Shown: in pieces, positions 1 through 64,000 of the stretch
Layout: each line of letters opens with the position of its first letter
Numbering within the stretch: position 1 is the first letter of the stretch
DNA from: Aquirufa antheringensis
GTDB taxonomy: Bacteria > Bacteroidota > Bacteroidia > Cytophagales > Spirosomataceae
Assembly (NCBI RefSeq): GCF_004307425.1
Contig: NZ_SEWZ01000003.1
Coordinates: 310,001 to 374,000, forward strand
Reading direction: 5' to 3'
Length of the DNA: 64,000 nt
Program-made: the position numbers and the translations under genes
Notes under the pieces: model-generated
Seen by the model: the letters and a program-made list of their open reading frames with translations, nothing else
Told to the model about the DNA's origin: nothing
Database searches by the model: none

Positions 1-606
1 GCGGTTTTTCAGTTCAATGCCTACCGCAAACGGATGTTCAATCCGAACCAAAATATTTACATGCACGGTTATTTAGTGGACGCGACAGAACATCCTGAAT
101 TTCATTGGGGGCGCGCGAATGGCTGGGCCTTGTTGACCAACTGCGAATTATTGGAGTATTTGCCGGCGAATCATCCGGCTCGTCCGGAGATTTTGGCCCA
201 ATTGAAAAACCACTTGAAAGGGCTGATGGCTTTGCAGGATGGGACGGGATTTTGGCATCAATTACTGGATAAAAACGATTCCTATTTAGAGACATCTTGT
301 ACGGCGATTTATACCTATGTTCTTGCCAAAGGCATCAACAAAGGCTGGCTCGACCCTAAAACTTATGGTCCGGCAGCGATATTAGGTTGGAATGCAGTCA
401 ATACGAAAGTAAACGAAAAAGGCCAGGTGGAAGGGACTTGCGTGGGAACAGGTTTAGCCTGGGATCCTGCTTTCTACTATCACCGCCCAATTTCACCATT
501 TGCGGCACACGGCTATGGTCCCGTTTTATTAGCTGGAGCAGCCATGATGGATTTAGTGAAACATCACACTTACCAAATCAATGATTCTGCCGTACATTTG
601 AAATAA
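1..606 (+). CDS. Unsaturated rhamnogalacturonyl hydrolase, GH105 family (5' end outside window)
   Basis: C-terminal part of a glycoside hydrolase; the reading frame is open from base 1, so the start lies upstream of the window. The WGRANGW stretch, GFWHQLLD, SYLETSCTA and the late GTGLAW and HGYGPVLLAGA segments are the conserved landmarks of the (alpha/alpha)6-barrel GH105 family. These enzymes remove the 4,5-unsaturated uronic acid left at the non-reducing end of oligosaccharides after polysaccharide lyase action. kduD starts 2 nt after the stop and a GH88 gene follows, so this is one catabolic unit for lyase-cleaved acidic polysaccharide such as pectin or ulvan. The exact substrate is an inference. 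Confidence 0.88.
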   Translation, partial: AVFQFNAYRKRMFNPNQNIYMHGYLVDATEHPEFHWGRANGWALLTNCELLEYLPANHPARPEILAQLKNHLKGLMALQDGTGFWHQLLDKNDSYLETSCTAIYTYVLAKGINKGWLDPKTYGPAAILGWNAVNTKVNEKGQVEGTCVGTGLAWDPAFYYHRPISPFAAHGYGPVLLAGAAMMDLVKHHTYQINDSAVHLK

Positions 607-608
607 TT

Positions 609-1373
609 ATGAAAAACACGTTTGATTTAACAGGAAAAATAGCGCTAGTCACGGGTTGTAAGCGAGGAATCGGAATGGCGATGGCGCTAGGTTTAGCCGA
701 GGCAGGAGCAGATATTATTGGGGTTTCGGCTAATTTAGAATTGTCGGGTTCTCAGGTTTCCAAAGCGGTAGAAGCTTTAGGTCGCAAATTCAAAGCTTAC
801 CAAGCTGACTTCTCAAATCGCGATTCAATGTATGCTTTCATCAAACAGTTGAAAGCTGACTATCCTCGTATCGATATTTTAGTGAACAACGCAGGAACCA
901 TTTTGCGTAATCCGGCAGCGGAACATTCGGATGAGTTTTGGGATGAGGTTTTAGAAGTCAATCTGTCATCTCAGTTTATTTTGAGCCGCGAAATCGGTGC
1001 TCGGATGATTACTGAAGGCAGTGGAAAAATTATTTTTACGGCTTCTCTATTAAGCTTTCAAGGGGGCATCAATGTGCCGGGTTATGCTGCCAGTAAAGGT
1101 GGTATTGCTCGTTTAACGATGGCTTTAGCTAACGAATGGGCAGGGAAAGGAGTAAATGTGAACGCGATTGCTCCAGGGTATATTTCCACCGATAATACGA
1201 CGGCATTGCGCGAAGATAAAGAGCGCAGCGCTTCTATTTTAGGACGAATTCCGGCGGGAAGATGGGGAGAACCAGAAGACTTTAAGGGTCCGGTGGTGTT
1301 CTTAGCCTCTGAAGCCTCTAACTATGTTCACGGAACCATTTTGACCGTCGATGGCGGCTGGATGGGCCGGTAA
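609..1373 (+). CDS. kduD: 2-dehydro-3-deoxy-D-gluconate 5-dehydrogenase (SDR family)
   Basis: A 254-residue classical short-chain dehydrogenase/reductase. It shows the Rossmann motif TGCKRGIG (residues 15-22), NNAG (93-96), and the catalytic Ser146 with Tyr159 and Lys163 (YAASK). The overall sequence, including the GCKRGIG and EWAGKGVNVNAIAPGY segments, matches KduD, which reduces 2,5-diketo-3-deoxygluconate to 2-keto-3-deoxygluconate in the cytoplasm during use of unsaturated uronates. It is 2 nt behind the GH105 gene, which would supply the unsaturated uronate (after isomerisation by KduI, not in this window). An unusual heptamer-repeat hairpin follows the stop. Confidence 0.9.
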   Translation: MKNTFDLTGKIALVTGCKRGIGMAMALGLAEAGADIIGVSANLELSGSQVSKAVEALGRKFKAYQADFSNRDSMYAFIKQLKADYPRIDILVNNAGTILRNPAAEHSDEFWDEVLEVNLSSQFILSREIGARMITEGSGKIIFTASLLSFQGGINVPGYAASKGGIARLTMALANEWAGKGVNVNAIAPGYISTDNTTALREDKERSASILGRIPAGRWGEPEDFKGPVVFLASEASNYVHGTILTVDGGWMGR

Positions 1374-1377
1374 CAAA

Positions 1378-1489
1378 TTTCAAAGACCAAAGAGCAAAGT
1401 TCAAAGTTCAGAATTTTCCTATTTGCTCTTTGAACTTTGCTCTTTGAATAGTAGCCTCTGAACTTTGAACTTTGGTCTTTTAACTTTGA
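1378..1489. repeat. Heptamer-periodic inverted repeat
   Basis: Almost the whole gap between kduD and the GH88 gene is built from 7-base units of the form CAAAGNN on the left and their complement on the right. An 18-bp arm (1395-1412) is repeated perfectly in inverted orientation at 1457-1474, and outer AAAGAC/GTCTTT blocks also pair. Between the arms the 13-mer TTTGCTCTTTGAA occurs twice in direct orientation (1422-1434 and 1436-1448). The structure could fold into a long hairpin at the end of the kduD transcript. The last unit also forms a TAACTTTG promoter box for the next gene. Confidence 0.8.
1457..1488 (+). promoter_or_regulatory. Bacteroidota-type promoter for the GH88 gene
   Basis: A perfect TAACTTTG -7 box at 1481-1488 lies 20 nt after TCTG (1457-1460), one mismatch from the TTTG -33 element. 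Only six A residues separate the box from the ATG at 1495, so the mRNA would be almost leaderless. Both elements sit inside the heptamer repeat, so they could be by-products of it. Confidence 0.45.
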
Positions 1490-1494
1490 AAAAA

Positions 1495-2658
1495 ATGAAA
1501 AAATTAACTCTATTATTCGCATTAATCTCCACCTCCCTTTTCGCGCAGAAAATCGATGTGGACAAACAAATCGCGTTAGCAGGCCAACAATATCAATTGA
1601 TGCTGGCGGCACAACCAGATACGAGCACGACGGTGCACTCGGCGAAGCAAGATGGGACCTACAGAAATATGCCATCGAAGTGGTGGTGTTCTGGGTTTTT
1701 CCCGGGCGGACTTTGGTTCTTATATGAAAAGACCAAAGATCCGAAATGGGAATCAGCAGCTCGTTTGTGGACGGCGGCAGTGAAGAAGGAGCAGTTCAAT
1801 ACCGGGACGCACGATTTAGGGTTTATGATGTACGATTCTTTCGGGAATGGCCTGCGTCTGACGAAGGATCCGGAGTATAAGAAAGTGTTGATTCAGTCTG
1901 CCAAATCTTTGGCGACACGTTTCGATCCCAAAATCGGCTTAATTAAGTCTTGGAATGGTTTCAAAGGAGGATACCAATATCCGGTGATCATCGATAACAT
2001 GATGAACTTGGAATTGTTGTTCTGGGCGTCACGTGAGACGGGTGATCCGCGTTTTAAGGAGATTGCGATTATTCACGCGGATAATACGATGAAGAATCAT
2101 TTTAGACCGGATTATTCGAGCTATCACGTGATTTGCTATGATGTAGATGGTAATGTTTTGGCCAAAAAACAACACCAAGGCTACCAAGACGAGTCTACCT
2201 GGACGCGTGGACACGCCTGGGCAATGTACGGCTACGTAGAAATGTACCGCAATACGAAGGACAAAAAATACCTCGACTTCGCCCAAAAAATCTCTGATTT
2301 CTACTTAAATCACCCAAATATGCCGGCAGACAAGATTCCGTATTGGGATTTCTATGCGCCTAACATTCCCACGGAGGAGCGCGATGCTTCGGCGGGAGCG
2401 ATTGCGGCGTCTGCCTTGCTCGAATTGAGTACCTATTCAGGAGAAAAAGGCAAGCGCTATAAAGCAGATGCGGTGAAGATGTTGGAATCGCTTTCGTCTC
2501 CAGCGTACCGTGCAGCTTTGGGAGAAAATAATCACTTCTTGATCAAGCATTGCGTGGGAGCAAAATCGCTGAATTCAGAGATTGATGTGCCTTTAATCTA
2601 TGCGGATTACTATTATTTAGAAGGCTTGTTGCGCTACCAAAAAATGGCTAAAAAATAG
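1495..2658 (+). CDS. Exported unsaturated glucuronyl hydrolase, GH88 family
   Basis: 387 residues starting at the ATG that gives a clear signal peptide ending near LFAQ (residue 18); the frame stays open upstream, but that part lies inside the intergenic repeat. Conserved UGL features are CSGFFPGGLWFLYE, the candidate catalytic Asp107 (THDLGF), Asp167 (IDNMMNLELL), WTRGHAWAMYGY and DASAGAIAASALL. The family hydrates and cleaves the unsaturated glucuronyl or galacturonyl residue from di- and oligosaccharides in the periplasm. It follows GH105 and kduD and so probably works in the same pathway. Family assignment is firm; substrate is not. Confidence 0.88.
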   Translation: MKKLTLLFALISTSLFAQKIDVDKQIALAGQQYQLMLAAQPDTSTTVHSAKQDGTYRNMPSKWWCSGFFPGGLWFLYEKTKDPKWESAARLWTAAVKKEQFNTGTHDLGFMMYDSFGNGLRLTKDPEYKKVLIQSAKSLATRFDPKIGLIKSWNGFKGGYQYPVIIDNMMNLELLFWASRETGDPRFKEIAIIHADNTMKNHFRPDYSSYHVICYDVDGNVLAKKQHQGYQDESTWTRGHAWAMYGYVEMYRNTKDKKYLDFAQKISDFYLNHPNMPADKIPYWDFYAPNIPTEERDASAGAIAASALLELSTYSGEKGKRYKADAVKMLESLSSPAYRAALGENNHFLIKHCVGAKSLNSEIDVPLIYADYYYLEGLLRYQKMAKK

Positions 2659-2681
2659 ACGGCTTTTTGGGCTGAATTTCG

Positions 2682-2689
2682 TACCTTTG
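2682..2689 (+). promoter_or_regulatory. -7 promoter box upstream of purH
   Basis: TACCTTTG matches the Bacteroidota TAnnTTTG -7 consensus exactly. No good -33 TTTG is found at the expected distance. It overlaps any start codon upstream of 2714 and therefore supports the ATG at 2714 as the purH start. Confidence 0.5.
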
Positions 2690-2713
2690 AGGCTTCATTT
2701 TTTATCAAGCCCC

Positions 2714-4237
2714 ATGTCAGTTAAGAAAATTCAATCAGCCTTAATTTCGGTTTATTACAAGGACGGTTTAGCGCCCATCATTCAAGAACTTCATAAAAAC
2801 GGAGTGACACTTTATTCTACGGGAGGGACGCAGTCTTTCATCGAAGAATTAGGTATTCCCGTGATTGCAGTAGAAGATTTAACGGGTTATCCGTCGATCT
2901 TTGGTGGTCGTGTGAAGACGTTGCACCCGAAGGTTTTTGGAGGAATCTTACACCGTCGTGATTTAGCGTCTGATGTGGAGGTGGCCAAACAATACGACAT
3001 TCCTGCCTTAGATTTAGTCATGGTGGATTTGTATCCATTCGAGGAAACAGTGGCATCTGGAGCTTCTGATGAGGATATTATTGAGAAAATTGACATTGGT
3101 GGTATTTCTTTAATCCGTGGTGGAGCGAAGAACTTTAACGATGTATTAATCGTTTCTTCTCGTGATCAATATGCGGAGGTGGCGGCGATTTTTGCAGCAC
3201 ACGGTTCTACTTCGACTTCGTTGGAGGAGCGTAGAAGCTTTGCAGGAAAAGCTTTCCAGGTTTCCTCTCATTACGATGGAGCGATTCAACGTTATTTTGC
3301 AGGCCAAACAGCTGATTTAGCCAACTACACGACCTTGCCAGCGCACGGCTTACGTTATGGAGAGAATCCTCACCAACAAGGTAAATTCTACGGAGATTTA
3401 GCGGCTTTATTTGATAAATTACACGGTAAGGAATTGTCTTACAATAACTTAGTTGACGTAGATGCTTGTTTGTCTTTATTAGACGAGTTTGCTGAAACGG
3501 CTTTCGTGATCATTAAGCACATGAATGCGTGCGGCGTGGCAACTGGAACAACCGTGAAAGAGGCCTACGATAAGGCACTTTCTTGCGATCCTATTTCGGC
3601 TTTTGGTGGTGTTTTAGCCACAAACAATACCGTGGACAAAGCTGCGGCAGAATCGATCAACCCTTTATTCTGTGAGATTTTGATTGCGCCAGACTTTACG
3701 GAGGAGGCTTTGGAGATCTTAAAGACGAAGAAAAACCGTATTTTATTGAAGCGTAACCAAGTTGCTTTCCCTAAAGTAATGTTCAAGACCCTGCTAAATG
3801 GTGTTTTAGAGCAAGATAAGGACTTAGTGATGGAAGGCGTAGAAGATTTCAAGACGGTGACGAAACGTGTTCCTACAGACGAGCAAAAGCGTGCTTTAGC
3901 GTTTGCGTTAAAGATTTGTAAGCACACAAAGTCGAATACGATTATTTTAGCGAATGATGGACAGCTATTGGCTTCAGGTGTGGGTCAAACATCTCGCGTG
4001 GATGCTTTAAAGCAAGCAATCGATAAAGCAAAGGAATTTGGATTTGACTTAAACGGCGCGGTGATGGCTTCGGATGCGTTCTTCCCATTCCCTGATTGCG
4101 TTGAAATTGCTGGAAATGCGGGTATTGTGGCTGTTACGCAACCAGGCGGATCGATAAAGGATCAAGATTCAATCGATTACTGCGATGCGAATGATTTAGC
4201 CATGGTCATGACGGGAATTCGTCACTTCAAACATTAG
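2714..4237 (+). CDS. purH: Bifunctional AICAR transformylase / IMP cyclohydrolase
   Basis: 507 residues, the usual length for bacterial PurH. The N-terminal MGS-like IMP cyclohydrolase domain begins with SVKKIQSALISVYYKDG and carries STGGTQSFIEE and GGRVKTLHPKVFGGIL. The C-terminal transformylase domain carries the Lys-His pair of KHMNACGVA and the closing PFPDCVEIAGNAGI, QPGGSIKDQDSI and TGIRHFKH segments. It catalyses the last two steps of de novo IMP synthesis in the cytoplasm. The ATG at 2714 is preferred over an upstream in-frame codon that would fall in the promoter box. It stands alone, between the GH88 gene and gyrB. Confidence 0.96.
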   Translation: MSVKKIQSALISVYYKDGLAPIIQELHKNGVTLYSTGGTQSFIEELGIPVIAVEDLTGYPSIFGGRVKTLHPKVFGGILHRRDLASDVEVAKQYDIPALDLVMVDLYPFEETVASGASDEDIIEKIDIGGISLIRGGAKNFNDVLIVSSRDQYAEVAAIFAAHGSTSTSLEERRSFAGKAFQVSSHYDGAIQRYFAGQTADLANYTTLPAHGLRYGENPHQQGKFYGDLAALFDKLHGKELSYNNLVDVDACLSLLDEFAETAFVIIKHMNACGVATGTTVKEAYDKALSCDPISAFGGVLATNNTVDKAAAESINPLFCEILIAPDFTEEALEILKTKKNRILLKRNQVAFPKVMFKTLLNGVLEQDKDLVMEGVEDFKTVTKRVPTDEQKRALAFALKICKHTKSNTIILANDGQLLASGVGQTSRVDALKQAIDKAKEFGFDLNGAVMASDAFFPFPDCVEIAGNAGIVAVTQPGGSIKDQDSIDYCDANDLAMVMTGIRHFKH

Positions 4238-4313
4238 GATTATTCAGTTAAAATTTATATTTTTAAGGTTACTAATCAACAGTATTTCCGGGCGATTAAA
4301 AAGCTCGTTTTAA

Positions 4314-6302
<1,989 letters not shown>

Positions 6303-6303
6303 A

Positions 6304-6522
6304 ATGAATTTTGATTTTAAGTCGTATCATTTGCGTGGCATTCACGCGGAGACGTTGGAGGAAAAGCAGAAGATCAATCAAGAATTGAAAGACTTTTACA
6401 ATTCCTTAACAGAGGAGGACAAACGCTTGTTTAATTTAGAACTTCAGAAATTCTTGGCCACAGAAATGGGGCGTTTGGGTTCTGATTATCAAGCCATCAA
6501 AAATCAAGTTCCTACAGAATAA
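6304..6522 (+). CDS. Small protein of unknown function between gyrB and ppk1
   Basis: 72 residues with no signal peptide or membrane segment. It is rich in charged residues and looks mostly helical (a run with EKQKINQELKDFYNSL and LTEEDKRLFNLELQKF). It starts 1 nt after the gyrB stop, so it is translated in the gyrB operon. A strong terminator-like hairpin lies 38 nt beyond its stop, suggesting that it closes the gyrB transcript. I do not recognise a family. Its reality rests on tight packing, native-looking codon use and protein-like composition. Confidence 0.7.
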   Translation: MNFDFKSYHLRGIHAETLEEKQKINQELKDFYNSLTEEDKRLFNLELQKFLATEMGRLGSDYQAIKNQVPTE

Positions 6523-6560
6523 TATGAGTGAATTAGATAAAATACTGAAACACGATGAGT

Positions 6561-6589
6561 CAAAAGATTCCCTTGCCGGGAATCTTTTG
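6561..6589 (+). terminator. Terminator-like hairpin after the gyrB operon
   Basis: A perfect 12-bp stem, CAAAAGATTCCC (6561-6572) and its complement at 6578-6589, with a 5-nt TTGCC loop. The A-rich left and T-rich right sides give the look of a bidirectional intrinsic terminator. It lies inside the longest possible ppk1 frame (from 6524), which argues that ppk1 really begins downstream. Confidence 0.6.
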
Positions 6590-6625
6590 TCATTACTTAC
6601 GCCTACGAATTGGAAGATTAATCTG

Positions 6626-8812
6626 ATGGCTCCGCGTGAGCAAAATCGGAAAGTAGATAAATCGACCCAAAAGTCGAACGATACCATCGCGAAATCAAAA
6701 TTCATCTCGCGTGATTTGTCGTGGTTGAAGTTTGACGAGCGGGTTTTGGATCAGGCGCGTGATACGTCTAAGTCACTTTTTGATCGCTTAAAATTCTTAG
6801 CGATTACGGCCTCTAATTTGGATGAATTCTTTACCATCCGAATGGGCTCCTTGTATAATTATATCGATTTAGGGAAAGAAAGGACGGATTATTGTGGTTT
6901 GCGTGAGGTGCCATTTAAGCAGGCCATCATTAACGATGCGCAGGAGTTTACCCAGGAAAAGCACCGTCTTTTCATGGAGGAAATCTTGCCTTTATTTCCG
7001 GAAAATGGGCTTTTATTAGCTTGTTTAGATGATTTAGACGAAGACGAAAAGGAGGAGGTAGCTACGTATTTCCAGCGGACGATTTATCCGATGCTGACAC
7101 CGATGGTGTTCGATCATACGCACACGTTCCCGAGTTTGCTAGCGAAGACCTTAATTTTTGGGGTAGTGACAGTGGGTCTTTCAGACAAGAAAAAGACGAG
7201 AAACGAGAAGGAACAAAAGATCTCTTTTGTGCAGATTCCGTTGAATTTGAAGCGTTTTTACGTGATTGAGAGAGAGGATAAAGTGTTATTTATCCCGATT
7301 GAAGAGATTATACGCCATCATTTGCAAGTTTTGTATCGCAATGTGGAAATTGAATCGACGACCTTGTTCCGTATCACGCGTAATGGAGATTTTGATTTAG
7401 TGGAACACGAAGATTCGGATACGGATTTTGTGGATGAGGTGAAGAAGAAGATCAAGGACCGTCGTTTGGGTCGAGTGACGCGTGTGGAGGTGGAGAAATT
7501 CCATTCGGATTTCTTGTTGACAGAAATGTTAAAGCGTTGGAATTTAGACCGTTCGGATATTTTTGTCAAAAATTCAATTTTGGATTTTACGTCTTTTTGG
7601 CAAATCTTAAAACACGCTGAATTTAAGACGCAACTGGCTGTTAATCCGGCTGTGGTTCCGGCTTTAGGTCTGAAATCGGTGGTCATTGATGATATTTTTG
7701 ATACCATTAAACGCGGTGATATTTTATTACACCATCCCTATAATAATTTCGAACCCGTTATTCAATTATTAGAACAAGCGGCGGATGATCCCAAAGTCTT
7801 AGCGATTAAGATCACCCTGTACCGTATTTCTAAAAACTCCCGAATTTCGAGTGCTTTATTACGTGCGGCGGAGCAAGGAAAACACGTTTCGGTCTTGTTT
7901 GAGGTGAAAGCGCGTTTCGATGAGGAGAACAATATTAAGGAAGCAACGAAATTACAGAAAGCGGGTTGCTTTGTGATCTACGGTATTCCGGGATTGAAAA
8001 CGCACACGAAATTATTGCAAGTCATTCGCAATGAAGGCAATCACGTGGTGAGTTATGCCCATCTTTCCTCTGGAAATTACAATGAGGATACGGCCAAATT
8101 ATACACAGATATTGGCCTTTTAACAACGGATACTAGGATTACGCAAGATATCTCCGAGTTTTTCAATGTAATCACGGGGCACTCGATGCCTACCCATTAC
8201 GAGCATTTAATTACGGCGCCGCGTGATATGCGGAATCGCTTGATCGAGATGATCGAAAATGAGGTGAAAAATCACCAGCAAGGTTTGCCGGCCGGAGTTT
8301 GTTGGAAGATAAACTCTTTACAGGATTTGAAGACGATGGAAGCACTTTATAAAGCTTCTCAAGCAGGTTTGCCGGTGCTTTTGATTGTGCGCGGTATCTG
8401 CTGTATTCGTCCACAACGCAAAGGTTTATCAGAGAATATCTTCATTAAATCGATTGTAGGAGAGTATTTAGAGCATACGCGTTTGTATTATTTCCATAAT
8501 GCGGGTGAGCCTAAAATTTATGGAGGTAGCGCGGATGTGATGGTTCGAAGCTTTGACCGACGTATAGAATCCTTATTTGAATTAGTGAATACACGCGCGA
8601 AGAATCTGGCTATTACTATCTTAGACTGGAATCTTCAGGATACGAAAAATTCGTATGAGATGCAGGAGGATGGGACGTATTGGAAAATCGAAAGCGATGT
8701 ACCATTTGATATCCATACGAAATTTTACGAAATCAAAGACGAGGATTTGGTTGCCGAACTAGCTTTTGATAAATTTACAGTTAGCCTAGATACGAAACTA
8801 GAAACAAAATAG
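6626..8812 (+). CDS. ppk1: Polyphosphate kinase 1
   Basis: PPK1 transfers the gamma phosphate of ATP to polyphosphate at the membrane face. Counted from the ATG at 6524 the frame is 762 codons; from 6626 it is 728, closer to the usual size near 700. Family homology begins only around KFISRDLSWLKFDERVL, about 60 codons into the long form. The two essential histidines are present (long-form numbering H494 in THTKLLQVIR and H513 in YAHLSSGNYNE), with the same 19-residue spacing as H435/H454 of the E. coli enzyme. I prefer 6626 because a perfect terminator-like hairpin occupies 6561-6589; 6524 remains possible, being one base after the previous stop. Confidence 0.93.
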   Translation: MAPREQNRKVDKSTQKSNDTIAKSKFISRDLSWLKFDERVLDQARDTSKSLFDRLKFLAITASNLDEFFTIRMGSLYNYIDLGKERTDYCGLREVPFKQAIINDAQEFTQEKHRLFMEEILPLFPENGLLLACLDDLDEDEKEEVATYFQRTIYPMLTPMVFDHTHTFPSLLAKTLIFGVVTVGLSDKKKTRNEKEQKISFVQIPLNLKRFYVIEREDKVLFIPIEEIIRHHLQVLYRNVEIESTTLFRITRNGDFDLVEHEDSDTDFVDEVKKKIKDRRLGRVTRVEVEKFHSDFLLTEMLKRWNLDRSDIFVKNSILDFTSFWQILKHAEFKTQLAVNPAVVPALGLKSVVIDDIFDTIKRGDILLHHPYNNFEPVIQLLEQAADDPKVLAIKITLYRISKNSRISSALLRAAEQGKHVSVLFEVKARFDEENNIKEATKLQKAGCFVIYGIPGLKTHTKLLQVIRNEGNHVVSYAHLSSGNYNEDTAKLYTDIGLLTTDTRITQDISEFFNVITGHSMPTHYEHLITAPRDMRNRLIEMIENEVKNHQQGLPAGVCWKINSLQDLKTMEALYKASQAGLPVLLIVRGICCIRPQRKGLSENIFIKSIVGEYLEHTRLYYFHNAGEPKIYGGSADVMVRSFDRRIESLFELVNTRAKNLAITILDWNLQDTKNSYEMQEDGTYWKIESDVPFDIHTKFYEIKDEDLVAELAFDKFTVSLDTKLETK

Positions 8813-8836
8813 GCGAATTACACCAACAAACAACAC

Positions 8837-10075
8837 ATGGAAAGATTTACAGGATTGCTCGGTATCGTTTTGATTTTGGGCGTATCATTTTTGATGTCGA
8901 ATAACCGAAAAGCGATCAATTACCGGACGGTAGGCGTAGGTCTTTTAATGCAAGTGTTGTTAGCGGTGTTTATTTTAAAGACGGAGACAGGCCAAAACCT
9001 CTTCCAGTGGTTAGGCGATTCCATCAATACCTTATTAGGTCAGGCAGATAAAGGCGCGCAATTTGTGTTCGGATCGCTCGTGAATCGTGATTTGATGATC
9101 AAGGCCTTTGGTCCCGGAAATGATTATATTTTCTTTTTCAAAGTAGTTCCAACGATCATCTTTGTATCTGTTCTAGTGAATATGTTCTACCATTTAGGCA
9201 TACTTCAGCGCGTTGTTTCCTTTATCGGAAAAGGCGTTCATTGGTTAATGGGCGTGAGTGGGGCAGAGGCGCTTTCGAATGTGGCATCCACTTTCGTAGG
9301 CCAGGTAGAGGCTCAAATCATGATCAAGCCTTATTTGAAAAACATGACGAATTCGGAGCTGATGGCTTCGATGACGGGTTCATTTGCCTGCATCGCAGGT
9401 GGTGTAATGGCCGTTTATATCTCCTTGGGAGTTCCAGCAGCGTATTTATTAGCGGCAAGTTTGATGGCTGCACCGGGTGCTTTAGTGATCTCTAAAATTA
9501 TGTTCCCAGAAACGGAGAAGTCGGAGACGGAAGGAGAAGTGAAATTAGAGTTATCAAAAACACACGCTAATTTAGTGGATGCGATCGCGGCAGGTGCGAG
9601 TGAGGGTTTGAAAGTGGGGATGAATGTGATCGCGATGTTGATCGGTTTTATTGCCTTGATCGCCTTAGTGGATTTAGGATTAGGACACATCGGTGCTTGG
9701 ATCAACTATCCCGAATTATCGATGAACACGATTTTAGGAAAAGTATTCTCTGTGTTTGCTTTTGCAATGGGCGTTCCGGCACAAGATATCGAAGTAGCTG
9801 GTGCCTTGATGGGTAAGAAAATGGTGGTGAATGAGTTCGTCGCTTATTTAGATATGGTGCATTTGAAAGCAACGTTGGATCCTAAGACGATCGCCATTAC
9901 GAGTTTTGCTTTATGTGGTTTTGCGAACTTTTCATCGGTGGCTATCCAAATCGGGGGTATTGGAGAATTAGCTCCCTCTCGTCGTTCCGATTTAGCGAAA
10001 TTAGGCTTCAAAGCCTTGATTGCAGGTACTTTGGCCTCTTATTTATCAGCAACTTTAGCCGGCTTATTACTGTAA
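8837..10075 (+). CDS. Sodium- or proton-coupled nucleoside transporter, CNT family
   Basis: 412 residues of multi-spanning inner-membrane protein. The diagnostic concentrative nucleoside transporter signatures are VGQVEAQIMIKPYL, TGSFACIAGGVMAVY, the core after EGLKVGMNVIAMLIGF, and the closing LCGFANFSSVAIQIGGIG. It imports nucleosides with a coupling ion. It lies 24 nt after ppk1 and 1 nt before dnaG, so it sits in a transcription unit that includes a primase gene. NupC-like, but substrate range and coupling ion cannot be read from sequence. Confidence 0.9.
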   Translation: MERFTGLLGIVLILGVSFLMSNNRKAINYRTVGVGLLMQVLLAVFILKTETGQNLFQWLGDSINTLLGQADKGAQFVFGSLVNRDLMIKAFGPGNDYIFFFKVVPTIIFVSVLVNMFYHLGILQRVVSFIGKGVHWLMGVSGAEALSNVASTFVGQVEAQIMIKPYLKNMTNSELMASMTGSFACIAGGVMAVYISLGVPAAYLLAASLMAAPGALVISKIMFPETEKSETEGEVKLELSKTHANLVDAIAAGASEGLKVGMNVIAMLIGFIALIALVDLGLGHIGAWINYPELSMNTILGKVFSVFAFAMGVPAQDIEVAGALMGKKMVVNEFVAYLDMVHLKATLDPKTIAITSFALCGFANFSSVAIQIGGIGELAPSRRSDLAKLGFKALIAGTLASYLSATLAGLLL

Positions 10076-10076
10076 T

Positions 10077-12035
10077 ATGCGCATTGATCCCGAAACCGTC
10101 GAGCGAATAAAGCAAACGGCTGCGGTGGCAGACGTGATCGGGGATTATGTGACGATTAAGAAGAAAGGCGCGAACTATTGGGCTTGCTGTCCGTTCCACG
10201 GAGAAAAGACGCCGTCTTTTTCTATTTCCCCAGCGAAGGGAATTTACAAATGTTTTGGTTGTGGAAAAGCCGGTGATTCTGTGCGTTTCATTATGGATAT
10301 GGAAGGCCTGAGTTACGGAGAGGCTTTACGTCATTTGGCTAAAAAATACGGTATCGACATCCAAGAAGAGGAAATGACCGACGACCAACTCGTTCGTCAA
10401 AACGAGCGCGAAAGTCTTTTAATCATCCTCGAATACGCGAAAGAATACTTCAAAAAACAATTATACGATACAGACGAAGGAAAATCGATTGCCCTGCCTT
10501 ATTTCAAGGAACGCGGTTTCTCTGACGCCACGCTTCAATCATTCGATTTAGGCTATAGCCCAGAAGCCTGGGATGCTTTCTTGAAAGCAGCCCTCAAACA
10601 GGGTTTTTCTCAGGAAATTATTGAAAAAGCGGGTTTAGTTACCCAAAAGAATGACGATGGAAAGGTCTACGATCGATTCCGTAACCGCGTCATATTTCCG
10701 ATTCACAATGTGTCGGGTAAAATCATCGCTTTCGGCGCTCGTATTCTGCGCAACGACGCAAAGAACCAGGCGAAATACCTGAACTCTCCGGAAACGGAAG
10801 TCTACCACAAGTCAGCTACTTTATACGGTATCTCACAAGCGAAGAATGAGATCCGGGCAAAAGATGTTTGCTATTTAGTGGAAGGCTACACGGATGTTAT
10901 TTCTCTTCACCAAGCGGGAATTAAAAACGTGGTGGCGTCATCTGGAACGTCTTTGACCATTGAACAGATTAAATTAATTGGTCGCTTCACCCAGCACGTT
11001 ACCGTTCTGTACGATGGTGATTCTGCGGGTATTAAGGCCGCCTTGCGCGGGATGGACTTGATCTTGGAAGAAGGTTTGCAAGTGAATTTAGTCGTATTCC
11101 CAGAAGGAAATGACCCGGATTCCTTTGTTCGCAAGATCGGTTCTGAGGCCTTCATTGATTACATTAAGAAAGAAGCGAAGGATGTGATTTCGTTTCAAGC
11201 GAATCTGTTCAAAGAAGAAGCAGGGGACGATCCGTTCAAGAAAGCGGAAATGATTAAGGAAATGGTGCAATCCATTTCAAAGATACCCGATGCCATTCAA
11301 CGCAGTCTTTTCCTTCAAAAGACCGCGACGATGATGCGGATGGATGAAGATGTGCTTTTAGCGGAATTGAATAAGATTCAGCTGAAAAAGATGAAAGGCG
11401 CTAGTCAAGATCCTCAGCAAATTTCCGCACAGCAATATGCAGAGGTGCGTCAATTGATTGAGCCCACTTTTGCGGATGAAGATGAGCCGGCACAAGTACA
11501 GAATTTGGCCTACTACCAAGAATTAGAATGTGTCCGTTTGTTGATTAATTATGGGCATTTGGAAATCAATCCAGAAAAGGCTCCGGGTTTAACGGTAGTC
11601 CATTATTTAATCGATGAATTAGAAGGTACAGTTTTCCAAACGCCCTTGTTTATTCGCATTCTTGATCTTTGTAAACAAGAGTTTGGAGCGCAGCGTGCGC
11701 CTAAGCCTGATTTCTTCCTACATCATACCGATGAAGAGATTCAATCTTTCTCGATTAATATCTCGTCTGAAAAACATGCTTTGTCTTCTGAATGGAAAGA
11801 TAAGCACGAGATTCGGGTGAACACAGATGAAGAGTTGTTAGAGGATTTAGCTTACAAGAATGTGTTGCGCCTTAGAAAGGTATACAATGACCAACATTTG
11901 CAGGAGATCTTGAGCAAATTAGATTCAATGAAGGCTGATGCGTCAGAAATGGACGAGGTTTTGCTTGAATTTATCCGTTTGAAGGAAATTCAAAAAAATA
12001 TTTCCCAGGAATTAGGCACAGTCATCGAAAAATAG
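10077..12035 (+). CDS. dnaG: DNA primase
   Basis: 652 residues. The N-terminal CHC2 zinc finger is CCPFHGEKTPSF...CFGCGKAGD (roughly residues 38-65). The RNA polymerase/TOPRIM core carries YDRFRNRVIFPIHN, VEGYTDVISLHQAG and LYDGDSAGIKAALRG, and a variable helicase-binding C-terminus runs from about residue 420. It makes RNA primers at the replication fork. The start codon is 1 nt after the nucleoside transporter stop. Length and domain order are normal. Confidence 0.95.
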   Translation: MRIDPETVERIKQTAAVADVIGDYVTIKKKGANYWACCPFHGEKTPSFSISPAKGIYKCFGCGKAGDSVRFIMDMEGLSYGEALRHLAKKYGIDIQEEEMTDDQLVRQNERESLLIILEYAKEYFKKQLYDTDEGKSIALPYFKERGFSDATLQSFDLGYSPEAWDAFLKAALKQGFSQEIIEKAGLVTQKNDDGKVYDRFRNRVIFPIHNVSGKIIAFGARILRNDAKNQAKYLNSPETEVYHKSATLYGISQAKNEIRAKDVCYLVEGYTDVISLHQAGIKNVVASSGTSLTIEQIKLIGRFTQHVTVLYDGDSAGIKAALRGMDLILEEGLQVNLVVFPEGNDPDSFVRKIGSEAFIDYIKKEAKDVISFQANLFKEEAGDDPFKKAEMIKEMVQSISKIPDAIQRSLFLQKTATMMRMDEDVLLAELNKIQLKKMKGASQDPQQISAQQYAEVRQLIEPTFADEDEPAQVQNLAYYQELECVRLLINYGHLEINPEKAPGLTVVHYLIDELEGTVFQTPLFIRILDLCKQEFGAQRAPKPDFFLHHTDEEIQSFSINISSEKHALSSEWKDKHEIRVNTDEELLEDLAYKNVLRLRKVYNDQHLQEILSKLDSMKADASEMDEVLLEFIRLKEIQKNISQELGTVIEK

Positions 12036-12052
12036 CCTATTTTTACTCCTGA

Positions 12053-12571
12053 ATGAAAAAAATACTTGCCATAATGCTATTCTCAGTGCTGCTTTACCAA
12101 GCAGGCGGTTTCGCGTTGCAGTATTTATCAGAAGGCAATACCGTAGCCGTTGATCCAGAAACGGAAGAGACAGTTGTCGTTAAAATACCCATCAATTTAC
12201 CTTATCAAACAGATTGGGTTTCTTCAGAAGAAGTAGAGGGTTCCGTTCGCCAAGGCGATGAGTTCTACGAAATGAAGGAGCGTAAAGTGGAAAATGACAC
12301 CTTAGTAACAGTGATGGTGAAAGACCGCAATGCGCGAGAGAATTTCTTCGACTTGGCAGAGCAAGTAAACGAACATTTAACTGACGAGCCTGGCTCTACT
12401 CCCGTTAAAACGAAATTAATCAATACCCTCGTGAAAGAATATTGTGCTCAGTCTTCAGGCTGGGTATTCTATATTATGGAATGGCCTGTTACAACAGAAG
12501 CGCCCATTCATGCTATATTATCTACCAAAGACTTCTCGTCTGAATTTTTCGCGCCGCCACGGCAAGCTTAA
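12053..12571 (+). CDS. Exported protein of unknown function
   Basis: 172 residues beginning with a hydrophobic signal or anchor segment (about residues 4-24), followed by an acidic region with ETEETVVVKIPINLPYQTDW. The centre alternates charged residues, and a late segment SSGWVFYIMEWPVTT is more hydrophobic. I do not recognise a named domain. It starts 17 nt after dnaG and is followed by an outer-membrane barrel gene 75 nt on. It is probably periplasmic or inner-membrane anchored. No function should be assigned. Confidence 0.7.
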   Translation: MKKILAIMLFSVLLYQAGGFALQYLSEGNTVAVDPETEETVVVKIPINLPYQTDWVSSEEVEGSVRQGDEFYEMKERKVENDTLVTVMVKDRNARENFFDLAEQVNEHLTDEPGSTPVKTKLINTLVKEYCAQSSGWVFYIMEWPVTTEAPIHAILSTKDFSSEFFAPPRQA

Positions 12572-12593
12572 TTTTTCTTTGATTCCCTTTTTA

Positions 12594-12617
12594 TCCTAGG
12601 ACAAATCTGTCCCAGGA
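12594..12617. repeat. Short inverted repeat upstream of the barrel gene
   Basis: TCCTAGGACA (12594-12603) and TGTCCCAGGA (12608-12617) pair over 10 bp with one mismatch around an AATC loop. It lies 29 nt before the start of the next gene and is not followed by a T run. It could be an operator or a 5' UTR hairpin. Confidence 0.45.
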
Positions 12618-12646
12618 AATCGTGTATTATTTAAAAAATTAAGCAA

Positions 12647-13531
12647 ATGAAAAAGTTATGTACTCTTTTGTTTTGTTTGCTAGCTTTCGTCGAATTAAAG
12701 GCTCAAATGCCTCATGACGCTATCTATATGAACAAAAAATTAGCTTGTGGAGCTTTGGTCTATGGCACTAGTTCTTGGACTACTTATTGGGAAAATGGAC
12801 TAAAACGGGATAACCCTAATTTAGGGAGATTAACCACTCAATCCGCCACTGCTATGATTGCCTACGGAATTACGCGGGATATTAATGTGATGGCGATGGT
12901 TCCCTATGTCAAGACAGATGCAAGTCAAGGCAATTTAATGGGCCAGCAAGGTTTACAGGATGCCTCTGTGTTTGTTAAGACAAAAACGAAGGCCTACCAT
13001 GGTATCACGGCTCATGGTGTGGTGGGATTCAGTATCCCAGTGACGAATTATGTGCCGGATTTTATGCCCATGTCGATTGGATTAGGGGCAAAAACAATGG
13101 TGATTCGTGGAATGCTTTCTTATGCTTTACCCAAGCATTTATATGTGAATTCTTCTATTGCTTATCAGGCTAGAAGTCAGGTGAAAGCTGATCGTGATGC
13201 GTATTTAGCGGGTTCAAAGTTGTACCAAACTGATCAGGTAGCCGTTCCAGATGCCTTCGATGCAGCTTTTCGTATAGGCTATCTAAAAAAGGATAACCAG
13301 ATCGAATTTTTCACGGAACATTTCTCTTGTACGAAAGGGGATGATATCCGCAGAAATGACATGCCATTCTTAACGAATGATATGACAATGACGACGGTAG
13401 GTATCTATGGTAAGTACCAACCCAAAGCATTTGGCGTAAATGCACGCGTCGCATATGTGACGGATGGTCAGAATGTAGGCCAAAGTACGTCCATTTCAAT
13501 AGGTGTTTTGTATCAGTTTAAAATCAAATAA
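12647..13531 (+). CDS. Outer-membrane beta-barrel protein, transporter-like
   Basis: 294 residues with a signal peptide ending near ELKAQ (residue 20). The mature part is rich in alternating aromatic and polar strands and ends in the strongly amphipathic strand VGQSTSISIGVLYQFKIK with a near-terminal aromatic, as expected of an outer-membrane barrel. The general layout (ITRDINVMAMVPYV, GLQDASVFVKTK) resembles the broad putative-transporter family related to phenol-degradation MetA proteins. It is followed 1 nt later by a PAP2-type lipoprotein, so the two are probably co-expressed. The transported substrate is unknown. Confidence 0.65.
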   Translation: MKKLCTLLFCLLAFVELKAQMPHDAIYMNKKLACGALVYGTSSWTTYWENGLKRDNPNLGRLTTQSATAMIAYGITRDINVMAMVPYVKTDASQGNLMGQQGLQDASVFVKTKTKAYHGITAHGVVGFSIPVTNYVPDFMPMSIGLGAKTMVIRGMLSYALPKHLYVNSSIAYQARSQVKADRDAYLAGSKLYQTDQVAVPDAFDAAFRIGYLKKDNQIEFFTEHFSCTKGDDIRRNDMPFLTNDMTMTTVGIYGKYQPKAFGVNARVAYVTDGQNVGQSTSISIGVLYQFKIK

Positions 13532-13532
13532 G

Positions 13533-15041
13533 ATGAAATATATTTTTAGTTTTTTGATACTAATCAGCTTAGTATCCTGCGATAAATCGGTCTCAGAATC
13601 GATGATTGAGCCTTATGCTCCCGCTAAAGTCGATGAAACGGCCGGTAGCTGGAAAACATTTATATTAACTAATTCCACGGAAGTAGTAGTGCCTGCCTTA
13701 AATTCAGATGCCGCTTATAAGAAAGAAGTGGATTCCTTGAAGTCCATCGAAGTGACGGCTTCTCAAAAAGCAGCGGTACTCTATTGGGGTGCAGGTTCCG
13801 TTTTACGTTGGAATGAAATTGCACGGGAATTAGCAGCAAGGTATAATATTCCTCCTGCAGCGAACGCTGAGGGTGTTTATCCGGTGCCGAATGCGGCAGA
13901 CCCTTTGGCAGATCCTAAATTTCCTTTTGCAAATCCACCTTACACAGCCAGAGCTTTAGCCTATCTGAGTGTGGCGCAATACGATGCCTTAGTCAGCGCC
14001 TGGAAATATAAATACCAATACAATCGCCCTGCACCATCTGTTTTGGATGCCTCTATTAAACCCTTGTTGCCAGTTTCGACTTTACCAGCCTATCCATCTG
14101 AAGATGCGGTGGTGGCTCAAGCAAGCTATGTGATTTTATTAGCGATGTTTCCAGGAGAGGGACCTTTTTTAGCGGCTAAACTAGCGGAAGCTAAAAATGT
14201 ACCGCTTTGGGCTAAGACAAATGTGAATTCGGACGTGATTGCAGGGGCTAATTTAGGTGCTGCTGTAGCAGCTAAGGTAATGGCTAGAGCGAAAACGGAT
14301 GGTATGAGCACTTCAAATAACCAAGCGATTGTACCAGATATGATCGCACATGCAAAATCACTCGGATTTACGACGGTTTGGGCGAGTCAAGAATTGCCCG
14401 CAAGACCGCCGATGTTGCCAAACTATGGTGCGGTAAAAACGTGGAATTTTGACAGAACCACCTTGGAGTCGATTCGTCCGGCTATTCCTTATTTGCCAGG
14501 TTCCGAAGCATTTAATAAAGATTTGGCGGAATTGCAGACCATTAACAAAACCCAAACTAGAGAGCAAGCAGCCATTGCTAATTACTGGGCAGATGGACCA
14601 GGCTCGTATACGCCACCAGGACATTGGCATCGCTATGCGTGCGAAGCGGGTATAGAGGCAAAATATTCAGAGGTTCGGATGGCACGCATGTTAGCTTATG
14701 TAGGAACGGCTTTGATGGATGCAGGTGTGGCTTGCTGGGAAACAAAATATTTTTATTATAGTCCTCGTCCTCAACAGTTCGATTTGAAGACCTCTGTGGG
14801 GTTGCCTAATTTTCCTAGTTATACGTCAGGTCACTCGACCTTCTCATTTGCAGCAGCAGCCGTATTAGTAGACTTTTTTCCGGATAGGGCGAATACATTT
14901 ATGGCGAATGCACAACAGGCCTCTGATTCTCGCGTCTATGGGTTGATTCACTTCCGAGTGGATTGTACGATGGGTGGAAAACACGGAAAGACAATTGGTG
15001 ATTACGCCGTGCAACGAGCGAAATCAGATGGGGCTAATTAA
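13533..15041 (+). CDS. Vanadium-dependent haloperoxidase / PAP2-type phosphatase lipoprotein
   Basis: 502 residues from the ATG 1 nt after the preceding stop; this start gives a lipoprotein signal with lipobox LVSC (Cys at about residue 15). The C-terminal domain has all three parts of the vanadate/phosphate site: KYFYYSPRP (K-x6-RP), the PSYTSGHS core and SRVYGLIH (SR-x5-H). Enzymes with this fold are either vanadium haloperoxidases or acid phosphatases, which sequence alone does not separate; the long N-terminal helical part is more haloperoxidase-like. It would be anchored on the periplasmic or outer face, and is paired with a barrel protein and a DoxX-like protein. Confidence 0.85.
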   Translation: MKYIFSFLILISLVSCDKSVSESMIEPYAPAKVDETAGSWKTFILTNSTEVVVPALNSDAAYKKEVDSLKSIEVTASQKAAVLYWGAGSVLRWNEIARELAARYNIPPAANAEGVYPVPNAADPLADPKFPFANPPYTARALAYLSVAQYDALVSAWKYKYQYNRPAPSVLDASIKPLLPVSTLPAYPSEDAVVAQASYVILLAMFPGEGPFLAAKLAEAKNVPLWAKTNVNSDVIAGANLGAAVAAKVMARAKTDGMSTSNNQAIVPDMIAHAKSLGFTTVWASQELPARPPMLPNYGAVKTWNFDRTTLESIRPAIPYLPGSEAFNKDLAELQTINKTQTREQAAIANYWADGPGSYTPPGHWHRYACEAGIEAKYSEVRMARMLAYVGTALMDAGVACWETKYFYYSPRPQQFDLKTSVGLPNFPSYTSGHSTFSFAAAAVLVDFFPDRANTFMANAQQASDSRVYGLIHFRVDCTMGGKHGKTIGDYAVQRAKSDGAN

Positions 15042-15089
15042 TTGACTAAGGTCATTTTTTGATTTATTCTCAATAAATACTTTTACACT

Positions 15090-15518
15090 ATGGTAACTAT
15101 TAGCAAAACACGCCTCCAAGCCCTCGTAACGGCGGCTTGGTTAAACCGCGCGATGATCGCGGTGGTGTATATTTGGTTTGGATTTTTAAAAGTCTTAGGT
15201 ACTTCTCCGGCAGAAGGATTAGTAACAAAGCTTTTCAATCTTACGTTAGAGCCCTTTATGGGCATTCAGACGTTCCTGTTGATTTTAGGCATAGGGGAGT
15301 GTGCGATTGGAATGTTGTGGTTGTCTCCTCGTTTGACTAAAATCGCCTTCTGGGTGATGATAGCACATTTGTTTACGACTTTTTTACCGGTATTATTTTT
15401 GGTTGAAGATACGTGGCAATCTTTTTTCTCGCTAACCCTGACCGGTCAATACATTATCAAGAACGTGGTGTTGTTATCCGCGGCATGGTTTGTTTATGTC
15501 TTTCGAGAGGAAGCGTAA
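15090..15518 (+). CDS. DoxX/DUF417-like four-helix membrane protein
   Basis: 142 residues with about four membrane segments. The first carries AVVYIWFGFLKVLGTSPAEG, the next LILGIGECAIGMLWL, and the last GQYIIKNVVLLSAAWFVYV; these match the layout of the DoxX/YkgB-like (DUF417) family of small membrane proteins of poorly defined role, some linked to redox stress. The upstream gap has a weak TACTTTTA box at 15078-15085 ending only 4 nt before the ATG. A bidirectional terminator follows. Function is not assigned. Confidence 0.7.
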   Translation: MVTISKTRLQALVTAAWLNRAMIAVVYIWFGFLKVLGTSPAEGLVTKLFNLTLEPFMGIQTFLLILGIGECAIGMLWLSPRLTKIAFWVMIAHLFTTFLPVLFLVEDTWQSFFSLTLTGQYIIKNVVLLSAAWFVYVFREEA

Positions 15519-15524
15519 GTGGAT

Positions 15525-15557
15525 AAAAAAAGCCCCTGACGAGTCAGGGGCTTTTTA
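15525..15557. terminator. Bidirectional intrinsic terminator
   Basis: A run of seven A residues (15525-15531), stem GCCCCTGAC (15532-15540) and its complement GTCAGGGGC (15543-15551), then TTTTT. The hairpin closes on a small CGAG loop. It lies between convergent genes and can serve both. Confidence 0.92.
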
Positions 15558-15558
15558 C

Positions 15559-16611
15559 TTATAGACCTAAGATCTTTTTGTTGAACTCTTCATCTGCTCC
15601 AGTTCCGGCGAAATCATCGAAGACCTTTTCGGTTGCTTTGATGATGTGGCTCGCGATGAACGGCGCACCCTCCGTAGCTCCCTGAACCGGATCTTTGATG
15701 CAGCATTCCCATTCTAAAACGGCCCAACCGTCGTATCCGTATTGGGTTAATTTAGAGAAGATGCTTTTGAAATCGACTTGTCCGTCGCCCAAAGAACGGA
15801 AACGGCCAGCGCGGTTGATCCAAGATTGGTATCCACCGTACACTCCTTGTTTTCCCGTTGGATTAAACTCTGCGTCTTTTACGTGGAACATTTTGATGCG
15901 CTCGTGGTAGAAGTCGATGTATTGTTTGTAGTCCAAAGCCTGTAACACAAAGTGCGATGGATCGTACAATAAATTCGCGCGTTTATGCCCTTTTACTTCG
16001 TCTAAGAACATTTCGAAGGTTACGCCATCGTGTAAATCCTCTCCTGGGTGAATCTCGTAGCATAAATCTACTCCGCATTCATCGAAGGTATTTAAGATAG
16101 GTAACCAACGGCGACCTAATTCTTTGAAGCCTTGCTCTACTAAACCAGCTGGACGTTGTGGCCAAGGATAAACCGTGTGCCACATCAAAGCACCAGAGAA
16201 AGTAGCGTGCGCGTTTAAACCTAAGTTTTGGGACGCTTTAGCTGCGTATTTTAATTGTTGGATTGCCCATTCGGTGCGTGCTTTGGGATTTCCTTTCACG
16301 GAATCTGGAGCGAATGCATCGAAACCAAGGTCATAAGCTGGGTTAACCGCGACTAATTGACCTTGAAGGTGAGTGGATAATTCGGTGATTTGTAAGCCTT
16401 TGGCAGCTAACATTCCTACGATCTCATCGCAATAAGTCTTCGACTCAGCTGCTTTTTGTAAATCAATGCAACGGGAATCCCAAGACGGAATTTGCACCCC
16501 TTTGTAACCTAAAGAGGCTACCCAAGTTGTGATGCTGTCTAAGGTATTAAAAGGGGCTTCATCGCCCATAAATTGTGCCAAAAATATCGCTGGCCCTTGA
16601 ATCGTTTTCAT
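15559..16611 (-). CDS. Sugar phosphate isomerase/epimerase (TIM barrel)
   Basis: 350 residues of the xylose-isomerase-like TIM-barrel family, without a signal peptide. Metal-site features of the family can be seen: CYEIHPGEDL, NLLYDPSHFVL, MFHVKDAEFN and the late WAVLEWECC. It is the third gene of a minus-strand operon with two Gfo/Idh/MocA dehydrogenases (13 nt from the nearer one), a common pairing for oxidation and isomerisation of sugars or inositols. The substrate cannot be read from sequence. Transcription ends at the shared terminator just past its stop. Confidence 0.82.
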   Translation of the reverse strand: MKTIQGPAIFLAQFMGDEAPFNTLDSITTWVASLGYKGVQIPSWDSRCIDLQKAAESKTYCDEIVGMLAAKGLQITELSTHLQGQLVAVNPAYDLGFDAFAPDSVKGNPKARTEWAIQQLKYAAKASQNLGLNAHATFSGALMWHTVYPWPQRPAGLVEQGFKELGRRWLPILNTFDECGVDLCYEIHPGEDLHDGVTFEMFLDEVKGHKRANLLYDPSHFVLQALDYKQYIDFYHERIKMFHVKDAEFNPTGKQGVYGGYQSWINRAGRFRSLGDGQVDFKSIFSKLTQYGYDGWAVLEWECCIKDPVQGATEGAPFIASHIIKATEKVFDDFAGTGADEEFNKKILGL

Positions 16612-16624
16612 ATGTTCTGATGGT

Positions 16625-17770
16625 TTAGATTTTCACCCATTGTTGAGAACGCGTTGAATCTAAGATGCGCTCGCAAATTAATAATTCGCGGTAACCGTCT
16701 GCGAAAGTAGGGTATTTTGGATTCTCTGGTTGTTTTCCAGCTTCTACAGCGGCGTATACTTCTTTGAATAATTGCTTCGATGTATCTGAGAAACCTTCGT
16801 TGTGTCCACCAGGGAAAGTCATTAAGGCACTTGCTTCAGGGTAGGCCAAAGAAGGATCACGCATCAACACCTGATTCGCTTGATCTCTATTACCGATCCA
16901 CATTTCGTTAGGCGACTCCGAGTTAAACGCGAATGTCTTGTTCGAACCAGAAATTTCTAATTTCAATTGGTTCTTGCGACCCGCTGAAACTTGAGAAACA
17001 GTTACACAACCGCGGTTTCCATTGTCAAAACGTAATAAAACGTTCGCATGGTCCTCCGTATTGATGTGTACATCTGCATAGTCTTCTGGTTGCAACATTT
17101 TGCCTGAATAAGTCTCTACTGGCTTCAAAGGCTTCTTACGCACTTTGTGAACCGTGTTGAAATCAGCCATAACTTCGACTGTTTTCAAACCTGTGATGTA
17201 TTCGATGACGTCTAATAAGTGAGAACCGATATCGGCAATAGCGCGGGAATCACCAGATTTGTCCGGCTCTAAACGCCAGTTATAATCCGTGTTGTAGAAT
17301 AACCAATCTTGCAAATAGCTACCCATGATCGAATAGATTTCGCCTAAATCGCCTTTCTCACGCATCGTCTTCATTTGACGCACTAATGGATAGTAGCGAA
17401 GGTTGAAGTGAACCGCATTCACTAAGCCCGTTTTAGCTGCTAATGCAACTAATTCCTCAGCTTCGTGTAGGTCTTTTGCCAAAGGTTTCTCACACACCAC
17501 GTGTTTCCCAGCTAACAAAGCTGCTTTCGACTGCGAATAGTGTAAGAAGTTAGGTGTACAAATGTGCACACACTGAATATCCTCTTGCTTTAATAGCTCT
17601 TCAAACGTATACCAACGGCCAATACCTAATTGCTTAGCTTTTGCTTCCGCTAATTCGATGGTCACTTCGCAAAGCGCAGCTACATCAATGTTAGGTAAAC
17701 GGCGTAATGCCTCGATATGTGCGGGTCCGATAAAACCGGTTCCTACGATTCCAACTTTGATTTTAGTCAT
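16625..17770 (-). CDS. Gfo/Idh/MocA family oxidoreductase
   Basis: 381 residues from the ATG at 17770. An in-frame codon 18 nt upstream would overlap the previous gene, whereas this start puts VGIVGTGFIGPAHIEAL, the NAD(P)-binding Rossmann motif, directly at the N-terminus. EKPLAKDLHEAEELV is the conserved EKP motif with the catalytic-region lysine, and DIGSHLLDVIEYITG carries the conserved GxHxxD-type segment. Such enzymes oxidise or reduce sugar hydroxyls. The gene lies 7 nt behind its paralogue and 13 nt ahead of the TIM-barrel isomerase. Confidence 0.85.
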   Translation of the reverse strand: MTKIKVGIVGTGFIGPAHIEALRRLPNIDVAALCEVTIELAEAKAKQLGIGRWYTFEELLKQEDIQCVHICTPNFLHYSQSKAALLAGKHVVCEKPLAKDLHEAEELVALAAKTGLVNAVHFNLRYYPLVRQMKTMREKGDLGEIYSIMGSYLQDWLFYNTDYNWRLEPDKSGDSRAIADIGSHLLDVIEYITGLKTVEVMADFNTVHKVRKKPLKPVETYSGKMLQPEDYADVHINTEDHANVLLRFDNGNRGCVTVSQVSAGRKNQLKLEISGSNKTFAFNSESPNEMWIGNRDQANQVLMRDPSLAYPEASALMTFPGGHNEGFSDTSKQLFKEVYAAVEAGKQPENPKYPTFADGYRELLICERILDSTRSQQWVKI

Positions 17771-17777
17771 GGTTATT

Positions 17778-18974
17778 TTATAGTTCAAATTTTGTCCACT
17801 TGTTTGTATTGTCTTGGGCTGATCTCACGACATTTTCGATGAAAGCCATTCCCATGATTCCCTCGTCGATTCCTGGGAAATCGTACAAAGGATCCTGCGC
17901 TTTTCCTTCCCATCTCGCTCTTAATGCAAAAGCAAAATTGCGGTAGATGTTCGCAAAAGTTTCCACATAACCTTCAGGGTGTCCCGCTGGCTGACGTGTA
18001 TGCGCATTCGCGGCAGGAGATAGCTGGCCTACGGCCGTACGAATGATCCGCGCTCCTTCGTCGCGCGTCCTAAACACCATCGTATTTGGCTCCATTTGGT
18101 GCCAAGTAATTCCCGCCTTGCTTCCATAGATACGGAAGTTGAAGTCGTTCTCTTCGCCATTACAGATTTGCGAGCAATGTAAAATACCTTTGGCCCCATT
18201 ATCATAATGGATCAAGATGTTGCCATCGTCATCTAGCATTCTGCCCTCCACGAAGATCGTCAGATCCGCGCAAAGCTCCTTAATATGTAATCCAGTGATG
18301 TATTCGATCAAATTCTCGCAGTGCGTTCCAATGTCACCAATGGCACCTGCGGCACCACAACGCGCTGGATCTGTTCTCCAGGCTGCTTGTTTTTGGCCTG
18401 TTGCCTCTACAAGGTCGATTAACCAACCTTGTGGATATTCCACGATGATCTTGCGAATCTCACCTAGTTGACCTGAGTCCACTAAATGTTTCGCCTCTTT
18501 CACCATCGGATAAGCCGTATAGTTATGGGTCAACGCAAAAATCAAGCCTGACTTCTCGATGATTTTCTTCAATTCTTTCGCTTCCGCTAGATTCAAGGTC
18601 GCTGGCTTATCGCAAACAACATGGAATCCATTCTCCAACGCCATTTTAGCGGCAGGGAAGTGCACGTGATTAGGCGTTACGATGGAAACGAAGTCCATGC
18701 GCTCGCCTTCTGGTAATTCTTTCTCCTTTAAAATCATCTCCTCATACGACCCGTAAACGCGGTTTTCTGGAAGATAAAGGGCTTCTCCGGTAGCTTTTGA
18801 TTTTTCTGCGCTGGAACTAAATGCGCCGCAAACTAATTCGATTTCTCCGTCTAATTGGGAACCGCGACGGTGAACTGCTCCGATGAAAGCCTCTTGACTT
18901 CCGCCGATCATTCCCATTCTGATTTTCCTACTTTGGCGTGATTTTGCCTGTGTAGCAGAACCTCCTTGAATCAT
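17778..18974 (-). CDS. Gfo/Idh/MocA family oxidoreductase
   Basis: 398 residues from the ATG at 18974, a better start than a codon 39 nt further up. The N-terminal segment [19 protein letters not shown] is a divergent Rossmann motif; [15 protein letters not shown] replaces the usual EKP with DKP, and [15 protein letters not shown] holds the conserved histidine. It is the first gene of the three-gene minus-strand operon and diverges from an MFS transporter, so the locus probably imports and interconverts a sugar or polyol. It is a paralogue of its neighbour, not a recent duplicate, as their sequences differ widely. Confidence 0.84.
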
Positions 18975-18999
18975 AATTATTATAGATTTAGATATGTTA

Positions 19000-19007
19000 C
19001 AAAAATA
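19000..19007 (-). promoter_or_regulatory. -7 promoter box of the oxidoreductase operon
   Basis: On the minus strand TATTTTTG fits TAnnTTTG exactly and ends 25 nt before the ATG at 18974. No clear -33 element is seen. Confidence 0.4.
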
Positions 19008-19188
19008 GAGCAAAATTTGGTTTTCTAGCCTCTAAATCGCTCTTTTTTTGAGATAATTGTAAAAATAATTGCCTCTAGATGCCATTATCCGAAAAACTTT
19101 TTGTTTTTTTGTTACGATTTTTCCAATGAAGAATTTAATTTTTTTAAGAATAACCAATCTAAACTATTTATCTAAACCCCAAACAATT

Positions 19189-20397
19189 ATGAATCAAACG
19201 GTTAATGCCAATCGATTATTTTTGGCGTCATGTTTTGCACTCATCACCACTTCTATGGCCTTCGGGATTCGTGCAGGTGTTTTAACTCAGCTAGGAGTTA
19301 GTTTCCAATTGGATAACGAGCAATTAGGTTACGTAAACCAAATGGCTTTCCTAGGTTTCCCTATCGCGATGATTATCGGAGGACCTTTATACAATGTCTT
19401 AGGACCTAAAAAAATCATTTGGGTGGCGTTCTTTACGCACGTGATTGGTCTGATTATGACGATTTTCTCAGGTGGATTTTGGACTTTATTGTTATCTACA
19501 TTCTTCGTAGGATTCGGTAATGGTACGGTAGAAGCTGCTTGTAACCCGATGATTTCTGATATGTTTGAAGGAAAGGACAAGACTAAAATGTTAAACCGTT
19601 TCCACATGTGGTTCCCAGGTGGTATCGTAATTGCGACCTTATTGTCTCAATTTATGACAGACAACAACATGGGCTGGCAATTGCAAATCGCAGCTATCTT
19701 GGTTCCAGCGGTTATTTATGCGTATTTATTCTATGGTCAAGCATTCCCAGTAGCGAAAGTAGAGGGTGGTGCTTCGACAGGTGAAAACTTCAAAGCGATG
19801 TTATCTCCTATTTACCTATTCATGTTAGCTTGTATGGCTTTAACAGCGATCTCGGAATTCGGTCCGGAACAATGGATCGGGCCAATTATGGGTCAAGCAG
19901 GAGCCAGTCCAATGATCATTTTAGCGATCGTAACAGGTTTAATGGCAGTAGGTCGTTATTTCGCTGGCCCAATTGTTCACAAATTAGATGCTGGTGGTGT
20001 GTTATTAGTTTCGGCTATTTTAACAGCAGTAGGCGTTTACTTAATGAGTGGAGCTACAGGTAATATGGTCTACGTTTCAGCGATTATCTTCGCCTTAGGT
20101 GTATGCTATTTCTGGCCAACCATGATCGGTTATGTAGCAGAAAACATTCCATTAACAGGTGCTTTTGGTCTTTCGATTATGGGCGGTATGGGTATGTTTG
20201 CAACATCAATCTTCCAACCTATCATCGGTTCTTGGTTAGATGCCAATACAGCTGAGGCTGCTAAGACAATGACAGGTGATGCAGTCGCATTAGCAGCAGG
20301 TCAAGCAACAATGGCGCAAATGGTGTTATTCCCATCGATCTTGATCGTGGCTTTTGCAGGTCTTTATTTCTTCGGAAAGAAAGCATCTCACGCTTAG
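19189..20397 (+). CDS. MFS transporter, sugar-type
   Basis: 402 residues from the ATG at 19189; the frame stays open upstream but the first 40 codons are AT-rich intergenic-looking sequence. About twelve hydrophobic segments are visible, starting with LFLASCFALITTSMAFGIRAG, and the cytoplasmic-loop motif GGPLYNVLGPKKI between helices 2 and 3 is the MFS A-motif analogue. It diverges from the isomerase and Gfo/Idh/MocA operon, which points to uptake of a sugar or polyol. A strong terminator follows the stop. Confidence 0.82.
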   Translation: MNQTVNANRLFLASCFALITTSMAFGIRAGVLTQLGVSFQLDNEQLGYVNQMAFLGFPIAMIIGGPLYNVLGPKKIIWVAFFTHVIGLIMTIFSGGFWTLLLSTFFVGFGNGTVEAACNPMISDMFEGKDKTKMLNRFHMWFPGGIVIATLLSQFMTDNNMGWQLQIAAILVPAVIYAYLFYGQAFPVAKVEGGASTGENFKAMLSPIYLFMLACMALTAISEFGPEQWIGPIMGQAGASPMIILAIVTGLMAVGRYFAGPIVHKLDAGGVLLVSAILTAVGVYLMSGATGNMVYVSAIIFALGVCYFWPTMIGYVAENIPLTGAFGLSIMGGMGMFATSIFQPIIGSWLDANTAEAAKTMTGDAVALAAGQATMAQMVLFPSILIVAFAGLYFFGKKASHA

Positions 20398-20418
20398 TCT
20401 AGAATTTTATTTAATTTA

Positions 20419-20444
20419 GGGGGCTCGAAAGGCCCCCTTTTTTT
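20419..20444 (+). terminator. Intrinsic terminator abutting the next start codon
   Basis: GGGGGC (20419-20424) pairs with GCCCCC (20432-20437), followed by seven T residues (20438-20444). The last T is directly followed by the ATG of the cyclophilin gene at 20445. Confidence 0.9.
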
Positions 20445-21023
20445 ATGCGTTACCTGATCTTATTCTCTTTCTTGATTTTTGCGTGCAAGCCTAATTGGCG
20501 GATTGATCCGGCCAAAGTAAAGGAGGAATTACAAGCCCAGGCAGCTCAAAACACAGAGCGCAAGATAAAGGTAGAAACACGTTTAGGGGACTTCGAACTT
20601 GAGTTAGATGATCGAACACCTTTGCATTCCGTGAACTTTATTCGACTAGTGAAGATGGGTTATTTCAAAGACCGCTACTTCTACCGCAATGTCTACGAGA
20701 TTGGGATACAGGGCGGAGGAGAGTATTTTGATCGCTTGAACTACCTGGTTCCGGCGGAGTATTTGGATGAGCTGCGACCTGAAAGAGGAACTATTGCGAT
20801 GGCTCGCTATGATGAAGGGAATCCACTTCAATCCTCGTCACCTACCGAGTTTTTCATTGTGACAGATTCCGAGCAAGCCAGTCGTTTTTATCGGAAATAC
20901 GTGGTTTTTGGCAAAGTCACCAAAGGGATGGCAGTTGTTGATTCCATCAAAAAGGAGCGTTCTTACGATGAAAAGCCGGTTATTCCGGTGAAGTTTTCGA
21001 TGTCTGTTTTGGACCCGAAATAA
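20445..21023 (+). CDS. Cyclophilin-type peptidyl-prolyl isomerase, lipoprotein
   Basis: 192 residues. The start at 20445 gives a short lipoprotein signal with lipobox IFAC (Cys14). The cyclophilin domain covers VETRLGDFELELDD, HSVNFIRLVKMGYFKDRYFYRN, RGTIAMAR and SSPTEFFIVTD, although the usual catalytic FHR is FYRN here, so activity may be weakened. It would act on protein folding in the periplasm. Its ATG touches the T run of the upstream terminator, leaving no room for a leader, so it depends on read-through or on an unrecognised promoter. Its last 44 nt overlap the 3' end of the convergent symporter gene. Confidence 0.83.
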   Translation: MRYLILFSFLIFACKPNWRIDPAKVKEELQAQAAQNTERKIKVETRLGDFELELDDRTPLHSVNFIRLVKMGYFKDRYFYRNVYEIGIQGGGEYFDRLNYLVPAEYLDELRPERGTIAMARYDEGNPLQSSSPTEFFIVTDSEQASRFYRKYVVFGKVTKGMAVVDSIKKERSYDEKPVIPVKFSMSVLDPK

Positions 21024-22641
21024 GACTTAAAATAAAGGCGATTGCCATTACAAGTAAGCAGCCTAATACGTTTAGCCAAAGAAAAGCCATCCACTCTACT
21101 TTCCAAGCATAGATCACGAAAGCCTCAGCGATGAGCGCGGCAATAAAAACTTGCGTTCCCGTCGTTTTAGGCAAATAAAAGGCACATAGGAATATGCCTA
21201 AAATGGTTCCATAAAACCAAGAACCTAGAATATTCACCACTTCTATCAGGCTTCCCATATTCACCGCAAAAGTCGCGACGACTAAACAAAGTGCCCCCCA
21301 GCCTAAGGTGATGAGTTTCGAAATCCACCAATAATGCTGATTTCCACGGTCAGGCGCGATAAATCGTTCATAAATATCGACCATCGAAGTAGAAGTCAAG
21401 GACCCAAAAGCCGAGGCCATCGATCCCATGGACGAAAGTAAAATCATCGCGATGAGGAAGCCCACAATCCCGATGGGCAATTGATTAATGATATAATGCA
21501 AGAAGATGTAATTCGTGTCTTGGGCTTCTGTTTCCGGTTTTGCTGTTTTCAAAAGAGCCACCGCTTTTTCCTGGGTGGCCGCGGCTTGCTTGTTTAAGTC
21601 ATTGAGGCGAGAATAATCCTTTTGTAGAATGGCTGATTTCTTAGCCTCGAAAATCGCTCCTTTCTCCTGATCAATGGCCTCATGTCCCGGTACTGATGCC
21701 CAAATGGCCTCCGTATTCTTATTAAAGAACGTAGGAGGGGCATTAAATTGGTAATAGGTGAATACCAAAATACCCACTAACAAGATGAAGAACTGCATCG
21801 GAATCTTGAGGAATCCATTCATTAAAAGCCCTTTCTTAATTTCAGAGGATGAAACACCGGATAAGTAGCGGCCTACTTGACTTTGGTCCGTACCGAAATA
21901 CGATAACTGTAAAAAGAAGCCACCTATGATCCCAGACCAAATATTGTAGCGATTATTCAAATCAAATTTCCAATCAATCAGATTCACTTTGCCCATCTTA
22001 CCCGCAATCTGTAAAGACTCTTTTACGCCGATTTCGTCTGGAAGTTGCGCAACGATGTAAACCCCCACGAAAACCATTCCTACGAGGACAACAGCCATTT
22101 GTAACATCTGTGTATAGGAGATCGCTTTAGATCCGCCTAGCATACAATAAGCGGTTACGATAGCCGCTGTCACGGCATTGGTCCAGGTTAAATCCCATCC
22201 TAGTAAGGTGGAAAGAATGATAGAGGGAGCGGCTATAGTTACACCTGTCGATAAGGCACGCGGAATTAAGAAGAGGAGGGAGGTGAGCACCCGGGTTTTG
22301 GCATCAAAACGATTCTCTAAAAACTCGTAGGCGGTGTATACTTTAAGCGAAAAATAATGCGGAATGAAGGTCACCGACAGGATAATCATGGCGATGGGTA
22401 ATCCTAAATAGAACTGCACGAAACGCATTCCATCGTGGTAAGCCTGGCCTGGAACGGATAAAAAGGTAATCGCAGAAGCCTGCGTGGCCATCACGGAAAG
22501 TAAAATATGGTACCAAGGAAGTTCCCGATCTGCTAACAGAAAACCCTGCAAGGAATGCTTCGTTTGCTTTCCTTTCCAGCTGCCATACGCCACAATTCCA
22601 CCAATAGTAGCCAATAAAACGATCCAATCGAGTGCTTGCAT
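20980..22641 (-). CDS. Sodium:solute symporter (SSS family)
   Basis: 553 residues with 13 or so membrane segments, beginning with ALDWIVLLATIGGIVAYGSW. Family landmarks are GFLLADRELPWYHILLSVMATQASAITFLSVPG, ending in the sodium-site region, and GGSKAISYTQMLQMAVV. A hydrophilic insert of about 80 residues (with IDQEKGAIFEAKKSAILQKDY) separates two late helices, as in other Bacteroidota members. The substrate is unknown (sugar, sialic acid or amino acid in the family). It starts 2 nt after a 29-residue membrane microprotein, and its 3' end overlaps the convergent cyclophilin gene by 44 nt. Confidence 0.86.
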   Translation of the reverse strand: MQALDWIVLLATIGGIVAYGSWKGKQTKHSLQGFLLADRELPWYHILLSVMATQASAITFLSVPGQAYHDGMRFVQFYLGLPIAMIILSVTFIPHYFSLKVYTAYEFLENRFDAKTRVLTSLLFLIPRALSTGVTIAAPSIILSTLLGWDLTWTNAVTAAIVTAYCMLGGSKAISYTQMLQMAVVLVGMVFVGVYIVAQLPDEIGVKESLQIAGKMGKVNLIDWKFDLNNRYNIWSGIIGGFFLQLSYFGTDQSQVGRYLSGVSSSEIKKGLLMNGFLKIPMQFFILLVGILVFTYYQFNAPPTFFNKNTEAIWASVPGHEAIDQEKGAIFEAKKSAILQKDYSRLNDLNKQAAATQEKAVALLKTAKPETEAQDTNYIFLHYIINQLPIGIVGFLIAMILLSSMGSMASAFGSLTSTSMVDIYERFIAPDRGNQHYWWISKLITLGWGALCLVVATFAVNMGSLIEVVNILGSWFYGTILGIFLCAFYLPKTTGTQVFIAALIAEAFVIYAWKVEWMAFLWLNVLGCLLVMAIAFILSLISGPKQTSKTSPE

Positions 22642-22643
22642 AG

Positions 22644-22733
22644 CTACTTAAAAGTTTCAGTTAAATAAATGAATGTGGCAATAACCCCGACCAGGAAAGC
22701 CATTAAAGCGACATACCAACGACTGAATTTCAT
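22644..22733 (-). CDS. 29-residue single-span membrane microprotein upstream of the symporter
   Basis: A short minus-strand frame: a basic N-terminus (MKFSRWY), one hydrophobic helix (about residues 8-23, VALMAFLVGVIATFIY) and a polar tail TETFK. It is preceded by an exact TAACTTTG promoter box whose end is 18 nt from the ATG, and its stop is 2 nt from the symporter ATG. It is therefore probably the first cistron of the symporter mRNA. Small single-span partners encoded just upstream of SSS carriers are known elsewhere (for example YjcH with ActP), though no sequence homology is claimed. It could instead be a translational leader. Confidence 0.55.
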   Translation of the reverse strand: MKFSRWYVALMAFLVGVIATFIYLTETFK

Positions 22734-22751
22734 AACAGGTTTATTTTTGCC

Positions 22752-22759
22752 CAAAGTTA
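22752..22759 (-). promoter_or_regulatory. -7 promoter box of the microprotein-symporter unit
   Basis: On the minus strand TAACTTTG matches TAnnTTTG exactly and ends 18 nt before the microprotein ATG at 22733. It lies back to back with the tRNA-Leu promoter. Confidence 0.5.
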
Positions 22760-22783
22760 ATCCAATATTTATATTTAAAAGCT

Positions 22784-22814
22784 TTTGAATTTTTAAAATT
22801 GCTGACTACCTTTG
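22784..22814 (+). promoter_or_regulatory. Full Bacteroidota promoter for tRNA-Leu
   Basis: TTTG (22784-22787), a 19-nt spacer and TACCTTTG (22807-22814) match both elements of the Bacteroidota housekeeping promoter. The box ends 12 nt before the mature tRNA 5' end. Confidence 0.85.
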
Positions 22815-22826
22815 CACTCCAAATTC

Positions 22827-22911
22827 GCGGGTGTGGTGGAATTGGTAGACATACCAGACTTAGGATCTGGCGCCGCGAGGCATGGGGGTTCGAGTCCCTT
22901 CACCCGTACCA
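22827..22911 (+). tRNA. tRNA-Leu (anticodon UAG)
   Basis: 85 nt including an encoded CCA. The acceptor stem GCGGGTG pairs with CACCCGT (G-T at the first pair). The anticodon stem CCAGA/TCTGG encloses CTTAGGA, giving anticodon TAG. There is a long variable arm (CGCCGCGAGGCATG region) as expected for a class II leucine tRNA, and a GGTTCGAGTCC T arm. It reads CUA and, by wobble, other CUN codons. A near-ideal promoter precedes it and a terminator follows. Confidence 0.96.
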
Positions 22912-22917
22912 ATGGCA

Positions 22918-22955
22918 AGCCCTCAACACCAAAAAGGTTTTGAGGGTTTTATTTT
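22918..22955 (+). terminator. Terminator after tRNA-Leu
   Basis: CCCTCAA (22920-22926) pairs with TTGAGGG (22940-22946), with three more inner pairs across a mismatch, followed by TTTTATTTT. It lies between the tRNA and tig. Confidence 0.85.
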
Positions 22956-22980
22956 AAAGGCTAATTATAAATAAGAACAA

Positions 22981-24321
22981 ATGAACATTTCACTTAACAA
23001 GGCAGGAGATTTAGAAGGTCGTTTGACTGTAGTGGTATCTCCAGCAGATTACGCGGAAAAAGTAGAGGCAAAATTGAAAGATTATCGCAAGAAAGCCTCC
23101 ATCAAAGGATTTCGTCCAGGTATGGTTCCAGCGGCTCTTGTGAAGAAATTATACGGTCAATCTGCTCTAGTAGACGAAATCAACCACTTGTTAGGTCACG
23201 AAGTTTCTGATTATATCAAAGAAAATAAATTGAACCTAGTAGGTGAGCCTTTGCCAGCTGTAGAAGAGGCAGATGCGATCGACTGGGAAAAAGATACGGA
23301 ATTTACGTTCCACTATGATTTAGGTTTCCACGGAGATTTTACGGTGGATTTGGCCAAAATCAAAGCTATCAATTCGTACGAAATCAAAGCTGACAAGAAA
23401 GAAATCGAAGAAACGATTGAAAACTTGAAGAAGCAATTTGGCGATCAAACACATCCAGATGCTGTTGAAGACCGCGATTTAGTTTTCGGAACCTTTACAC
23501 AAGGTGACTGGGTAGAGAAATCTGCGATCCCAATGCACGCCATCAACGATAAGTCGAAGAAAGTGTTCATCGGTGCGAAAAAAGACGATACACTGAAATT
23601 TGCGATTGATAAAGTATTCGTAGATGCGAAAGCTTTAGCTTTAGCAACAGGAAAGAAAGAAGACGAAGTTGCTGATTTGAAAGGAGAGGTTTCATTCGTA
23701 GTGGAAGATATCACACGTCAAGTTCCTTCGGAATTAAACGTAGCTTTTTTTGACAAAGTATTAGGTGCTGGAAAAGCGACAGATGAGAAATCATTCCGCG
23801 AGCAAGTAGAAACCATCGTGACGGAGAACTACAAGCGTGAAGCTGAATACTTATTACGTATTGACGCTGAGAAAGCGATTTTAGACGCAGTTAAAATTGA
23901 CTTACCAGAGAAATTCTTACGCACTTGGTTGATTCGTATCAACGAAGGGAAATTCACAGCAGAGCAAATCGATCAAGATTTTGATAATGTGAAGAAAGAT
24001 ATGCGTTGGAACTTGATCAAGAACGAAATCGCTGAGAAATTCGACGTAAAAGTGGAATATCCAGAGGTAGTAGAGAAAGCAAAAGATATGGTACGTGCAC
24101 AGTTTGGCGGTTATTTATCGTCTAACGAGCCTGGTATCGAAGAAATGATTGAGAAAATCGCGATGGGTTACTTGAGCGATAAGTCGAAGTCAGACAACTT
24201 CATGAACTTATACAACCAAGCGTTCGCAGACAAAGTATCTGCTGCGATCGTAGCAAATATTCCTCACAAAGTGACGAAAATCGACGTAGACAAGTTTAAA
24301 GAAATCGCAGCAGCGCTTTAA
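22981..24321 (+). CDS. tig: Trigger factor (ribosome-associated chaperone, peptidyl-prolyl isomerase)
   Basis: 446 residues. The N-terminal ribosome-binding domain has the signature KKASIKGFRPGMVPAALVKKLYG, close to the canonical GFRxGxxP ribosome-docking loop (about residues 41-46). A central FKBP-like domain is degenerate (region around VFGTFTQGDW), as is usual in Bacteroidota, and the C-terminal domain is long and helical. It binds nascent chains at the ribosome exit. It lies just upstream of clpP and clpX, the classical tig-clpP-clpX order. Its promoter is not obvious; the tRNA terminator ends 25 nt before the ATG. Confidence 0.9.
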   Translation: MNISLNKAGDLEGRLTVVVSPADYAEKVEAKLKDYRKKASIKGFRPGMVPAALVKKLYGQSALVDEINHLLGHEVSDYIKENKLNLVGEPLPAVEEADAIDWEKDTEFTFHYDLGFHGDFTVDLAKIKAINSYEIKADKKEIEETIENLKKQFGDQTHPDAVEDRDLVFGTFTQGDWVEKSAIPMHAINDKSKKVFIGAKKDDTLKFAIDKVFVDAKALALATGKKEDEVADLKGEVSFVVEDITRQVPSELNVAFFDKVLGAGKATDEKSFREQVETIVTENYKREAEYLLRIDAEKAILDAVKIDLPEKFLRTWLIRINEGKFTAEQIDQDFDNVKKDMRWNLIKNEIAEKFDVKVEYPEVVEKAKDMVRAQFGGYLSSNEPGIEEMIEKIAMGYLSDKSKSDNFMNLYNQAFADKVSAAIVANIPHKVTKIDVDKFKEIAAAL

Positions 24322-24348
24322 TTTTAACATTGTCCTGCTATTTTTTGG

Positions 24349-24372
24349 AAGCCCCGCACATTGCGGGGTTTT
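24349..24372 (+). terminator. Terminator between tig and clpP
   Basis: CCCCGCA (24352-24358) pairs perfectly with TGCGGGG (24362-24368) around a 3-nt loop, followed by TTTT. It ends 17 nt before the clpP promoter box, so tig and clpP are separate units. Confidence 0.88.
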
Positions 24373-24389
24373 CTGTGAACAAAGGTTCT

Positions 24390-24397
24390 TATATTTG
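24390..24397 (+). promoter_or_regulatory. -7 promoter box of clpP-clpX
   Basis: TATATTTG matches TAnnTTTG exactly, after the tig terminator and 59 nt before the clpP ATG. The -33 region is not a clear match. Confidence 0.6.
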
Positions 24398-24456
24398 TGT
24401 TCTAGGTAGTATAAATTCTAAAAAAGTCTAAATTTGATTTTTAAACATTGAAATCT

Positions 24457-25164
24457 ATGTATCCAAAGGAGTTATCATCAGAAGAGTTTCGTAAGTACGC
24501 AGTTCACCACAGAGGTTTGAACGGTCTTGCGGTTGATCAATATATGAATAACATCGGCAGTCGCCCGATGCACCAAATCGAAGATATGACACAATACATC
24601 ATTGAGGAACGCCCGATGCGTTTTGCTCAAATCGATGTATTCTCTCGTCTAATCATGGACCGTATCATTTTTATGGGTGTACCGGTGGATGATTATATGG
24701 CCAATATCATTGTGGCGCAATTGTTGTTTATGGAGTCTACGGATGCCAAAAAAGACATTGTGATGTACATCAATAGCCCTGGTGGATCAGTTTACGCTGG
24801 TTTAGGTATCTACGATACGATGAATTACATCCGTCCAGAAGTGGCTACGGTTTGTACTTCACTTGCAGCTTCGATGGGTGCCGTTTTATTAGCGGGTGGT
24901 GCAGCAGGCAAGCGTTCTGCTTTAGAGCATGCACGTGTGATGATTCACCAACCATCCGGTGGTGCGCAAGGTCAATCACGTGACATCGAAATCACCGCTC
25001 GTGAAATCGTTAAAATTCGCCAAGAATTATACGAAATTTTAGCGAAGCACTCAGGTAAATCATTCGAAGATATCGAACGTGATTCAGATCGCGATTATTG
25101 GATGAAAGCAGCAGAGGCGAAAGAATATGGTTTAATTGATGAGATTTTAACGAGAACTGTCTAG
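24457..25164 (+). CDS. clpP: ATP-dependent Clp protease proteolytic subunit
   Basis: 235 residues from the ATG at 24457; a TTG three codons upstream is a less likely start. The catalytic Ser is in [10 protein letters not shown] (about residue 139) and the His in [11 protein letters not shown] (about 164), with the late [18 protein letters not shown] closing the fold. The N-terminus is longer than in E. coli ClpP and no pro-site is evident. ClpP forms the tetradecameric chamber fed by ClpX. Its TAG stop overlaps the GTG start of clpX by one base, which suggests coupled translation. Confidence 0.95.
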
Positions 25165-26408
25165 TGGCTAGTAAAAAAACGAGTTGTTCTTTCTGCGGTC
25201 GTCCTAAAAACGAGGTGGGTTTATTGCTATCTGGAATCGATGGCCACATTTGTAATAATTGCTTAACGCAAGGATATGAGGTGGTGAAAGAGGAGATGGG
25301 TGTGGCTGCTGCAGCGAAAGCAGGGGCAAAGCATTCCTTTGAATTAGTAAAGCCGAAGGATTTAAAAGAATACCTAGACGGATATATCATTGGTCAAGAG
25401 GAGGCTAAAAAGCATTTATCGGTAGCGGTATATAACCACTACAAGCGTTTGATGCAGGCTCCTTCGAATGACGAGGTGAAGATCGAAAAATCGAATATCT
25501 TGATGGTAGGGGAGACTGGTACGGGAAAAACGTATTTGGCTCGGACGCTAGCCCAAAAATTACAAGTTCCTTTCTGTATCGCCGATGCGACCGTGATAAC
25601 GGAAGCGGGTTATGTGGGAGAGGACGTGGAAACGATTTTGACGCGTCTATTGCAAGCTGCAAACTATGACGTGGAGAAGGCCGAATGCGGTATCGTTTTC
25701 ATCGACGAAATTGATAAAATTGCGCGTAAATCAGATAATCCGTCCATCACACGTGATGTTTCGGGTGAAGGAGTTCAGCAAGCGCTCTTGAAATTATTAG
25801 AAGGATCTATTGTGAATGTACCGCCGCAAGGGGGACGTAAGCATCCGGACCAAAAAATGATTGCCGTCAACACCGAGAACATCTTGTTCATCTGCGGTGG
25901 TGCTTTTGATGGCATCGATCGCCACATCGCGAAGCGTTTGAACTCTCGTCCGATTGGTTTCTCAGGCGATGATACCTTCCATGAATCGTTCGAGAAGGAC
26001 CAAATCATGAAGTATGTGACAGCACAAGATTTAAAATCATTTGGTCTAATCCCAGAATTATTAGGTCGTCTACCGGTGGTGACGTATTTAAATCCATTAG
26101 ATACGACAGCCTTATTGTCGATCTTGACGGAGCCTAAAAATGCATTAGTGAAGCAATACGAGAAGCTTTTCGAGATGGAAGGCGTTTCGTTGACATTCGA
26201 ACACGATGCCCTGGTATACATGGTCGAGCAGGCTATGCAGTACAAATTAGGTGCTCGTGGATTGCGTTCCATTATGGAGGCGGTAATGACCGATGCGATG
26301 TATGAAATTCCTTCGCAGACTGAAATGAAGACCTTTGAGGTGGATTTGAAGTATGCGAAATCGAAGTTCGAAAGAACGGTATTCCATCAAATGAAAGTAG
26401 TCGCTTAA
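25164..26408 (+). CDS. clpX: Clp protease ATP-binding subunit ClpX
   Basis: 414 residues with a GTG start that shares its first base with the clpP stop (TAGTG). The zinc-binding domain has Cys8, Cys11, Cys30 and Cys33. The AAA+ module shows Walker A GETGTGKT (residues 116-123), Walker [11 protein letters not shown] (about 177-186) and the pore loop GYVGEDVE. It unfolds tagged substrates and feeds them to ClpP. An alpha/beta hydrolase gene begins 1 nt after the stop. Confidence 0.96.
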
Positions 26409-26409
26409 T

Positions 26410-27102
26410 ATGCCAGCTACGCAGCTCGTATTTTTGCACGGTTTTGGAGAAGATGAACGGGTGTGGACAGACTTTTTGCCTTTCCACACCTTTTCATTTC
26501 CGGTCATTTGTCCTGCGTATGCGGAATGGACAGATTGCGCTACTTTAGCAGATTATGCGCGAAAAATAGTTGCTCATTTGCCTTCAGAGGCTAATTTTAT
26601 CCTGGTCGGTCATTCCATGGGTGGTTACATCGCACTAGAAATGGCTTCTCAATTTCCAGAGCGAATCCAGAAAGTGGTCATGTTGCATTCCACTTTTGTG
26701 GCAGACACGGAGGAAAAGAAAATCAACCGAGATAGAACAGTTGATTTGCTCGAAAAAAAGGGTACGGCGTTTTTTATCGGGCCGTTCTTGCCTAATTTAT
26801 TTGCTACCGTATCTCAGGAGCTGATAGCTACTTTAGCAGAGAGGTACCGAACTTTGCCCGCAGCCGGCTTAATTGCAGCTACCAAAGCGATGAGGGATCG
26901 AAGCGATTTTACGACTTTTGTTCAAACGTCCAATATCCCCTTTCTATTTATCTTAGGAGAGCAAGACGCTTTGATTTCTCCGGAGTCCATTACTCGTTTT
27001 GTAAAGAAATCGGTTGTAATTTTGCCAAACGTAGGCCATCAAGGAACCTACGAAGCGCCAAAAGCTGTTGCCAAGGCCATTAACCAATTTGTGCATGTCT
27101 GA
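26410..27102 (+). CDS. Alpha/beta hydrolase
   Basis: 230 residues, no signal peptide. It shows the oxyanion-side LHGFGEDERVW, the nucleophile elbow GHSMGG (Ser near residue 71), the acid in FILGEQDALIS and the catalytic His in PNVGHQGTYEAP. It is a small cytoplasmic esterase-like enzyme without a lid signature that would name the substrate. It begins 1 nt after clpX and overlaps cmk by 8 nt (ATGTCTGA), so it is in the clpX-cmk operon. Confidence 0.82.
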   Translation: MPATQLVFLHGFGEDERVWTDFLPFHTFSFPVICPAYAEWTDCATLADYARKIVAHLPSEANFILVGHSMGGYIALEMASQFPERIQKVVMLHSTFVADTEEKKINRDRTVDLLEKKGTAFFIGPFLPNLFATVSQELIATLAERYRTLPAAGLIAATKAMRDRSDFTTFVQTSNIPFLFILGEQDALISPESITRFVKKSVVILPNVGHQGTYEAPKAVAKAINQFVHV

Positions 27103-27781
27103 TATTATTATCGCCTTAGATGGCTTTTCTTCTTGTGGAAAAAGTACAACAGCCCGTCACGTGGCAGCGGCTTTACATTATGCTTTCTTAGATACCGGAG
27201 CGATGTACCGCGCGGTGGCGCTGTATTTTCACCGTCAACAAGTGAATACAGCAGATTTGCAAGCTGTGAAAGAAGCGTTAGCACATGTGGAGATAACATT
27301 TGAATTTAATCCTTCGAAGCAGGCTTCAGATACGATTTTGAATGGGGAGAATGTGGAAGGGGAGATTCGCAAAATGTACATTTCGGATTTAGTAAGTCAA
27401 GTGGCCGCTATTCCAGAGGTTCGTCATGCGATGGTGGCTCAACAGCAACGGATGGGAGAGAAGAAAGCTATCGTGATGGATGGTCGTGACATAGGAACGG
27501 TCGTGTTTCCACAAGCTGAATTAAAGATATTTATGACGGCTGAGCCACATATTCGCGCTCAACGCCGCAAATTAGAGCTTTTGCAAAAAGGGGAAGATCT
27601 TCCTTTGGAAGAAATTATTGAAAACTTGCGCAAGCGGGATGAGATTGATTCGAATCGCAGCGAAGGCCCTTTGAAGCGTGCGGCTGATGCCATCGATTTA
27701 GATACCTCTTACCGTACGATGGATGAGCAAGTGGAATTTGTATTAGATCACGTTCGTCGCGTGCAAGGTGAAAAGCGCTAA
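27095..27781 (+). CDS. cmk: Cytidylate kinase
   Basis: 228 residues from the ATG at 27095, which places the P-loop GFSSCGKST at residues 10-18; an upstream TTG in the same frame is unlikely. FLDTGAMYRAVAL, the CMP-binding region, VMDGRDIGTVVFP and KRDEIDSNRSEGPL are all typical. It phosphorylates CMP and dCMP. The ATG overlaps the hydrolase stop, and the next gene starts 14 nt before the cmk stop. Confidence 0.94.
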   Translation: MSDIIIALDGFSSCGKSTTARHVAAALHYAFLDTGAMYRAVALYFHRQQVNTADLQAVKEALAHVEITFEFNPSKQASDTILNGENVEGEIRKMYISDLVSQVAAIPEVRHAMVAQQQRMGEKKAIVMDGRDIGTVVFPQAELKIFMTAEPHIRAQRRKLELLQKGEDLPLEEIIENLRKRDEIDSNRSEGPLKRAADAIDLDTSYRTMDEQVEFVLDHVRRVQGEKR

Positions 27782-28742
27782 TCCTTACATCATTGTAGGC
27801 CAGGGTTTAGCTGGCACCATTTTAGCCCACCATTTTTGGGAGGCAGGAATACCCTTTAAAATTTGGGATTCGCCTTCGACTCACTTTACTTCTTCTCAAG
27901 CAGCGGGTGGAATTTTTAACCCGGTAACGGGCCGAAAATTAGAACAGACTTGGCTGGCGGATGAATTATTTCCCTATCTATTTGACTATTACCCGCGCTT
28001 AGAGGCGATTTTAGGAACGCGGTTCTTTTTTCCAATGCCGCTTTTCCGTCCCTTTGCCAATGAGGAAATGAAGAGCTGGTTAGTGGAGAGAAAAGAACAG
28101 ATACATCATTCGTATTTGCGTTGGGAGTCAAACGGTGTTTGGGTGGAACAGGCAGGCTGGGTAGATGTCGTAACTCTGTTACGCGTTTCTCGCGCCTATT
28201 TTGCATCGAAGGGATTGCTCGTAGAGTCAGAATACACCGGAAGTCAGGCGATTTTTTGTGAGGGATTTCACGGTCAGCAAAATCCACTTTGGTCTAGTTT
28301 GCCTTTCTTGCCGGCTAAAGGCGAGTTGATGGAGATTCGAAGCGATGTGCCATCTGAGGACTATATTTTGAACAAGAATGGATTTATTGTGCCGTTAGGT
28401 TCTCGGCATTTTAAGGTGGGGGCGACCTATGGTTGGAAAGAGTTTACGAACGAGACGACTCCGGAGGCCTTGGAAGAATTAACGAATAAATTAGCCTTAA
28501 TGGGCGTAGAGGATTTTGAATTGGTTCAGCAAAAAACGGGAATTAGGCCCGCCACTCAAGATCGAAGGCCTTTTGTGGGATTTCATTCACAGGTGGATGC
28601 CGGTATTTTCAATGGATTTGGTTCGAAAGGGGTTTCTTTGATGCCTTATTTTGCCAAACAATGGACCGATGAAATCCTCGGAAAATCAACTGTTCATCCG
28701 GAAGTATCAATTCGTCGATTTTATCATTTATTTTCCGTTTAA
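27768..28742 (+). CDS. FAD-dependent oxidoreductase (DAO family)
   Basis: 324 residues with a GTG start inside the cmk 3' end. The N-terminal FAD-binding motif YIIVGQGLAGTILAHHFWEAG is directly at the start, so no other start is sensible. AAGGIFNPVTGRK and the C-terminal GIRPATQDRRPFVGFH and GFGSKGVSLMPYFA fit the glycine/D-amino-acid oxidase fold. It is shorter than most characterised members. The substrate is unknown; it is co-transcribed with cmk. Confidence 0.8.
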   Translation: MKSANPYIIVGQGLAGTILAHHFWEAGIPFKIWDSPSTHFTSSQAAGGIFNPVTGRKLEQTWLADELFPYLFDYYPRLEAILGTRFFFPMPLFRPFANEEMKSWLVERKEQIHHSYLRWESNGVWVEQAGWVDVVTLLRVSRAYFASKGLLVESEYTGSQAIFCEGFHGQQNPLWSSLPFLPAKGELMEIRSDVPSEDYILNKNGFIVPLGSRHFKVGATYGWKEFTNETTPEALEELTNKLALMGVEDFELVQQKTGIRPATQDRRPFVGFHSQVDAGIFNGFGSKGVSLMPYFAKQWTDEILGKSTVHPEVSIRRFYHLFSV

Positions 28743-28747
28743 ATCTG

Positions 28748-28755
28748 TAAATTTG
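28748..28755 (+). promoter_or_regulatory. -7 promoter box of the propeller-barrel gene
   Basis: TAAATTTG matches TAnnTTTG exactly; it lies in the short gap after the oxidoreductase stop and 21 nt before the ATG at 28777. The -33 region is weak. Confidence 0.5.
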
Positions 28756-28776
28756 GTTTTAAAGTCTCTTGACCCA

Positions 28777-31700
28777 ATGCGCAATTTTACCTCTTTTATC
28801 GCGGTAGTGTTTGTCTTACTCTTTGGCAGTATACAGCTCAAAGCACAAGGGGCGCAATGGATTTCTGAAAATCACCGGATTCAATACCAAAAATTTGCTT
28901 GGAAGTTCGTAGGAAGCTCTAATTTCGAGGTCTATTATCTTGATAAAAATGAGGCGTTGGCTAAATCTACTTTGGCCTATTTAGAAGCTGATTTTGTGCG
29001 TGTCACCGAGTTGATTTCCTATTCCCCGGTGCAAAAAATCAAAGTATTTATGTATCCCAATCACGAAACGTGGTTGCAGAGTAATGGCGGCATTTCCTTA
29101 GTGAATGTACAAGACGTAGAAAAGGAGAATTTAGCGAATTTTCGAATTGAAATTGCTTTTAAAGATAATTTAGGAGCTTTTAAGCAAGAGTTAACGAAGC
29201 AAGTAGCGCGTATTTATTTACATGATTTATTGTTTGGAGGCTCCGTCAAAGATGTGTTGCAAAATTCGCTACTTCTAACGGTTTCAGACTGGTACGTGCT
29301 CGGAATGGCTGCTTACATTGCGGCAGGGGATTCCCCAGAAATGCGTCGTTTTACCTATCAAATCATTTCTGAAAATAAGATTCGCAAACTTCCGTTAGCA
29401 AAAGGAAAAGAAGCGGAGCTACTGGGTCAATCGATATGGTCCTACATAGCGTCTACTTACGGAAAACAGGCGATAGGCAATATTTTAAATTTGACGCGGA
29501 TCATTCGAAATGAGCAATCCAGCGTTTCTAGTACGATTCGAAAGCCTTTTTCGAAGTTTTTAAAAGAGTGGTTTGATTATTACTTGAATGATGCGAAACA
29601 ACTAGAGGTTAATTCGCAGAAGGTATTTGCTTGGGAAGAATACCAAGGAAAAACCACTTTAATGAACTCCTATCGCGTGAGTCCAGATGGCAAATACGAA
29701 GTTTGGGTGAGTGATGACGCAGGTCGCTACAGTGTCTATTTACATCCTATTGGGTCGACTAAAACCCAGGTTATTTTGCAATCTGGCTTGAAAGAGGTGG
29801 ATCGCCATTCCGATGGCAAGGGGCCTCTACTGTCTTGGTATGGTGCCAATTCCTTAGCTGTCTTGTTTGCTGATCAAGGCTATACGTGGCTAAAGAATTT
29901 CAGCTTAGATAAAGCGGGAAAAGTGAGAGGGGAGGACAAAAAGAAGATTGCGAACTTGTCTTATTTGGAGGTAAAAATGTCCTCGAACGGGGCTAAAATG
30001 TTAGTCCGGGTGTTAGATAAGGGTCAAGTAGACGTAGGGATTTATGATTTGAAGCGCAATCGGTTGAATCCAGTGACGAAGGATGCTTTTGATGAAACGG
30101 AAGCACATTGGCTACCTGATAACCGAATTTTGTATTTAACGGATCGGTATGTGGACTCATTGCCAGCGCCCGCGGCTCCATTTACGTCCGCTTTTGTCTG
30201 GAGTCCTGAGGAGCCTGAGAATCCATCCCGTTTGTTTTCAACCTCTGGAAAGCTCTCTAATTTTCAATTTCGATCGGACTCTGTGGCCTATTTTTTACAA
30301 GCCCAAAGCAATGGGAATCGACTTATCCGTTTCCAATGGCGGGATACCACCTTTCAGCAAATGGCTGTTCGTTCAGTGGCTTGGGAAAATTTCGAATTAA
30401 CTCCCACGGGAATTTTTAGTAAGGAAAGAGTGATTTTGACGGATAAAATTGCACGCTATGCTTGGACTTCGATAGATGAATTGACTAATTCTACCTGGAT
30501 TCCTACGGTCTTGGATCCGGTCGCAATGGCTGCTGTGGATCAAGTAGTTTCAGAGACAACGGATGTAGCTAAAAAATCAAGAAGAGCTCGACTAGAGCGC
30601 CAGCAAAGTATTCGCTTAAAAAGAGAGCCAGGTAAGCTCATTGGACCTTTGGACTATGAAAGTTCATTCGTCATGAATGGCTCAGAGGGTCAATTTAAGT
30701 CAGACCCCATTAGGGGAATCGGCTATGGATATGAAGTGAAAGCAAATGACTTAGTGGAGAATCATTTATTTAAGGCAGGGGCTTTTTTGACGGCAAATTT
30801 ACGGAATACGGATATCTGGGGGGAGTATAGCTATTTAGCCAATAAACTGGATTGGAACTTTCGATATGACCGGAAGGTGTTAGGCCAAGATACGGAAACG
30901 GCATCACAAAAGATTCGATTTAATCGATTTGCCTTGACCGCGACCTATCCGTTCAATCTATTGAGTCGTTTGTCTGTTACGGGGATGTATTCTACGAACC
31001 GCTCATTTTCTCAATTTTCCTTGACTAATCCTGAGGATTATTCAGGTTATGCTGGGACATTAATCAATTATGTTTTCGATTCCACGGTTCCAATGGGTGA
31101 AAACCTGCGTACGGGTATGCGGATTAGTCTTTCAGCGGAAGGGCATAAAGAGGTGATTAACTCGGGTGATTTTGTACGTTTAGGGGTGGATGCACGGTAC
31201 TACAAGAAATTGTCTAATTCCTTTTATGTAGCCACTCGTTTTTCTGCATCCCATCAATTAGGGTCTAAAACGCAAGCTACGATGTTAGGCGGGTTGGAGA
31301 ATTGGTTGTTTAATCAACAAGAAGCTAGAACACAGGAATCCCCTTTAGGATTAGCCAATTTAGCCCAAAGAGATGTGTTTATGAGTCATTTTGCGGCTCC
31401 TTTACGTGGATTTGCCTTAAACAAATTAAGTGGAAACAGTCATTTACTCTTGAATGTGGAGTTAAGGATGCCGGTAAATTCGTTGATGTCGATCGAATCT
31501 TCGTCGATTCTAAACTCCGTTCAATTGGTAGGTTTCACAGATGTGGGGACTGCTTGGTCTGGATCGAGTCCCTTCGCGAAAACGAATGGATTTAATACAA
31601 ATGTGTATGGTGGAAATACGAACCCTTTCCAAGCTACGGTGACGGATTACCGGAATCCATTCTTAATGGGATACGGTTTGGGCGCGCGTGCTACCATTTT

Positions 31701-31794
31701 CGGTTATTTTGTAAAATTTGACTATGCCTTTGGTATAGAAAATAAGGAGGTGAAATCCCCCGCTACTTACTTAACGTTGGGTTACGATTTTTAG
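28777..31794 (+). CDS. Large exported protein: degenerate peptidase-MA-like domain, TolB-type propeller, C-terminal barrel
   Basis: 1005 residues from the ATG that gives a signal peptide ending near LKAQ (about residue 25). Residues about 30-280 resemble the gluzincin peptidase-MA layout (IKVFMYPNHETW, later SDWYVLGMAAYIAAG), but the zinc HExxH is replaced by a QELTKQ-type stretch, so it should be catalytically dead. Residues about 300-560 look like WD40/PD40 blades (SPDGKYEVWVSDD, then LPDNRILYLTD). The last 350 residues are strand-rich and end YLTLGYDF, a barrel-type terminus with a final aromatic. Similar proteins occur in Bacteroidota with TolB-like annotations. Role unknown, probably cell-envelope. 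Confidence 0.7.
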   Translation: MRNFTSFIAVVFVLLFGSIQLKAQGAQWISENHRIQYQKFAWKFVGSSNFEVYYLDKNEALAKSTLAYLEADFVRVTELISYSPVQKIKVFMYPNHETWLQSNGGISLVNVQDVEKENLANFRIEIAFKDNLGAFKQELTKQVARIYLHDLLFGGSVKDVLQNSLLLTVSDWYVLGMAAYIAAGDSPEMRRFTYQIISENKIRKLPLAKGKEAELLGQSIWSYIASTYGKQAIGNILNLTRIIRNEQSSVSSTIRKPFSKFLKEWFDYYLNDAKQLEVNSQKVFAWEEYQGKTTLMNSYRVSPDGKYEVWVSDDAGRYSVYLHPIGSTKTQVILQSGLKEVDRHSDGKGPLLSWYGANSLAVLFADQGYTWLKNFSLDKAGKVRGEDKKKIANLSYLEVKMSSNGAKMLVRVLDKGQVDVGIYDLKRNRLNPVTKDAFDETEAHWLPDNRILYLTDRYVDSLPAPAAPFTSAFVWSPEEPENPSRLFSTSGKLSNFQFRSDSVAYFLQAQSNGNRLIRFQWRDTTFQQMAVRSVAWENFELTPTGIFSKERVILTDKIARYAWTSIDELTNSTWIPTVLDPVAMAAVDQVVSETTDVAKKSRRARLERQQSIRLKREPGKLIGPLDYESSFVMNGSEGQFKSDPIRGIGYGYEVKANDLVENHLFKAGAFLTANLRNTDIWGEYSYLANKLDWNFRYDRKVLGQDTETASQKIRFNRFALTATYPFNLLSRLSVTGMYSTNRSFSQFSLTNPEDYSGYAGTLINYVFDSTVPMGENLRTGMRISLSAEGHKEVINSGDFVRLGVDARYYKKLSNSFYVATRFSASHQLGSKTQATMLGGLENWLFNQQEARTQESPLGLANLAQRDVFMSHFAAPLRGFALNKLSGNSHLLLNVELRMPVNSLMSIESSSILNSVQLVGFTDVGTAWSGSSPFAKTNGFNTNVYGGNTNPFQATVTDYRNPFLMGYGLGARATIFGYFVKFDYAFGIENKEVKSPATYLTLGYDF

Positions 31795-33447
31795 ATGAAA
31801 AAACACCTGATTTGCTTTCTGCTCCTTTTGCCTTCTTTTCTTTATTCCCAAAGTCTGAGCGTCTCCAATCTCCCCATCGTCCGGTTTAACACGAATACGC
31901 GTGTCATACAGGATGAGCCTAAAATCCCCGTTCAGATGGAGATTTTTGATAAGGGGCCTGGCCAATTAAATCAAGTATCTTCTACGCCCACTATCTCCAC
32001 GGTGGCCGGGGTGGAATTCCGAGGATCTACCTCGCAAGCAGATTTCTACTTCCTGCCGGGTTTAGTAAAAAAGCCTTATGGTATTGAATTGTGGACAGAC
32101 TCTACAGGTGTTAAATCAAAGAGATTGTCGCTTGTTCAGATGCCTGAGGAATCGGATTGGGTGCTAAATGCTTCTTATAATGACCGCTCCTTTATGCGTG
32201 ATTTCATCGCTCAAAGTCTGGCGGGCCGTATTGGATTATTGCATAGCAAAGCCAAATTTGTCGAACTCATCATCAACGATGAGTACCGTGGCGTGTACGT
32301 CCTCATGGAGAAAGTGAAGCAAGGCAAAAATCGAGTACCCATCTCGGATTTATATCCCACTGAAAATGCAGGGGATGATGTGACTGGAGGCTATTTGCTT
32401 AAAATTGATAAAAGTAGCGGCTCTCCATCTTCCTCTTGGAAAAGCAATTATACCTCAGGTATTACCGCTACCCAAAAATGTGAATTTCAAATCGAATATC
32501 CTCAGTACGGCATCATCACACAACAGCAATTGATTTACATCCGTGATTATATCAATAATTGGGAAAATAAATTGATGACGGAGGATATGAATGATCCGAA
32601 AGCAAGTTTTCGGGACTATATGGACGTTTCCTCCTTCGTGAATTACTTCATTCTAAACGAGGTGACTAGAAATGTTGATGGTTATCGTTTGAGTACGTAT
32701 CTGTACAAGGACAAAGAATCTTTGGGTGGAAAGATCAAGATGGGGCCCGCCTGGGATTTTAATATCGCTTTAGGTAATGCGGATTATCTAGAAGGTTGGA
32801 AGACAGATGGTTTTGTGTACAAGGCAATGGAGAATGATGGGGGCAAAAACGATTATTGGCAAGTGCCTTTTTGGTGGAATAAATTAATGCAGGATGCGAG
32901 TTTTCGTAAAGCTTTAGCAACGCGTTGGAAGGCGGTTCGATCTAGCTTTTTGAATACGAACACCCTTTTTGCTACCATTGATTCGGCGCAAATTGCATTG
33001 AAGGATCCATTGACGAGAAATTTCCAAAAATACCCCTTAATGGGTAAAAAAATCTGGCCTAATTATTATGTAGGGGCTACCCTGAGCGATGAAGTGAATT
33101 GGTTGAAAAACTGGATTCAAGGACGTCTGGTTTGGTTAGATGCCCAAATGGCCGTCTTTGATAGCCCTATTTTGGCTGTGCACGAAGAAGATGCCTCAGC
33201 CATCGTGTATCCCAATCCGTCCACTTCTGGACTATTTCAATGGAAATTCAGTTTAGATAAACCATCACTTGTGACCTATTTTATCTCTGATGCGATGGGT
33301 CGTATGATTTTGTCCCCTAAAAACGCTAATTTTGGATCAGGAGAGCAGATTCAATCGCTTGATTTGTCTATGTTTCCCTCCGGAACTTACCTACTCTCCT
33401 GGAAAACGGAGGATGGGCTCGTCCAGCAAATCAAAATTTTACGTTAA
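31795..33447 (+). CDS. CotH kinase family protein with T9SS sorting domain
   Basis: 550 residues starting directly after the previous stop (TAGATG). The signal peptide ends near LYSQ (residue 19). The CotH-like kinase core has GVEFRGSTSQ, WVLNASYNDRSFMRDFIAQ, VELIINDEYRGVYVLMEKVK, GGYLLKIDK and MGPAWDFNIALGN. The last 80 or so residues (VYPNPSTSGLFQWKF, then a strand with DAMGRMI and a final IKILR) form a type A sorting domain, so the protein is exported by the type IX system and held on or released from the cell surface. CotH family members phosphorylate proteins; the target here is unknown. Its TAA overlaps the proA start (TAATG). Confidence 0.88.
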   Translation: MKKHLICFLLLLPSFLYSQSLSVSNLPIVRFNTNTRVIQDEPKIPVQMEIFDKGPGQLNQVSSTPTISTVAGVEFRGSTSQADFYFLPGLVKKPYGIELWTDSTGVKSKRLSLVQMPEESDWVLNASYNDRSFMRDFIAQSLAGRIGLLHSKAKFVELIINDEYRGVYVLMEKVKQGKNRVPISDLYPTENAGDDVTGGYLLKIDKSSGSPSSSWKSNYTSGITATQKCEFQIEYPQYGIITQQQLIYIRDYINNWENKLMTEDMNDPKASFRDYMDVSSFVNYFILNEVTRNVDGYRLSTYLYKDKESLGGKIKMGPAWDFNIALGNADYLEGWKTDGFVYKAMENDGGKNDYWQVPFWWNKLMQDASFRKALATRWKAVRSSFLNTNTLFATIDSAQIALKDPLTRNFQKYPLMGKKIWPNYYVGATLSDEVNWLKNWIQGRLVWLDAQMAVFDSPILAVHEEDASAIVYPNPSTSGLFQWKFSLDKPSLVTYFISDAMGRMILSPKNANFGSGEQIQSLDLSMFPSGTYLLSWKTEDGLVQQIKILR

Positions 33448-34694
33448 TGTCACCTATACTAACCCAATTTCAACGTACTCGTTTTGCTGCGTCTTCTTTA
33501 GCGATGGCGAATGGCGATTCGCGTAATGAGGTGTTAGCTAGTTTAGCTGAGCTGATTCGGGTGAATTCGGCTAAAATTTTGAAAGAAAATCAACAGGATG
33601 TAGCGCAAATGGCGACTGATCATCCCATGCGTGATCGCCTCCTGTTGACCCAAGAGCGATTAGGTGCTTTAGCTGACAGTGTTATTTCTGTAATGCAATT
33701 GCCAGATCCAGCGGGACAGGTCTTATCGAAAAAAACGCTTCCGAATGGCTTAGAATTGTCTAAAATTACCGTTCCACTGGGAGTGGTAGGGGTAATCTTT
33801 GAATCGCGACCTAATGTGACGATTGATGTAGCAGCGTTGTGTATTCGCTCTGGAAATGCCGTCGTTTTACGAGGTGGTTCAGATGCCTTTCATACGAATA
33901 CCATTTTAGTTCAGATGATTCACCGAGCACTCGAAAAGCAGGGATTTTCAACAGATTTGGTCTATTTGATGCCAACCGATCGTGCGCATGTGACGACTCT
34001 ATTGACCGCGGTTAAATTTATTGATGTCATTATCCCACGAGGTTCAGAGGCCTTGATTCAGCGGGTTCGCAAAGAATCTTTAGTGCCTACGATTGAAACA
34101 GGCGCTGGCGTTTGCCATACCTATGTAGCTGCCTCGGCTGAACTATCAATGGCTGTTAACATTGTGGTGAATGCCAAAGTTTCACGCCCCTCAGTCTGTA
34201 ATTCATTAGACACCATCGTATTGCATCAGTCGATAGCGGCGGAATTTCTTCGCTTAGTGGCAGTGCCTTTGCAGAACTATTCGGTGAAAATATATGCTGA
34301 TAACGTAGCTTTCGAAACCTTAGCGCAGGTTTCCTATCCCTTCTTGGAAAGAGCAACGGAATCGGATTTCGGCCGGGAGTTTTTGGATTTTGCTTGCTCG
34401 ATTAAAGTGGTCAGAGATTTGCCTGAGGCTCTTGCACATATTACGAACTACTCTTCTCGACATTCAGAAGCGATCGTATCAAGTGATGAGATAGAAGCGA
34501 AGTTTTTCCTATCAACCGTGGATGCGGCAGCCGTTTATTGGAATGCCTCTACGCGTTTTACGGATGGAGGAGAGTTTGGTTTAGGTGCTGAAATTGGTAT
34601 TTCTACCCAAAAACTTCATGCCCGAGGCCCCTTCGCCTTAGAGAAACTAGTGACAGAGAAATGGATTGGAATTGGTCAAGGCCAAATTCGTTAA
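33447..34694 (+). CDS. proA: Gamma-glutamyl phosphate reductase
   Basis: 415 residues, normal length. It has PLGVVGVIFESRPNVTIDVAALCIRSGNAVVLRGG, the catalytic Cys in SRPSVCNSLDTIVLH, and the C-terminal DAAAVYWNASTRFTDGGEFGLGAEIGISTQKLHARGPFAL that defines ProA. It reduces gamma-glutamyl phosphate to glutamate semialdehyde, the second step of proline synthesis. The expected partner proB is not beside it. It starts inside the CotH stop and its last four bases overlap the convergent dnaX. Confidence 0.95.
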   Translation: MSPILTQFQRTRFAASSLAMANGDSRNEVLASLAELIRVNSAKILKENQQDVAQMATDHPMRDRLLLTQERLGALADSVISVMQLPDPAGQVLSKKTLPNGLELSKITVPLGVVGVIFESRPNVTIDVAALCIRSGNAVVLRGGSDAFHTNTILVQMIHRALEKQGFSTDLVYLMPTDRAHVTTLLTAVKFIDVIIPRGSEALIQRVRKESLVPTIETGAGVCHTYVAASAELSMAVNIVVNAKVSRPSVCNSLDTIVLHQSIAAEFLRLVAVPLQNYSVKIYADNVAFETLAQVSYPFLERATESDFGREFLDFACSIKVVRDLPEALAHITNYSSRHSEAIVSSDEIEAKFFLSTVDAAAVYWNASTRFTDGGEFGLGAEIGISTQKLHARGPFALEKLVTEKWIGIGQGQIR

Positions 34695-36514
34695 AATTCA
34701 TGATCCAAGCCCATTCGTTGTTTCATCTCGACTAGAATCGGATGCTTTTGGGATAAGAAATCGTATTTGTCGGATTGCGTATAAATCATCTTTTTGTCTG
34801 AAACGTCCCCTGCTATCAGGTCTAAACTGATATCGATGGCATCATTCTTCAGTTTCTCGCGTAAAGTGCCTAACAACTCCAGTTTCAGCGAGTCATTAAA
34901 CTGCTGCATTTGAACCTCGCCTTCTACCTTGATATGAATAATGGAATCGACAAGACTAATCTCGCGGTTCATCATGACATATTTATTGATGAAATTACCC
35001 TGTTTGAAACCTTGTGCGATTTGAGTCCAGACAAAATGAAGTTCTTCAAAAGTGAAGGGCTCATTTTGAACTTTTCCCTGCGCAATGACTTCAGCCGCAT
35101 GTTCGGCTTGACTAGTGCTGACTACTTTCTTTGCACTGCGTAATCCGTGACTGGTGGGTCTAGGAGGGGTTTCAGCAGAGACCACTTGTACGGGTGCTGC
35201 TTGTACGGGAGCAATCCCCTGAACGGGAGCCGCCTGAACTGGAGTCTCATGAACTGGTGTCGAAGCCACTGGCGCCGCTTTAGTAGAAACTGCTTGAATA
35301 ACGGGTTCAGCCGGAGCTACTGGAGCAGCCGAAACCGCAGCCGCAGCTATCGGTTTAGGCTCAGACTTTTTTCCGGCGCCACCCTCCACCGCAGGTTGAG
35401 ATGCGGTAGGTTGGTAAACCGACGGCAAATAGTTGATTTTCAAAAGAGTCAATTCGACGTGTAAACGGGCGTTCTTCGCTGCTTTGTAATGAATCTCGCA
35501 TTGGGAACACAAGTTCATGGCAGACAATAAGAAGGACGCAGATGTTTTCGCCGACTGCGCTTGAAATTTCGCCCGATTCTCTTCGCTTAATTCCATTAAG
35601 GCAAGCGTCTTCGGATCTTTGGCAAATAACAAATTACGGAAATGCTCCGATAGGCCAGCGATAAACTGCTGACCATCAAAACCTTTGCGCATAATCTCGT
35701 CTAATAAAACGAGAGCGTCCGTGTGGTTTTGATTCACAAAGAAATCCGTTAATTGGAAGTAATAATCGCTATCTAGTATGTGTAAGTTTTCCAGCACATC
35801 CGCGTGTCTCAGCGCATTGTCCGTAGAGAAGGTCACATTTAAGTCAAACATGGATAGGGCATCGCGAAGACCGCCATCCGCTTTGATGGATATCAATTCT
35901 AAAGCCGCTGGTTCCGCCGTAATTCCTTCTTTTTCCGCGATGGAAGAAAGGTGTGAGGCCATATCTTTCCATTGAATGCGGTTGAAGTCAAAGATTTGGC
36001 AACGCGATAGAATCGTAGGCAAAATCTTGTGCTTTTCCGTCGTCGCTAGAATAAAAATGGCGTAGGAAGGTGGCTCTTCTAAGGTTTTTAAAAAAGCATT
36101 AAAGGCCGCAGCTGAAAGCATGTGAACCTCATCAATAATGTAGATTTTGTATTTGCCGTTTTGCGGAGGATAGCGAACTTGATCGATCAGGTTCCGAATA
36201 TCCTCTACGGAGTTATTCGAAGCGGCATCTAATTCGTGAATCGTTAATGAAGTATTTTCTTGGAAAGAATGGCAAGAAGTACATTTACCACACGCTTCCC
36301 CATCTGTACCTAAATCCTGGCAATTGATGGTCTTCGCTAAAATACGCGCACAAGTCGTTTTACCTACTCCTCTCGGACCACAAAATAGGAATGCCTGTGC
36401 TAAGTGATTAGACTTGATGGCATTTTTAAGGGTGGTGGTAATGTGACTTTGGCCTACTACTGAATCGAATAGAGTAGGGCGGTATTTACGCGCTGAAACG
36501 ATAAAATTTTCCAT
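34691..36514 (-). CDS. dnaX: DNA polymerase III subunits tau and gamma
   Basis: 607 residues (tau form) from the ATG at 36514; a TTG two codons upstream was rejected. The clamp-loader AAA+ module shows Walker A GPRGVGKTT, a Cys4-type zinc site in CQDLGTDGEACGKCTSC, Walker B YIIDEVHMLS and the SRC sensor in ILSRCQIF. Residues about 375-470 are a Pro/Ala/Val-rich linker, followed by a C-terminal tau-specific domain. At codon 383 the frame carries A AAA AAG with flanking signals that would give a shorter gamma protein of 384 residues by -1 frameshifting. A promoter box ends 3 nt before the start codon. The 3' end overlaps proA by 4 nt. Confidence 0.95.
   Translation of the reverse strand: MENFIVSARKYRPTLFDSVVGQSHITTTLKNAIKSNHLAQAFLFCGPRGVGKTTCARILAKTINCQDLGTDGEACGKCTSCHSFQENTSLTIHELDAASNNSVEDIRNLIDQVRYPPQNGKYKIYIIDEVHMLSAAAFNAFLKTLEEPPSYAIFILATTEKHKILPTILSRCQIFDFNRIQWKDMASHLSSIAEKEGITAEPAALELISIKADGGLRDALSMFDLNVTFSTDNALRHADVLENLHILDSDYYFQLTDFFVNQNHTDALVLLDEIMRKGFDGQQFIAGLSEHFRNLLFAKDPKTLALMELSEENRAKFQAQSAKTSASFLLSAMNLCSQCEIHYKAAKNARLHVELTLLKINYLPSVYQPTASQPAVEGGAGKKSEPKPIAAAAVSAAPVAPAEPVIQAVSTKAAPVASTPVHETPVQAAPVQGIAPVQAAPVQVVSAETPPRPTSHGLRSAKKVVSTSQAEHAAEVIAQGKVQNEPFTFEELHFVWTQIAQGFKQGNFINKYVMMNREISLVDSIIHIKVEGEVQMQQFNDSLKLELLGTLREKLKNDAIDISLDLIAGDVSDKKMIYTQSDKYDFLSQKHPILVEMKQRMGLDHEF
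35327..35387 (-). promoter_or_regulatory. Predicted programmed -1 frameshift site in dnaX
   Basis: Read on the minus strand: GGAGGG (35387-35382), 9 nt, then A AAA AAG (35372-35366) exactly in the zero frame, then 4 nt, then a stem AGCC-T-AAACCG (35361-35351) pairing with CGGTTT-C-GGCT (35337-35327), one T/C mismatch, with a further 3-bp helix in the loop. Slippage by -1 gives Lys-Lys-Val and a TGA stop at 35363-35361. The order, frame and spacing are those of the E. coli dnaX signal. Zero-frame translation continues into the tau-specific region. Confidence 0.75.
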
Positions 36515-36517
36515 GAT

Positions 36518-36549
36518 CAAATTTACCTTTTTAAGGGATAATTCCCAAA
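36518..36549 (-). promoter_or_regulatory. Promoter for dnaX, predicted leaderless
   Basis: On the minus strand TTTG (36549-36546), a 20-nt spacer and TAAATTTG (36525-36518) match both Bacteroidota promoter elements. Only ATC separates the box from the ATG at 36514, so transcription should begin at or next to the start codon. Confidence 0.7.
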
Positions 36550-36553
36550 TGCT

Positions 36554-37420
36554 TTAGGGGATTCTAATCACCGCGCTCACCGGGAAATGATCCGTAGGAT
36601 ATTTATTGTCCCATGTTTCGCTATGGGTCGTATGCTGTAAGACTGAAGGCCCATTTTTGACAAAAATATAGTCAATATGTTTGCCCTCTTGTTCTTTTGA
36701 GAAGCCGTTAAAAGAGCTGTATGGTCCATAATGGCCATTTTGGCTAATCTTCTCTGCATCGATAACGTGCGCAGGATTTTTTGTGTCTACTAATACTTGT
36801 ATGGGCTCGTCATCTGGTGTGGCATTGAAATCACCTGTTAATATCACCGGAGATTTACCCGCGATTTCAGCAATTTTACGCAATACCAGCTTCGCACTTT
36901 CTCTGCGAGCCACTTTGCCTAAGTGATCAAAATGGGTGTTGAATACAAAGAATTTTTTACCTGTTTTGATCTCCTGGAATTGGCCCCAAGTCACCACGCG
37001 GCGGCAGGCCGCATCCCAGCCAAAACCTACCTTGTCACAAGAGTCTGATAACCAAAATGTTTTCTCTTGAAGCAATTTGAATTTCGATTTCCGGTACATT
37101 AAGGCAGAAAACTCGCCTTCAGTTTTCCCATCATCTCGGCCTTTCCCAAACCATCCAAAACCAGGCAATTCCTTCTCTAAATCCGTGATTTGATGTAAGA
37201 AAGCTTCCTGTAATCCGATAATATCTGCTTGATGGTAGCGTATCAATTCCCCACAATGCTTCGCGCGGTATTTCCATTGGTTTGCGCCATCTGATTCGGT
37301 ATCTAATCGCACATTGAAAGTCATGGCCTTTAGCTGGCCAGGGGAGGCAGTAAATTGCGCTGAGGCCGCTGTGCTAGCTAATAAAAGCACAAAACAAGTA
37401 AAGGCTTTCAATATGTTCAT
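36554..37420 (-). CDS. Exported endonuclease/exonuclease/phosphatase family protein (nested start inside coaE frame)
   Basis: If translation starts at the internal ATG at 37420 the product is 288 residues, with a textbook signal peptide (MNILKAFTCFVLLLASTAAS, then AQ). The EEP domain shows MTFNVRLD, IIGLQEAF (metal Glu), NTHFDHLG, GDFNATPDDEP and DYIFV...PTDHFPVSAVI, the catalytic Asp/Asn/His set. Such secreted enzymes cleave nucleic acids, phosphoesters or lipid head groups. The strong signal peptide argues that this protein is made separately from CoaE, since it would otherwise be buried in the middle of a cytoplasmic kinase fusion. Confidence 0.7.
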   Translation of the reverse strand: MNILKAFTCFVLLLASTAASAQFTASPGQLKAMTFNVRLDTESDGANQWKYRAKHCGELIRYHQADIIGLQEAFLHQITDLEKELPGFGWFGKGRDDGKTEGEFSALMYRKSKFKLLQEKTFWLSDSCDKVGFGWDAACRRVVTWGQFQEIKTGKKFFVFNTHFDHLGKVARRESAKLVLRKIAEIAGKSPVILTGDFNATPDDEPIQVLVDTKNPAHVIDAEKISQNGHYGPYSSFNGFSKEQEGKHIDYIFVKNGPSVLQHTTHSETWDNKYPTDHFPVSAVIRIP

Positions 37421-37990
37421 TACTTGAGGAAATACGCGGTCGTTCTTCCCGTTTTGAATCACAAAATCAGCTCCCCAAAGGTAGTTTTTAGGTTGCGGTT
37501 GTAAATCGATTATTTGCATGGTTTCCATATAACTCATACGACTTCTTTTTTGGACATTCTGAATGCGCTCCGGTAAGGGACAATCCACGGTGATCATCTG
37601 GGTGATGTGATCAGGCTTCGTGCGCGGTGTGATGAGGGCGGATTCGTATAAACAAAATGGGGCTTCTGGGGCATTTAAAATCCATTCTGAAGCTTGGGAA
37701 CGAACGGCGGGATGTATGATGGCATTGAGGTGAGCGACATCACCTGGGTATTTTTGTAAGAGGCCTTTGATCCAAGCGCGATTATAAGAACCGTCTGGAA
37801 GGTAAGCTTTAGGACCAAATTCCGCGATAATAGCTTCCTTCACCCCAGCATCCTTCTCGCATATTTCCCGCGCTACTTTGTCCGCTTCAAAAACAGGAAT
37901 CCCTAAACACGAAAAAATCCGGCAAATGGTTGATTTGCCGGATCCTATTCCGCCTGTAATTCCGATGAAAGGTTTCAGGCCTGTATCCAT
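36554..37990 (-). CDS. coaE: Dephospho-CoA kinase fused in frame to an endonuclease/exonuclease/phosphatase protein
   Basis: A single 478-codon frame. Residues 1 to about 195 are dephospho-CoA kinase, the last step of coenzyme A synthesis: P-loop GITGGIGSGKST (10-21), FEADKVAREI, IIHPAVR and the usual end ADFVIQNG...VFPQVMNIL. Without a stop the frame runs into a signal peptide (from Met191) and then an EEP-fold domain. CoaE alone is normally about 190-200 residues. A TAATG sits at the junction, with its TAA in the +1 frame, so one missing or extra base would restore a separate coaE ending at residue 189. The fusion is therefore real, or a recent or sequencing frameshift. The gene follows yajC by 4 nt. 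Confidence 0.85.
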   Translation of the reverse strand: MDTGLKPFIGITGGIGSGKSTICRIFSCLGIPVFEADKVAREICEKDAGVKEAIIAEFGPKAYLPDGSYNRAWIKGLLQKYPGDVAHLNAIIHPAVRSQASEWILNAPEAPFCLYESALITPRTKPDHITQMITVDCPLPERIQNVQKRSRMSYMETMQIIDLQPQPKNYLWGADFVIQNGKNDRVFPQVMNILKAFTCFVLLLASTAASAQFTASPGQLKAMTFNVRLDTESDGANQWKYRAKHCGELIRYHQADIIGLQEAFLHQITDLEKELPGFGWFGKGRDDGKTEGEFSALMYRKSKFKLLQEKTFWLSDSCDKVGFGWDAACRRVVTWGQFQEIKTGKKFFVFNTHFDHLGKVARRESAKLVLRKIAEIAGKSPVILTGDFNATPDDEPIQVLVDTKNPAHVIDAEKISQNGHYGPYSSFNGFSKEQEGKHIDYIFVKNGPSVLQHTTHSETWDNKYPTDHFPVSAVIRIP

Positions 37991-37994
37991 TGAA

Positions 37995-38294
37995 TTACTC
38001 TTCTAGGCGAGATGAAGCGTCTTTAGAGATCGCCGTTTTCTCGAAAACCATCCGAACCCCTTTGCTTGAGTCTACTTCGACTACGATCGTCTTTTCGCGA
38101 ATCGTAACGACCGTTCCGTGTGCGCCACCGATGGTCACCACTTTGTCACCAGTCTTTAATTCTTCAATAAATTTCTTCGCTTCTTTCGCCTTTTTTTGTT
38201 GTGGACGAATCATGAAGAAATAAAATACGACAAAAATACCTCCGAAAAGGATAATTTGCATGTACGCTGGACTCTGTGCTTGTAATAATAACAT
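37995..38294 (-). CDS. yajC: Preprotein translocase subunit YajC
   Basis: 99 residues: a short periplasmic N-terminus, one membrane helix (IILFGGIFVVFYFFMIRPQQKKAKE region, with the hallmark FMIRPQQKK) and a cytoplasmic beta domain with LKTGDKVVTIGGAHGTV. YajC associates with SecDF and SecYEG in the inner membrane. It lies between the DUF1573 gene (4 nt) and coaE (4 nt) in the conserved Bacteroidota gene order. Confidence 0.94.
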   Translation of the reverse strand: MLLLQAQSPAYMQIILFGGIFVVFYFFMIRPQQKKAKEAKKFIEELKTGDKVVTIGGAHGTVVTIREKTIVVEVDSSKGVRMVFEKTAISKDASSRLEE

Positions 38295-38298
38295 GTGT

Positions 38299-38739
38299 TT
38301 ATTTTTTAGGTACTACTTCTACTTTAAATGCCATTCTGTTTTCTGCGGGCAGCGTATTACAGTAGGCGGTAATGGTTTTTTGCAATTTGCCTTCTTTTCC
38401 TTTTGAATCAAACTTCACGCGAATAAATCCCTTTTTGCCGGGTTGAATCACCTCTGTGCTCCATTTAGGCGTGGTACAACCACATGAGGCATTTACTGAG
38501 ATAATTTTCAAGGGCAAATTCCCCGTATTCTTAAAGTTAAAGGTATGAAAAACACTATCTCCCTCTACTAAACGTCCTAAAGAAACAACGGGTTTGTCCA
38601 CTTTCAGGATGGGGTGTTTTTCTGCACTCGGTTTTAAGGCTGCCGGGATGGCATTTTCGGTGGCATTGTTCGCCTCCTTTTGCTGGTTCGTGCAGGACAT
38701 GGTCCCCAGTAGACAGAAAAAAAGGAGAATAGAACGCAT
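38299..38739 (-). CDS. DUF1573 domain lipoprotein
   Basis: 146 residues with a lipoprotein signal (lipobox TMSC, Cys16). The DUF1573 Ig-like domain has FHTFNFKNTGNLPLKIISV and the conserved ASCGCTTPKW, then PGKKGFIRVKFDSKGKEG. The family is common in Bacteroidota and located in the periplasm or envelope; its function is not established. It is a member of the nusB-coaE operon. Confidence 0.88.
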   Translation of the reverse strand: MRSILLFFCLLGTMSCTNQQKEANNATENAIPAALKPSAEKHPILKVDKPVVSLGRLVEGDSVFHTFNFKNTGNLPLKIISVNASCGCTTPKWSTEVIQPGKKGFIRVKFDSKGKEGKLQKTITAYCNTLPAENRMAFKVEVVPKK

Positions 38740-38740
38740 C

Positions 38741-39037
38741 TTATTTGGCCTTAATCTGAGTCATCATTTTTTCCACGTCCTCTAGCAATTTCTCTGCCTT
38801 GATTTTCGCGTCTTGAACGACTTTTTTACCTTCTGATTTTGCAGAAGTTTCAATAACCTCTTTCCCGTCCACGATATCATTAATCAACTGCTTTAATTGA
38901 TCACGGTATTTATTCAATTGAAAATACAGTTTACTACGGGTATTTTCTCCTTTATCTGGAGCGTATAAGATACCCACTACAGCACCGGCTGCAGCACCTA
39001 CAACGAAGGCCCAAAAAGATCTTGATGATTTGCTCAT
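38741..39037 (-). CDS. YtxH domain-containing membrane protein
   Basis: 98 residues. One glycine-rich membrane helix near the N-terminus (FWAFVVGAAAGAVVGILYAP) followed by DKGENTRSKL, the YtxH signature, then a long charged helix probably forming a coiled coil. The family is associated with stress response in Firmicutes, but its role in Bacteroidota is unknown. It is 1 nt from nusB and 1 nt from the DUF1573 gene. Confidence 0.87.
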   Translation of the reverse strand: MSKSSRSFWAFVVGAAAGAVVGILYAPDKGENTRSKLYFQLNKYRDQLKQLINDIVDGKEVIETSAKSEGKKVVQDAKIKAEKLLEDVEKMMTQIKAK

Positions 39038-39038
39038 G

Positions 39039-40202
39039 TTATTTGTTAGCTATGTCGATTAATCCTCGACCTGATTTAGTAATCACTTTTTCGTGAACTA
39101 GGCGATTCGAAACGACGTCTAAAATACCATTAATAAACTGGCCAGACTTAGGTGTCGAATAGTTTTTTGCTAGTTCGATGTACTCGTTAATGCTCACTTT
39201 TACTGGAATGCTGGAGAATTTAACCATCTCAGCTAAAGCCATTTTAAGAATGATAAAATCGGCCACCGCTAGGCGATCTGATTCCCAGTTTTTCGTTTGG
39301 TCCCCGATCCAAGCACTTAATTGCTTGTCTTCCGAAACACTATAATCGAATAATTCCTCAAAGAATAATTTATCGTCTTCCCATTGGATGGCGAGTGGTT
39401 GTAAACTTAGGTCTTCCAAAGCCTCTATCTTAAAGGTCTTGTTTGCCATACTCTTCACCACGTCCTTATTCAAAGACCAATTTAAATCTTTTTCCTCAAA
39501 ATACTCCGTCATGGACTCGTGTTTTAAAAGGAAATTTTTCAATACATACACGACAAAGGCTAAATCGTCTTCAAACTTCTTGCCCGCCGTAGGAAGGTAA
39601 GTTAAGAAGGTTTCATCCGTCAAGATGTTTTCGATAAATAATTTCTTGATTAAATTTTCTTCATCTTCAGACCAGCCGATGTGGTTCTTATCGAAGGCAC
39701 GTTGTAAATCACCCCATTTGGAAAGAATATACAAAACTTTGTTTTTTGCCAAAAGTGACGTCTTCGTGTTGTTCTCTAACAAACGTCTATTCTCATCCCA
39801 AAGCGCGATTAAGGGCAATTGTTGTAAATAATACAAGATTTTCAGGTATTGCTTGTTGATGGATTCAACCTCCGTTACCATATCTTGCTTCAGCTTTTTC
39901 GCGATTTGTTTCACGTTCGCTTGATACAATTTATAGACAGATTGAGCCGCATCTTGCGCTTCTGCAGGAATCGTTTCTTCGGAAGTAATTTCTTGGAAAT
40001 ACTCTTTTAATTGAATTTCGGCAAGTTGTCGCAGGCCCTCTAAACGAGGCATTTGGTCCTCTTTTGCCACCATTAAAGATAAATCAGGCTGAAAAATGGT
40101 CGCTAAACCATCAAAAGCTAATTGATACTGGGCACGTTCTTGTGTATAGAAAGCATACAATTGTTGAAATGCTTTGACACGTAGTAATCTCCTGTTAACC
40201 AT
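39039..40202 (-). CDS. nusB: Transcription antitermination factor NusB, long form
   Basis: 387 residues, far longer than the 140 or so of E. coli NusB but normal for Cytophagales. MVNRRLLRVKAFQQLYAF opens the protein, and the NusB fold lies at the C-terminus (EDKQLSAWIGDQTKNWE, LAVADFIILKMALAEMVKFSSIPVKVSINEYIELAKNYST). NusB binds boxA RNA with S10 for rRNA antitermination. It is the first gene of the nusB-ytxH-DUF1573-yajC-coaE operon and diverges from an ABC exporter gene. Confidence 0.92.
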   Translation of the reverse strand: MVNRRLLRVKAFQQLYAFYTQERAQYQLAFDGLATIFQPDLSLMVAKEDQMPRLEGLRQLAEIQLKEYFQEITSEETIPAEAQDAAQSVYKLYQANVKQIAKKLKQDMVTEVESINKQYLKILYYLQQLPLIALWDENRRLLENNTKTSLLAKNKVLYILSKWGDLQRAFDKNHIGWSEDEENLIKKLFIENILTDETFLTYLPTAGKKFEDDLAFVVYVLKNFLLKHESMTEYFEEKDLNWSLNKDVVKSMANKTFKIEALEDLSLQPLAIQWEDDKLFFEELFDYSVSEDKQLSAWIGDQTKNWESDRLAVADFIILKMALAEMVKFSSIPVKVSINEYIELAKNYSTPKSGQFINGILDVVSNRLVHEKVITKSGRGLIDIANK

Positions 40203-40233
40203 CCGAAATAAAAGAGCGTCTTGTTTTGAATCC

Positions 40234-40241
40234 CAAAATTA
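40234..40241 (-). promoter_or_regulatory. -7 promoter box of the nusB operon
   Basis: On the minus strand TAATTTTG fits TAnnTTTG and ends 31 nt before the nusB ATG. The -33 region is weak. Confidence 0.4.
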
Positions 40242-40264
40242 AGAATTTTAATTGATAAAGGTCC

Positions 40265-40272
40265 TATCTTTG
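40265..40272 (+). promoter_or_regulatory. -7 promoter box of the ABC exporter
   Basis: TATCTTTG matches TAnnTTTG exactly, 18 nt before the ATG at 40291. No clear TTTG at -33. Confidence 0.5.
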
Positions 40273-40290
40273 TAGTCAATTAATCTTTAT

Positions 40291-42093
40291 ATGGGCGCAT
40301 TAGGTCACATCAATCAGTATTTTTGGAAGTACAAATGGCTGCTTTTCCTGGGGATTATCTTTACCTTATTTTCGAATTTCTTTGGTGTATTCCCCGCGCA
40401 ATTAGTGCGTTATGCACTCGATTTAGTGACGGAAACCATCAACATTTATTTCCTTTTTAAAGGATTTAGCCTCCAAAAAGCCTTCTACGAAATCTTTGGT
40501 TTTACCCTCTTCTTCTATGGTGGTCTAATCATTTTAATGGCCATCTTGAAGGGTGTTTTCCTCTTCTTAGTCCGCCAGACCCTCATTGTGATGTCCCGTC
40601 ACATTGAATTTGAGTTAAAAAACGAAATTTATACGCATTATCAAACCTTGCCATTGTCCTTCTATCGCCAACAAAATACGGGCGATTTGATGGCCCGCAT
40701 TTCGGAGGATGTGGGGAAAGTGCGGATGTATGTGGGCCCTAGCATCATGTATGGATTGAATTTAATTACGGTATTTATTCTCGTGATTTATTCGATGTGG
40801 CAGGTAAATCAGAAATTGATGTGGTACGTCTTGATGCCTTTGCCCATTTTATCGATTAGTATTTATTATGTGAATTCGGTGATCATTCGCAAGTCAGAGG
40901 AGATTCAAGCAGCTCTATCGCAGATTTCCACCTTTGCGCAAGAAGCGTTTTCAGGTATTCGGGTGTTGAAGTCTTTTGTTCGGGAGAAGAAATCGGTCGA
41001 TGCTTTTACGGAGGCGTCCTCTGCTTACCGGACTAAATCGCTCGGTTTAGTGAAGGTGGATTCTCTTTTTACGCCTTTGATTGCCCTTTTAGTAGGCTTT
41101 TCAACGATTTTAGTGGTGTATATTGGTTCGCAGGAAGTGATTGCCGGTCGAATGACGGTGGGTAATATCACGGAATTCATCATGTACGTCTTTATGTTAA
41201 CGTGGCCGGTGACTGCTTTGGGCTGGACCAGCTCGCAAATTCAACGGGCGGCAGCTTCTCAGAAGCGGATTAATGAGTTTTTAGAGGCCAAATCCGAATT
41301 GACCACTGGCATGCAAATTCGCCAAGAGATCATTGGTAATTGGGAATTCAAAGGCGTAAGTTTTGCCTATCCAGGTTCTGATCGCTTGGTATTAAACAAC
41401 GTGAATTTGATGATTTCGGCAGGGGAGTCGGTGGCACTTTTAGGCCAAACGGGTTCTGGCAAATCGACTGTAGCCTTGCTTATGGCACGTTTTTATGATC
41501 CAGGTGCTGGAGAGATTTTATTGGATGGCATCTCTTTGAAAGATTGGGATATGGCCTGGGTGCGTTCTTTTGTGGGTTTTGTGCCGCAGGATGTATTTTT
41601 ATTCTCTACGAGCATTTCAGAAAATATCCGATTCGGTAATGATGCTTTAACGCAAGAAGCCATCGAAGTGGCGGCCAAGCAGGCAGATGTTTATGCCAAT
41701 ATAATGGAGTTTCCTGATCAATTCGAGACGATTCTGGGAGAGAGGGGCATCACGCTTTCAGGTGGTCAGAAACAGCGGGTGTCGATTGCGCGTGCTTTGG
41801 CAAAAAATCCCAAGATGCTCATCTTAGACGACTGTTTATCTGCCGTGGATACCCATACGGAACATACGATTCTGGAAAATTTAAAGCAGGTGACGGTAGG
41901 AAAATCGTCGCTGATTATTTCTCACCGAGTTTCTTCGGCCCGTCTAGCTAATCGAATCTTTGTTCTAGCTGATGGCCAAATCGTAGAAATGGGCAGCCAC
42001 GATGAATTGATGGCTAGCAAAACACTCTATTACGAGTTGTACCAGCAACAGTTGAACGAGGAATTACAACAGGTTTCCACTCAGCCGAATTAA
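40291..42093 (+). CDS. ABC exporter, fused permease and ATPase (MsbA/MdlB-like)
   Basis: 600 residues: about six membrane helices in the first 330, including SFYRQQNTGDLMARISEDVGKVR, then an ATPase domain with Walker A GQTGSGKST, Q-loop VGFVPQDVFLFS, signature LSGGQKQR, Walker B MLILDDCLSAVDT and switch His in LIISHRVSSA. It is a half-transporter that works as a dimer. The Walker B has Asp where the catalytic Glu is expected (LDDCLSA), which is found in some heterodimeric exporters and may make that site slow or degenerate. The 3' end overlaps a convergent TolC gene by 30 nt. Confidence 0.9.
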   Translation: MGALGHINQYFWKYKWLLFLGIIFTLFSNFFGVFPAQLVRYALDLVTETINIYFLFKGFSLQKAFYEIFGFTLFFYGGLIILMAILKGVFLFLVRQTLIVMSRHIEFELKNEIYTHYQTLPLSFYRQQNTGDLMARISEDVGKVRMYVGPSIMYGLNLITVFILVIYSMWQVNQKLMWYVLMPLPILSISIYYVNSVIIRKSEEIQAALSQISTFAQEAFSGIRVLKSFVREKKSVDAFTEASSAYRTKSLGLVKVDSLFTPLIALLVGFSTILVVYIGSQEVIAGRMTVGNITEFIMYVFMLTWPVTALGWTSSQIQRAAASQKRINEFLEAKSELTTGMQIRQEIIGNWEFKGVSFAYPGSDRLVLNNVNLMISAGESVALLGQTGSGKSTVALLMARFYDPGAGEILLDGISLKDWDMAWVRSFVGFVPQDVFLFSTSISENIRFGNDALTQEAIEVAAKQADVYANIMEFPDQFETILGERGITLSGGQKQRVSIARALAKNPKMLILDDCLSAVDTHTEHTILENLKQVTVGKSSLIISHRVSSARLANRIFVLADGQIVEMGSHDELMASKTLYYELYQQQLNEELQQVSTQPN

Positions 42094-43371
42094 TTCAATC
42101 TCTGCGGTTTTAGCGGCATATTTTGCTTCAATTAAGCGCGTTTCAGCTGCTACCGCATTGCGTTGTACCTCACGTAATTCATAGGAGGTAGCGATACCCA
42201 CTTTGAAACGATCAAAAGCGATGTCAATATTTTGCTTCGCAATCGTATAATTCTCGGTCTCCAATTGAATCAAATTCATGGAATTCTCATAGGTTACATA
42301 CGTTTTCTCTAAAGCAGATAACAAGGCATTTTTTAAATCTTCCACTTGCAAAGCTGCAATTTCCGCATTGATTTTAGCGTTTTGAATTCTGCGCTTTTGG
42401 TTATAGCCATCGAAGATATTGATCGTCGCACGCAATCCATAATTAAACACATCACTGCTTCCTTTTTCTACCCCAAAACCCGCTCCATTCGCTACATTAC
42501 TTAACGCATAACCGGCTACTAAATCAATTTGAGGCTTTTGCTGGCTCTGTAAATTCTTCGTATCTAAATCGCTAATTTTTTTACTTAAAATCGCCCCGAT
42601 CAAGGTCGGATTTTGGGACAAGGCGCTCATTTTTAGCTCGCTCATTTTTAGTTTAGGCAGTAAGTCAATGGTGTTAACGATTTGGAAATCAGCCTTAAAA
42701 TCTTTGACTAATAGCGCGTTGAAACCTATTTTCGTGTTAGTATACGATTGCTCTTGAGCGATTAAAAGTGCTTTGTCTTCATTATAATCGACCTGCGCAG
42801 AATAATAATCCACTTTAGATCCTTGTCCCACTTCGAAGCGATCTTTCGCTAATTTGAGGCGGTCATTGGAAATTTCTAGCCCTTTTTTGAAGTTATTGAC
42901 ACGCAGGTTTTGGCGTATAATATCGTAATAAGTAGAGGAGATCAAGGCAATCAAGTTCTCAATCGACGATTCTGTTTGTTTCGCCCCTAAGTTTTGTAAT
43001 TCTTTATAGCGGTCACGCAAGACGAACATTCCTTGGCCATCATAGAGTGTCCAGGCCATCGCCATACCCACGTTTCCGGAATTGGAATTCACCCCAGATT
43101 GAACTAAAGGGGGGCGTAGGCCTCCAAAAAAGGACTGGTCAATCCCTGAAATAGTGTAATTTTTATTCGCGGTTCCTGTGATGGTAGGAAGGAAGCCCGC
43201 ATTACCTAAGCTATTCTCATTCGCTGCGATTCGTTCTCTTTGTCTAGAAATCTGAATCGAATATTGCTTCGTGATGCCTTGTTGAATGGCGTCTTCTAAT
43301 GTCAACAAGTGTTGTGCTTGTGCCGCAATAGGTGACAAAAAAGCGATTAAGGCTAGGCGAAATAGTTTCAT
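42064..43371 (-). CDS. TolC family outer-membrane efflux protein
   Basis: 435 residues with a signal peptide ending near AAQAQ (residue 20). The mature protein opens with LTLEDAIQQGITKQYSIQISRQRERIAANE, the usual TolC repeat start, and shows the two-repeat helical hairpin pattern (KDRFEVGQGSKVDYYSAQVDYNEDK and FDRFKVGIATSYELREVQRNAVAAETRLIEAK). It forms the trimeric outer-membrane duct of type I or RND exporters. No membrane-fusion partner is next to it. It faces the ABC exporter tail to tail, sharing 30 nt. Confidence 0.9.
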   Translation of the reverse strand: MKLFRLALIAFLSPIAAQAQHLLTLEDAIQQGITKQYSIQISRQRERIAANENSLGNAGFLPTITGTANKNYTISGIDQSFFGGLRPPLVQSGVNSNSGNVGMAMAWTLYDGQGMFVLRDRYKELQNLGAKQTESSIENLIALISSTYYDIIRQNLRVNNFKKGLEISNDRLKLAKDRFEVGQGSKVDYYSAQVDYNEDKALLIAQEQSYTNTKIGFNALLVKDFKADFQIVNTIDLLPKLKMSELKMSALSQNPTLIGAILSKKISDLDTKNLQSQQKPQIDLVAGYALSNVANGAGFGVEKGSSDVFNYGLRATINIFDGYNQKRRIQNAKINAEIAALQVEDLKNALLSALEKTYVTYENSMNLIQLETENYTIAKQNIDIAFDRFKVGIATSYELREVQRNAVAAETRLIEAKYAAKTAEIELIRLSGNLL

Positions 43372-43399
43372 AGGTATAGGTTACAAACAATCAATAGAA

Positions 43400-43407
43400 C
43401 AAACTTA
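43400..43407 (-). promoter_or_regulatory. -7 promoter box of the TolC gene
   Basis: On the minus strand TAAGTTTG matches TAnnTTTG exactly and ends 28 nt before the ATG at 43371. Confidence 0.5.
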
Positions 43408-43476
43408 ACAAAATCAAGTCACAATAGGAAGGCCAAAGCCTATAAGTACCCATAAGGCTTTTTGTCAAGAAAAGTT

Positions 43477-43484
43477 TACATTTG
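43477..43484 (+). promoter_or_regulatory. -7 promoter box of the MOSC gene, predicted leaderless
   Basis: TACATTTG matches TAnnTTTG exactly, with only four T residues before the ATG at 43489. Transcription from it would start at or within a base or two of the start codon. A TTTTTG at 43459-43464 is too close to be the -33 element. Confidence 0.5.
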
Positions 43485-43488
43485 TTTT

Positions 43489-44301
43489 ATGGTAACGCAT
43501 CTCTATATATACCCCATTAAATCGCTAGGCGCCGTTTCTCTCCGCGAATCTATCTTGGAAAAAGAGGGTTTGCGCGGCGATCGTCGCTTTATGTTAGTTG
43601 ATTCGAAGGGGATGTTTATTACCCAAAGGACTCGTCCAGCATTGACTCGTTTCGTTTTATCTGAAACGGCTGGCGGTTTTACGGTGAAAGATGCTGTGAC
43701 GGGATTAGTGAAAGAATTGTCCTGGGAACCACTGCTGGGTGATTGGCTTTCGGTTGAAATTTGGGAGGATCAATTGCTTGCACGTGAGGTGCTGGAGGGC
43801 TGGTCTGAGTGGTTTTCTGCTGCCTTGTCTGAAGAGGTGAAATTAGTTCGGATTACACCGGAACAACCTCGGTTGATGAAAGTGAAATACCAGACAGAAT
43901 TAGCCACAACTACTTCTTTTGCGGATTCTTTGCCGCTGCTTTTAGTCAGTTCTGGATCCTATGCTGCTTTGCAAGAGCGTTTAGAAGAACCCGTTGATCA
44001 GTTGCGTTTTAGGCCGAATATTATTGTTTCATCGCTAGAGTCTTTTGCCGAGGATACTTGGGCTGAATTAAAGATAGGAGAGGTCTCTCTTTCAGGTGCC
44101 AAACCTTGTGCCCGTTGTCCCCTCGTAAACGTGGATCCACTGACGGGGGAGTCAGATAAAAAGACGCTTAAGGCTTTAGCTTCGTTTCGGACGCTAAATC
44201 ACAAAGTCTATTTTGGGCAGCAATTTGTCCCCATGTCTGTAGGGAAAATTCAGGTAGGAATGGAAGTTCAAGTTATTCAATCGAAAGATGCGATTTATTA
44301 A
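43489..44301 (+). CDS. MOSC domain protein (MOSC_N plus MOSC)
   Basis: 270 residues from the ATG at 43489; an upstream TTG lies within the promoter and is rejected. The N-terminal beta-barrel opens with THLYIYPIKSLGAVSLRES and GLRGDRRFMLVD, and the C-terminal MOSC domain has RFRPNIIVS and the conserved cysteine in GAKPCARCPLVNVDPLTGE. It resembles mARC/YcbX-type enzymes, which carry the molybdenum cofactor and reduce N-hydroxylated compounds. No ferredoxin domain is attached, unlike E. coli YcbX. The moaC and moeA genes at 57-58 kb supply the cofactor. It overlaps the next gene by 14 nt. Confidence 0.86.
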   Translation: MVTHLYIYPIKSLGAVSLRESILEKEGLRGDRRFMLVDSKGMFITQRTRPALTRFVLSETAGGFTVKDAVTGLVKELSWEPLLGDWLSVEIWEDQLLAREVLEGWSEWFSAALSEEVKLVRITPEQPRLMKVKYQTELATTTSFADSLPLLLVSSGSYAALQERLEEPVDQLRFRPNIIVSSLESFAEDTWAELKIGEVSLSGAKPCARCPLVNVDPLTGESDKKTLKALASFRTLNHKVYFGQQFVPMSVGKIQVGMEVQVIQSKDAIY

Positions 44302-45031
44302 ATACTTGTCTTTAGAGGTGGTGCTGGGTGCGATTTTGTACCAATGCTTCCTATTTGAAGTGTATTTTCATTCCCTTCCCCCTGTTGTTGAAGTCAGCTT
44401 GTTCGCCTTAGTTGTTTGGTTTTTGTATTTAGTCGATCGCCAAGTAGACATTATCTTTCAGCCCGTCCAGGATGAACGTCATGAATTTCATGTCCAGTAT
44501 CGCAAATTCTATAGAGTAATTATTGGCCTTTTAGGTGTTGCCATTGCCTGTCTTTTGCCCTTTCAGCGGTTGGAAGTTTTGCTGGCTGGATTTGTATTGC
44601 TGTTTCTCGTTATGGTATATGGATTTGCCTGGCATAAGGGCTGGCTTAGGCTGGAAAAGGAGTTGTTTACGTCGGTACTGTATGGCTTAGGGGTGGGATT
44701 AGTGATCTGGGTGCGGGAGCCCAGGTCCTTGATACTTCTGTTGCCTTTGATGGCGCTAGCCTATCAAAATCTGTGTTATTTCACTTTAATGGAATCTCCA
44801 AGCGACTTTTACTCCGCTAGGTTGAAAAAAACGGAATGGATTCTTATCGGACTTATCAGTGGAATCTATGCTACCACACAGGAAATCTTCATCGTCTTGC
44901 CTTTTTTGGTTACATTTGGCATAACGTATGTATTATCTCGTACGGCTTTCTCTGAAGCAAAACGCTTTTGGGGAGATGTAGCCTTTTGGAGTCCACTTAT
45001 CTACTTTTTACATGGGATTTTTTCAACATAA
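44288..45031 (+). CDS. Multi-spanning membrane protein, possibly UbiA-like
   Basis: 247 residues with about seven or eight membrane segments. The loop after the second segment carries LVDRQVDIIFQ followed by QDERHEFHVQYRKF, which resembles the DRxxD...RHxFH pattern of UbiA-related proteins lacking the canonical NDxxDxxxD site; this is my pattern match, not a firm assignment. It overlaps the MOSC gene by 14 nt and the MFS gene by 20 nt, so the three are translated together. Function unknown. Confidence 0.62.
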   Translation: MRFIKYLSLEVVLGAILYQCFLFEVYFHSLPPVVEVSLFALVVWFLYLVDRQVDIIFQPVQDERHEFHVQYRKFYRVIIGLLGVAIACLLPFQRLEVLLAGFVLLFLVMVYGFAWHKGWLRLEKELFTSVLYGLGVGLVIWVREPRSLILLLPLMALAYQNLCYFTLMESPSDFYSARLKKTEWILIGLISGIYATTQEIFIVLPFLVTFGITYVLSRTAFSEAKRFWGDVAFWSPLIYFLHGIFST

Positions 45032-46271
45032 AGACGCGTACAAAGCCTTGCAATTCCCTGAATTCAGGGCTTATGTGACCGGTAATACCCTTTTTACGAT
45101 TGCCTTGTTGATACAGGAGGTGGTTTTAGCCTACGAGATTTATAAGATTACGCATAATCCCTTGGCTTTAGGTCTGATCGGTTTAGCTGAAGCGGTGCCG
45201 TTTATTTCGTTGGTTTTGTTTGGCGGACACTTTGCGGATAACCGGGATAAGAAAAAAATCATGCAGGTGACGCTGTCGATGATTATTTTAGCCTCTGTCT
45301 TTTTATTGTATTCGAGTACACAATTGCAATCTGCTGATGCGGAATTTCATATCTATTCCATTTATGCGGTTATTTTTATTATCGGTCTTTCCAAAGGTTT
45401 TTTCAGTCCCGCCGCCTCTTCACTCAATCCTTTTCTAGTACCTAAAGAGGTTTTTGCGAATGCCGCCACCTGGAATAGTTCGTTCTGGCAGTTAGGCTCT
45501 ATTTTAGGTCCTGGTGTGGCAGGCTTTTTATATGCATACGCCGGATTATCGGGTTCTTTAGTGACGGTAATTGCCTTATTACTGGGAGTGATGTTTTGTA
45601 TTTTCCAAATCGAAAGTAGACCTGTCCCAGTGAAAACGGTGTTCCATGAATCGATTTGGCACAGTTTGCGGGAAGGAATTGCGTATGTATTTAAAACCAA
45701 AATCATCCTCTATTCGATTTCGCTAGACTTGTTTTCGGTGCTTTTTGGTGGTGTAATCGCCATTTTGCCCATTTTCGCTGAAGATATTTTGAAAGTAGGA
45801 GCAGAGGGTTTAGGAATTTTACGCGCGGCACCTTCGGTGGGAGCAGTGGTGACGATGGTCACTTTGGTTTATTTCCCTCCTTTGAAACACGCGTGGCGAA
45901 ACTTGATTTTAGCCATTGCCGGTTTTGGCCTAGCCACCTTCGTTTTCGGTTTATCGACTAATTTTTGGTTTTCGGTGACGGCGCTGTTCTTTACAGGAGC
46001 TTTTGATTCGATCTCTGTGGTCATCCGCCAAACCGTCTTACGCTTCTATACTCCTGACGAAATGAGGGGTCGTGTATCCTCCGTGAATGGCGTTTTTGTG
46101 AGTACCTCGAATGAAATGGGCGCTTTTGAGTCAGGAGTAGCTGCCAAGTTTTTTGGCACGGTTCCTTCTGTTTTGATAGGCGCAGGGGTAACGATGGTGC
46201 TCGTCAGCCTAGTGGCTATCACCTCTAAAGAACTTTTTGACTTGAAAGTCGACGAAAAAGTCTCCGAATAA
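45012..46271 (+). CDS. MFS transporter, DHA3/EntS-like
   Basis: 419 residues with about twelve membrane helices. Opening segments are FPEFRAYVTGNTLFTIALLIQEVVLAYEIY, and the A-motif analogue is FGGHFADNRDKKKI; a second-half copy is DEMRGRVSSVNGVF. These and the MTVFFTGAFDS-type region are typical of DHA3 efflux carriers. It starts 20 nt inside the previous gene and ends directly against the stop of a convergent gene. The exported compound is unknown. Confidence 0.83.
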   Translation: MGFFQHKDAYKALQFPEFRAYVTGNTLFTIALLIQEVVLAYEIYKITHNPLALGLIGLAEAVPFISLVLFGGHFADNRDKKKIMQVTLSMIILASVFLLYSSTQLQSADAEFHIYSIYAVIFIIGLSKGFFSPAASSLNPFLVPKEVFANAATWNSSFWQLGSILGPGVAGFLYAYAGLSGSLVTVIALLLGVMFCIFQIESRPVPVKTVFHESIWHSLREGIAYVFKTKIILYSISLDLFSVLFGGVIAILPIFAEDILKVGAEGLGILRAAPSVGAVVTMVTLVYFPPLKHAWRNLILAIAGFGLATFVFGLSTNFWFSVTALFFTGAFDSISVVIRQTVLRFYTPDEMRGRVSSVNGVFVSTSNEMGAFESGVAAKFFGTVPSVLIGAGVTMVLVSLVAITSKELFDLKVDEKVSE

Positions 46272-46784
46272 TTAAGCGTTCTCGTTTGCTATTTTTGCTT
46301 TGTTTTTTGCTATTTGTTCTGGCCAGCCTTTCAAGATCTCGGTCAAAGCCTTCTTCGACTCTTGTGCCCATTGAATGCTTTGAATCGCTTGCACATTACT
46401 CGCATTTTCTCCTAACAGGCATGGAAGTATTTTAATGTGGTAATCTTCCATTTTCTTTGCAGAAATAATCACCGTCGCATCACAAGACAAGTGGTGGATG
46501 ATGCCATCTGGTGTTTGGCCTTCTGATACATAAAAATGATCTAATTGAGCTAAATGGATCGTTTTCTCTGCAATTAAATCTTCTCCTTGGAAATGCAATT
46601 GCGTGATAAAGTCATCTCCCACGGCTACATACGAAACACGTTGTTTGCCTGATTTCTCCGCAAAAAAATCACCGATGGATTGGAAGAAATTACGCTTCGA
46701 AAGCGTAGTAATTCCGAGGCCTTTCGTGTTAGCAGGTAGATGTGACTGTATAAATTGGAATGTGCTGGGCAGGTGAAGAGACAT
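46272..46784 (-). CDS. Conserved protein of unknown function, paired with an ArsR regulator
   Basis: 170 residues, no signal peptide or membrane segment. A mixed alpha/beta composition is suggested by QRVSYVAVGDDFITQLHFQGEDLIAEKTIHL, ending in a basic-acidic helix (AKNKAKIANENA). I do not recognise a domain. It lies 11 nt after an ArsR-type regulator gene and is probably controlled by it. Its stop abuts the stop of the convergent MFS gene with no gap. Confidence 0.65.
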   Translation of the reverse strand: MSLHLPSTFQFIQSHLPANTKGLGITTLSKRNFFQSIGDFFAEKSGKQRVSYVAVGDDFITQLHFQGEDLIAEKTIHLAQLDHFYVSEGQTPDGIIHHLSCDATVIISAKKMEDYHIKILPCLLGENASNVQAIQSIQWAQESKKALTEILKGWPEQIAKNKAKIANENA

Positions 46785-46795
46785 AGTAAAACAGA

Positions 46796-47089
46796 TTATA
46801 TTTCGATTCTAATTTTAGGCTTAGGGAATTCAAAGTAAGTAGAGAATGTTTTGAACCAGGCGTGAATGACTTCAAATCCAGTTTTGTCTAGCTTGTATTC
46901 GATGAATTGCCCCTTTTTATCCGCTTGAATCAGTTTGGCCTGTTTTAATAGATCCAAATGATGCGAAATACTCGGTTTACTCATATCAAACTGGCTAGCA
47001 ATCTGTCCGGCGTTTTGAGGGCCATTGACTAAGAATTGCAAGATCTCTCTCCGGGTAGGATCGTTGATTGCTTTGAATTTTGTGTCCAT
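46796..47089 (-). CDS. ArsR/SdpR-family autorepressor-type transcriptional regulator
   Basis: 97 residues consisting almost wholly of a winged helix-turn-helix: AINDPTRREILQFLVNGPQNAGQIASQFDMSKPSISHHLDLLKQAKLIQADKKGQFIEYKLD. No metal-binding cysteines are present, so it is not a classical metal sensor and is closer to the SdpR autorepressor group. A palindrome lies immediately upstream of its start codon. It is followed by an unknown 170-residue protein rather than an SdpI-like membrane protein. Confidence 0.88.
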   Translation of the reverse strand: MDTKFKAINDPTRREILQFLVNGPQNAGQIASQFDMSKPSISHHLDLLKQAKLIQADKKGQFIEYKLDKTGFEVIHAWFKTFSTYFEFPKPKIRIEI

Positions 47090-47090
47090 C

Positions 47091-47106
47091 TTAATTAGAT
47101 AATTAA
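47091..47106. promoter_or_regulatory. Palindromic operator candidate for the ArsR-type regulator
   Basis: TTAATT (47091-47096) and AATTAA (47101-47106) form a perfect dyad around AGAT, ending 1 nt from the regulator ATG. Position and size suit an autoregulatory site, though AT-rich dyads also occur by chance. Confidence 0.4.
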
Positions 47107-47141
47107 GCGAATGTCTAAATTAAAATTCAGAAATGCAAATT

Positions 47142-48035
47142 TTAGACGTCGGATTTACGATAGGCATCGATTAAAGCGAGTTCTCCGTCCTTTCCAGGCT
47201 TTGAATTTCCATGTTCCATCCCCAAAACGCCCGTATACCCTTTTTGTTTTAAGTGTCTGAAGATATTTTGGTAATTCACCTCACCCGTTGTAGGTTCTTT
47301 ACGACCTGGATTATCCCCTATTTGTAAATAGGCAATCTCCTCCCAGCATTTATCCATATTAGCGATTAAATTACCTTCATTTCGCTGCATATGGTACATA
47401 TCGAATAGGATCTTGCAAGAAGGGGAGCCCACTGCCCGACAAATGCTATAGGTTTGGTCTGAATAGCGTAAGAATAAGTCTGAATTATCGCTTAAGGGCT
47501 CTAAAACCATCGTTAATCCCGCGGGTTCTAAAATTTCAACCGCGCGTTTTAGGTTGTCGATCACGTGCCCTGTTTGAATTCCGATGGGAAGATCTCGCGT
47601 GAAATTACCAGGAACCACCGTTGCCCATTTCGCATCCACTCGCTTGGAAGTTTCCACTGCTTTTCGACAGGAAGCTAGGAATAAATCGGTCCATTCCTTT
47701 TTCCCGGTAGTCATGGTTTGCTTATCGAAAAAACCATCGAATTTGATCACAAAAACGCCCATTTTCATGTTGAGCTTGGCTAATTTCTCCCCGATTTTCT
47801 CTTGTAAAGCCACCGGTCTCTCCATTAGTTCGTTGTCCTCTAAAGCCGTGAACCCTTGGTCATACATATACTGAAGTTGATCCAGTTCAGAAGCCCCAGC
47901 ATGGTTTTTAAACATCCCAAAATGCGGCGCATAGTTTAGCTCAAATTGTTTTTCGCGTACAATTGCGGAGCCTTTGGTGAAAGACGGGATCAATAAACTT
48001 GCTCCTAGGAGGGAGGCGAAATCACGGCGATTCAT
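47142..48035 (-). CDS. Exported TIM-barrel isomerase, hydroxypyruvate isomerase-like
   Basis: 297 residues with a twin-arginine-type N-terminus (NRRDFASLLGASLLIPSF). The xylose-isomerase-like barrel has LNYAPHFGMF, MVLEPLSDNSD, CKILFDMYHMQRNEGNL, YLQIGDNPGRKEP and VLGMEHGNSKPG, which resembles the Hyi group. It is 1 nt downstream of a PVC-type cytochrome dehydrogenase gene and belongs to a minus-strand operon starting at NIPSNAP. An exported location makes intracellular hydroxypyruvate metabolism unlikely, so the substrate is open. Confidence 0.8.
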   Translation of the reverse strand: MNRRDFASLLGASLLIPSFTKGSAIVREKQFELNYAPHFGMFKNHAGASELDQLQYMYDQGFTALEDNELMERPVALQEKIGEKLAKLNMKMGVFVIKFDGFFDKQTMTTGKKEWTDLFLASCRKAVETSKRVDAKWATVVPGNFTRDLPIGIQTGHVIDNLKRAVEILEPAGLTMVLEPLSDNSDLFLRYSDQTYSICRAVGSPSCKILFDMYHMQRNEGNLIANMDKCWEEIAYLQIGDNPGRKEPTTGEVNYQNIFRHLKQKGYTGVLGMEHGNSKPGKDGELALIDAYRKSDV

Positions 48036-48036
48036 C

Positions 48037-51033
48037 TTATTTCTTCTTTAAAGTGGATAAATATTCGATAAGGTCAACTAGTTCTGGCGTACTCATTCCA
48101 TCGGCTAAACCTTCTGGCATCAAGGACTCCGGTAGTTGTTTGTAGGATTTTAGCGCAGATGTTTTAAAACTTTTAACGATTCCACCTGGAATGCGCAACA
48201 CGATATCCGTTTCGTTCTTCGAGACAATGATCCCTTGATACGTATCTCCGGATTTTGTCTTTACCTCAAAGGTTTCATAGCCAAAACCAATCCCCGCATT
48301 CGGGTGTAAAATGGACATATACATTCCTTCTTTTGATAATTTCGTACCTATTTCACTCAATTTAGGACCAAAATCAATGCCTTCATTATTCACCAGGTGG
48401 CACATCGTACACGAATTCGTGAAGACGACTTTTCCCTTCACTGCATCTCCTGACATGTTGATTAATTCAGCCATCGCTGGATGGGCCTTTTTGGTTTCAG
48501 TTTGATGTTTGGCTAAATAACTATTTGCTTTCATTCGAATGGACTTTCTCCACGCCTTTTGGAGACTTTCCACTACCAAAGGGACATAAGCTGTAGCGAT
48601 TTTCTTCTTCTCTAATAAGTCTAAGACAAATTCTTCCGTTGGATAAGCATTACCAATTACGCGTGCGGCCTGCATTTGGACTGCTTTACTCAATTTAGGA
48701 TTGGATGTGGCCTCATACAATAATTGCGCAGATTCTGTTTTCCCCTGCCAGCGCAACATCTCAATTAATGCTAGTTGTTCCGCTTCTTTACCCGTGAAGA
48801 ATTTCGAGCGGATTAATGCAGCACCTCCAGGCAAATTATACACTACTTGCCCCGCTTTAGAAGATTCCGTCCCAGCTAAAATCATCCCTAACACGCGTGG
48901 ACTTTCCTCTTTTAATTGGTAATAATCCACTAATTCGAGGTATTGCTTCCCTGAGATTTGCTTTAACAAGGCGGAGAGCACGACTTTGACCTCTGGATGT
49001 GAGGCAATGTAAGCCGGTTTCATGTGGCGAACAGCCTCTAGTTGAGCAGAAACATCCGTGGCAAACTTACCGTTGATTAGCGTGAATAATGCCTCTGATT
49101 TTTGTTCTCCTGGCATGAAATCTAACGCACGGAAATAGGCTAGCGACTTCGTGTTTCCAATCAATTCGATTAATGCAGGTAATGCTTTCTCCGTTCTTGC
49201 TCGCCAAACGACATCCGAATATCCCTTCGAATTTTCTGGTTTTAATGCTGCATAGGCTGCAAAACGCTCGTCCCAGTTACCATCCGCTCCAATTCCCAAA
49301 GCCTCTAGATACCATCGATCTGTTCCGTTATGGCGCATCGCTAAACCCGCCCATAATTGATTCACTCCCTCTCCCGAAAGATGGCGCAAGGCGATCGCTA
49401 ATTCGCGTCTAACAGAGGCATGTTGATCTTTTGCCGCTTTTGCCGCTAGAGTAGACCATTCCGCGAAGGGCTTTTGCTTTGCAGCGCGAATGGCCATCGC
49501 TTTCAGGTTTGGATTTGCTTGTTCGAAGGCTTTTAGTATAAATTCATTCGAGCGTGGTCCTTGATTTAATACCCAAAATGCGCGCGCTCTAAAACGCGGA
49601 TTTTCATTCGTGTTGAATTCGTTTTCCAATACGGATTCAGCCTTAGTCCCCATTTTTTTCAAAGCCTGAAAGGCTAAAAAACGGATTTCTAAGTTAGGAT
49701 TCTCTAGCGCCTTAAAAGCTAGTTCGGGCGTACTTAAATCAAAGTTTGTTTTTTTATACGCGTGTCCTTTAGGAGCGATTCGGTAGATACGACCTTTGGC
49801 CTGATCCCCCGCCTGATGTCCACCTACACCCGGATCGTACCAGTCAGCGACGAAAAGAGATCCATCCGGAGCAGCCGCCACATCCGCAGGTCTAAACCAT
49901 TGATCTCTAGATGTTATGAGGTTATTAATTCGTGCCTCGTATCCAGCTCCCCAAGGGGTAGTTGCATAGGAGCGAACCACATTAGGACCCGCATCTGTGT
50001 GAATCATTTGATTTTGGAAGATAGAAGGTAATAAATTACCCTCATAAATGATCATTCCCGTAGGAGATCCAGCGCCCGTTTGCAGTAAATTAGGTACCAC
50101 CCCTGGATCATTCAAATGCCAGTGACGCAAAGGAATTTCTTTTTCAATGTTAGTCCGGTTAACATACCAACCTTCGCCAGTCATTTCATCCACATAACCG
50201 TAGTTTCCGTGCTCAAAGACGGCATTTATCCGAACTCCTTTGTTTCCATCGTCATCATTATCTGATTGCCAAAGAGCTCCATAGGAATCCACTGCCACTT
50301 CGTAATTATTTCTAAAATTATGTCCCAATACCTCGACTTGGCTACCATCTAAATTGCAACGGAAAACCATTCCTTGGCGGTATTTCTTGGGTCCAATCGG
50401 ATCTCCATCTTGATCCAAGACCGGATTACCTTTGGCATCCAACAATTGCTTTCCCTCATTTCCGATGTTAAAATACAATTTTCCATCCGGCCCAAACGTA
50501 AACGCGTGTGCTCCGTGATCGTGCTGATCACCCCCAATGCCGGAGAACAATACTTCTTTGCGGTCCGCCTTGCCATCTCGGTTATCATCAAACATTTTCC
50601 AGATGTAAGGACTCTGCGACACGATGACCATGGAATCCAAGACCGCGATCCCTAAAGGAGCGTTGAGCTCAGGCGATTGGTAAAATACTTTCCGACTATC
50701 TGCCTGTCCATCCCCATTCGTATCCTCTAAAATCACGATGCGATCCCCTTGTGGATTCGTGGGATTACCGTTAATTCCCGGTCGGTAGTTATAAGCCTCT
50801 AACACCCAAACCCGACCTTTCGAATCCACATCGATGTTCGTAGGATTGATCAGCATCGGTTCTGCCGCAAAGGGCTTTACCTCTAGGCCTTCTGGGACTT
50901 GTAGCGTAGATACCTTTGTTTGAACGGAATCAGCAGTGTTTTTTTTCAGCTGAACCATTTTAGGGATGCCTAAGCTAACAAGGCTAATCATCCCACCTAG
51001 AAATAGGAGCGGTGCTTTTTTAACGATTTTCAT
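48037..51033 (-). CDS. PVC-type heme-binding dehydrogenase with C-terminal cytochrome c domain
   Basis: 998 residues with a hydrophobic signal or anchor at the N-terminus (about residues 9-23). Residues about 45-430 form a propeller of the membrane-bound dehydrogenase type (NPTNIDVDSKGRVWVLEAYNYR, DHGAHAFTFGPDGKLYFNIG, VAAAPDGSLFVADWYDPG). The middle is HEAT-like repeats, and the C-terminus has the heme c motif CTMCH and a downstream MYMSILHPNAGIGFGYE segment typical of the family. It probably oxidises a sugar or alcohol in the periplasm and hands electrons to the heme. Neighbours are NIPSNAP (4 nt upstream) and the Hyi-like isomerase. Confidence 0.87.
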   Translation of the reverse strand: MKIVKKAPLLFLGGMISLVSLGIPKMVQLKKNTADSVQTKVSTLQVPEGLEVKPFAAEPMLINPTNIDVDSKGRVWVLEAYNYRPGINGNPTNPQGDRIVILEDTNGDGQADSRKVFYQSPELNAPLGIAVLDSMVIVSQSPYIWKMFDDNRDGKADRKEVLFSGIGGDQHDHGAHAFTFGPDGKLYFNIGNEGKQLLDAKGNPVLDQDGDPIGPKKYRQGMVFRCNLDGSQVEVLGHNFRNNYEVAVDSYGALWQSDNDDDGNKGVRINAVFEHGNYGYVDEMTGEGWYVNRTNIEKEIPLRHWHLNDPGVVPNLLQTGAGSPTGMIIYEGNLLPSIFQNQMIHTDAGPNVVRSYATTPWGAGYEARINNLITSRDQWFRPADVAAAPDGSLFVADWYDPGVGGHQAGDQAKGRIYRIAPKGHAYKKTNFDLSTPELAFKALENPNLEIRFLAFQALKKMGTKAESVLENEFNTNENPRFRARAFWVLNQGPRSNEFILKAFEQANPNLKAMAIRAAKQKPFAEWSTLAAKAAKDQHASVRRELAIALRHLSGEGVNQLWAGLAMRHNGTDRWYLEALGIGADGNWDERFAAYAALKPENSKGYSDVVWRARTEKALPALIELIGNTKSLAYFRALDFMPGEQKSEALFTLINGKFATDVSAQLEAVRHMKPAYIASHPEVKVVLSALLKQISGKQYLELVDYYQLKEESPRVLGMILAGTESSKAGQVVYNLPGGAALIRSKFFTGKEAEQLALIEMLRWQGKTESAQLLYEATSNPKLSKAVQMQAARVIGNAYPTEEFVLDLLEKKKIATAYVPLVVESLQKAWRKSIRMKANSYLAKHQTETKKAHPAMAELINMSGDAVKGKVVFTNSCTMCHLVNNEGIDFGPKLSEIGTKLSKEGMYMSILHPNAGIGFGYETFEVKTKSGDTYQGIIVSKNETDIVLRIPGGIVKSFKTSALKSYKQLPESLMPEGLADGMSTPELVDLIEYLSTLKKK

Positions 51034-51037
51034 TTTC

Positions 51038-51793
51038 TTAACGAATAGTAGAGAAGGTAGTAGGGGTCATAAAGATCGACTCGATTTTTTCAATAATCTT
51101 GCCGTCTTTTTCAGAGTCTGTGGATACTTGTTTCCATTTAGGATCATTTACAAATGCCCCCCAATTCGCTTTCGCAGCCTCTTCTGATGGATGCGCGACA
51201 AGGTAAACTAATTTGCTTTGCACAGTTGGATCTTTTTCGATGGTCGTAAAGTACGCGATATTCTTAATGTCATGCGATTTGAAAATTTTCATCGTATGAT
51301 CTCTGAATCGCGCTAAGATGGCTGGATTTCTGCCTGGTAATTGAGTGTAGGTACGTAACTCAAATACCTGATCTACGGGACCACCGGAAGGTTTGATTTT
51401 AGGACTAAAATCTGTTGCGTTCATAAAAACACTCGTTACTTTAGCGACTATTTTGCCTGTTTCCTCTGATTTTTTCGAAACAGTCCTCCATTCAGGATCA
51501 CTGCCAAAATGCTTCCAAGAGGAATCTCTAGCTGCTTGAGATGGATAGGCTAAAATATAATAAAGGGCATTTTCTGTATTGTTGGTAGGGATCCAATAGC
51601 CCACATTCGTCATACCATGTTTTTCGAAAATTTTCGTGGTATGATTCGTAAATCGTTGGATTAAAGCGTCTAATCTGCCCGGATGGCAATAGTAGATGCG
51701 CATTTCGAAATAACGGGTGTCTGTTTTTTTAGCGTTAACAGCAAAAGATAATAGACCTGCACACAGCAAGGTCAAAAGGAATAATTTTTTCAT
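51038..51793 (-). CDS. Exported protein with two tandem NIPSNAP domains
   Basis: 251 residues: a signal peptide ending near FAVNA (residue 20), then two similar units. The first opens RYFEMRIYYCHPGRLDALIQRF, the second VFELRTYTQLPGRNPAILARF, each followed by a conserved FKSHD or FEKHG, then an SW or NW and DPEW/DPKW. NIPSNAP is a dimeric ferredoxin-like alpha/beta-barrel family of uncertain role; a tandem pair can form the barrel alone. It is the first gene of the operon with the PVC-type dehydrogenase. Confidence 0.88.
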   Translation of the reverse strand: MKKLFLLTLLCAGLLSFAVNAKKTDTRYFEMRIYYCHPGRLDALIQRFTNHTTKIFEKHGMTNVGYWIPTNNTENALYYILAYPSQAARDSSWKHFGSDPEWRTVSKKSEETGKIVAKVTSVFMNATDFSPKIKPSGGPVDQVFELRTYTQLPGRNPAILARFRDHTMKIFKSHDIKNIAYFTTIEKDPTVQSKLVYLVAHPSEEAAKANWGAFVNDPKWKQVSTDSEKDGKIIEKIESIFMTPTTFSTIR

Positions 51794-51817
51794 AAGGTAT
51801 AATAGGTTTGTGCGAAT

Positions 51818-52390
51818 TTACGGATTTAATCGTCTTTTCAGTAGTTTGTCGATCATAAAAAAGATCATCTCCGGTTTAAGCGTTCTCCAATTTGGAATTT
51901 GGAGGTTTCCGCCAAAATTCAGGTAGTAATCAATCTTGTATTTGGCCCACTCTTCCTCTACAAAAGGCGCAAAATGCATCGCCGCAATCCAGCCATCTTC
52001 CACATCCTCAAACCATTCCGCATAATAATCATCCTCAAAAGAACCATGAAAATTCAATACATTTTCACCCACTAAAATGAAGTGCTTAATCCCCGCATCA
52101 ACAAAATGATCGACCACCGTACGCTTCAAATGCATCACATCATTATGGAGGGTATCATTCCATTCCCCAAACAATTCAATGATCGTATATTTTGCCGTGT
52201 AATCCGTGTAAAGAATCTTACAAAATAGTGTTTCTGAGCCTATATCATCCCAAAGCGGATGGATATAATAACCGTAAATATCATTTTCGTAAGTGGTTTC
52301 AGAATAATGTCTGCCAAAGAAGGGGGACTTTTTATCGCGTGCTGCGACATAAAGAGATTCCCATTGGAAGGAAGGTTCAATGTTTTGCAT
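51818..52390 (-). CDS. Protein of unknown function
   Basis: 190 residues, very rich in Asp, Glu, Tyr, Trp and Phe, with no signal peptide or membrane segment. It has ETTYENDIYGYYIHPLWDDIG and a late DDYYAEWFEDVEDGWIAAMHF. I do not recognise a domain. It lies 24 nt upstream of NIPSNAP on the same strand and diverges from the microprotein-lgt unit; a 22-bp dyad sits in the shared gap. It is probably cytoplasmic. Confidence 0.68.
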   Translation of the reverse strand: MQNIEPSFQWESLYVAARDKKSPFFGRHYSETTYENDIYGYYIHPLWDDIGSETLFCKILYTDYTAKYTIIELFGEWNDTLHNDVMHLKRTVVDHFVDAGIKHFILVGENVLNFHGSFEDDYYAEWFEDVEDGWIAAMHFAPFVEEEWAKYKIDYYLNFGGNLQIPNWRTLKPEMIFFMIDKLLKRRLNP

Positions 52391-52455
52391 ACTATAAGAA
52401 CATAAAAAAGGCTTGAATATGCAACCTTTTGATTTTCGAAGGCATCTATAAGAGC

Positions 52456-52477
52456 AATTATCAGTTAATTGATAATT
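52456..52477. promoter_or_regulatory. 22-bp dyad in the divergent gap
   Basis: Arms AATTATCA (52456-52463) and TGATAATT (52470-52477) are perfect inverted copies around GTTAAT. The dyad lies 14 nt upstream of the -33 element of the microprotein-lgt promoter and 66 nt from the divergent gene, a fitting place for a dimeric regulator. Confidence 0.5.
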
Positions 52478-52491
52478 TATAGTACCTTGTA

Positions 52492-52521
52492 TTGCAAAGT
52501 ACCTTTTGTTTTATATCTTTG
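52492..52521 (+). promoter_or_regulatory. Full Bacteroidota promoter for the microprotein-lgt unit
   Basis: TTG (52492-52494), a spacer of exactly 19 nt and TATCTTTG (52514-52521) match both elements. The start codon at 52543 is 21 nt beyond the box. Confidence 0.8.
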
Positions 52522-52542
52522 TAAAAGATTCAGCAAGCAATA

Positions 52543-52683
52543 ATGAAAAAACGTCAATTACTTCTTTTATTACTCGTTTTTTGTAGTTTTCAAGCCATGT
52601 CTTTAGGCTTTCCTCATCGCTTATATCCCGCGAAATTTATTAAAAAGACTATCCAAGTTTTTGTAAAGAACTCAAAGAAATAA
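52543..52683 (+). CDS. Exported microprotein of 46 residues upstream of lgt
   Basis: A short frame with a clear signal or anchor: MKKRQLLLLLLVFCSFQAMS, then a short basic tail with GFPHRLYPAKF and IKKTIQVFVKNSKK. The near-perfect promoter upstream and the closeness to lgt (31 nt from its stop to the lgt ATG) support a real gene. The Cys in LVFCS is not a good lipobox (no Leu-Ala/Ser-Gly/Ala-Cys order), so it is not called a lipoprotein. The net charge of the mature tail is strongly positive. Function unknown. Confidence 0.55.
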   Translation: MKKRQLLLLLLVFCSFQAMSLGFPHRLYPAKFIKKTIQVFVKNSKK

Positions 52684-52687
52684 TGTT

Positions 52688-52695
52688 TAATTTTG
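52688..52695 (+). promoter_or_regulatory. Additional -7 box before lgt
   Basis: TAATTTTG fits TAnnTTTG, 19 nt before the lgt ATG. A TTTTTG at 52658-52663 is somewhat too far for the -33 element, so this is a weak second promoter. Confidence 0.35.
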
Positions 52696-52714
52696 GTCGA
52701 AAGACTAGAATACT

Positions 52715-53542
52715 ATGAGCTTATTATTTATTGAGTGGAACGCTGATCCGACTATTATCACCCTTTTAGGATTTCCTATCCGTTGGTATGGCTTGTGTTT
52801 TGCTTTAGCTTTTTTGGCCGGATTTCAGGTCGTAAGCTATCTATTCAAAAAAGAGGGTAGACCTGTCGAACAAGCGGATCAACTCTTGTTGTATACGATG
52901 ATAGGAACAGTGGCAGGAGCTCGAATGGGGCATTATTTTTTCTATGAATTCCCCTTGTTATTTGCGGATCCCGTTCGTTTTTTTATTCAAATGATCACAC
53001 CTCCCTTTTCCGGTTTAGCCTCTCATGGCGCGGCAATTGGCCTATTTGTAGCGTATTATCTGTATACTAAAAAACACAAAGATCAATCTTATCTCTATGT
53101 AACGGATAGAATGGTTATTGCTGCCGCATTAGCTGGATTCTTTATTCGTTTTGGGAATTTGATGAATTCGGAGATCATTGGGAAACCGACTGATTTGCCT
53201 TGGGGATTCAAATTTTTACGGGATTATGAGTTCAATCCGAGTGGATTAGCTGCCTTTGTGGTGCCTCGCCATCCCTCTCAATTGTATGAGGCATTATCTT
53301 GTCTACTTTTGTTTTTTATACTGTTGTATTTGTGGAATCTGAAAAAAGAAAAGACACCGGCGGGTTTATTGACGGGTATTTTTATGATTTTCGTTTTCAC
53401 GCTCCGCTTCTTTTATGAATTTTTAAAGGAGAATCAGAGTTCATTCGAAAATAGTTTGACCTTAAATATGGGCCAAATCCTTTCCATTCCGGCTGTCCTG
53501 TTTGGTATCGGAGTTCTTTTGTACGCTAAAAGAAAGGCTTAA
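52715..53542 (+). CDS. lgt: Prolipoprotein diacylglyceryl transferase
   Basis: 275 residues with about seven membrane segments. Signatures are FPIRWYGLCFALAFLAGF, GARMGHYFFYE, SGLASHGAAIGLF (catalytic-loop region), RFGNLMNSEIIGKPTDLPWGF and RHPSQLYEA. It adds diacylglycerol to the lipobox cysteine of prolipoproteins in the inner membrane. The H-G-A-A-I-G in place of the more usual HGGxxG is a mild variant. It may be co-transcribed with the preceding 46-residue microprotein. Its last four bases overlap the convergent serine hydrolase gene. Confidence 0.94.
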   Translation: MSLLFIEWNADPTIITLLGFPIRWYGLCFALAFLAGFQVVSYLFKKEGRPVEQADQLLLYTMIGTVAGARMGHYFFYEFPLLFADPVRFFIQMITPPFSGLASHGAAIGLFVAYYLYTKKHKDQSYLYVTDRMVIAAALAGFFIRFGNLMNSEIIGKPTDLPWGFKFLRDYEFNPSGLAAFVVPRHPSQLYEALSCLLLFFILLYLWNLKKEKTPAGLLTGIFMIFVFTLRFFYEFLKENQSSFENSLTLNMGQILSIPAVLFGIGVLLYAKRKA

Positions 53543-54774
53543 TTCGAGTAGTCGAATCGCAGGTGATCTAAATTAGGCAGCTGTTTTTTAGGGCGTTTTA
53601 CCTCGTAATCGTAAATGACTTGACCTAGGTTTTTATAGAAAGGAAATCCGATGGTATCATAATCGTATTGCTCATCATTGAAGATCTCATCCTCATTACA
53701 AAGTAAAACCGCGGTTACCATGAATTCGACTTTCTGGTCAAAATCTACCACATAGGCATTGTCAAGCAAGAATCCGTAGGCATCGCCCACCTTGTTAAAA
53801 ATGCGAATTGATGGATTCAAAGAGGCATTTTTCTCTGATCCGTAGTACAAGAACTTGCAATAAGTAGCGAACTCCTCCGTGTAAACAGGATCTTTCGATT
53901 CAGTCGGATACATAGACATGTAGCGGTACAGAAACCCATAATCCTCTTTAGACAGCTGGAATCGATCTTTTGCTGGGAAGGCATCAGGCAACATTAATCT
54001 TTTGAGGAAATCATGTTGTGCCTGCAATGGATAGGCATTTTTTAAACTAAAGTCCAATGGTTTATCTTCCACCACACCCGCATCATTCATGGTTCCTTTT
54101 CCTATCAAAATAGGAGCTGCCGCGCTATAGGGTTTGTCGTTAAAGGCTTCAGCTTGGTCCAGAACGACTTTGCCATTGGATATGAATCGAATCGGATTGG
54201 TATATTGATTCTCTAAGCGAGGCAGAGGAGTTTGTAAACGGTGGGTAAGTCTAGCACCTTTAAATCCCTTAGAAAGCATCGTTTCGTTGAACGGGCGTTG
54301 TCCTAAAAATTCATAGAGGCGATTGTATGCCTCATTATCGGAGACTAATAGAATCTTTTTAATGTAGTGTTCCACGCTCGGTAAACCTGATTTTGCCGTG
54401 GTGTCAGTTTTTATCTCTAGTTGAGATGGTCGGGTTTTTAGGGTTAGAAAGGGGGTTGATTTATCAATTTTTAATGTGTTCAGTTTTTCTAAGGCCAAAA
54501 CACTCGCCGCTAATTTTACGGTACTTGCTGGATAGAAATATTCATTCGAATCTGAGCGGTAGGAATAGGTGGTCAGCGTAGGCCTGTTTTTTGCATCGCG
54601 ATCAATCTGGGTGTAAAGAATCTGAAGGCGGTATTTTTCCGGGTTGTCCGTTAGTTTCTTGAATTTATCTGGGTTAGATAGCAATAATTGCTCCAGGATG
54701 TTGGCGGGTTTTTGAGCGAATGTACTCATGCTGATCATCTCGGTGATTAATAGGAAAAATAGAATTCTACGCAT
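53539..54774 (-). CDS. Exported serine hydrolase of the class A beta-lactamase fold
   Basis: 411 residues with a signal peptide ending near STFAQ (residue 21). The three active-site elements of the fold are seen: SxxK as PASTVK (Ser84, Lys87), SDN in LLVSDNEAYN, and a KTG-like KVG in IFNKVGDAYG. It could be a beta-lactamase relative, a D,D-peptidase or an amidase; the long inserts make a drug-resistance role unlikely to be its main one. It overlaps the PLP-enzyme gene by 8 nt, and with the dipeptide epimerase the trio suggests peptidoglycan-peptide breakdown. Confidence 0.83.
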   Translation of the reverse strand: MRRILFFLLITEMISMSTFAQKPANILEQLLLSNPDKFKKLTDNPEKYRLQILYTQIDRDAKNRPTLTTYSYRSDSNEYFYPASTVKLAASVLALEKLNTLKIDKSTPFLTLKTRPSQLEIKTDTTAKSGLPSVEHYIKKILLVSDNEAYNRLYEFLGQRPFNETMLSKGFKGARLTHRLQTPLPRLENQYTNPIRFISNGKVVLDQAEAFNDKPYSAAAPILIGKGTMNDAGVVEDKPLDFSLKNAYPLQAQHDFLKRLMLPDAFPAKDRFQLSKEDYGFLYRYMSMYPTESKDPVYTEEFATYCKFLYYGSEKNASLNPSIRIFNKVGDAYGFLLDNAYVVDFDQKVEFMVTAVLLCNEDEIFNDEQYDYDTIGFPFYKNLGQVIYDYEVKRPKKQLPNLDHLRFDYSN

Positions 54775-55771
54775 AGCTTTTGATGGCTTCTGTGATGGTA
54801 TCCATATCTGCTAAAGTAAGGCAGGCAGGTAAGATGGCACGACAAACGGGAGGCGCCGTGATGTCTGGATAGGCAAAATGATTCACTAATATGCCATCGG
54901 ATTTTAGGTGTTCGAATAAGCCTGGAGCTTTGGAACAGAAAGCCGGATAACCCGGTTCATAGGTCACAGGGGCATCAAATCCCTTGAGATTGTCTGAGAA
55001 GCGATCCGCTAAAGCCTTACTTTTCGTGCTCTGCTCTTTATAAGCTTTCATCGATTGCAACCCAGCATAACAAAAGGCAGGATTAGGGGGGGAGGAACCC
55101 ACCCAAAAAGAATCCTTTTTAATCTCTTCTATGTCTGCTGCTGCACCTAAAATGACGCCAGCGGGTAGTCCGAAGGCTTTGGAGAGCGAAACGGTTTGCA
55201 AAATATGTCCAGCACAGGGAATTTGAATATCTTGAATTCCAGCTCGATGTGACTCGTCTACGATCAAATAATCATTCGGGTCCATGGTAGTGGCAAAAGA
55301 GAAATCAAAGCTGTTGATCCAAGGAGATCCGATACCGTCTGAGGCGAGGATTTGGCCTTTTTGATGGCTCGATATCCAATCTTTATAGCTTCCAGTGAAG
55401 GGAGTATATGGATGGCGCCACAAGGCAGGGTGTGCCTGAGGTGCTAGGTTTAGGGTGAATCCTTTTTGTTGGGCGTATTGTACGGCGATTTGGGCGGCCG
55501 CTAGGCCGGAAGAACAGAGGGCTGCGGCTTCTACTTGAAAATAAGTGGCTAGTGCGTGTTCGAAATCCTCCCAAATCGAGAATTGTAAATTGTTGCGACG
55601 CGAGCTGCCAAAGTTTTGGGAATACTGTTCAATTCCGTCCGCTAAGGCTTTTTGAAAAGAAGGATGAGATCCAATGTTCAGGTAATTCGTGCCTCCCAGC
55701 CAAAGGTATTCAGTTCCTTCAAAGGTAATTTTTCGGCCCGGAATGTGATTTTCTGTTAAGGAATAACTCAT
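54767..55771 (-). CDS. PLP-dependent aminotransferase-fold enzyme (AONS-like)
   Basis: 334 residues, short for a fold type I enzyme. Landmarks are LGGTNYLNIGSHPSFQKAL, GSSRRNN, ALCSSGLAAAQIAV, the DESH of the PLP site and SLSKAFGLPAGVILG with the Schiff-base Lys. It resembles 8-amino-7-oxononanoate synthase-type acyltransferases but is smaller, and biotin synthesis genes are absent nearby. It is sandwiched, with overlaps of 4 and 8 nt, between the dipeptide epimerase and the serine hydrolase, so a role in amino-acid release from dipeptides is my inference. Confidence 0.8.
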   Translation of the reverse strand: MSYSLTENHIPGRKITFEGTEYLWLGGTNYLNIGSHPSFQKALADGIEQYSQNFGSSRRNNLQFSIWEDFEHALATYFQVEAAALCSSGLAAAQIAVQYAQQKGFTLNLAPQAHPALWRHPYTPFTGSYKDWISSHQKGQILASDGIGSPWINSFDFSFATTMDPNDYLIVDESHRAGIQDIQIPCAGHILQTVSLSKAFGLPAGVILGAAADIEEIKKDSFWVGSSPPNPAFCYAGLQSMKAYKEQSTKSKALADRFSDNLKGFDAPVTYEPGYPAFCSKAPGLFEHLKSDGILVNHFAYPDITAPPVCRAILPACLTLADMDTITEAIKSYA

Positions 55772-56781
55772 AGCAAAGAAGCTCCAGTTCCAGGTAAATT
55801 AGCATATGAAACCACGCCGTAGTCGATGGTAATACCTGTCGAAATTTGGTCATCCACTAATAAGCAGCCGTCCATATCAACGTAATCGAGTAAGGGGAGT
55901 AGTTGCGCGATGGCGGAGCATCCGATGGTCGATTCCGTCATACAACCCACCATGACTTTTAATCCCAGTGTTCTGGCTTTTTTGATCATGCGTAGGGCAG
56001 GCGTTATGCCACCGCATTTCATTAATTTGATATTGATGCCGTGGAAATAGCCCGCACATTTTTCTACATCAGACTCTAGAATACAGCTTTCGTCTGCAAT
56101 TATGGGCAAGGTAGATTCCTTGAAAACGCGCTTCATTCCCTCCCAATTATCCGCTTTCAAGGGTTGTTCGATGAATTCTACGCCTAGTTTTGCTAATTCT
56201 GGGGCGAAATAAATGGTTTGTTCGGGCGTCCAAGCGGTATTCGCATCGACTCTGAAAATAGCGTCTGTTTCTCTTCGTAAGGCTTCCACGATTTCTAAAT
56301 CGTCGTCGGTTCCCAGTTTTATTTTATACAGGGGAAAGGGAGTCTCCTGCATTTTGGCCACCATCTTCTCTACCGTATCGATCCCGATCGTGTAATCCGT
56401 AATGGGATTATCGGAGATGTCTAAGTCCCAAATCTCATACAGCGGTTTGTTGTGTGTCTTTCCCCACAGATCCCAATAGGCTACATCCAGCGCACAAAGG
56501 GCGAAGGGGTGTTCGTCTAAAAGGGTTTTGGACATCATCGCCCAAAAATCACTCGGATGAGGTAAAATATCGTGTGGCAACAAATCAAGAATTGACTCGA
56601 TCTGGGACTTCATTTTCGCCATGGTCACCCCATAGTAGGGGGTCTCAGTCGCTTCCCCAAAACCACTCTTTCCATGCCAGCTCAACTCCACAATCAACGT
56701 GGGTTGCACGTCACGCGATTCATGCGTAATCGTGAACGTGTGCTTTAAAGGCAAATCGAAAGTATGTAGTTTCAGTTCCAT
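55768..56781 (-). CDS. Dipeptide epimerase (L-Ala-D/L-Glu epimerase type, enolase superfamily)
   Basis: 337 residues. The enolase-superfamily active site is complete: KxK as Lys153/Lys155 (LYKIKLGT), metal ligands Asp179 (with Asn181, DANTAW), Glu205 (EQPL) and Asp230 (ADES), and Lys252 in NIKLMKCGG. The order and the late VDMDGCLL segment match the L-Ala-D/L-Glu epimerase branch, which recycles muropeptides. It starts the three-gene unit that ends with the serine hydrolase. It lies 6 nt downstream of moeA on the same strand. Confidence 0.86.
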   Translation of the reverse strand: MELKLHTFDLPLKHTFTITHESRDVQPTLIVELSWHGKSGFGEATETPYYGVTMAKMKSQIESILDLLPHDILPHPSDFWAMMSKTLLDEHPFALCALDVAYWDLWGKTHNKPLYEIWDLDISDNPITDYTIGIDTVEKMVAKMQETPFPLYKIKLGTDDDLEIVEALRRETDAIFRVDANTAWTPEQTIYFAPELAKLGVEFIEQPLKADNWEGMKRVFKESTLPIIADESCILESDVEKCAGYFHGINIKLMKCGGITPALRMIKKARTLGLKVMVGCMTESTIGCSAIAQLLPLLDYVDMDGCLLVDDQISTGITIDYGVVSYANLPGTGASLL

Positions 56782-56787
56782 ACGGGC

Positions 56788-57924
56788 TTATTTGAGGGGA
56801 ATATAGGGCAATTTCTTCGCTTTATCACCCGCTTTTTGCCAAACCAATCCATCGGCACGAGACCAATTAATTAAGTCCCCTGATCCATTATGCGCTAACA
56901 CTTCTCCATTCTCTACCGGGATCCACTGATCTAATTCAGCTGAAGGTTTAGGTAAGAATTTGATCTCTTTCACATTGTATTCCACCCATTCACCAGATAC
57001 CCATGGAAGGAAATAGACCCAGAAACAAGTCAGCGTCGAGATCGGATTTCCAGGGAAAGCGAAAACGACTTTTCCATCAGAACGAGTAGCGACAAGCATC
57101 GGCTTGCCGGGTTTTTGAGTAATTTTATGAAAGACGGTTTCAAATCCAGCCTCTGCTAAAACACCCGGAATTAAATCCTTTTTGCCCGCTGAAACTCCGC
57201 CGGAAAGCAAGATGATGTCATTTGATTCCAACACCTTATCGATGTTAGCTTTGATTTTTTCTGCTGAATCAGGTAGGTGACTTGAGTTTGCTTTGAAACC
57301 TTTGGACAATAACACCGACTTCAACATCATCACATTCGAACTGCGAATCTGGTGATCTTTCGGTGTCTCGTGCAAGCCTACGATTTCGTCTCCTGTAGAG
57401 AAAATGTGCACGTGAGGCTTCGATTCTACTTCAATATGGGCTTTACCCACGGTCGCTGCGATCGCAATTTCCACTGGCCCAATCTTCGTTCTTTTCTTCA
57501 CTAAAACGGAACCAGCTGGTGCATCCGCACCTTGCAGGTGAATGAATTGGCCTTTTTCTAATGGTGTTTTACCTATATAAGTCGCAATTTTTTTCTCAAT
57601 ACTTAGATCCTCGATTTTAATGATGGCTTCCGTGCCACGTGGGGCCGTAGCGCCTGTCATAATTTCCAAAGAACCATCCATCTTTTTGATCGCTTTCACC
57701 GGTTCTCCTGCAAATAACATACCTTCAATCTTCCACGTAGGTGCGGTGATATCCTTTACCGCAATGCCGTCCATCATGGCCCGGTCAAAAGGAGGGAAGT
57801 CACGATCTGCCACAATTTTTTCGGCGATATTCATCCCTAAGGTTTTCGCCAAAGGTAATTTTTCCGTGCGAAAGGGAATGGTGATGTTTTTAAGGAGTTC
57901 AATGGCTTCTAAAGGGCTGATCAT
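56788..57924 (-). CDS. moeA: Molybdopterin molybdotransferase
   Basis: 378 residues. PFDRAMMDGIAV, VKAIKKMDGSLEIMTGATAP, STGDEIVG and IILLSGGVSAGKKDL, then ITQKPGKPMLVA and FAFPGNPIST, are the classic MoeA/gephyrin domain signatures. It inserts molybdate into adenylylated molybdopterin. It diverges from moaC across an 83-bp gap. The C-terminal domain IV is present but short. Confidence 0.92.
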   Translation of the reverse strand: MISPLEAIELLKNITIPFRTEKLPLAKTLGMNIAEKIVADRDFPPFDRAMMDGIAVKDITAPTWKIEGMLFAGEPVKAIKKMDGSLEIMTGATAPRGTEAIIKIEDLSIEKKIATYIGKTPLEKGQFIHLQGADAPAGSVLVKKRTKIGPVEIAIAATVGKAHIEVESKPHVHIFSTGDEIVGLHETPKDHQIRSSNVMMLKSVLLSKGFKANSSHLPDSAEKIKANIDKVLESNDIILLSGGVSAGKKDLIPGVLAEAGFETVFHKITQKPGKPMLVATRSDGKVVFAFPGNPISTLTCFWVYFLPWVSGEWVEYNVKEIKFLPKPSAELDQWIPVENGEVLAHNGSGDLINWSRADGLVWQKAGDKAKKLPYIPLK

Positions 57925-57977
57925 GTTTGTTGTTTTACGTAATTGTTAAATTTCGCTATTTTTTGCTAATTCTCCCG

Positions 57978-57985
57978 TATTTTTG
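57978..57985 (+). promoter_or_regulatory. -7 promoter box of moaC
   Basis: TATTTTTG matches TAnnTTTG exactly, 22 nt before the ATG at 58008. The TTTTG near 57961-57965 is too close to act as the -33 element. Confidence 0.5.
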
Positions 57986-58007
57986 TCTTCTAAATTTCAA
58001 ATCAGCT

Positions 58008-58481
58008 ATGTCAATTGACTTTTCTCACCTGCAATCAGATGGCACCCCAGGAATGGTGGACGTTAGTTCGAAAAACGAAACGGTTCGGGAAGCGAAAGCC
58101 CAATCCATTGTGTATTTAGGGGCGGAAATTGTGCAACATTTTGAGGTAGCCGGTTGGCAAAACAAGAAAGGCAGCATACTTCAAACCGCAGTGATTGCCG
58201 GTACGATGGCAGCAAAAAAGACGTCTGATTTGATCCCCTTATGTCATCCCTTGGGTTTGGACTCGTGTAAGTTTGAGACGGAAGTGTTAGCGGATCAGAT
58301 TGTGATTACTTGCATTTGTCGTTTGGAGGCCAAAACTGGAGTGGAAATGGAAGCCCTAGTAGGTGCCTCTGTGGCAGCCCTGACGGTATACGATATGTGT
58401 AAGTCGGTTTCCAAAGGTATCGTCATCAAAGAAACGAAATTGATCTCTAAATCCGGCGGTAAGTCCGATTTTAAAGCCTAA
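58008..58481 (+). CDS. moaC: Cyclic pyranopterin monophosphate synthase
   Basis: 157 residues from the ATG at 58008; upstream in-frame codons extend into the promoter. The active-site motif KKTSDLIPLCHPL, the GVEMEALVGASVAALTVYDMCKS segment and the KGIVIKETKLISKSGGKS end are all diagnostic. MoaC makes cyclic pyranopterin monophosphate with MoaA, which is not in this window. It is followed 1 nt later by thiN. Confidence 0.95.
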   Translation: MSIDFSHLQSDGTPGMVDVSSKNETVREAKAQSIVYLGAEIVQHFEVAGWQNKKGSILQTAVIAGTMAAKKTSDLIPLCHPLGLDSCKFETEVLADQIVITCICRLEAKTGVEMEALVGASVAALTVYDMCKSVSKGIVIKETKLISKSGGKSDFKA

Positions 58482-58482
58482 T

Positions 58483-59136
58483 ATGTCCTCTCACCACATC
58501 ATCCGAGACAAACAAGAACCCGCGCTGATTATCGCGAATGGAGAGGCTTGCTCCTTGGATTTGGTGGAACAATTATTGGAATGGTCACCGACGGTGGTGG
58601 TGCTGGATGGGGCTTTGGAAAGAGTCATCTCATTAGGCATCAAAGTGGATGTCTGGTTAGGCGACTTCGATCACGTCCAGGCGGCTGATTACAGCGATTA
58701 TCCATTGAAAAAGGTTCATACGCCGGACCAAAATCTGACAGACTTAGAAAAGGCCTTTGAATATTTACTGGAGGAGGGTTATCCGGCTGTCAATGTCGTT
58801 TGGGCCTCTGGAAAGCGGATGGATCACACGCTGAATAATTTTCATTCGCTAGTGCGCTATGGCCGAAAATTGAAGATTGTGTTCTTTGACGATTATTCAA
58901 CGTCTTATTTATTACCTCCCACCTTTGAAAAGTGGTATCCAGCAGGAACTCCGTTGTCACTCATGCCTTATGGTGAAGCATTTCAAGTAAAATCATCCGG
59001 TTTAGTCTACGATTTAAACCACCCTGAGTTGCGCCTAGGAACTCAGACGAGTTCGAGCAATGAGGCACGCGAAGATGGAATCGTGAAAATTTCGTACGAA
59101 AGCGGGGCGCTTATTTTGATGGAGTGCCACGATTAA
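58483..59136 (+). CDS. thiN: Thiamine pyrophosphokinase
   Basis: 217 residues starting 1 nt after moaC. LIIANGEACS, VVVLDGALERVISLGIKVDVWLGDFD (with the acidic GDFD metal site), QNLTDLEKAFEYLLE, the ASGKRMDHTLNNFH motif and a C-terminal beta domain make up the TPK fold. It transfers pyrophosphate from ATP to thiamine. Its last 26 bases overlap the end of the convergent rarA. Confidence 0.88.
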   Translation: MSSHHIIRDKQEPALIIANGEACSLDLVEQLLEWSPTVVVLDGALERVISLGIKVDVWLGDFDHVQAADYSDYPLKKVHTPDQNLTDLEKAFEYLLEEGYPAVNVVWASGKRMDHTLNNFHSLVRYGRKLKIVFFDDYSTSYLLPPTFEKWYPAGTPLSLMPYGEAFQVKSSGLVYDLNHPELRLGTQTSSSNEAREDGIVKISYESGALILMECHD

Positions 59137-60355
59137 TTTTGTCTTGTTCAGACGGTTTGTAAAAGACCGGTCTCGAGGGAACCTCTGGAAAGTAATTCTG
59201 CTCCACCCAATTGCCCGGAAAATCGTGCGGGTATTTATAATCAGCTCCGTAATTCAAATCTTTCATCATACGTGTAGGCGCATTGCGTAAATGCAATGGT
59301 ACCGGTAAATCCCCCGTTTGATCTACATAGGCCATGGCTTTGTTGATGGCGTTGTAGGCGGAATTACTTTTGGGCGAAGTGGCTAAATAGATAACCGTTT
59401 GAGATAAAATGATTCTGGATTCTGGATTACCGATCACTCGAATGGAATCGAAACAAGATTGGGCTAATAAAAGCGCATTGGGATTCGCTAATCCAATATC
59501 TTCAGAGGCCAAAATCAACAAACGTCTTCCAATAAATTCCAAGGATTCTCCCCCCACTAACATCCGAGCTAACCAATAGACTGCCGCATCTGGATCAGAT
59601 CCGCGAATGGATTTTATGAAAGCTGAAATGATATCGTAATGTTGCTCGCCGTCTTTGTCGTATTGCGCTAGGTTCTTTTGTAATCGTTCGGTAACTAAGG
59701 CATTTGTTACCTCGAGCTCGTTTCCTCCCTCTGTAGTGATTAATAGCTCGAAAAGATTCAATAATTTTCGACCGTCACCTCCCGAGAAATGAAATAAAGC
59801 GTCTGTCTCCGTTAGGGTAATTTTTTTATCTCTAAAAAGAGAATCCGTAGCGATCGCTTTTTGAAGCATCGTATGCAGGTGCTCATTCGAAAGCGATTCC
59901 AACACATAGACTTGGCACCGTGACAAAAGGGCCGAAATAACTTCGAACGAGGGATTTTCTGTGGTCGCGCCTACTAAGGTGACGATCCCTTTCTCCACCG
60001 CATTTAATAGGGAATCCTGCTGGGATTTCGAAAAACGGTGAATCTCATCGATGAATAGGATGGGCGATTGCGCTTCGAACATCCGGTTCTTCTTCGCTAG
60101 TTCTAACGTCTCCCGCACTTCTTTTACCCCTGATTGCACCGCAGAAAGGGAATACATGGTTCGCTTCAAGGCGCCAGATAATAAAGTGGCTAGCGTCGTT
60201 TTTCCCACACCAGGAGGCCCCCAAAGGATGCAAGACGGCAAATGTCCCGCCTCAATCGCTTTTCGCAAAGGCGCATTTGGACCCACGACCTTTTCTTGGC
60301 CGATGTATTCATCCAGGGTAGTGGGGCGCATTCGTTCTGCGAGAGGCTGCATCAT
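59111..60355 (-). CDS. rarA: Replication-associated recombination protein A (MgsA/RarA AAA+ ATPase)
   Basis: 414 residues. PLAERMRPTTLDEYIGQEKVVG opens the protein, followed by Walker A GPPGVGKTT, Walker B LFIDEIHRFSKSQQD, sensor GATTENPSFEVISALLSRCQV and the C-terminal tetramerisation part with SIRGSDPDAAVYWLARML and EDIGLANPNALLLA. It acts at stalled replication forks. Two Met codons open the frame at 60355 and 60352; either could be the start. The last 26 bases overlap thiN. Confidence 0.94.
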   Translation of the reverse strand: MMQPLAERMRPTTLDEYIGQEKVVGPNAPLRKAIEAGHLPSCILWGPPGVGKTTLATLLSGALKRTMYSLSAVQSGVKEVRETLELAKKNRMFEAQSPILFIDEIHRFSKSQQDSLLNAVEKGIVTLVGATTENPSFEVISALLSRCQVYVLESLSNEHLHTMLQKAIATDSLFRDKKITLTETDALFHFSGGDGRKLLNLFELLITTEGGNELEVTNALVTERLQKNLAQYDKDGEQHYDIISAFIKSIRGSDPDAAVYWLARMLVGGESLEFIGRRLLILASEDIGLANPNALLLAQSCFDSIRVIGNPESRIILSQTVIYLATSPKSNSAYNAINKAMAYVDQTGDLPVPLHLRNAPTRMMKDLNYGADYKYPHDFPGNWVEQNYFPEVPSRPVFYKPSEQDKINRGTPSK

Positions 60356-60430
60356 CTTTCGAAGTTACGTGAATTTTGTAAAATAGAAATAGAATTTGTA
60401 GCTTGGAGAACTAAATAAACCTATCTAAAC

Positions 60431-61354
60431 ATGAATACATCACGTCGTTCCTTTTTGCGCAATTCGGCCTTTGGGCTAGGCGCTATCGCTTTTGCTTCCC
60501 CTGCTTTGCAGGCTTTAGCTGCGGTTAAATACAAGAAATTAGTAGGAGTACAATTGTACTCGGTGCGCGATGACATGCGCAAAGATCCACAAGGAACCTT
60601 GAATGCTTTGGCAGAAATGGGCTATAAATATGTGGAACATGCAAACTATGTGAATCGTAAATTTTATGGTTGGGAAGCCAAAGAATTCAAAAAGCGTCTA
60701 GATGATTTAGGGATCAAAATGCCCTCAGGTCACACCGTAATGGGCAAGCCACATTGGGATGATGCGAAAAATGACTTTACGGATCTTTGGAAATATACAG
60801 TAGAAGATGCCGCGATAATGGGACAGGAACTAGTGATTAGCCCGTCGATTGACATGGGGATTCGCAAGGATAAAAACCTGTTATTGAAGTACATGGATAT
60901 CTTTAATAAGTCAGGGGAATTGTGCCAAAAATCGGGCATGCGATTCGGCTACCACAATCATGATTTTGAGTTCTCAGAGAAATTAGAGGGAGAATTGTTA
61001 TATGACATCATGTTAAATAACACGGATCCTACGCTTGTTGCACAACAGTTAGACATAGGTAATATGATTAATGGTGGCGGAATTCCAGCGGAAGTGATGA
61101 AGAAATTCCCAGGTCGTTTCGTTTCCATGCACGTGAAAGACGAAGTGCCTGCACCTTCAGGCCACGAGAAATTTGAATCGACTGTTTTAGGGAAAGGTTC
61201 TGGCCAAATCGACGTCCAAGCCCTAGTTAAATTAGGCGATAAGGAGGGTGGAACGAAACACTTTATTATCGAGCAAGAAGCTTACCAAGGATTAAAACCT
61301 TTAGACTGCATGAAAGAAAACATCGCGATCATGCGTGGATGGGGATATAAATAA
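60431..61354 (+). CDS. Exported sugar phosphate isomerase/epimerase-like TIM barrel
   Basis: 307 residues with a twin-arginine signal (SRRSFLRNSAFGLGAIAFASP). The barrel shows VGVQLYSVRDDMRKDP, FGYHNHDFEF, LVAQQLDIGNMINGGG, FVSMHVKDEV and HFIIEQEAY, the metal-binding pattern of the xylose-isomerase-like superfamily. It lies 7 nt upstream of an exported M20 amidohydrolase. The substrate is unknown; periplasmic members of this group often sit in polysaccharide-use loci. Confidence 0.82.
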   Translation: MNTSRRSFLRNSAFGLGAIAFASPALQALAAVKYKKLVGVQLYSVRDDMRKDPQGTLNALAEMGYKYVEHANYVNRKFYGWEAKEFKKRLDDLGIKMPSGHTVMGKPHWDDAKNDFTDLWKYTVEDAAIMGQELVISPSIDMGIRKDKNLLLKYMDIFNKSGELCQKSGMRFGYHNHDFEFSEKLEGELLYDIMLNNTDPTLVAQQLDIGNMINGGGIPAEVMKKFPGRFVSMHVKDEVPAPSGHEKFESTVLGKGSGQIDVQALVKLGDKEGGTKHFIIEQEAYQGLKPLDCMKENIAIMRGWGYK

Positions 61355-61361
61355 AACACAA

Positions 61362-62684
61362 ATGAAAAAACTAGCCTTAGGACTACTCTTAGCCGCCCCC
61401 TTTGTAGCGGACGCACAGTCTTCTTTAAAACCCACAATCGCTCAAAAAGCAGACGCCTTGAAAGATAAGGTCATTGCTTGGCGACGGGATTTCCACGAAC
61501 ATCCTGAACTAGGTAACCAAGAAGTGCGTACTGCCGGTATTGTGGCCGCACATTTACGTTCTCTCGGTATGGAAGTGCAGGAGAAAGTAGGGTACACCGG
61601 GGTTGTCGGAGTACTGAAAGGTGGGAAGCCAGGTCCGGTAGTGGCATTGCGTGCCGATATGGATGGTTTGCCCGTAACAGAGCGTGGAGATTTGCCTTTT
61701 AAATCGAAAGTGACTGCTGAGTTTAATGGCCAAAAAACGGGCGTGATGCACGCTTGTGGTCACGATTCTCACGTGGCTATTTTGATGGCGGTGGCGGAGA
61801 TTTTGGCCTCTGAAAAGGCTAATTTAGCGGGTACGGTGAAATTCATTTTCCAGCCTGCAGAAGAAGGTGTTTACAATGATAAGGGGGAGATGATTCTTTC
61901 TGGTGCCGAATTAATGGTGAAAGAGGGAGTATTAGAGAATCCGAAAGTGGATGTGATTTTTGGCTTGCATATTGCCTCTGGATCTGATAATGGAGTGATT
62001 GAATACAAGCCAGGTGCCACGATGGCTGCCGTAGACCAATTGGATATCAAAGTCAAAGGAAAACAAGCGCATGGCGCTAGTCCTTGGACAGGTGTGGATC
62101 CGATTGTTATTTCATCGCAGATTGTCATGGGATTGCAAACCATCGTTTCACGTTCTGTGAATATTACCGAGGATCCTGCCATCGTAACAGTGGGCGCGAT
62201 TCACAGCGGAATTAGACAAAACATCATTCCCGAATCTTCTCATATGATCGGTACGATTCGTACGTTCGGCGTGGCACAACGTGAATTAGTACACCAACGC
62301 ATTAAGGATATCGCGACGAACATAGCGGAAAGTGGAGGCGGAAAAGCGGATGTGACCATCGGCACAGGTTATCCTGTGACCTATAACAACCCAGGATTAG
62401 TCGAAAAGATGTTACCTACCTTACAAGGGGTGAATGGAAAAGACCGCGTTCGCGTGGTAGCTGCGCATACGGGTGCAGAAGACTTCTCTTTCTTTCAACA
62501 AAAAGTGCCTGGCTTCTTCTTCTTTTTAGGAGCGAGACCTGATAACAAGAAAGCAGACGAAGTAGCCGGACACCACACACCGGACTTTCATTTAGATGAA
62601 GCCCATTTCCAAGTGGGGGTGAAAGCCTTGAGTAGTTTGGTCGTAGACTATATGGATATGGCGCAACCGAAGAAAAAGAAATAG
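61362..62684 (+). CDS. Exported M20-family amidohydrolase
   Basis: 440 residues from the ATG at 61362, which begins a signal peptide ending near VADAQ; an upstream GTG was rejected. The M20D aminoacylase/carboxypeptidase features are GWRRDFHEHPELG-type start (AWRRDFHEHPELGNQE), VALRADMDGLPV, MHACGHDSHVAILM, FQPAEEG, HGASPWTGVDP and the late HTGAEDFSFF. It hydrolyses N-acyl or amide bonds of amino acids or amidated sugars outside the cytoplasm. It is the second gene after the TIM-barrel protein, and a strong terminator follows. Confidence 0.88.
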   Translation: MKKLALGLLLAAPFVADAQSSLKPTIAQKADALKDKVIAWRRDFHEHPELGNQEVRTAGIVAAHLRSLGMEVQEKVGYTGVVGVLKGGKPGPVVALRADMDGLPVTERGDLPFKSKVTAEFNGQKTGVMHACGHDSHVAILMAVAEILASEKANLAGTVKFIFQPAEEGVYNDKGEMILSGAELMVKEGVLENPKVDVIFGLHIASGSDNGVIEYKPGATMAAVDQLDIKVKGKQAHGASPWTGVDPIVISSQIVMGLQTIVSRSVNITEDPAIVTVGAIHSGIRQNIIPESSHMIGTIRTFGVAQRELVHQRIKDIATNIAESGGGKADVTIGTGYPVTYNNPGLVEKMLPTLQGVNGKDRVRVVAAHTGAEDFSFFQQKVPGFFFFLGARPDNKKADEVAGHHTPDFHLDEAHFQVGVKALSSLVVDYMDMAQPKKKK

Positions 62685-62690
62685 ATTTTG

Positions 62691-62720
62691 AGAGACGCGC
62701 TTGTCGCGTCTCTTTTTTTA
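62691..62720 (+). terminator. Intrinsic terminator after the amidohydrolase
   Basis: AGAGACGCG (62691-62699) pairs perfectly with CGCGTCTCT (62705-62713) around a 5-nt loop, followed by a run of seven T residues (62713-62719). Confidence 0.93.
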
Positions 62721-62738
62721 CGCATATATTCTAAACCT

Positions 62739-64000
62739 ATGAAAAAAATCCTCCTATTCCTTTTACTTGTAGGCCCTGCAGCCTATACCCAAAATCTGAA
62801 GCCGGAACTTTGGAATAAACCGTGGAAGGCTTCCTGGATTACGTATGCTGAAAATTCAGCGAACGCGTATAATTTAGTCGGGTTGAAAGATTATGGAGTT
62901 TATCGCTTTCAACACAAGGTTCCGTTGCTAGCGAAGCCATCCAAATGTATCATTCACGTTTCGGGGGATAATCGCTATAAATTATATGTGAATGGGACCT
63001 GGGTTTCTGCTGGTCCGGCGCGAGGGGATTTGTATTTCTGGAATTTTGAAACGCTTGACATTGCGCCTTACTTGAAGGCAGGGGAGAATACCGTGGAGGC
63101 TTTGGTTTGGAATGAGGGGAAAGGAAAGTCGGAAGCTCAAATATCTTATGCGACTGGATTTATTTTACAGGCTGATGAGGAGGCTTTCGCCGCATTCAAT
63201 ACCAACGTTCGCTGGGAGGTGGCTAAAAATGTAGGAGTCAGTCCGCTGGCCGTTCGCGTCCCAGGCTATTATGTGGCAGGTGCGGGGGAATTACAAGAAT
63301 ATAGTAAAGGTTGGTCGCCTTTTATCGGTGCGAAATCGTTAGGTCCTGGTTTAACGAAAGGAGCGTCCATCGACGCGCGTGGTTGGATGTTGTATCCATC
63401 AGCGATTCCATCGATGGAATTAACCACGCAAAGATTTGCTTCCATTCGCAAAGGAGAGGGCGATTTGATTCACGGAAGTGCCTTGGTGGTGATGCCAAAT
63501 ACTTCGGTGGATCTGTGGATCGATCAAGGGGTCTTAACGAATGCTTATCCACAATTAACCTTTACTGGAGGTAAGGACGCTAAAATCGGTCTTACGTATG
63601 CCGAAGGACTCTATGAAAAGAAAGCGCTAAGCACTACGACGAAAAATGGAAGCCACAAGGGCAATCGGAATGAGATAGATAACAAATATTGGTTAGGCCG
63701 AAAAGACAGTCTGATTGCTGACGGTGCTGCACATACCTTTGAATCGATGACCTACCGAACTTTTCGTTATGTGCGTTTGACGGTAAAGACCGAAGCGGAG
63801 GCATTGACGCTACAGGATTTCAAAAGTGTGTTTACGGGATTCCCGTTTCAGGCAAAAGCATCGCTGAAAACGGATAATCCCTTGATTCCCCAAATGCTTG
63901 ACGTGGGTTTCCGTACCGCGCGTTTGTGTGCGATGGAAACCTACATGGATTGTCCCTATTACGAACAATTGCAGTACATTGGAGACGCACGAATTCAGGC
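62739..64000 (+). CDS. Alpha-L-rhamnosidase-like exported protein, GH78-type (3' end outside window)
   Basis: 420 codons are visible, open to the last base. A signal peptide ends near AAYTQ (residue 18). The N-terminal part is beta-rich (FQHKVPLLAKPSKCIIHVSGDNRYKLYVNGTWV, then ARGDLYFWNFET), as in the accessory domains of bacterial rhamnosidases. The last visible segment, METYMDCPYYEQLQYIGDARIQ, is the start of the (alpha/alpha)6 catalytic domain with the DCP...GD signature. It would release terminal rhamnose from rhamnogalacturonan-, ulvan- or glycoside-type substrates. A terminator separates it from the amidohydrolase. Confidence 0.82.
   Translation, partial: MKKILLFLLLVGPAAYTQNLKPELWNKPWKASWITYAENSANAYNLVGLKDYGVYRFQHKVPLLAKPSKCIIHVSGDNRYKLYVNGTWVSAGPARGDLYFWNFETLDIAPYLKAGENTVEALVWNEGKGKSEAQISYATGFILQADEEAFAAFNTNVRWEVAKNVGVSPLAVRVPGYYVAGAGELQEYSKGWSPFIGAKSLGPGLTKGASIDARGWMLYPSAIPSMELTTQRFASIRKGEGDLIHGSALVVMPNTSVDLWIDQGVLTNAYPQLTFTGGKDAKIGLTYAEGLYEKKALSTTTKNGSHKGNRNEIDNKYWLGRKDSLIADGAAHTFESMTYRTFRYVRLTVKTEAEALTLQDFKSVFTGFPFQAKASLKTDNPLIPQMLDVGFRTARLCAMETYMDCPYYEQLQYIGDARIQ

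Follow-up and report, generated by a model that had tools for sequence, protein, structure and literature searches.

Dephospho-CoA kinase (CoaE) is generally taken to be a soluble enzyme of the cytoplasm. The generation of two proteins from one chain by cleavage at an internal signal peptide is known from Bradyrhizobium, in which FbcH, the precursor of cytochrome b and cytochrome c1, is cut in this way. Among the open-access papers considered, judged from titles and the beginnings of abstracts, we found neither a description of a bacterial polyprotein with an internal signal nor one of CoaE fused to a domain of the endonuclease/exonuclease/phosphatase (EEP) fold. In the case of the mycobacterial CoaE (196 residues), a C-terminal UPF0157/GrpB domain is present, which, according to the part of that study considered here, helps CoaE to fold (PMC2765170).

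In this study, we describe a gene of a 64,000-nucleotide stretch of Aquirufa antheringensis DNA, the whole of which is referred to here as the window, that joins CoaE and an EEP domain in one chain. Its kinase domain is nearly full-length, exceeds the cut-offs of both models used (PF01121 and TIGR00152) and has an intact P-loop; unlike the usual CoaE, it leads on to an export-like signal and then to another enzyme. What the fusion shares with FbcH is the derivation of two proteins from a single chain by way of a signal-peptidase site in its interior, at which cleavage is predicted in the present case. The partners are different: both halves of FbcH are subunits of the same membrane complex, while this fusion joins a cytoplasmic enzyme to an apparently unrelated enzyme of the exported type. 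We consider the gene to be a real, ancestral fusion of two domains whose product probably behaves as a small polyprotein across the bacterial membrane, a reading to which we assign a probability of about 0.72, with export and cleavage predicted from the features of the junction. The mycobacterial protein resembles it in having a C-terminal domain fused behind CoaE, although the part of that report considered here mentions no export signal, and the domain described there aids the folding of CoaE (PMC2765170); in the window's genus, the partner is an EEP enzyme of the exported type, and five relatives keep CoaE without it.

The sequence-only reading had placed CoaE, a signal-peptide-like segment and an EEP domain in a single frame, and this arrangement is what we find (Table 1). 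The PF01121 match spans profile positions 2-175 of 180 (E 1.9e-33, 116.1 bits against a cut-off of 27), the NCBIfam dephospho-CoA kinase model TIGR00152 scores 83.7 against 65.55, and PF03372 is matched over positions 1-225 of 225 with 74.2 bits against 24.5. The two domains are linked by the stretch FPQVMNILKAFTCFVLLLASTAASAQ, whose junction codons, ...CCT CAA GTA ATG AAC ATA TTG AAA..., are all in frame; the last positively charged residue ahead of the hydrophobic core is K195, where CoaE ends. The AlphaFold model of the fusion, calculated from 13 close sequences, is poor, with a mean pLDDT of 49.9, and gives no structural information on it. GC content of the window is 43.3%. The roles of the P-loop residues (GGIGSGKS), of the EEP catalytic motif and of the other motif residues checked are those that we presume them to have, and yajC is likewise a presumed name for a gene assigned through the similarity between loci. 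In G000, G007, G021 and G027, which belong to the window clade, a seven-residue stretch, QFTASPG, follows the first Gln (37337-37357, minus strand) and provides a second possible signal peptidase site, SPG/Q, at residues 218/219.

Table 1. The fused gene, its parts and its conserved neighbours in the window.
Feature	Position	Strand	Evidence
coaE-EEP fused gene, 478 aa, single frame from ATG to TAA	36554..37990	-	ORF and translation; kept in relatives
Dephospho-CoA kinase (CoaE) domain over residues 8-181, with its P-loop GGIGSGKS spanning 13-20	37448..37969	-	Pfam PF01121, TIGR00152
Internal signal-peptide-like segment MNILKAFTCFVLLLASTAASA, residues 191-211	37358..37420	-	Motif, hydropathy
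Predicted signal peptidase I site ASA/Q, residues 211/212	37355..37360	-	Motif only
EEP-fold (endonuclease/exonuclease/phosphatase) domain, residues 223-468	36587..37324	-	Pfam PF03372, E 1.6e-20
yajC, conserved neighbour upstream	37995..38294	-	Synteny, locus similarity
dnaX, conserved neighbour downstream	34691..36520	-	Synteny

Thirty genomes, one per species, carry the fusion: 29 of 38 in the window's genus, counting the genome of the window itself, and G087, the sole genome searched from a second genus. The window's genome has a single match to the 478-aa protein, and the fused relatives are 59-95% identical to it; two of them end at contig borders, G026 being partial and G015 lacking the first codons. 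Among the other nine members of the genus, CoaE stands alone in five (G001, G004, G008, G009 and G023), no match was obtained in G011, G029 and G030, and the match of G014 lies at a contig end. When the EEP half was used as the query against 37 genomes of the genus, 28 gave one match each, always at the fused locus. G218 has an extra match of 33 aa, which is the 3' end of the EEP with dnaX behind it at the border of a contig, and thus the same locus again. Outside the two genera, no fusion was found among 222 genomes of the family (36 genera, E up to 1e-110), 390 of the order (E cut-off 1e-75) or 395 of the phylum (E cut-off 1e-85), the last two cut-offs being such that a very diverged fusion would be hidden. 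The order search matched 18 genomes, eight of them with the fusion, all in those two genera, and ten in which the match covers the EEP part or little more, while the phylum search returned only the window's own genome. Fourteen named loci come from metagenome-assembled genomes filed as Cytophagaceae bacterium or Spirosoma fluviale, with two titles that mention a 'pond', and the carriers of the fusion are apparently freshwater bacteria. Regarding the assemblies themselves, in G218 the EEP 3' end and dnaX start occur once more, slightly changed, where another contig ends (L084, L093), probably reflecting a second strain, and the fused gene of G026 extends over two contigs whose overlapping ends differ at several bases (L048, L052), so that this assembly may mix strains.

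We aligned 29 fused frames, namely 28 of the genus (G015 without its first codons) and that of G087; G026 was left out because a contig end cuts its frame, and its junction (L028) agrees with the others. No internal stop is present in any of them, and the thirteen motif residues that we checked are invariant in all: the G, K and S of the P-loop and D37 in CoaE, and nine residues of the EEP motifs. Clade medians of dN/dS (Nei-Gojobori) are 0.05-0.18 for CoaE, 0.02-0.05 for the EEP and 0.09-0.40 for the linking segment, after dropping pairs with saturated or zero dS, which leaves 13 of 21 pairs for the EEP in the window clade, and with G087 outside the clades. Both halves are under purifying selection. 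In most clades, the signal segment is less constrained than either enzyme, a point that counts against the polyprotein. One PF01121 match per genome was found in all 18 genomes examined (13 fused and 5 unfused), and the window gene is the sole match of its genome, so that CoaE must come from the fused gene. As judged by this family model, the fused protein is the only CoaE of the genome, with a predicted kinase activity. Each of the 13 fused genomes examined also encodes two further PF03372 proteins at other places, which a search with this EEP does not reach.

At the fused junctions, the end of CoaE, which reads PQ(V/I)..I.K or similar, runs straight into a hydrophobic core. A Lys or Arg stands just before the core in 29 of 29; the net charge between PQ and the core is +1 or +2 in 22 of them and 0 in the remaining 7, and these 7 count against the polyprotein. 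Behind the core, a Gln after a small residue is present in all 29, with Gly, Ala or Ser at position -1 in 17, 11 and 1, respectively, where the small residue was itself part of the search rule (the last Gln after A, G or S behind the core). The residue at -3 is acceptable in 28, the exception being G032, with Met. The positive residue, the hydrophobic core, the small residues at -3 and -1 and the Gln at +1, as defined by motif and hydropathy, are consistent with a signal peptide, which in this case lies behind about 190 residues of CoaE rather than at the N-terminus of the chain. A Gln at +1 of the signal peptidase I site is usual in Bacteroidetes, a Q-rule that the fused junctions match in the form given in the part of PMC5837995 considered here. 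In a crude scan of the window, 17 of 51 ORFs were marked as possibly signal-bearing, six with a Gln site, four with a Cys and seven with neither, the latter including the start of CoaE itself, a false mark.

The main rival to a cleaved polyprotein is an uncut bifunctional membrane protein, in which the segment would be a permanent signal anchor holding a cytoplasmic CoaE and a periplasmic EEP in one molecule. The topology of the fusion would allow it, and the hydrophobic segment is found in 29 of 29 junctions. The uncharged run, however, comprises just 11-18 residues, which is short for a permanent anchor, and the Gln and the small residues preceding it are retained at the frequencies given above although the surrounding core varies. 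Moreover, the same Gln is found behind ordinary signal peptides in seven of seven stand-alone relatives of the EEP. We regard the permanent anchor as unlikely.

Another way to obtain two proteins would be an internal start, with a CoaE-EEP read-through product and a separate EEP initiated at MNILK from the same frame. A second start inside coaE had been put forward in the sequence-only reading, and the window clade does have a start codon just ahead of the Lys, ATG in six of its seven fused members and TTG in G015. Over the 29 junctions, the interval between the conserved PQ and the last Lys or Arg contains an ATG in 9 and only GTG or TTG in 2, so that an internal start is available in 11, which counts against the polyprotein, but none of the three codons occurs there in 18, and in 10 there is none within 25 codons upstream of the last Lys or Arg. 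Since starts are mostly absent at the junction, the chain generally has to be made as a fusion, and the internal start is ruled out as a common mechanism by these counts. The Met of MNILK is itself a part of CoaE, as the stand-alone CoaE proteins of G008 and G023 also read PQVMNI, and this argues against its being the start of the EEP. Altogether, we find a dual product from this frame improbable.

By sequence, the closest solved structures to the EEP are 3g6s, 4c1r (deposited as a mannosyl-6-phosphatase), 3mpr and 3l1w; the matches to 3g6s, 3mpr and 4c1r have E values of 6e-58 to 1e-46 (8.9e-47 for 4c1r). Among the open-access papers considered, none was informative on the mannosyl-6-phosphatase. 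While in the window's genus the EEP follows CoaE, stand-alone relatives elsewhere start with a signal peptide of their own: a signal-like N-terminus and then Gln are found in all seven that we looked at, five from the family (50-65% identity over the aligned part) and two from other families (38-41%), the Gln coming after Thr in G054 and the N-terminus having a long extension in G159. Three of eight stand-alone loci adjoin genes for a TonB-receptor/SusD (SusC/SusD) pair (G159), an alginate lyase (G138) and a GH20 hexosaminidase (G079), as seen in Pfam scans of the neighbours at these three. The likeliest role of the EEP would be that of a periplasmic glycan- or sugar-phosphate phosphatase, its substrate probably being a phospho-glycan or a related phosphate ester; no link to CoA is evident.

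The surroundings of the gene are conserved. The order nusB-YtxH-DUF1573-yajC-coaE-dnaX, with gene names that we presume from similarity to the window genes, is common to the window, G087 and the nine other genus members laid out over the six genes (G005, G007, G010 and G036, fused; G001, G004, G008, G009 and G023, unfused). The dnaX ortholog of G087 has DNA polymerase III subunit domains in Pfam. It consists of two abutting frames of 382 and 218 aa (L088:6799-8603, plus strand), the first with the clamp-loader domains and the second matching only the tail of the window dnaX and no Pfam family; the split is a frameshift, either programmed or due to an assembly error. Elsewhere in the window, the ORF at 31795-33447 (plus strand) encodes a protein that combines a CotH domain (PF08757) with a C-terminal sorting domain of a secretion system (PF18962), and sits between the gene for a large protein of outer-membrane type and proA. 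A CotH gene occupies that place in G007, G008, G023 and G036 and is absent in G001, G004, G005, G009, G010 and G087.

In a FastTree tree of the six neighbouring proteins (1747 columns), the unfused genomes are found in two separate places among the fused ones, the root and some inner branches being weak (0.37-0.67). G034, which is fused, lies among the unfused G001, G004 and G009 in this tree (0.85). In the CoaE tree, by contrast, the three form one group (0.77), and G008 and G023 are sister to the fused window clade and not inside it. The two trees also disagree on G087, which is next to the window clade (0.92) in one and basal in the other. The gap between coaE and dnaX is the place where the unfused relatives bear deletion scars. 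Behind the new coaE stop of G001, G004 and G009 comes (C/T)ATCTACC(C/T)TAATTTGATTTTGG..., which corresponds to the last part of the EEP gene (e.g., the codons His-Leu-Pro-stop) and the spacer behind it in the fused sisters. Compared with G034, 55-56 bases align with one difference each, and the nine pairs score 90-108, whereas 300 shuffles of each pair gave 32 at most. The last coaE codons of G008 and G023, TTT GGG AAT TAA, correspond to the sequence behind the EEP stop in the fused sisters, with scores of 52-82 over six pairs (shuffles, at most 35); here, the direction of the change is taken from the tree, because the sequence by itself could be read either way. For these alignments, three of the six fused members of one clade and three of the seven of the other were used, and much of the score comes from the spacer shared before dnaX, the EEP remnant of the G001/G004/G009 clade amounting to 11-12 bases.

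Together with the tree, these scars indicate that two different deletions removed the signal segment and the EEP together, and hence that the EEP would have been lost at least twice. Both left a CoaE of 199-201 aa, so CoaE does not need the EEP. With five relatives doing without it, a functional dependence between the halves does not follow from the fusion, a point that counts against the polyprotein. A stand-alone CoaE as the ancestral state, followed by several later fusions, is disfavoured by the two separate positions of the unfused genomes among the fused ones and by the deletion scars, in one clade of which the end codons of the EEP can still be read after the stop that coaE acquired. 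A single origin of the fusion is probable, the gene of a secreted EEP having come to lie directly behind coaE.

A cytoplasmic bifunctional enzyme, with the junction as a mere hydrophobic linker and the EEP working beside CoaE, would agree with the fact that each of the 28 genus genomes with an EEP match, among the 37 searched, has it fused to CoaE. Against this stand the conservation of the signal-peptide features, the signal peptides of the stand-alone relatives, the three loci next to SusC/SusD, alginate lyase or GH20 genes, and the loss of the EEP on at least two occasions with CoaE kept, all of which make it very improbable. An error of sequencing or assembly, or a one-base change by which one strain recently lost its coaE stop, as had been proposed from a TAATG at the junction, whose TAA is indeed one base off frame and which would be an ordinary overlap once shifted, like the one at 33445-33449 (where the ORFs 31795-33447 and 33447-34694 do overlap), is refuted by the presence of this open fusion in 29 further genomes (28 of the genus, one of them partial, and one of another genus), with TAATG at only 3 of 29 fused junctions and TGATG at 2 more. 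Nor did the comparison with sister genomes bring out any single-base difference separating the genes, the five unfused relatives being without the EEP through deletion. Given its presence in most of the genus and in G087, with identities down to 59%, the fusion is, by comparison of these genomes, old, conserved and repeatedly lost, and neither a sequencing error nor a recent mutation.

For the polyprotein that we favour, a plausible course of events would be as follows. The protein would be translated as one chain from the coaE start, as the conserved open frame suggests, and CoaE would fold in the cytoplasm and stay there. The end of the last CoaE helix (PQ...I.K) would continue into the signal core, its Lys or Arg providing the positive charge of the n-region, and the Sec machinery would take up the segment in an N-in/C-out orientation, moving the EEP to the periplasm. 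Signal peptidase I would most likely cut before the conserved Gln, releasing an EEP that begins with this Gln, which is probably cyclised. What stays behind would be a CoaE ending in a short hydrophobic stretch. The fusion might go further and couple the two compartments, by setting the output of the exported phosphatase one-to-one with the last enzyme of CoA synthesis and by tethering CoaE at the membrane in the uncut form, so that CoA synthesis or CoaE activity would respond to export, or by having the EEP act on a CoA-related phosphate ester outside the membrane; we consider such a coupling to be a long shot.

From the point of view of annotation, this locus carries a warning, as the model search labels the whole chain as a dephospho-CoA kinase, and a search for signal peptides restricted to the N-terminus would miss what is probably a secreted enzyme. 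For the biology of these bacteria, the fusion would offer an unusual natural test of how the Sec machinery copes with a signal that comes after a folded domain some 190 residues long, and of how signal peptidase I acts inside a chain, with the two different deletions providing ready-made comparisons with the fused genomes.
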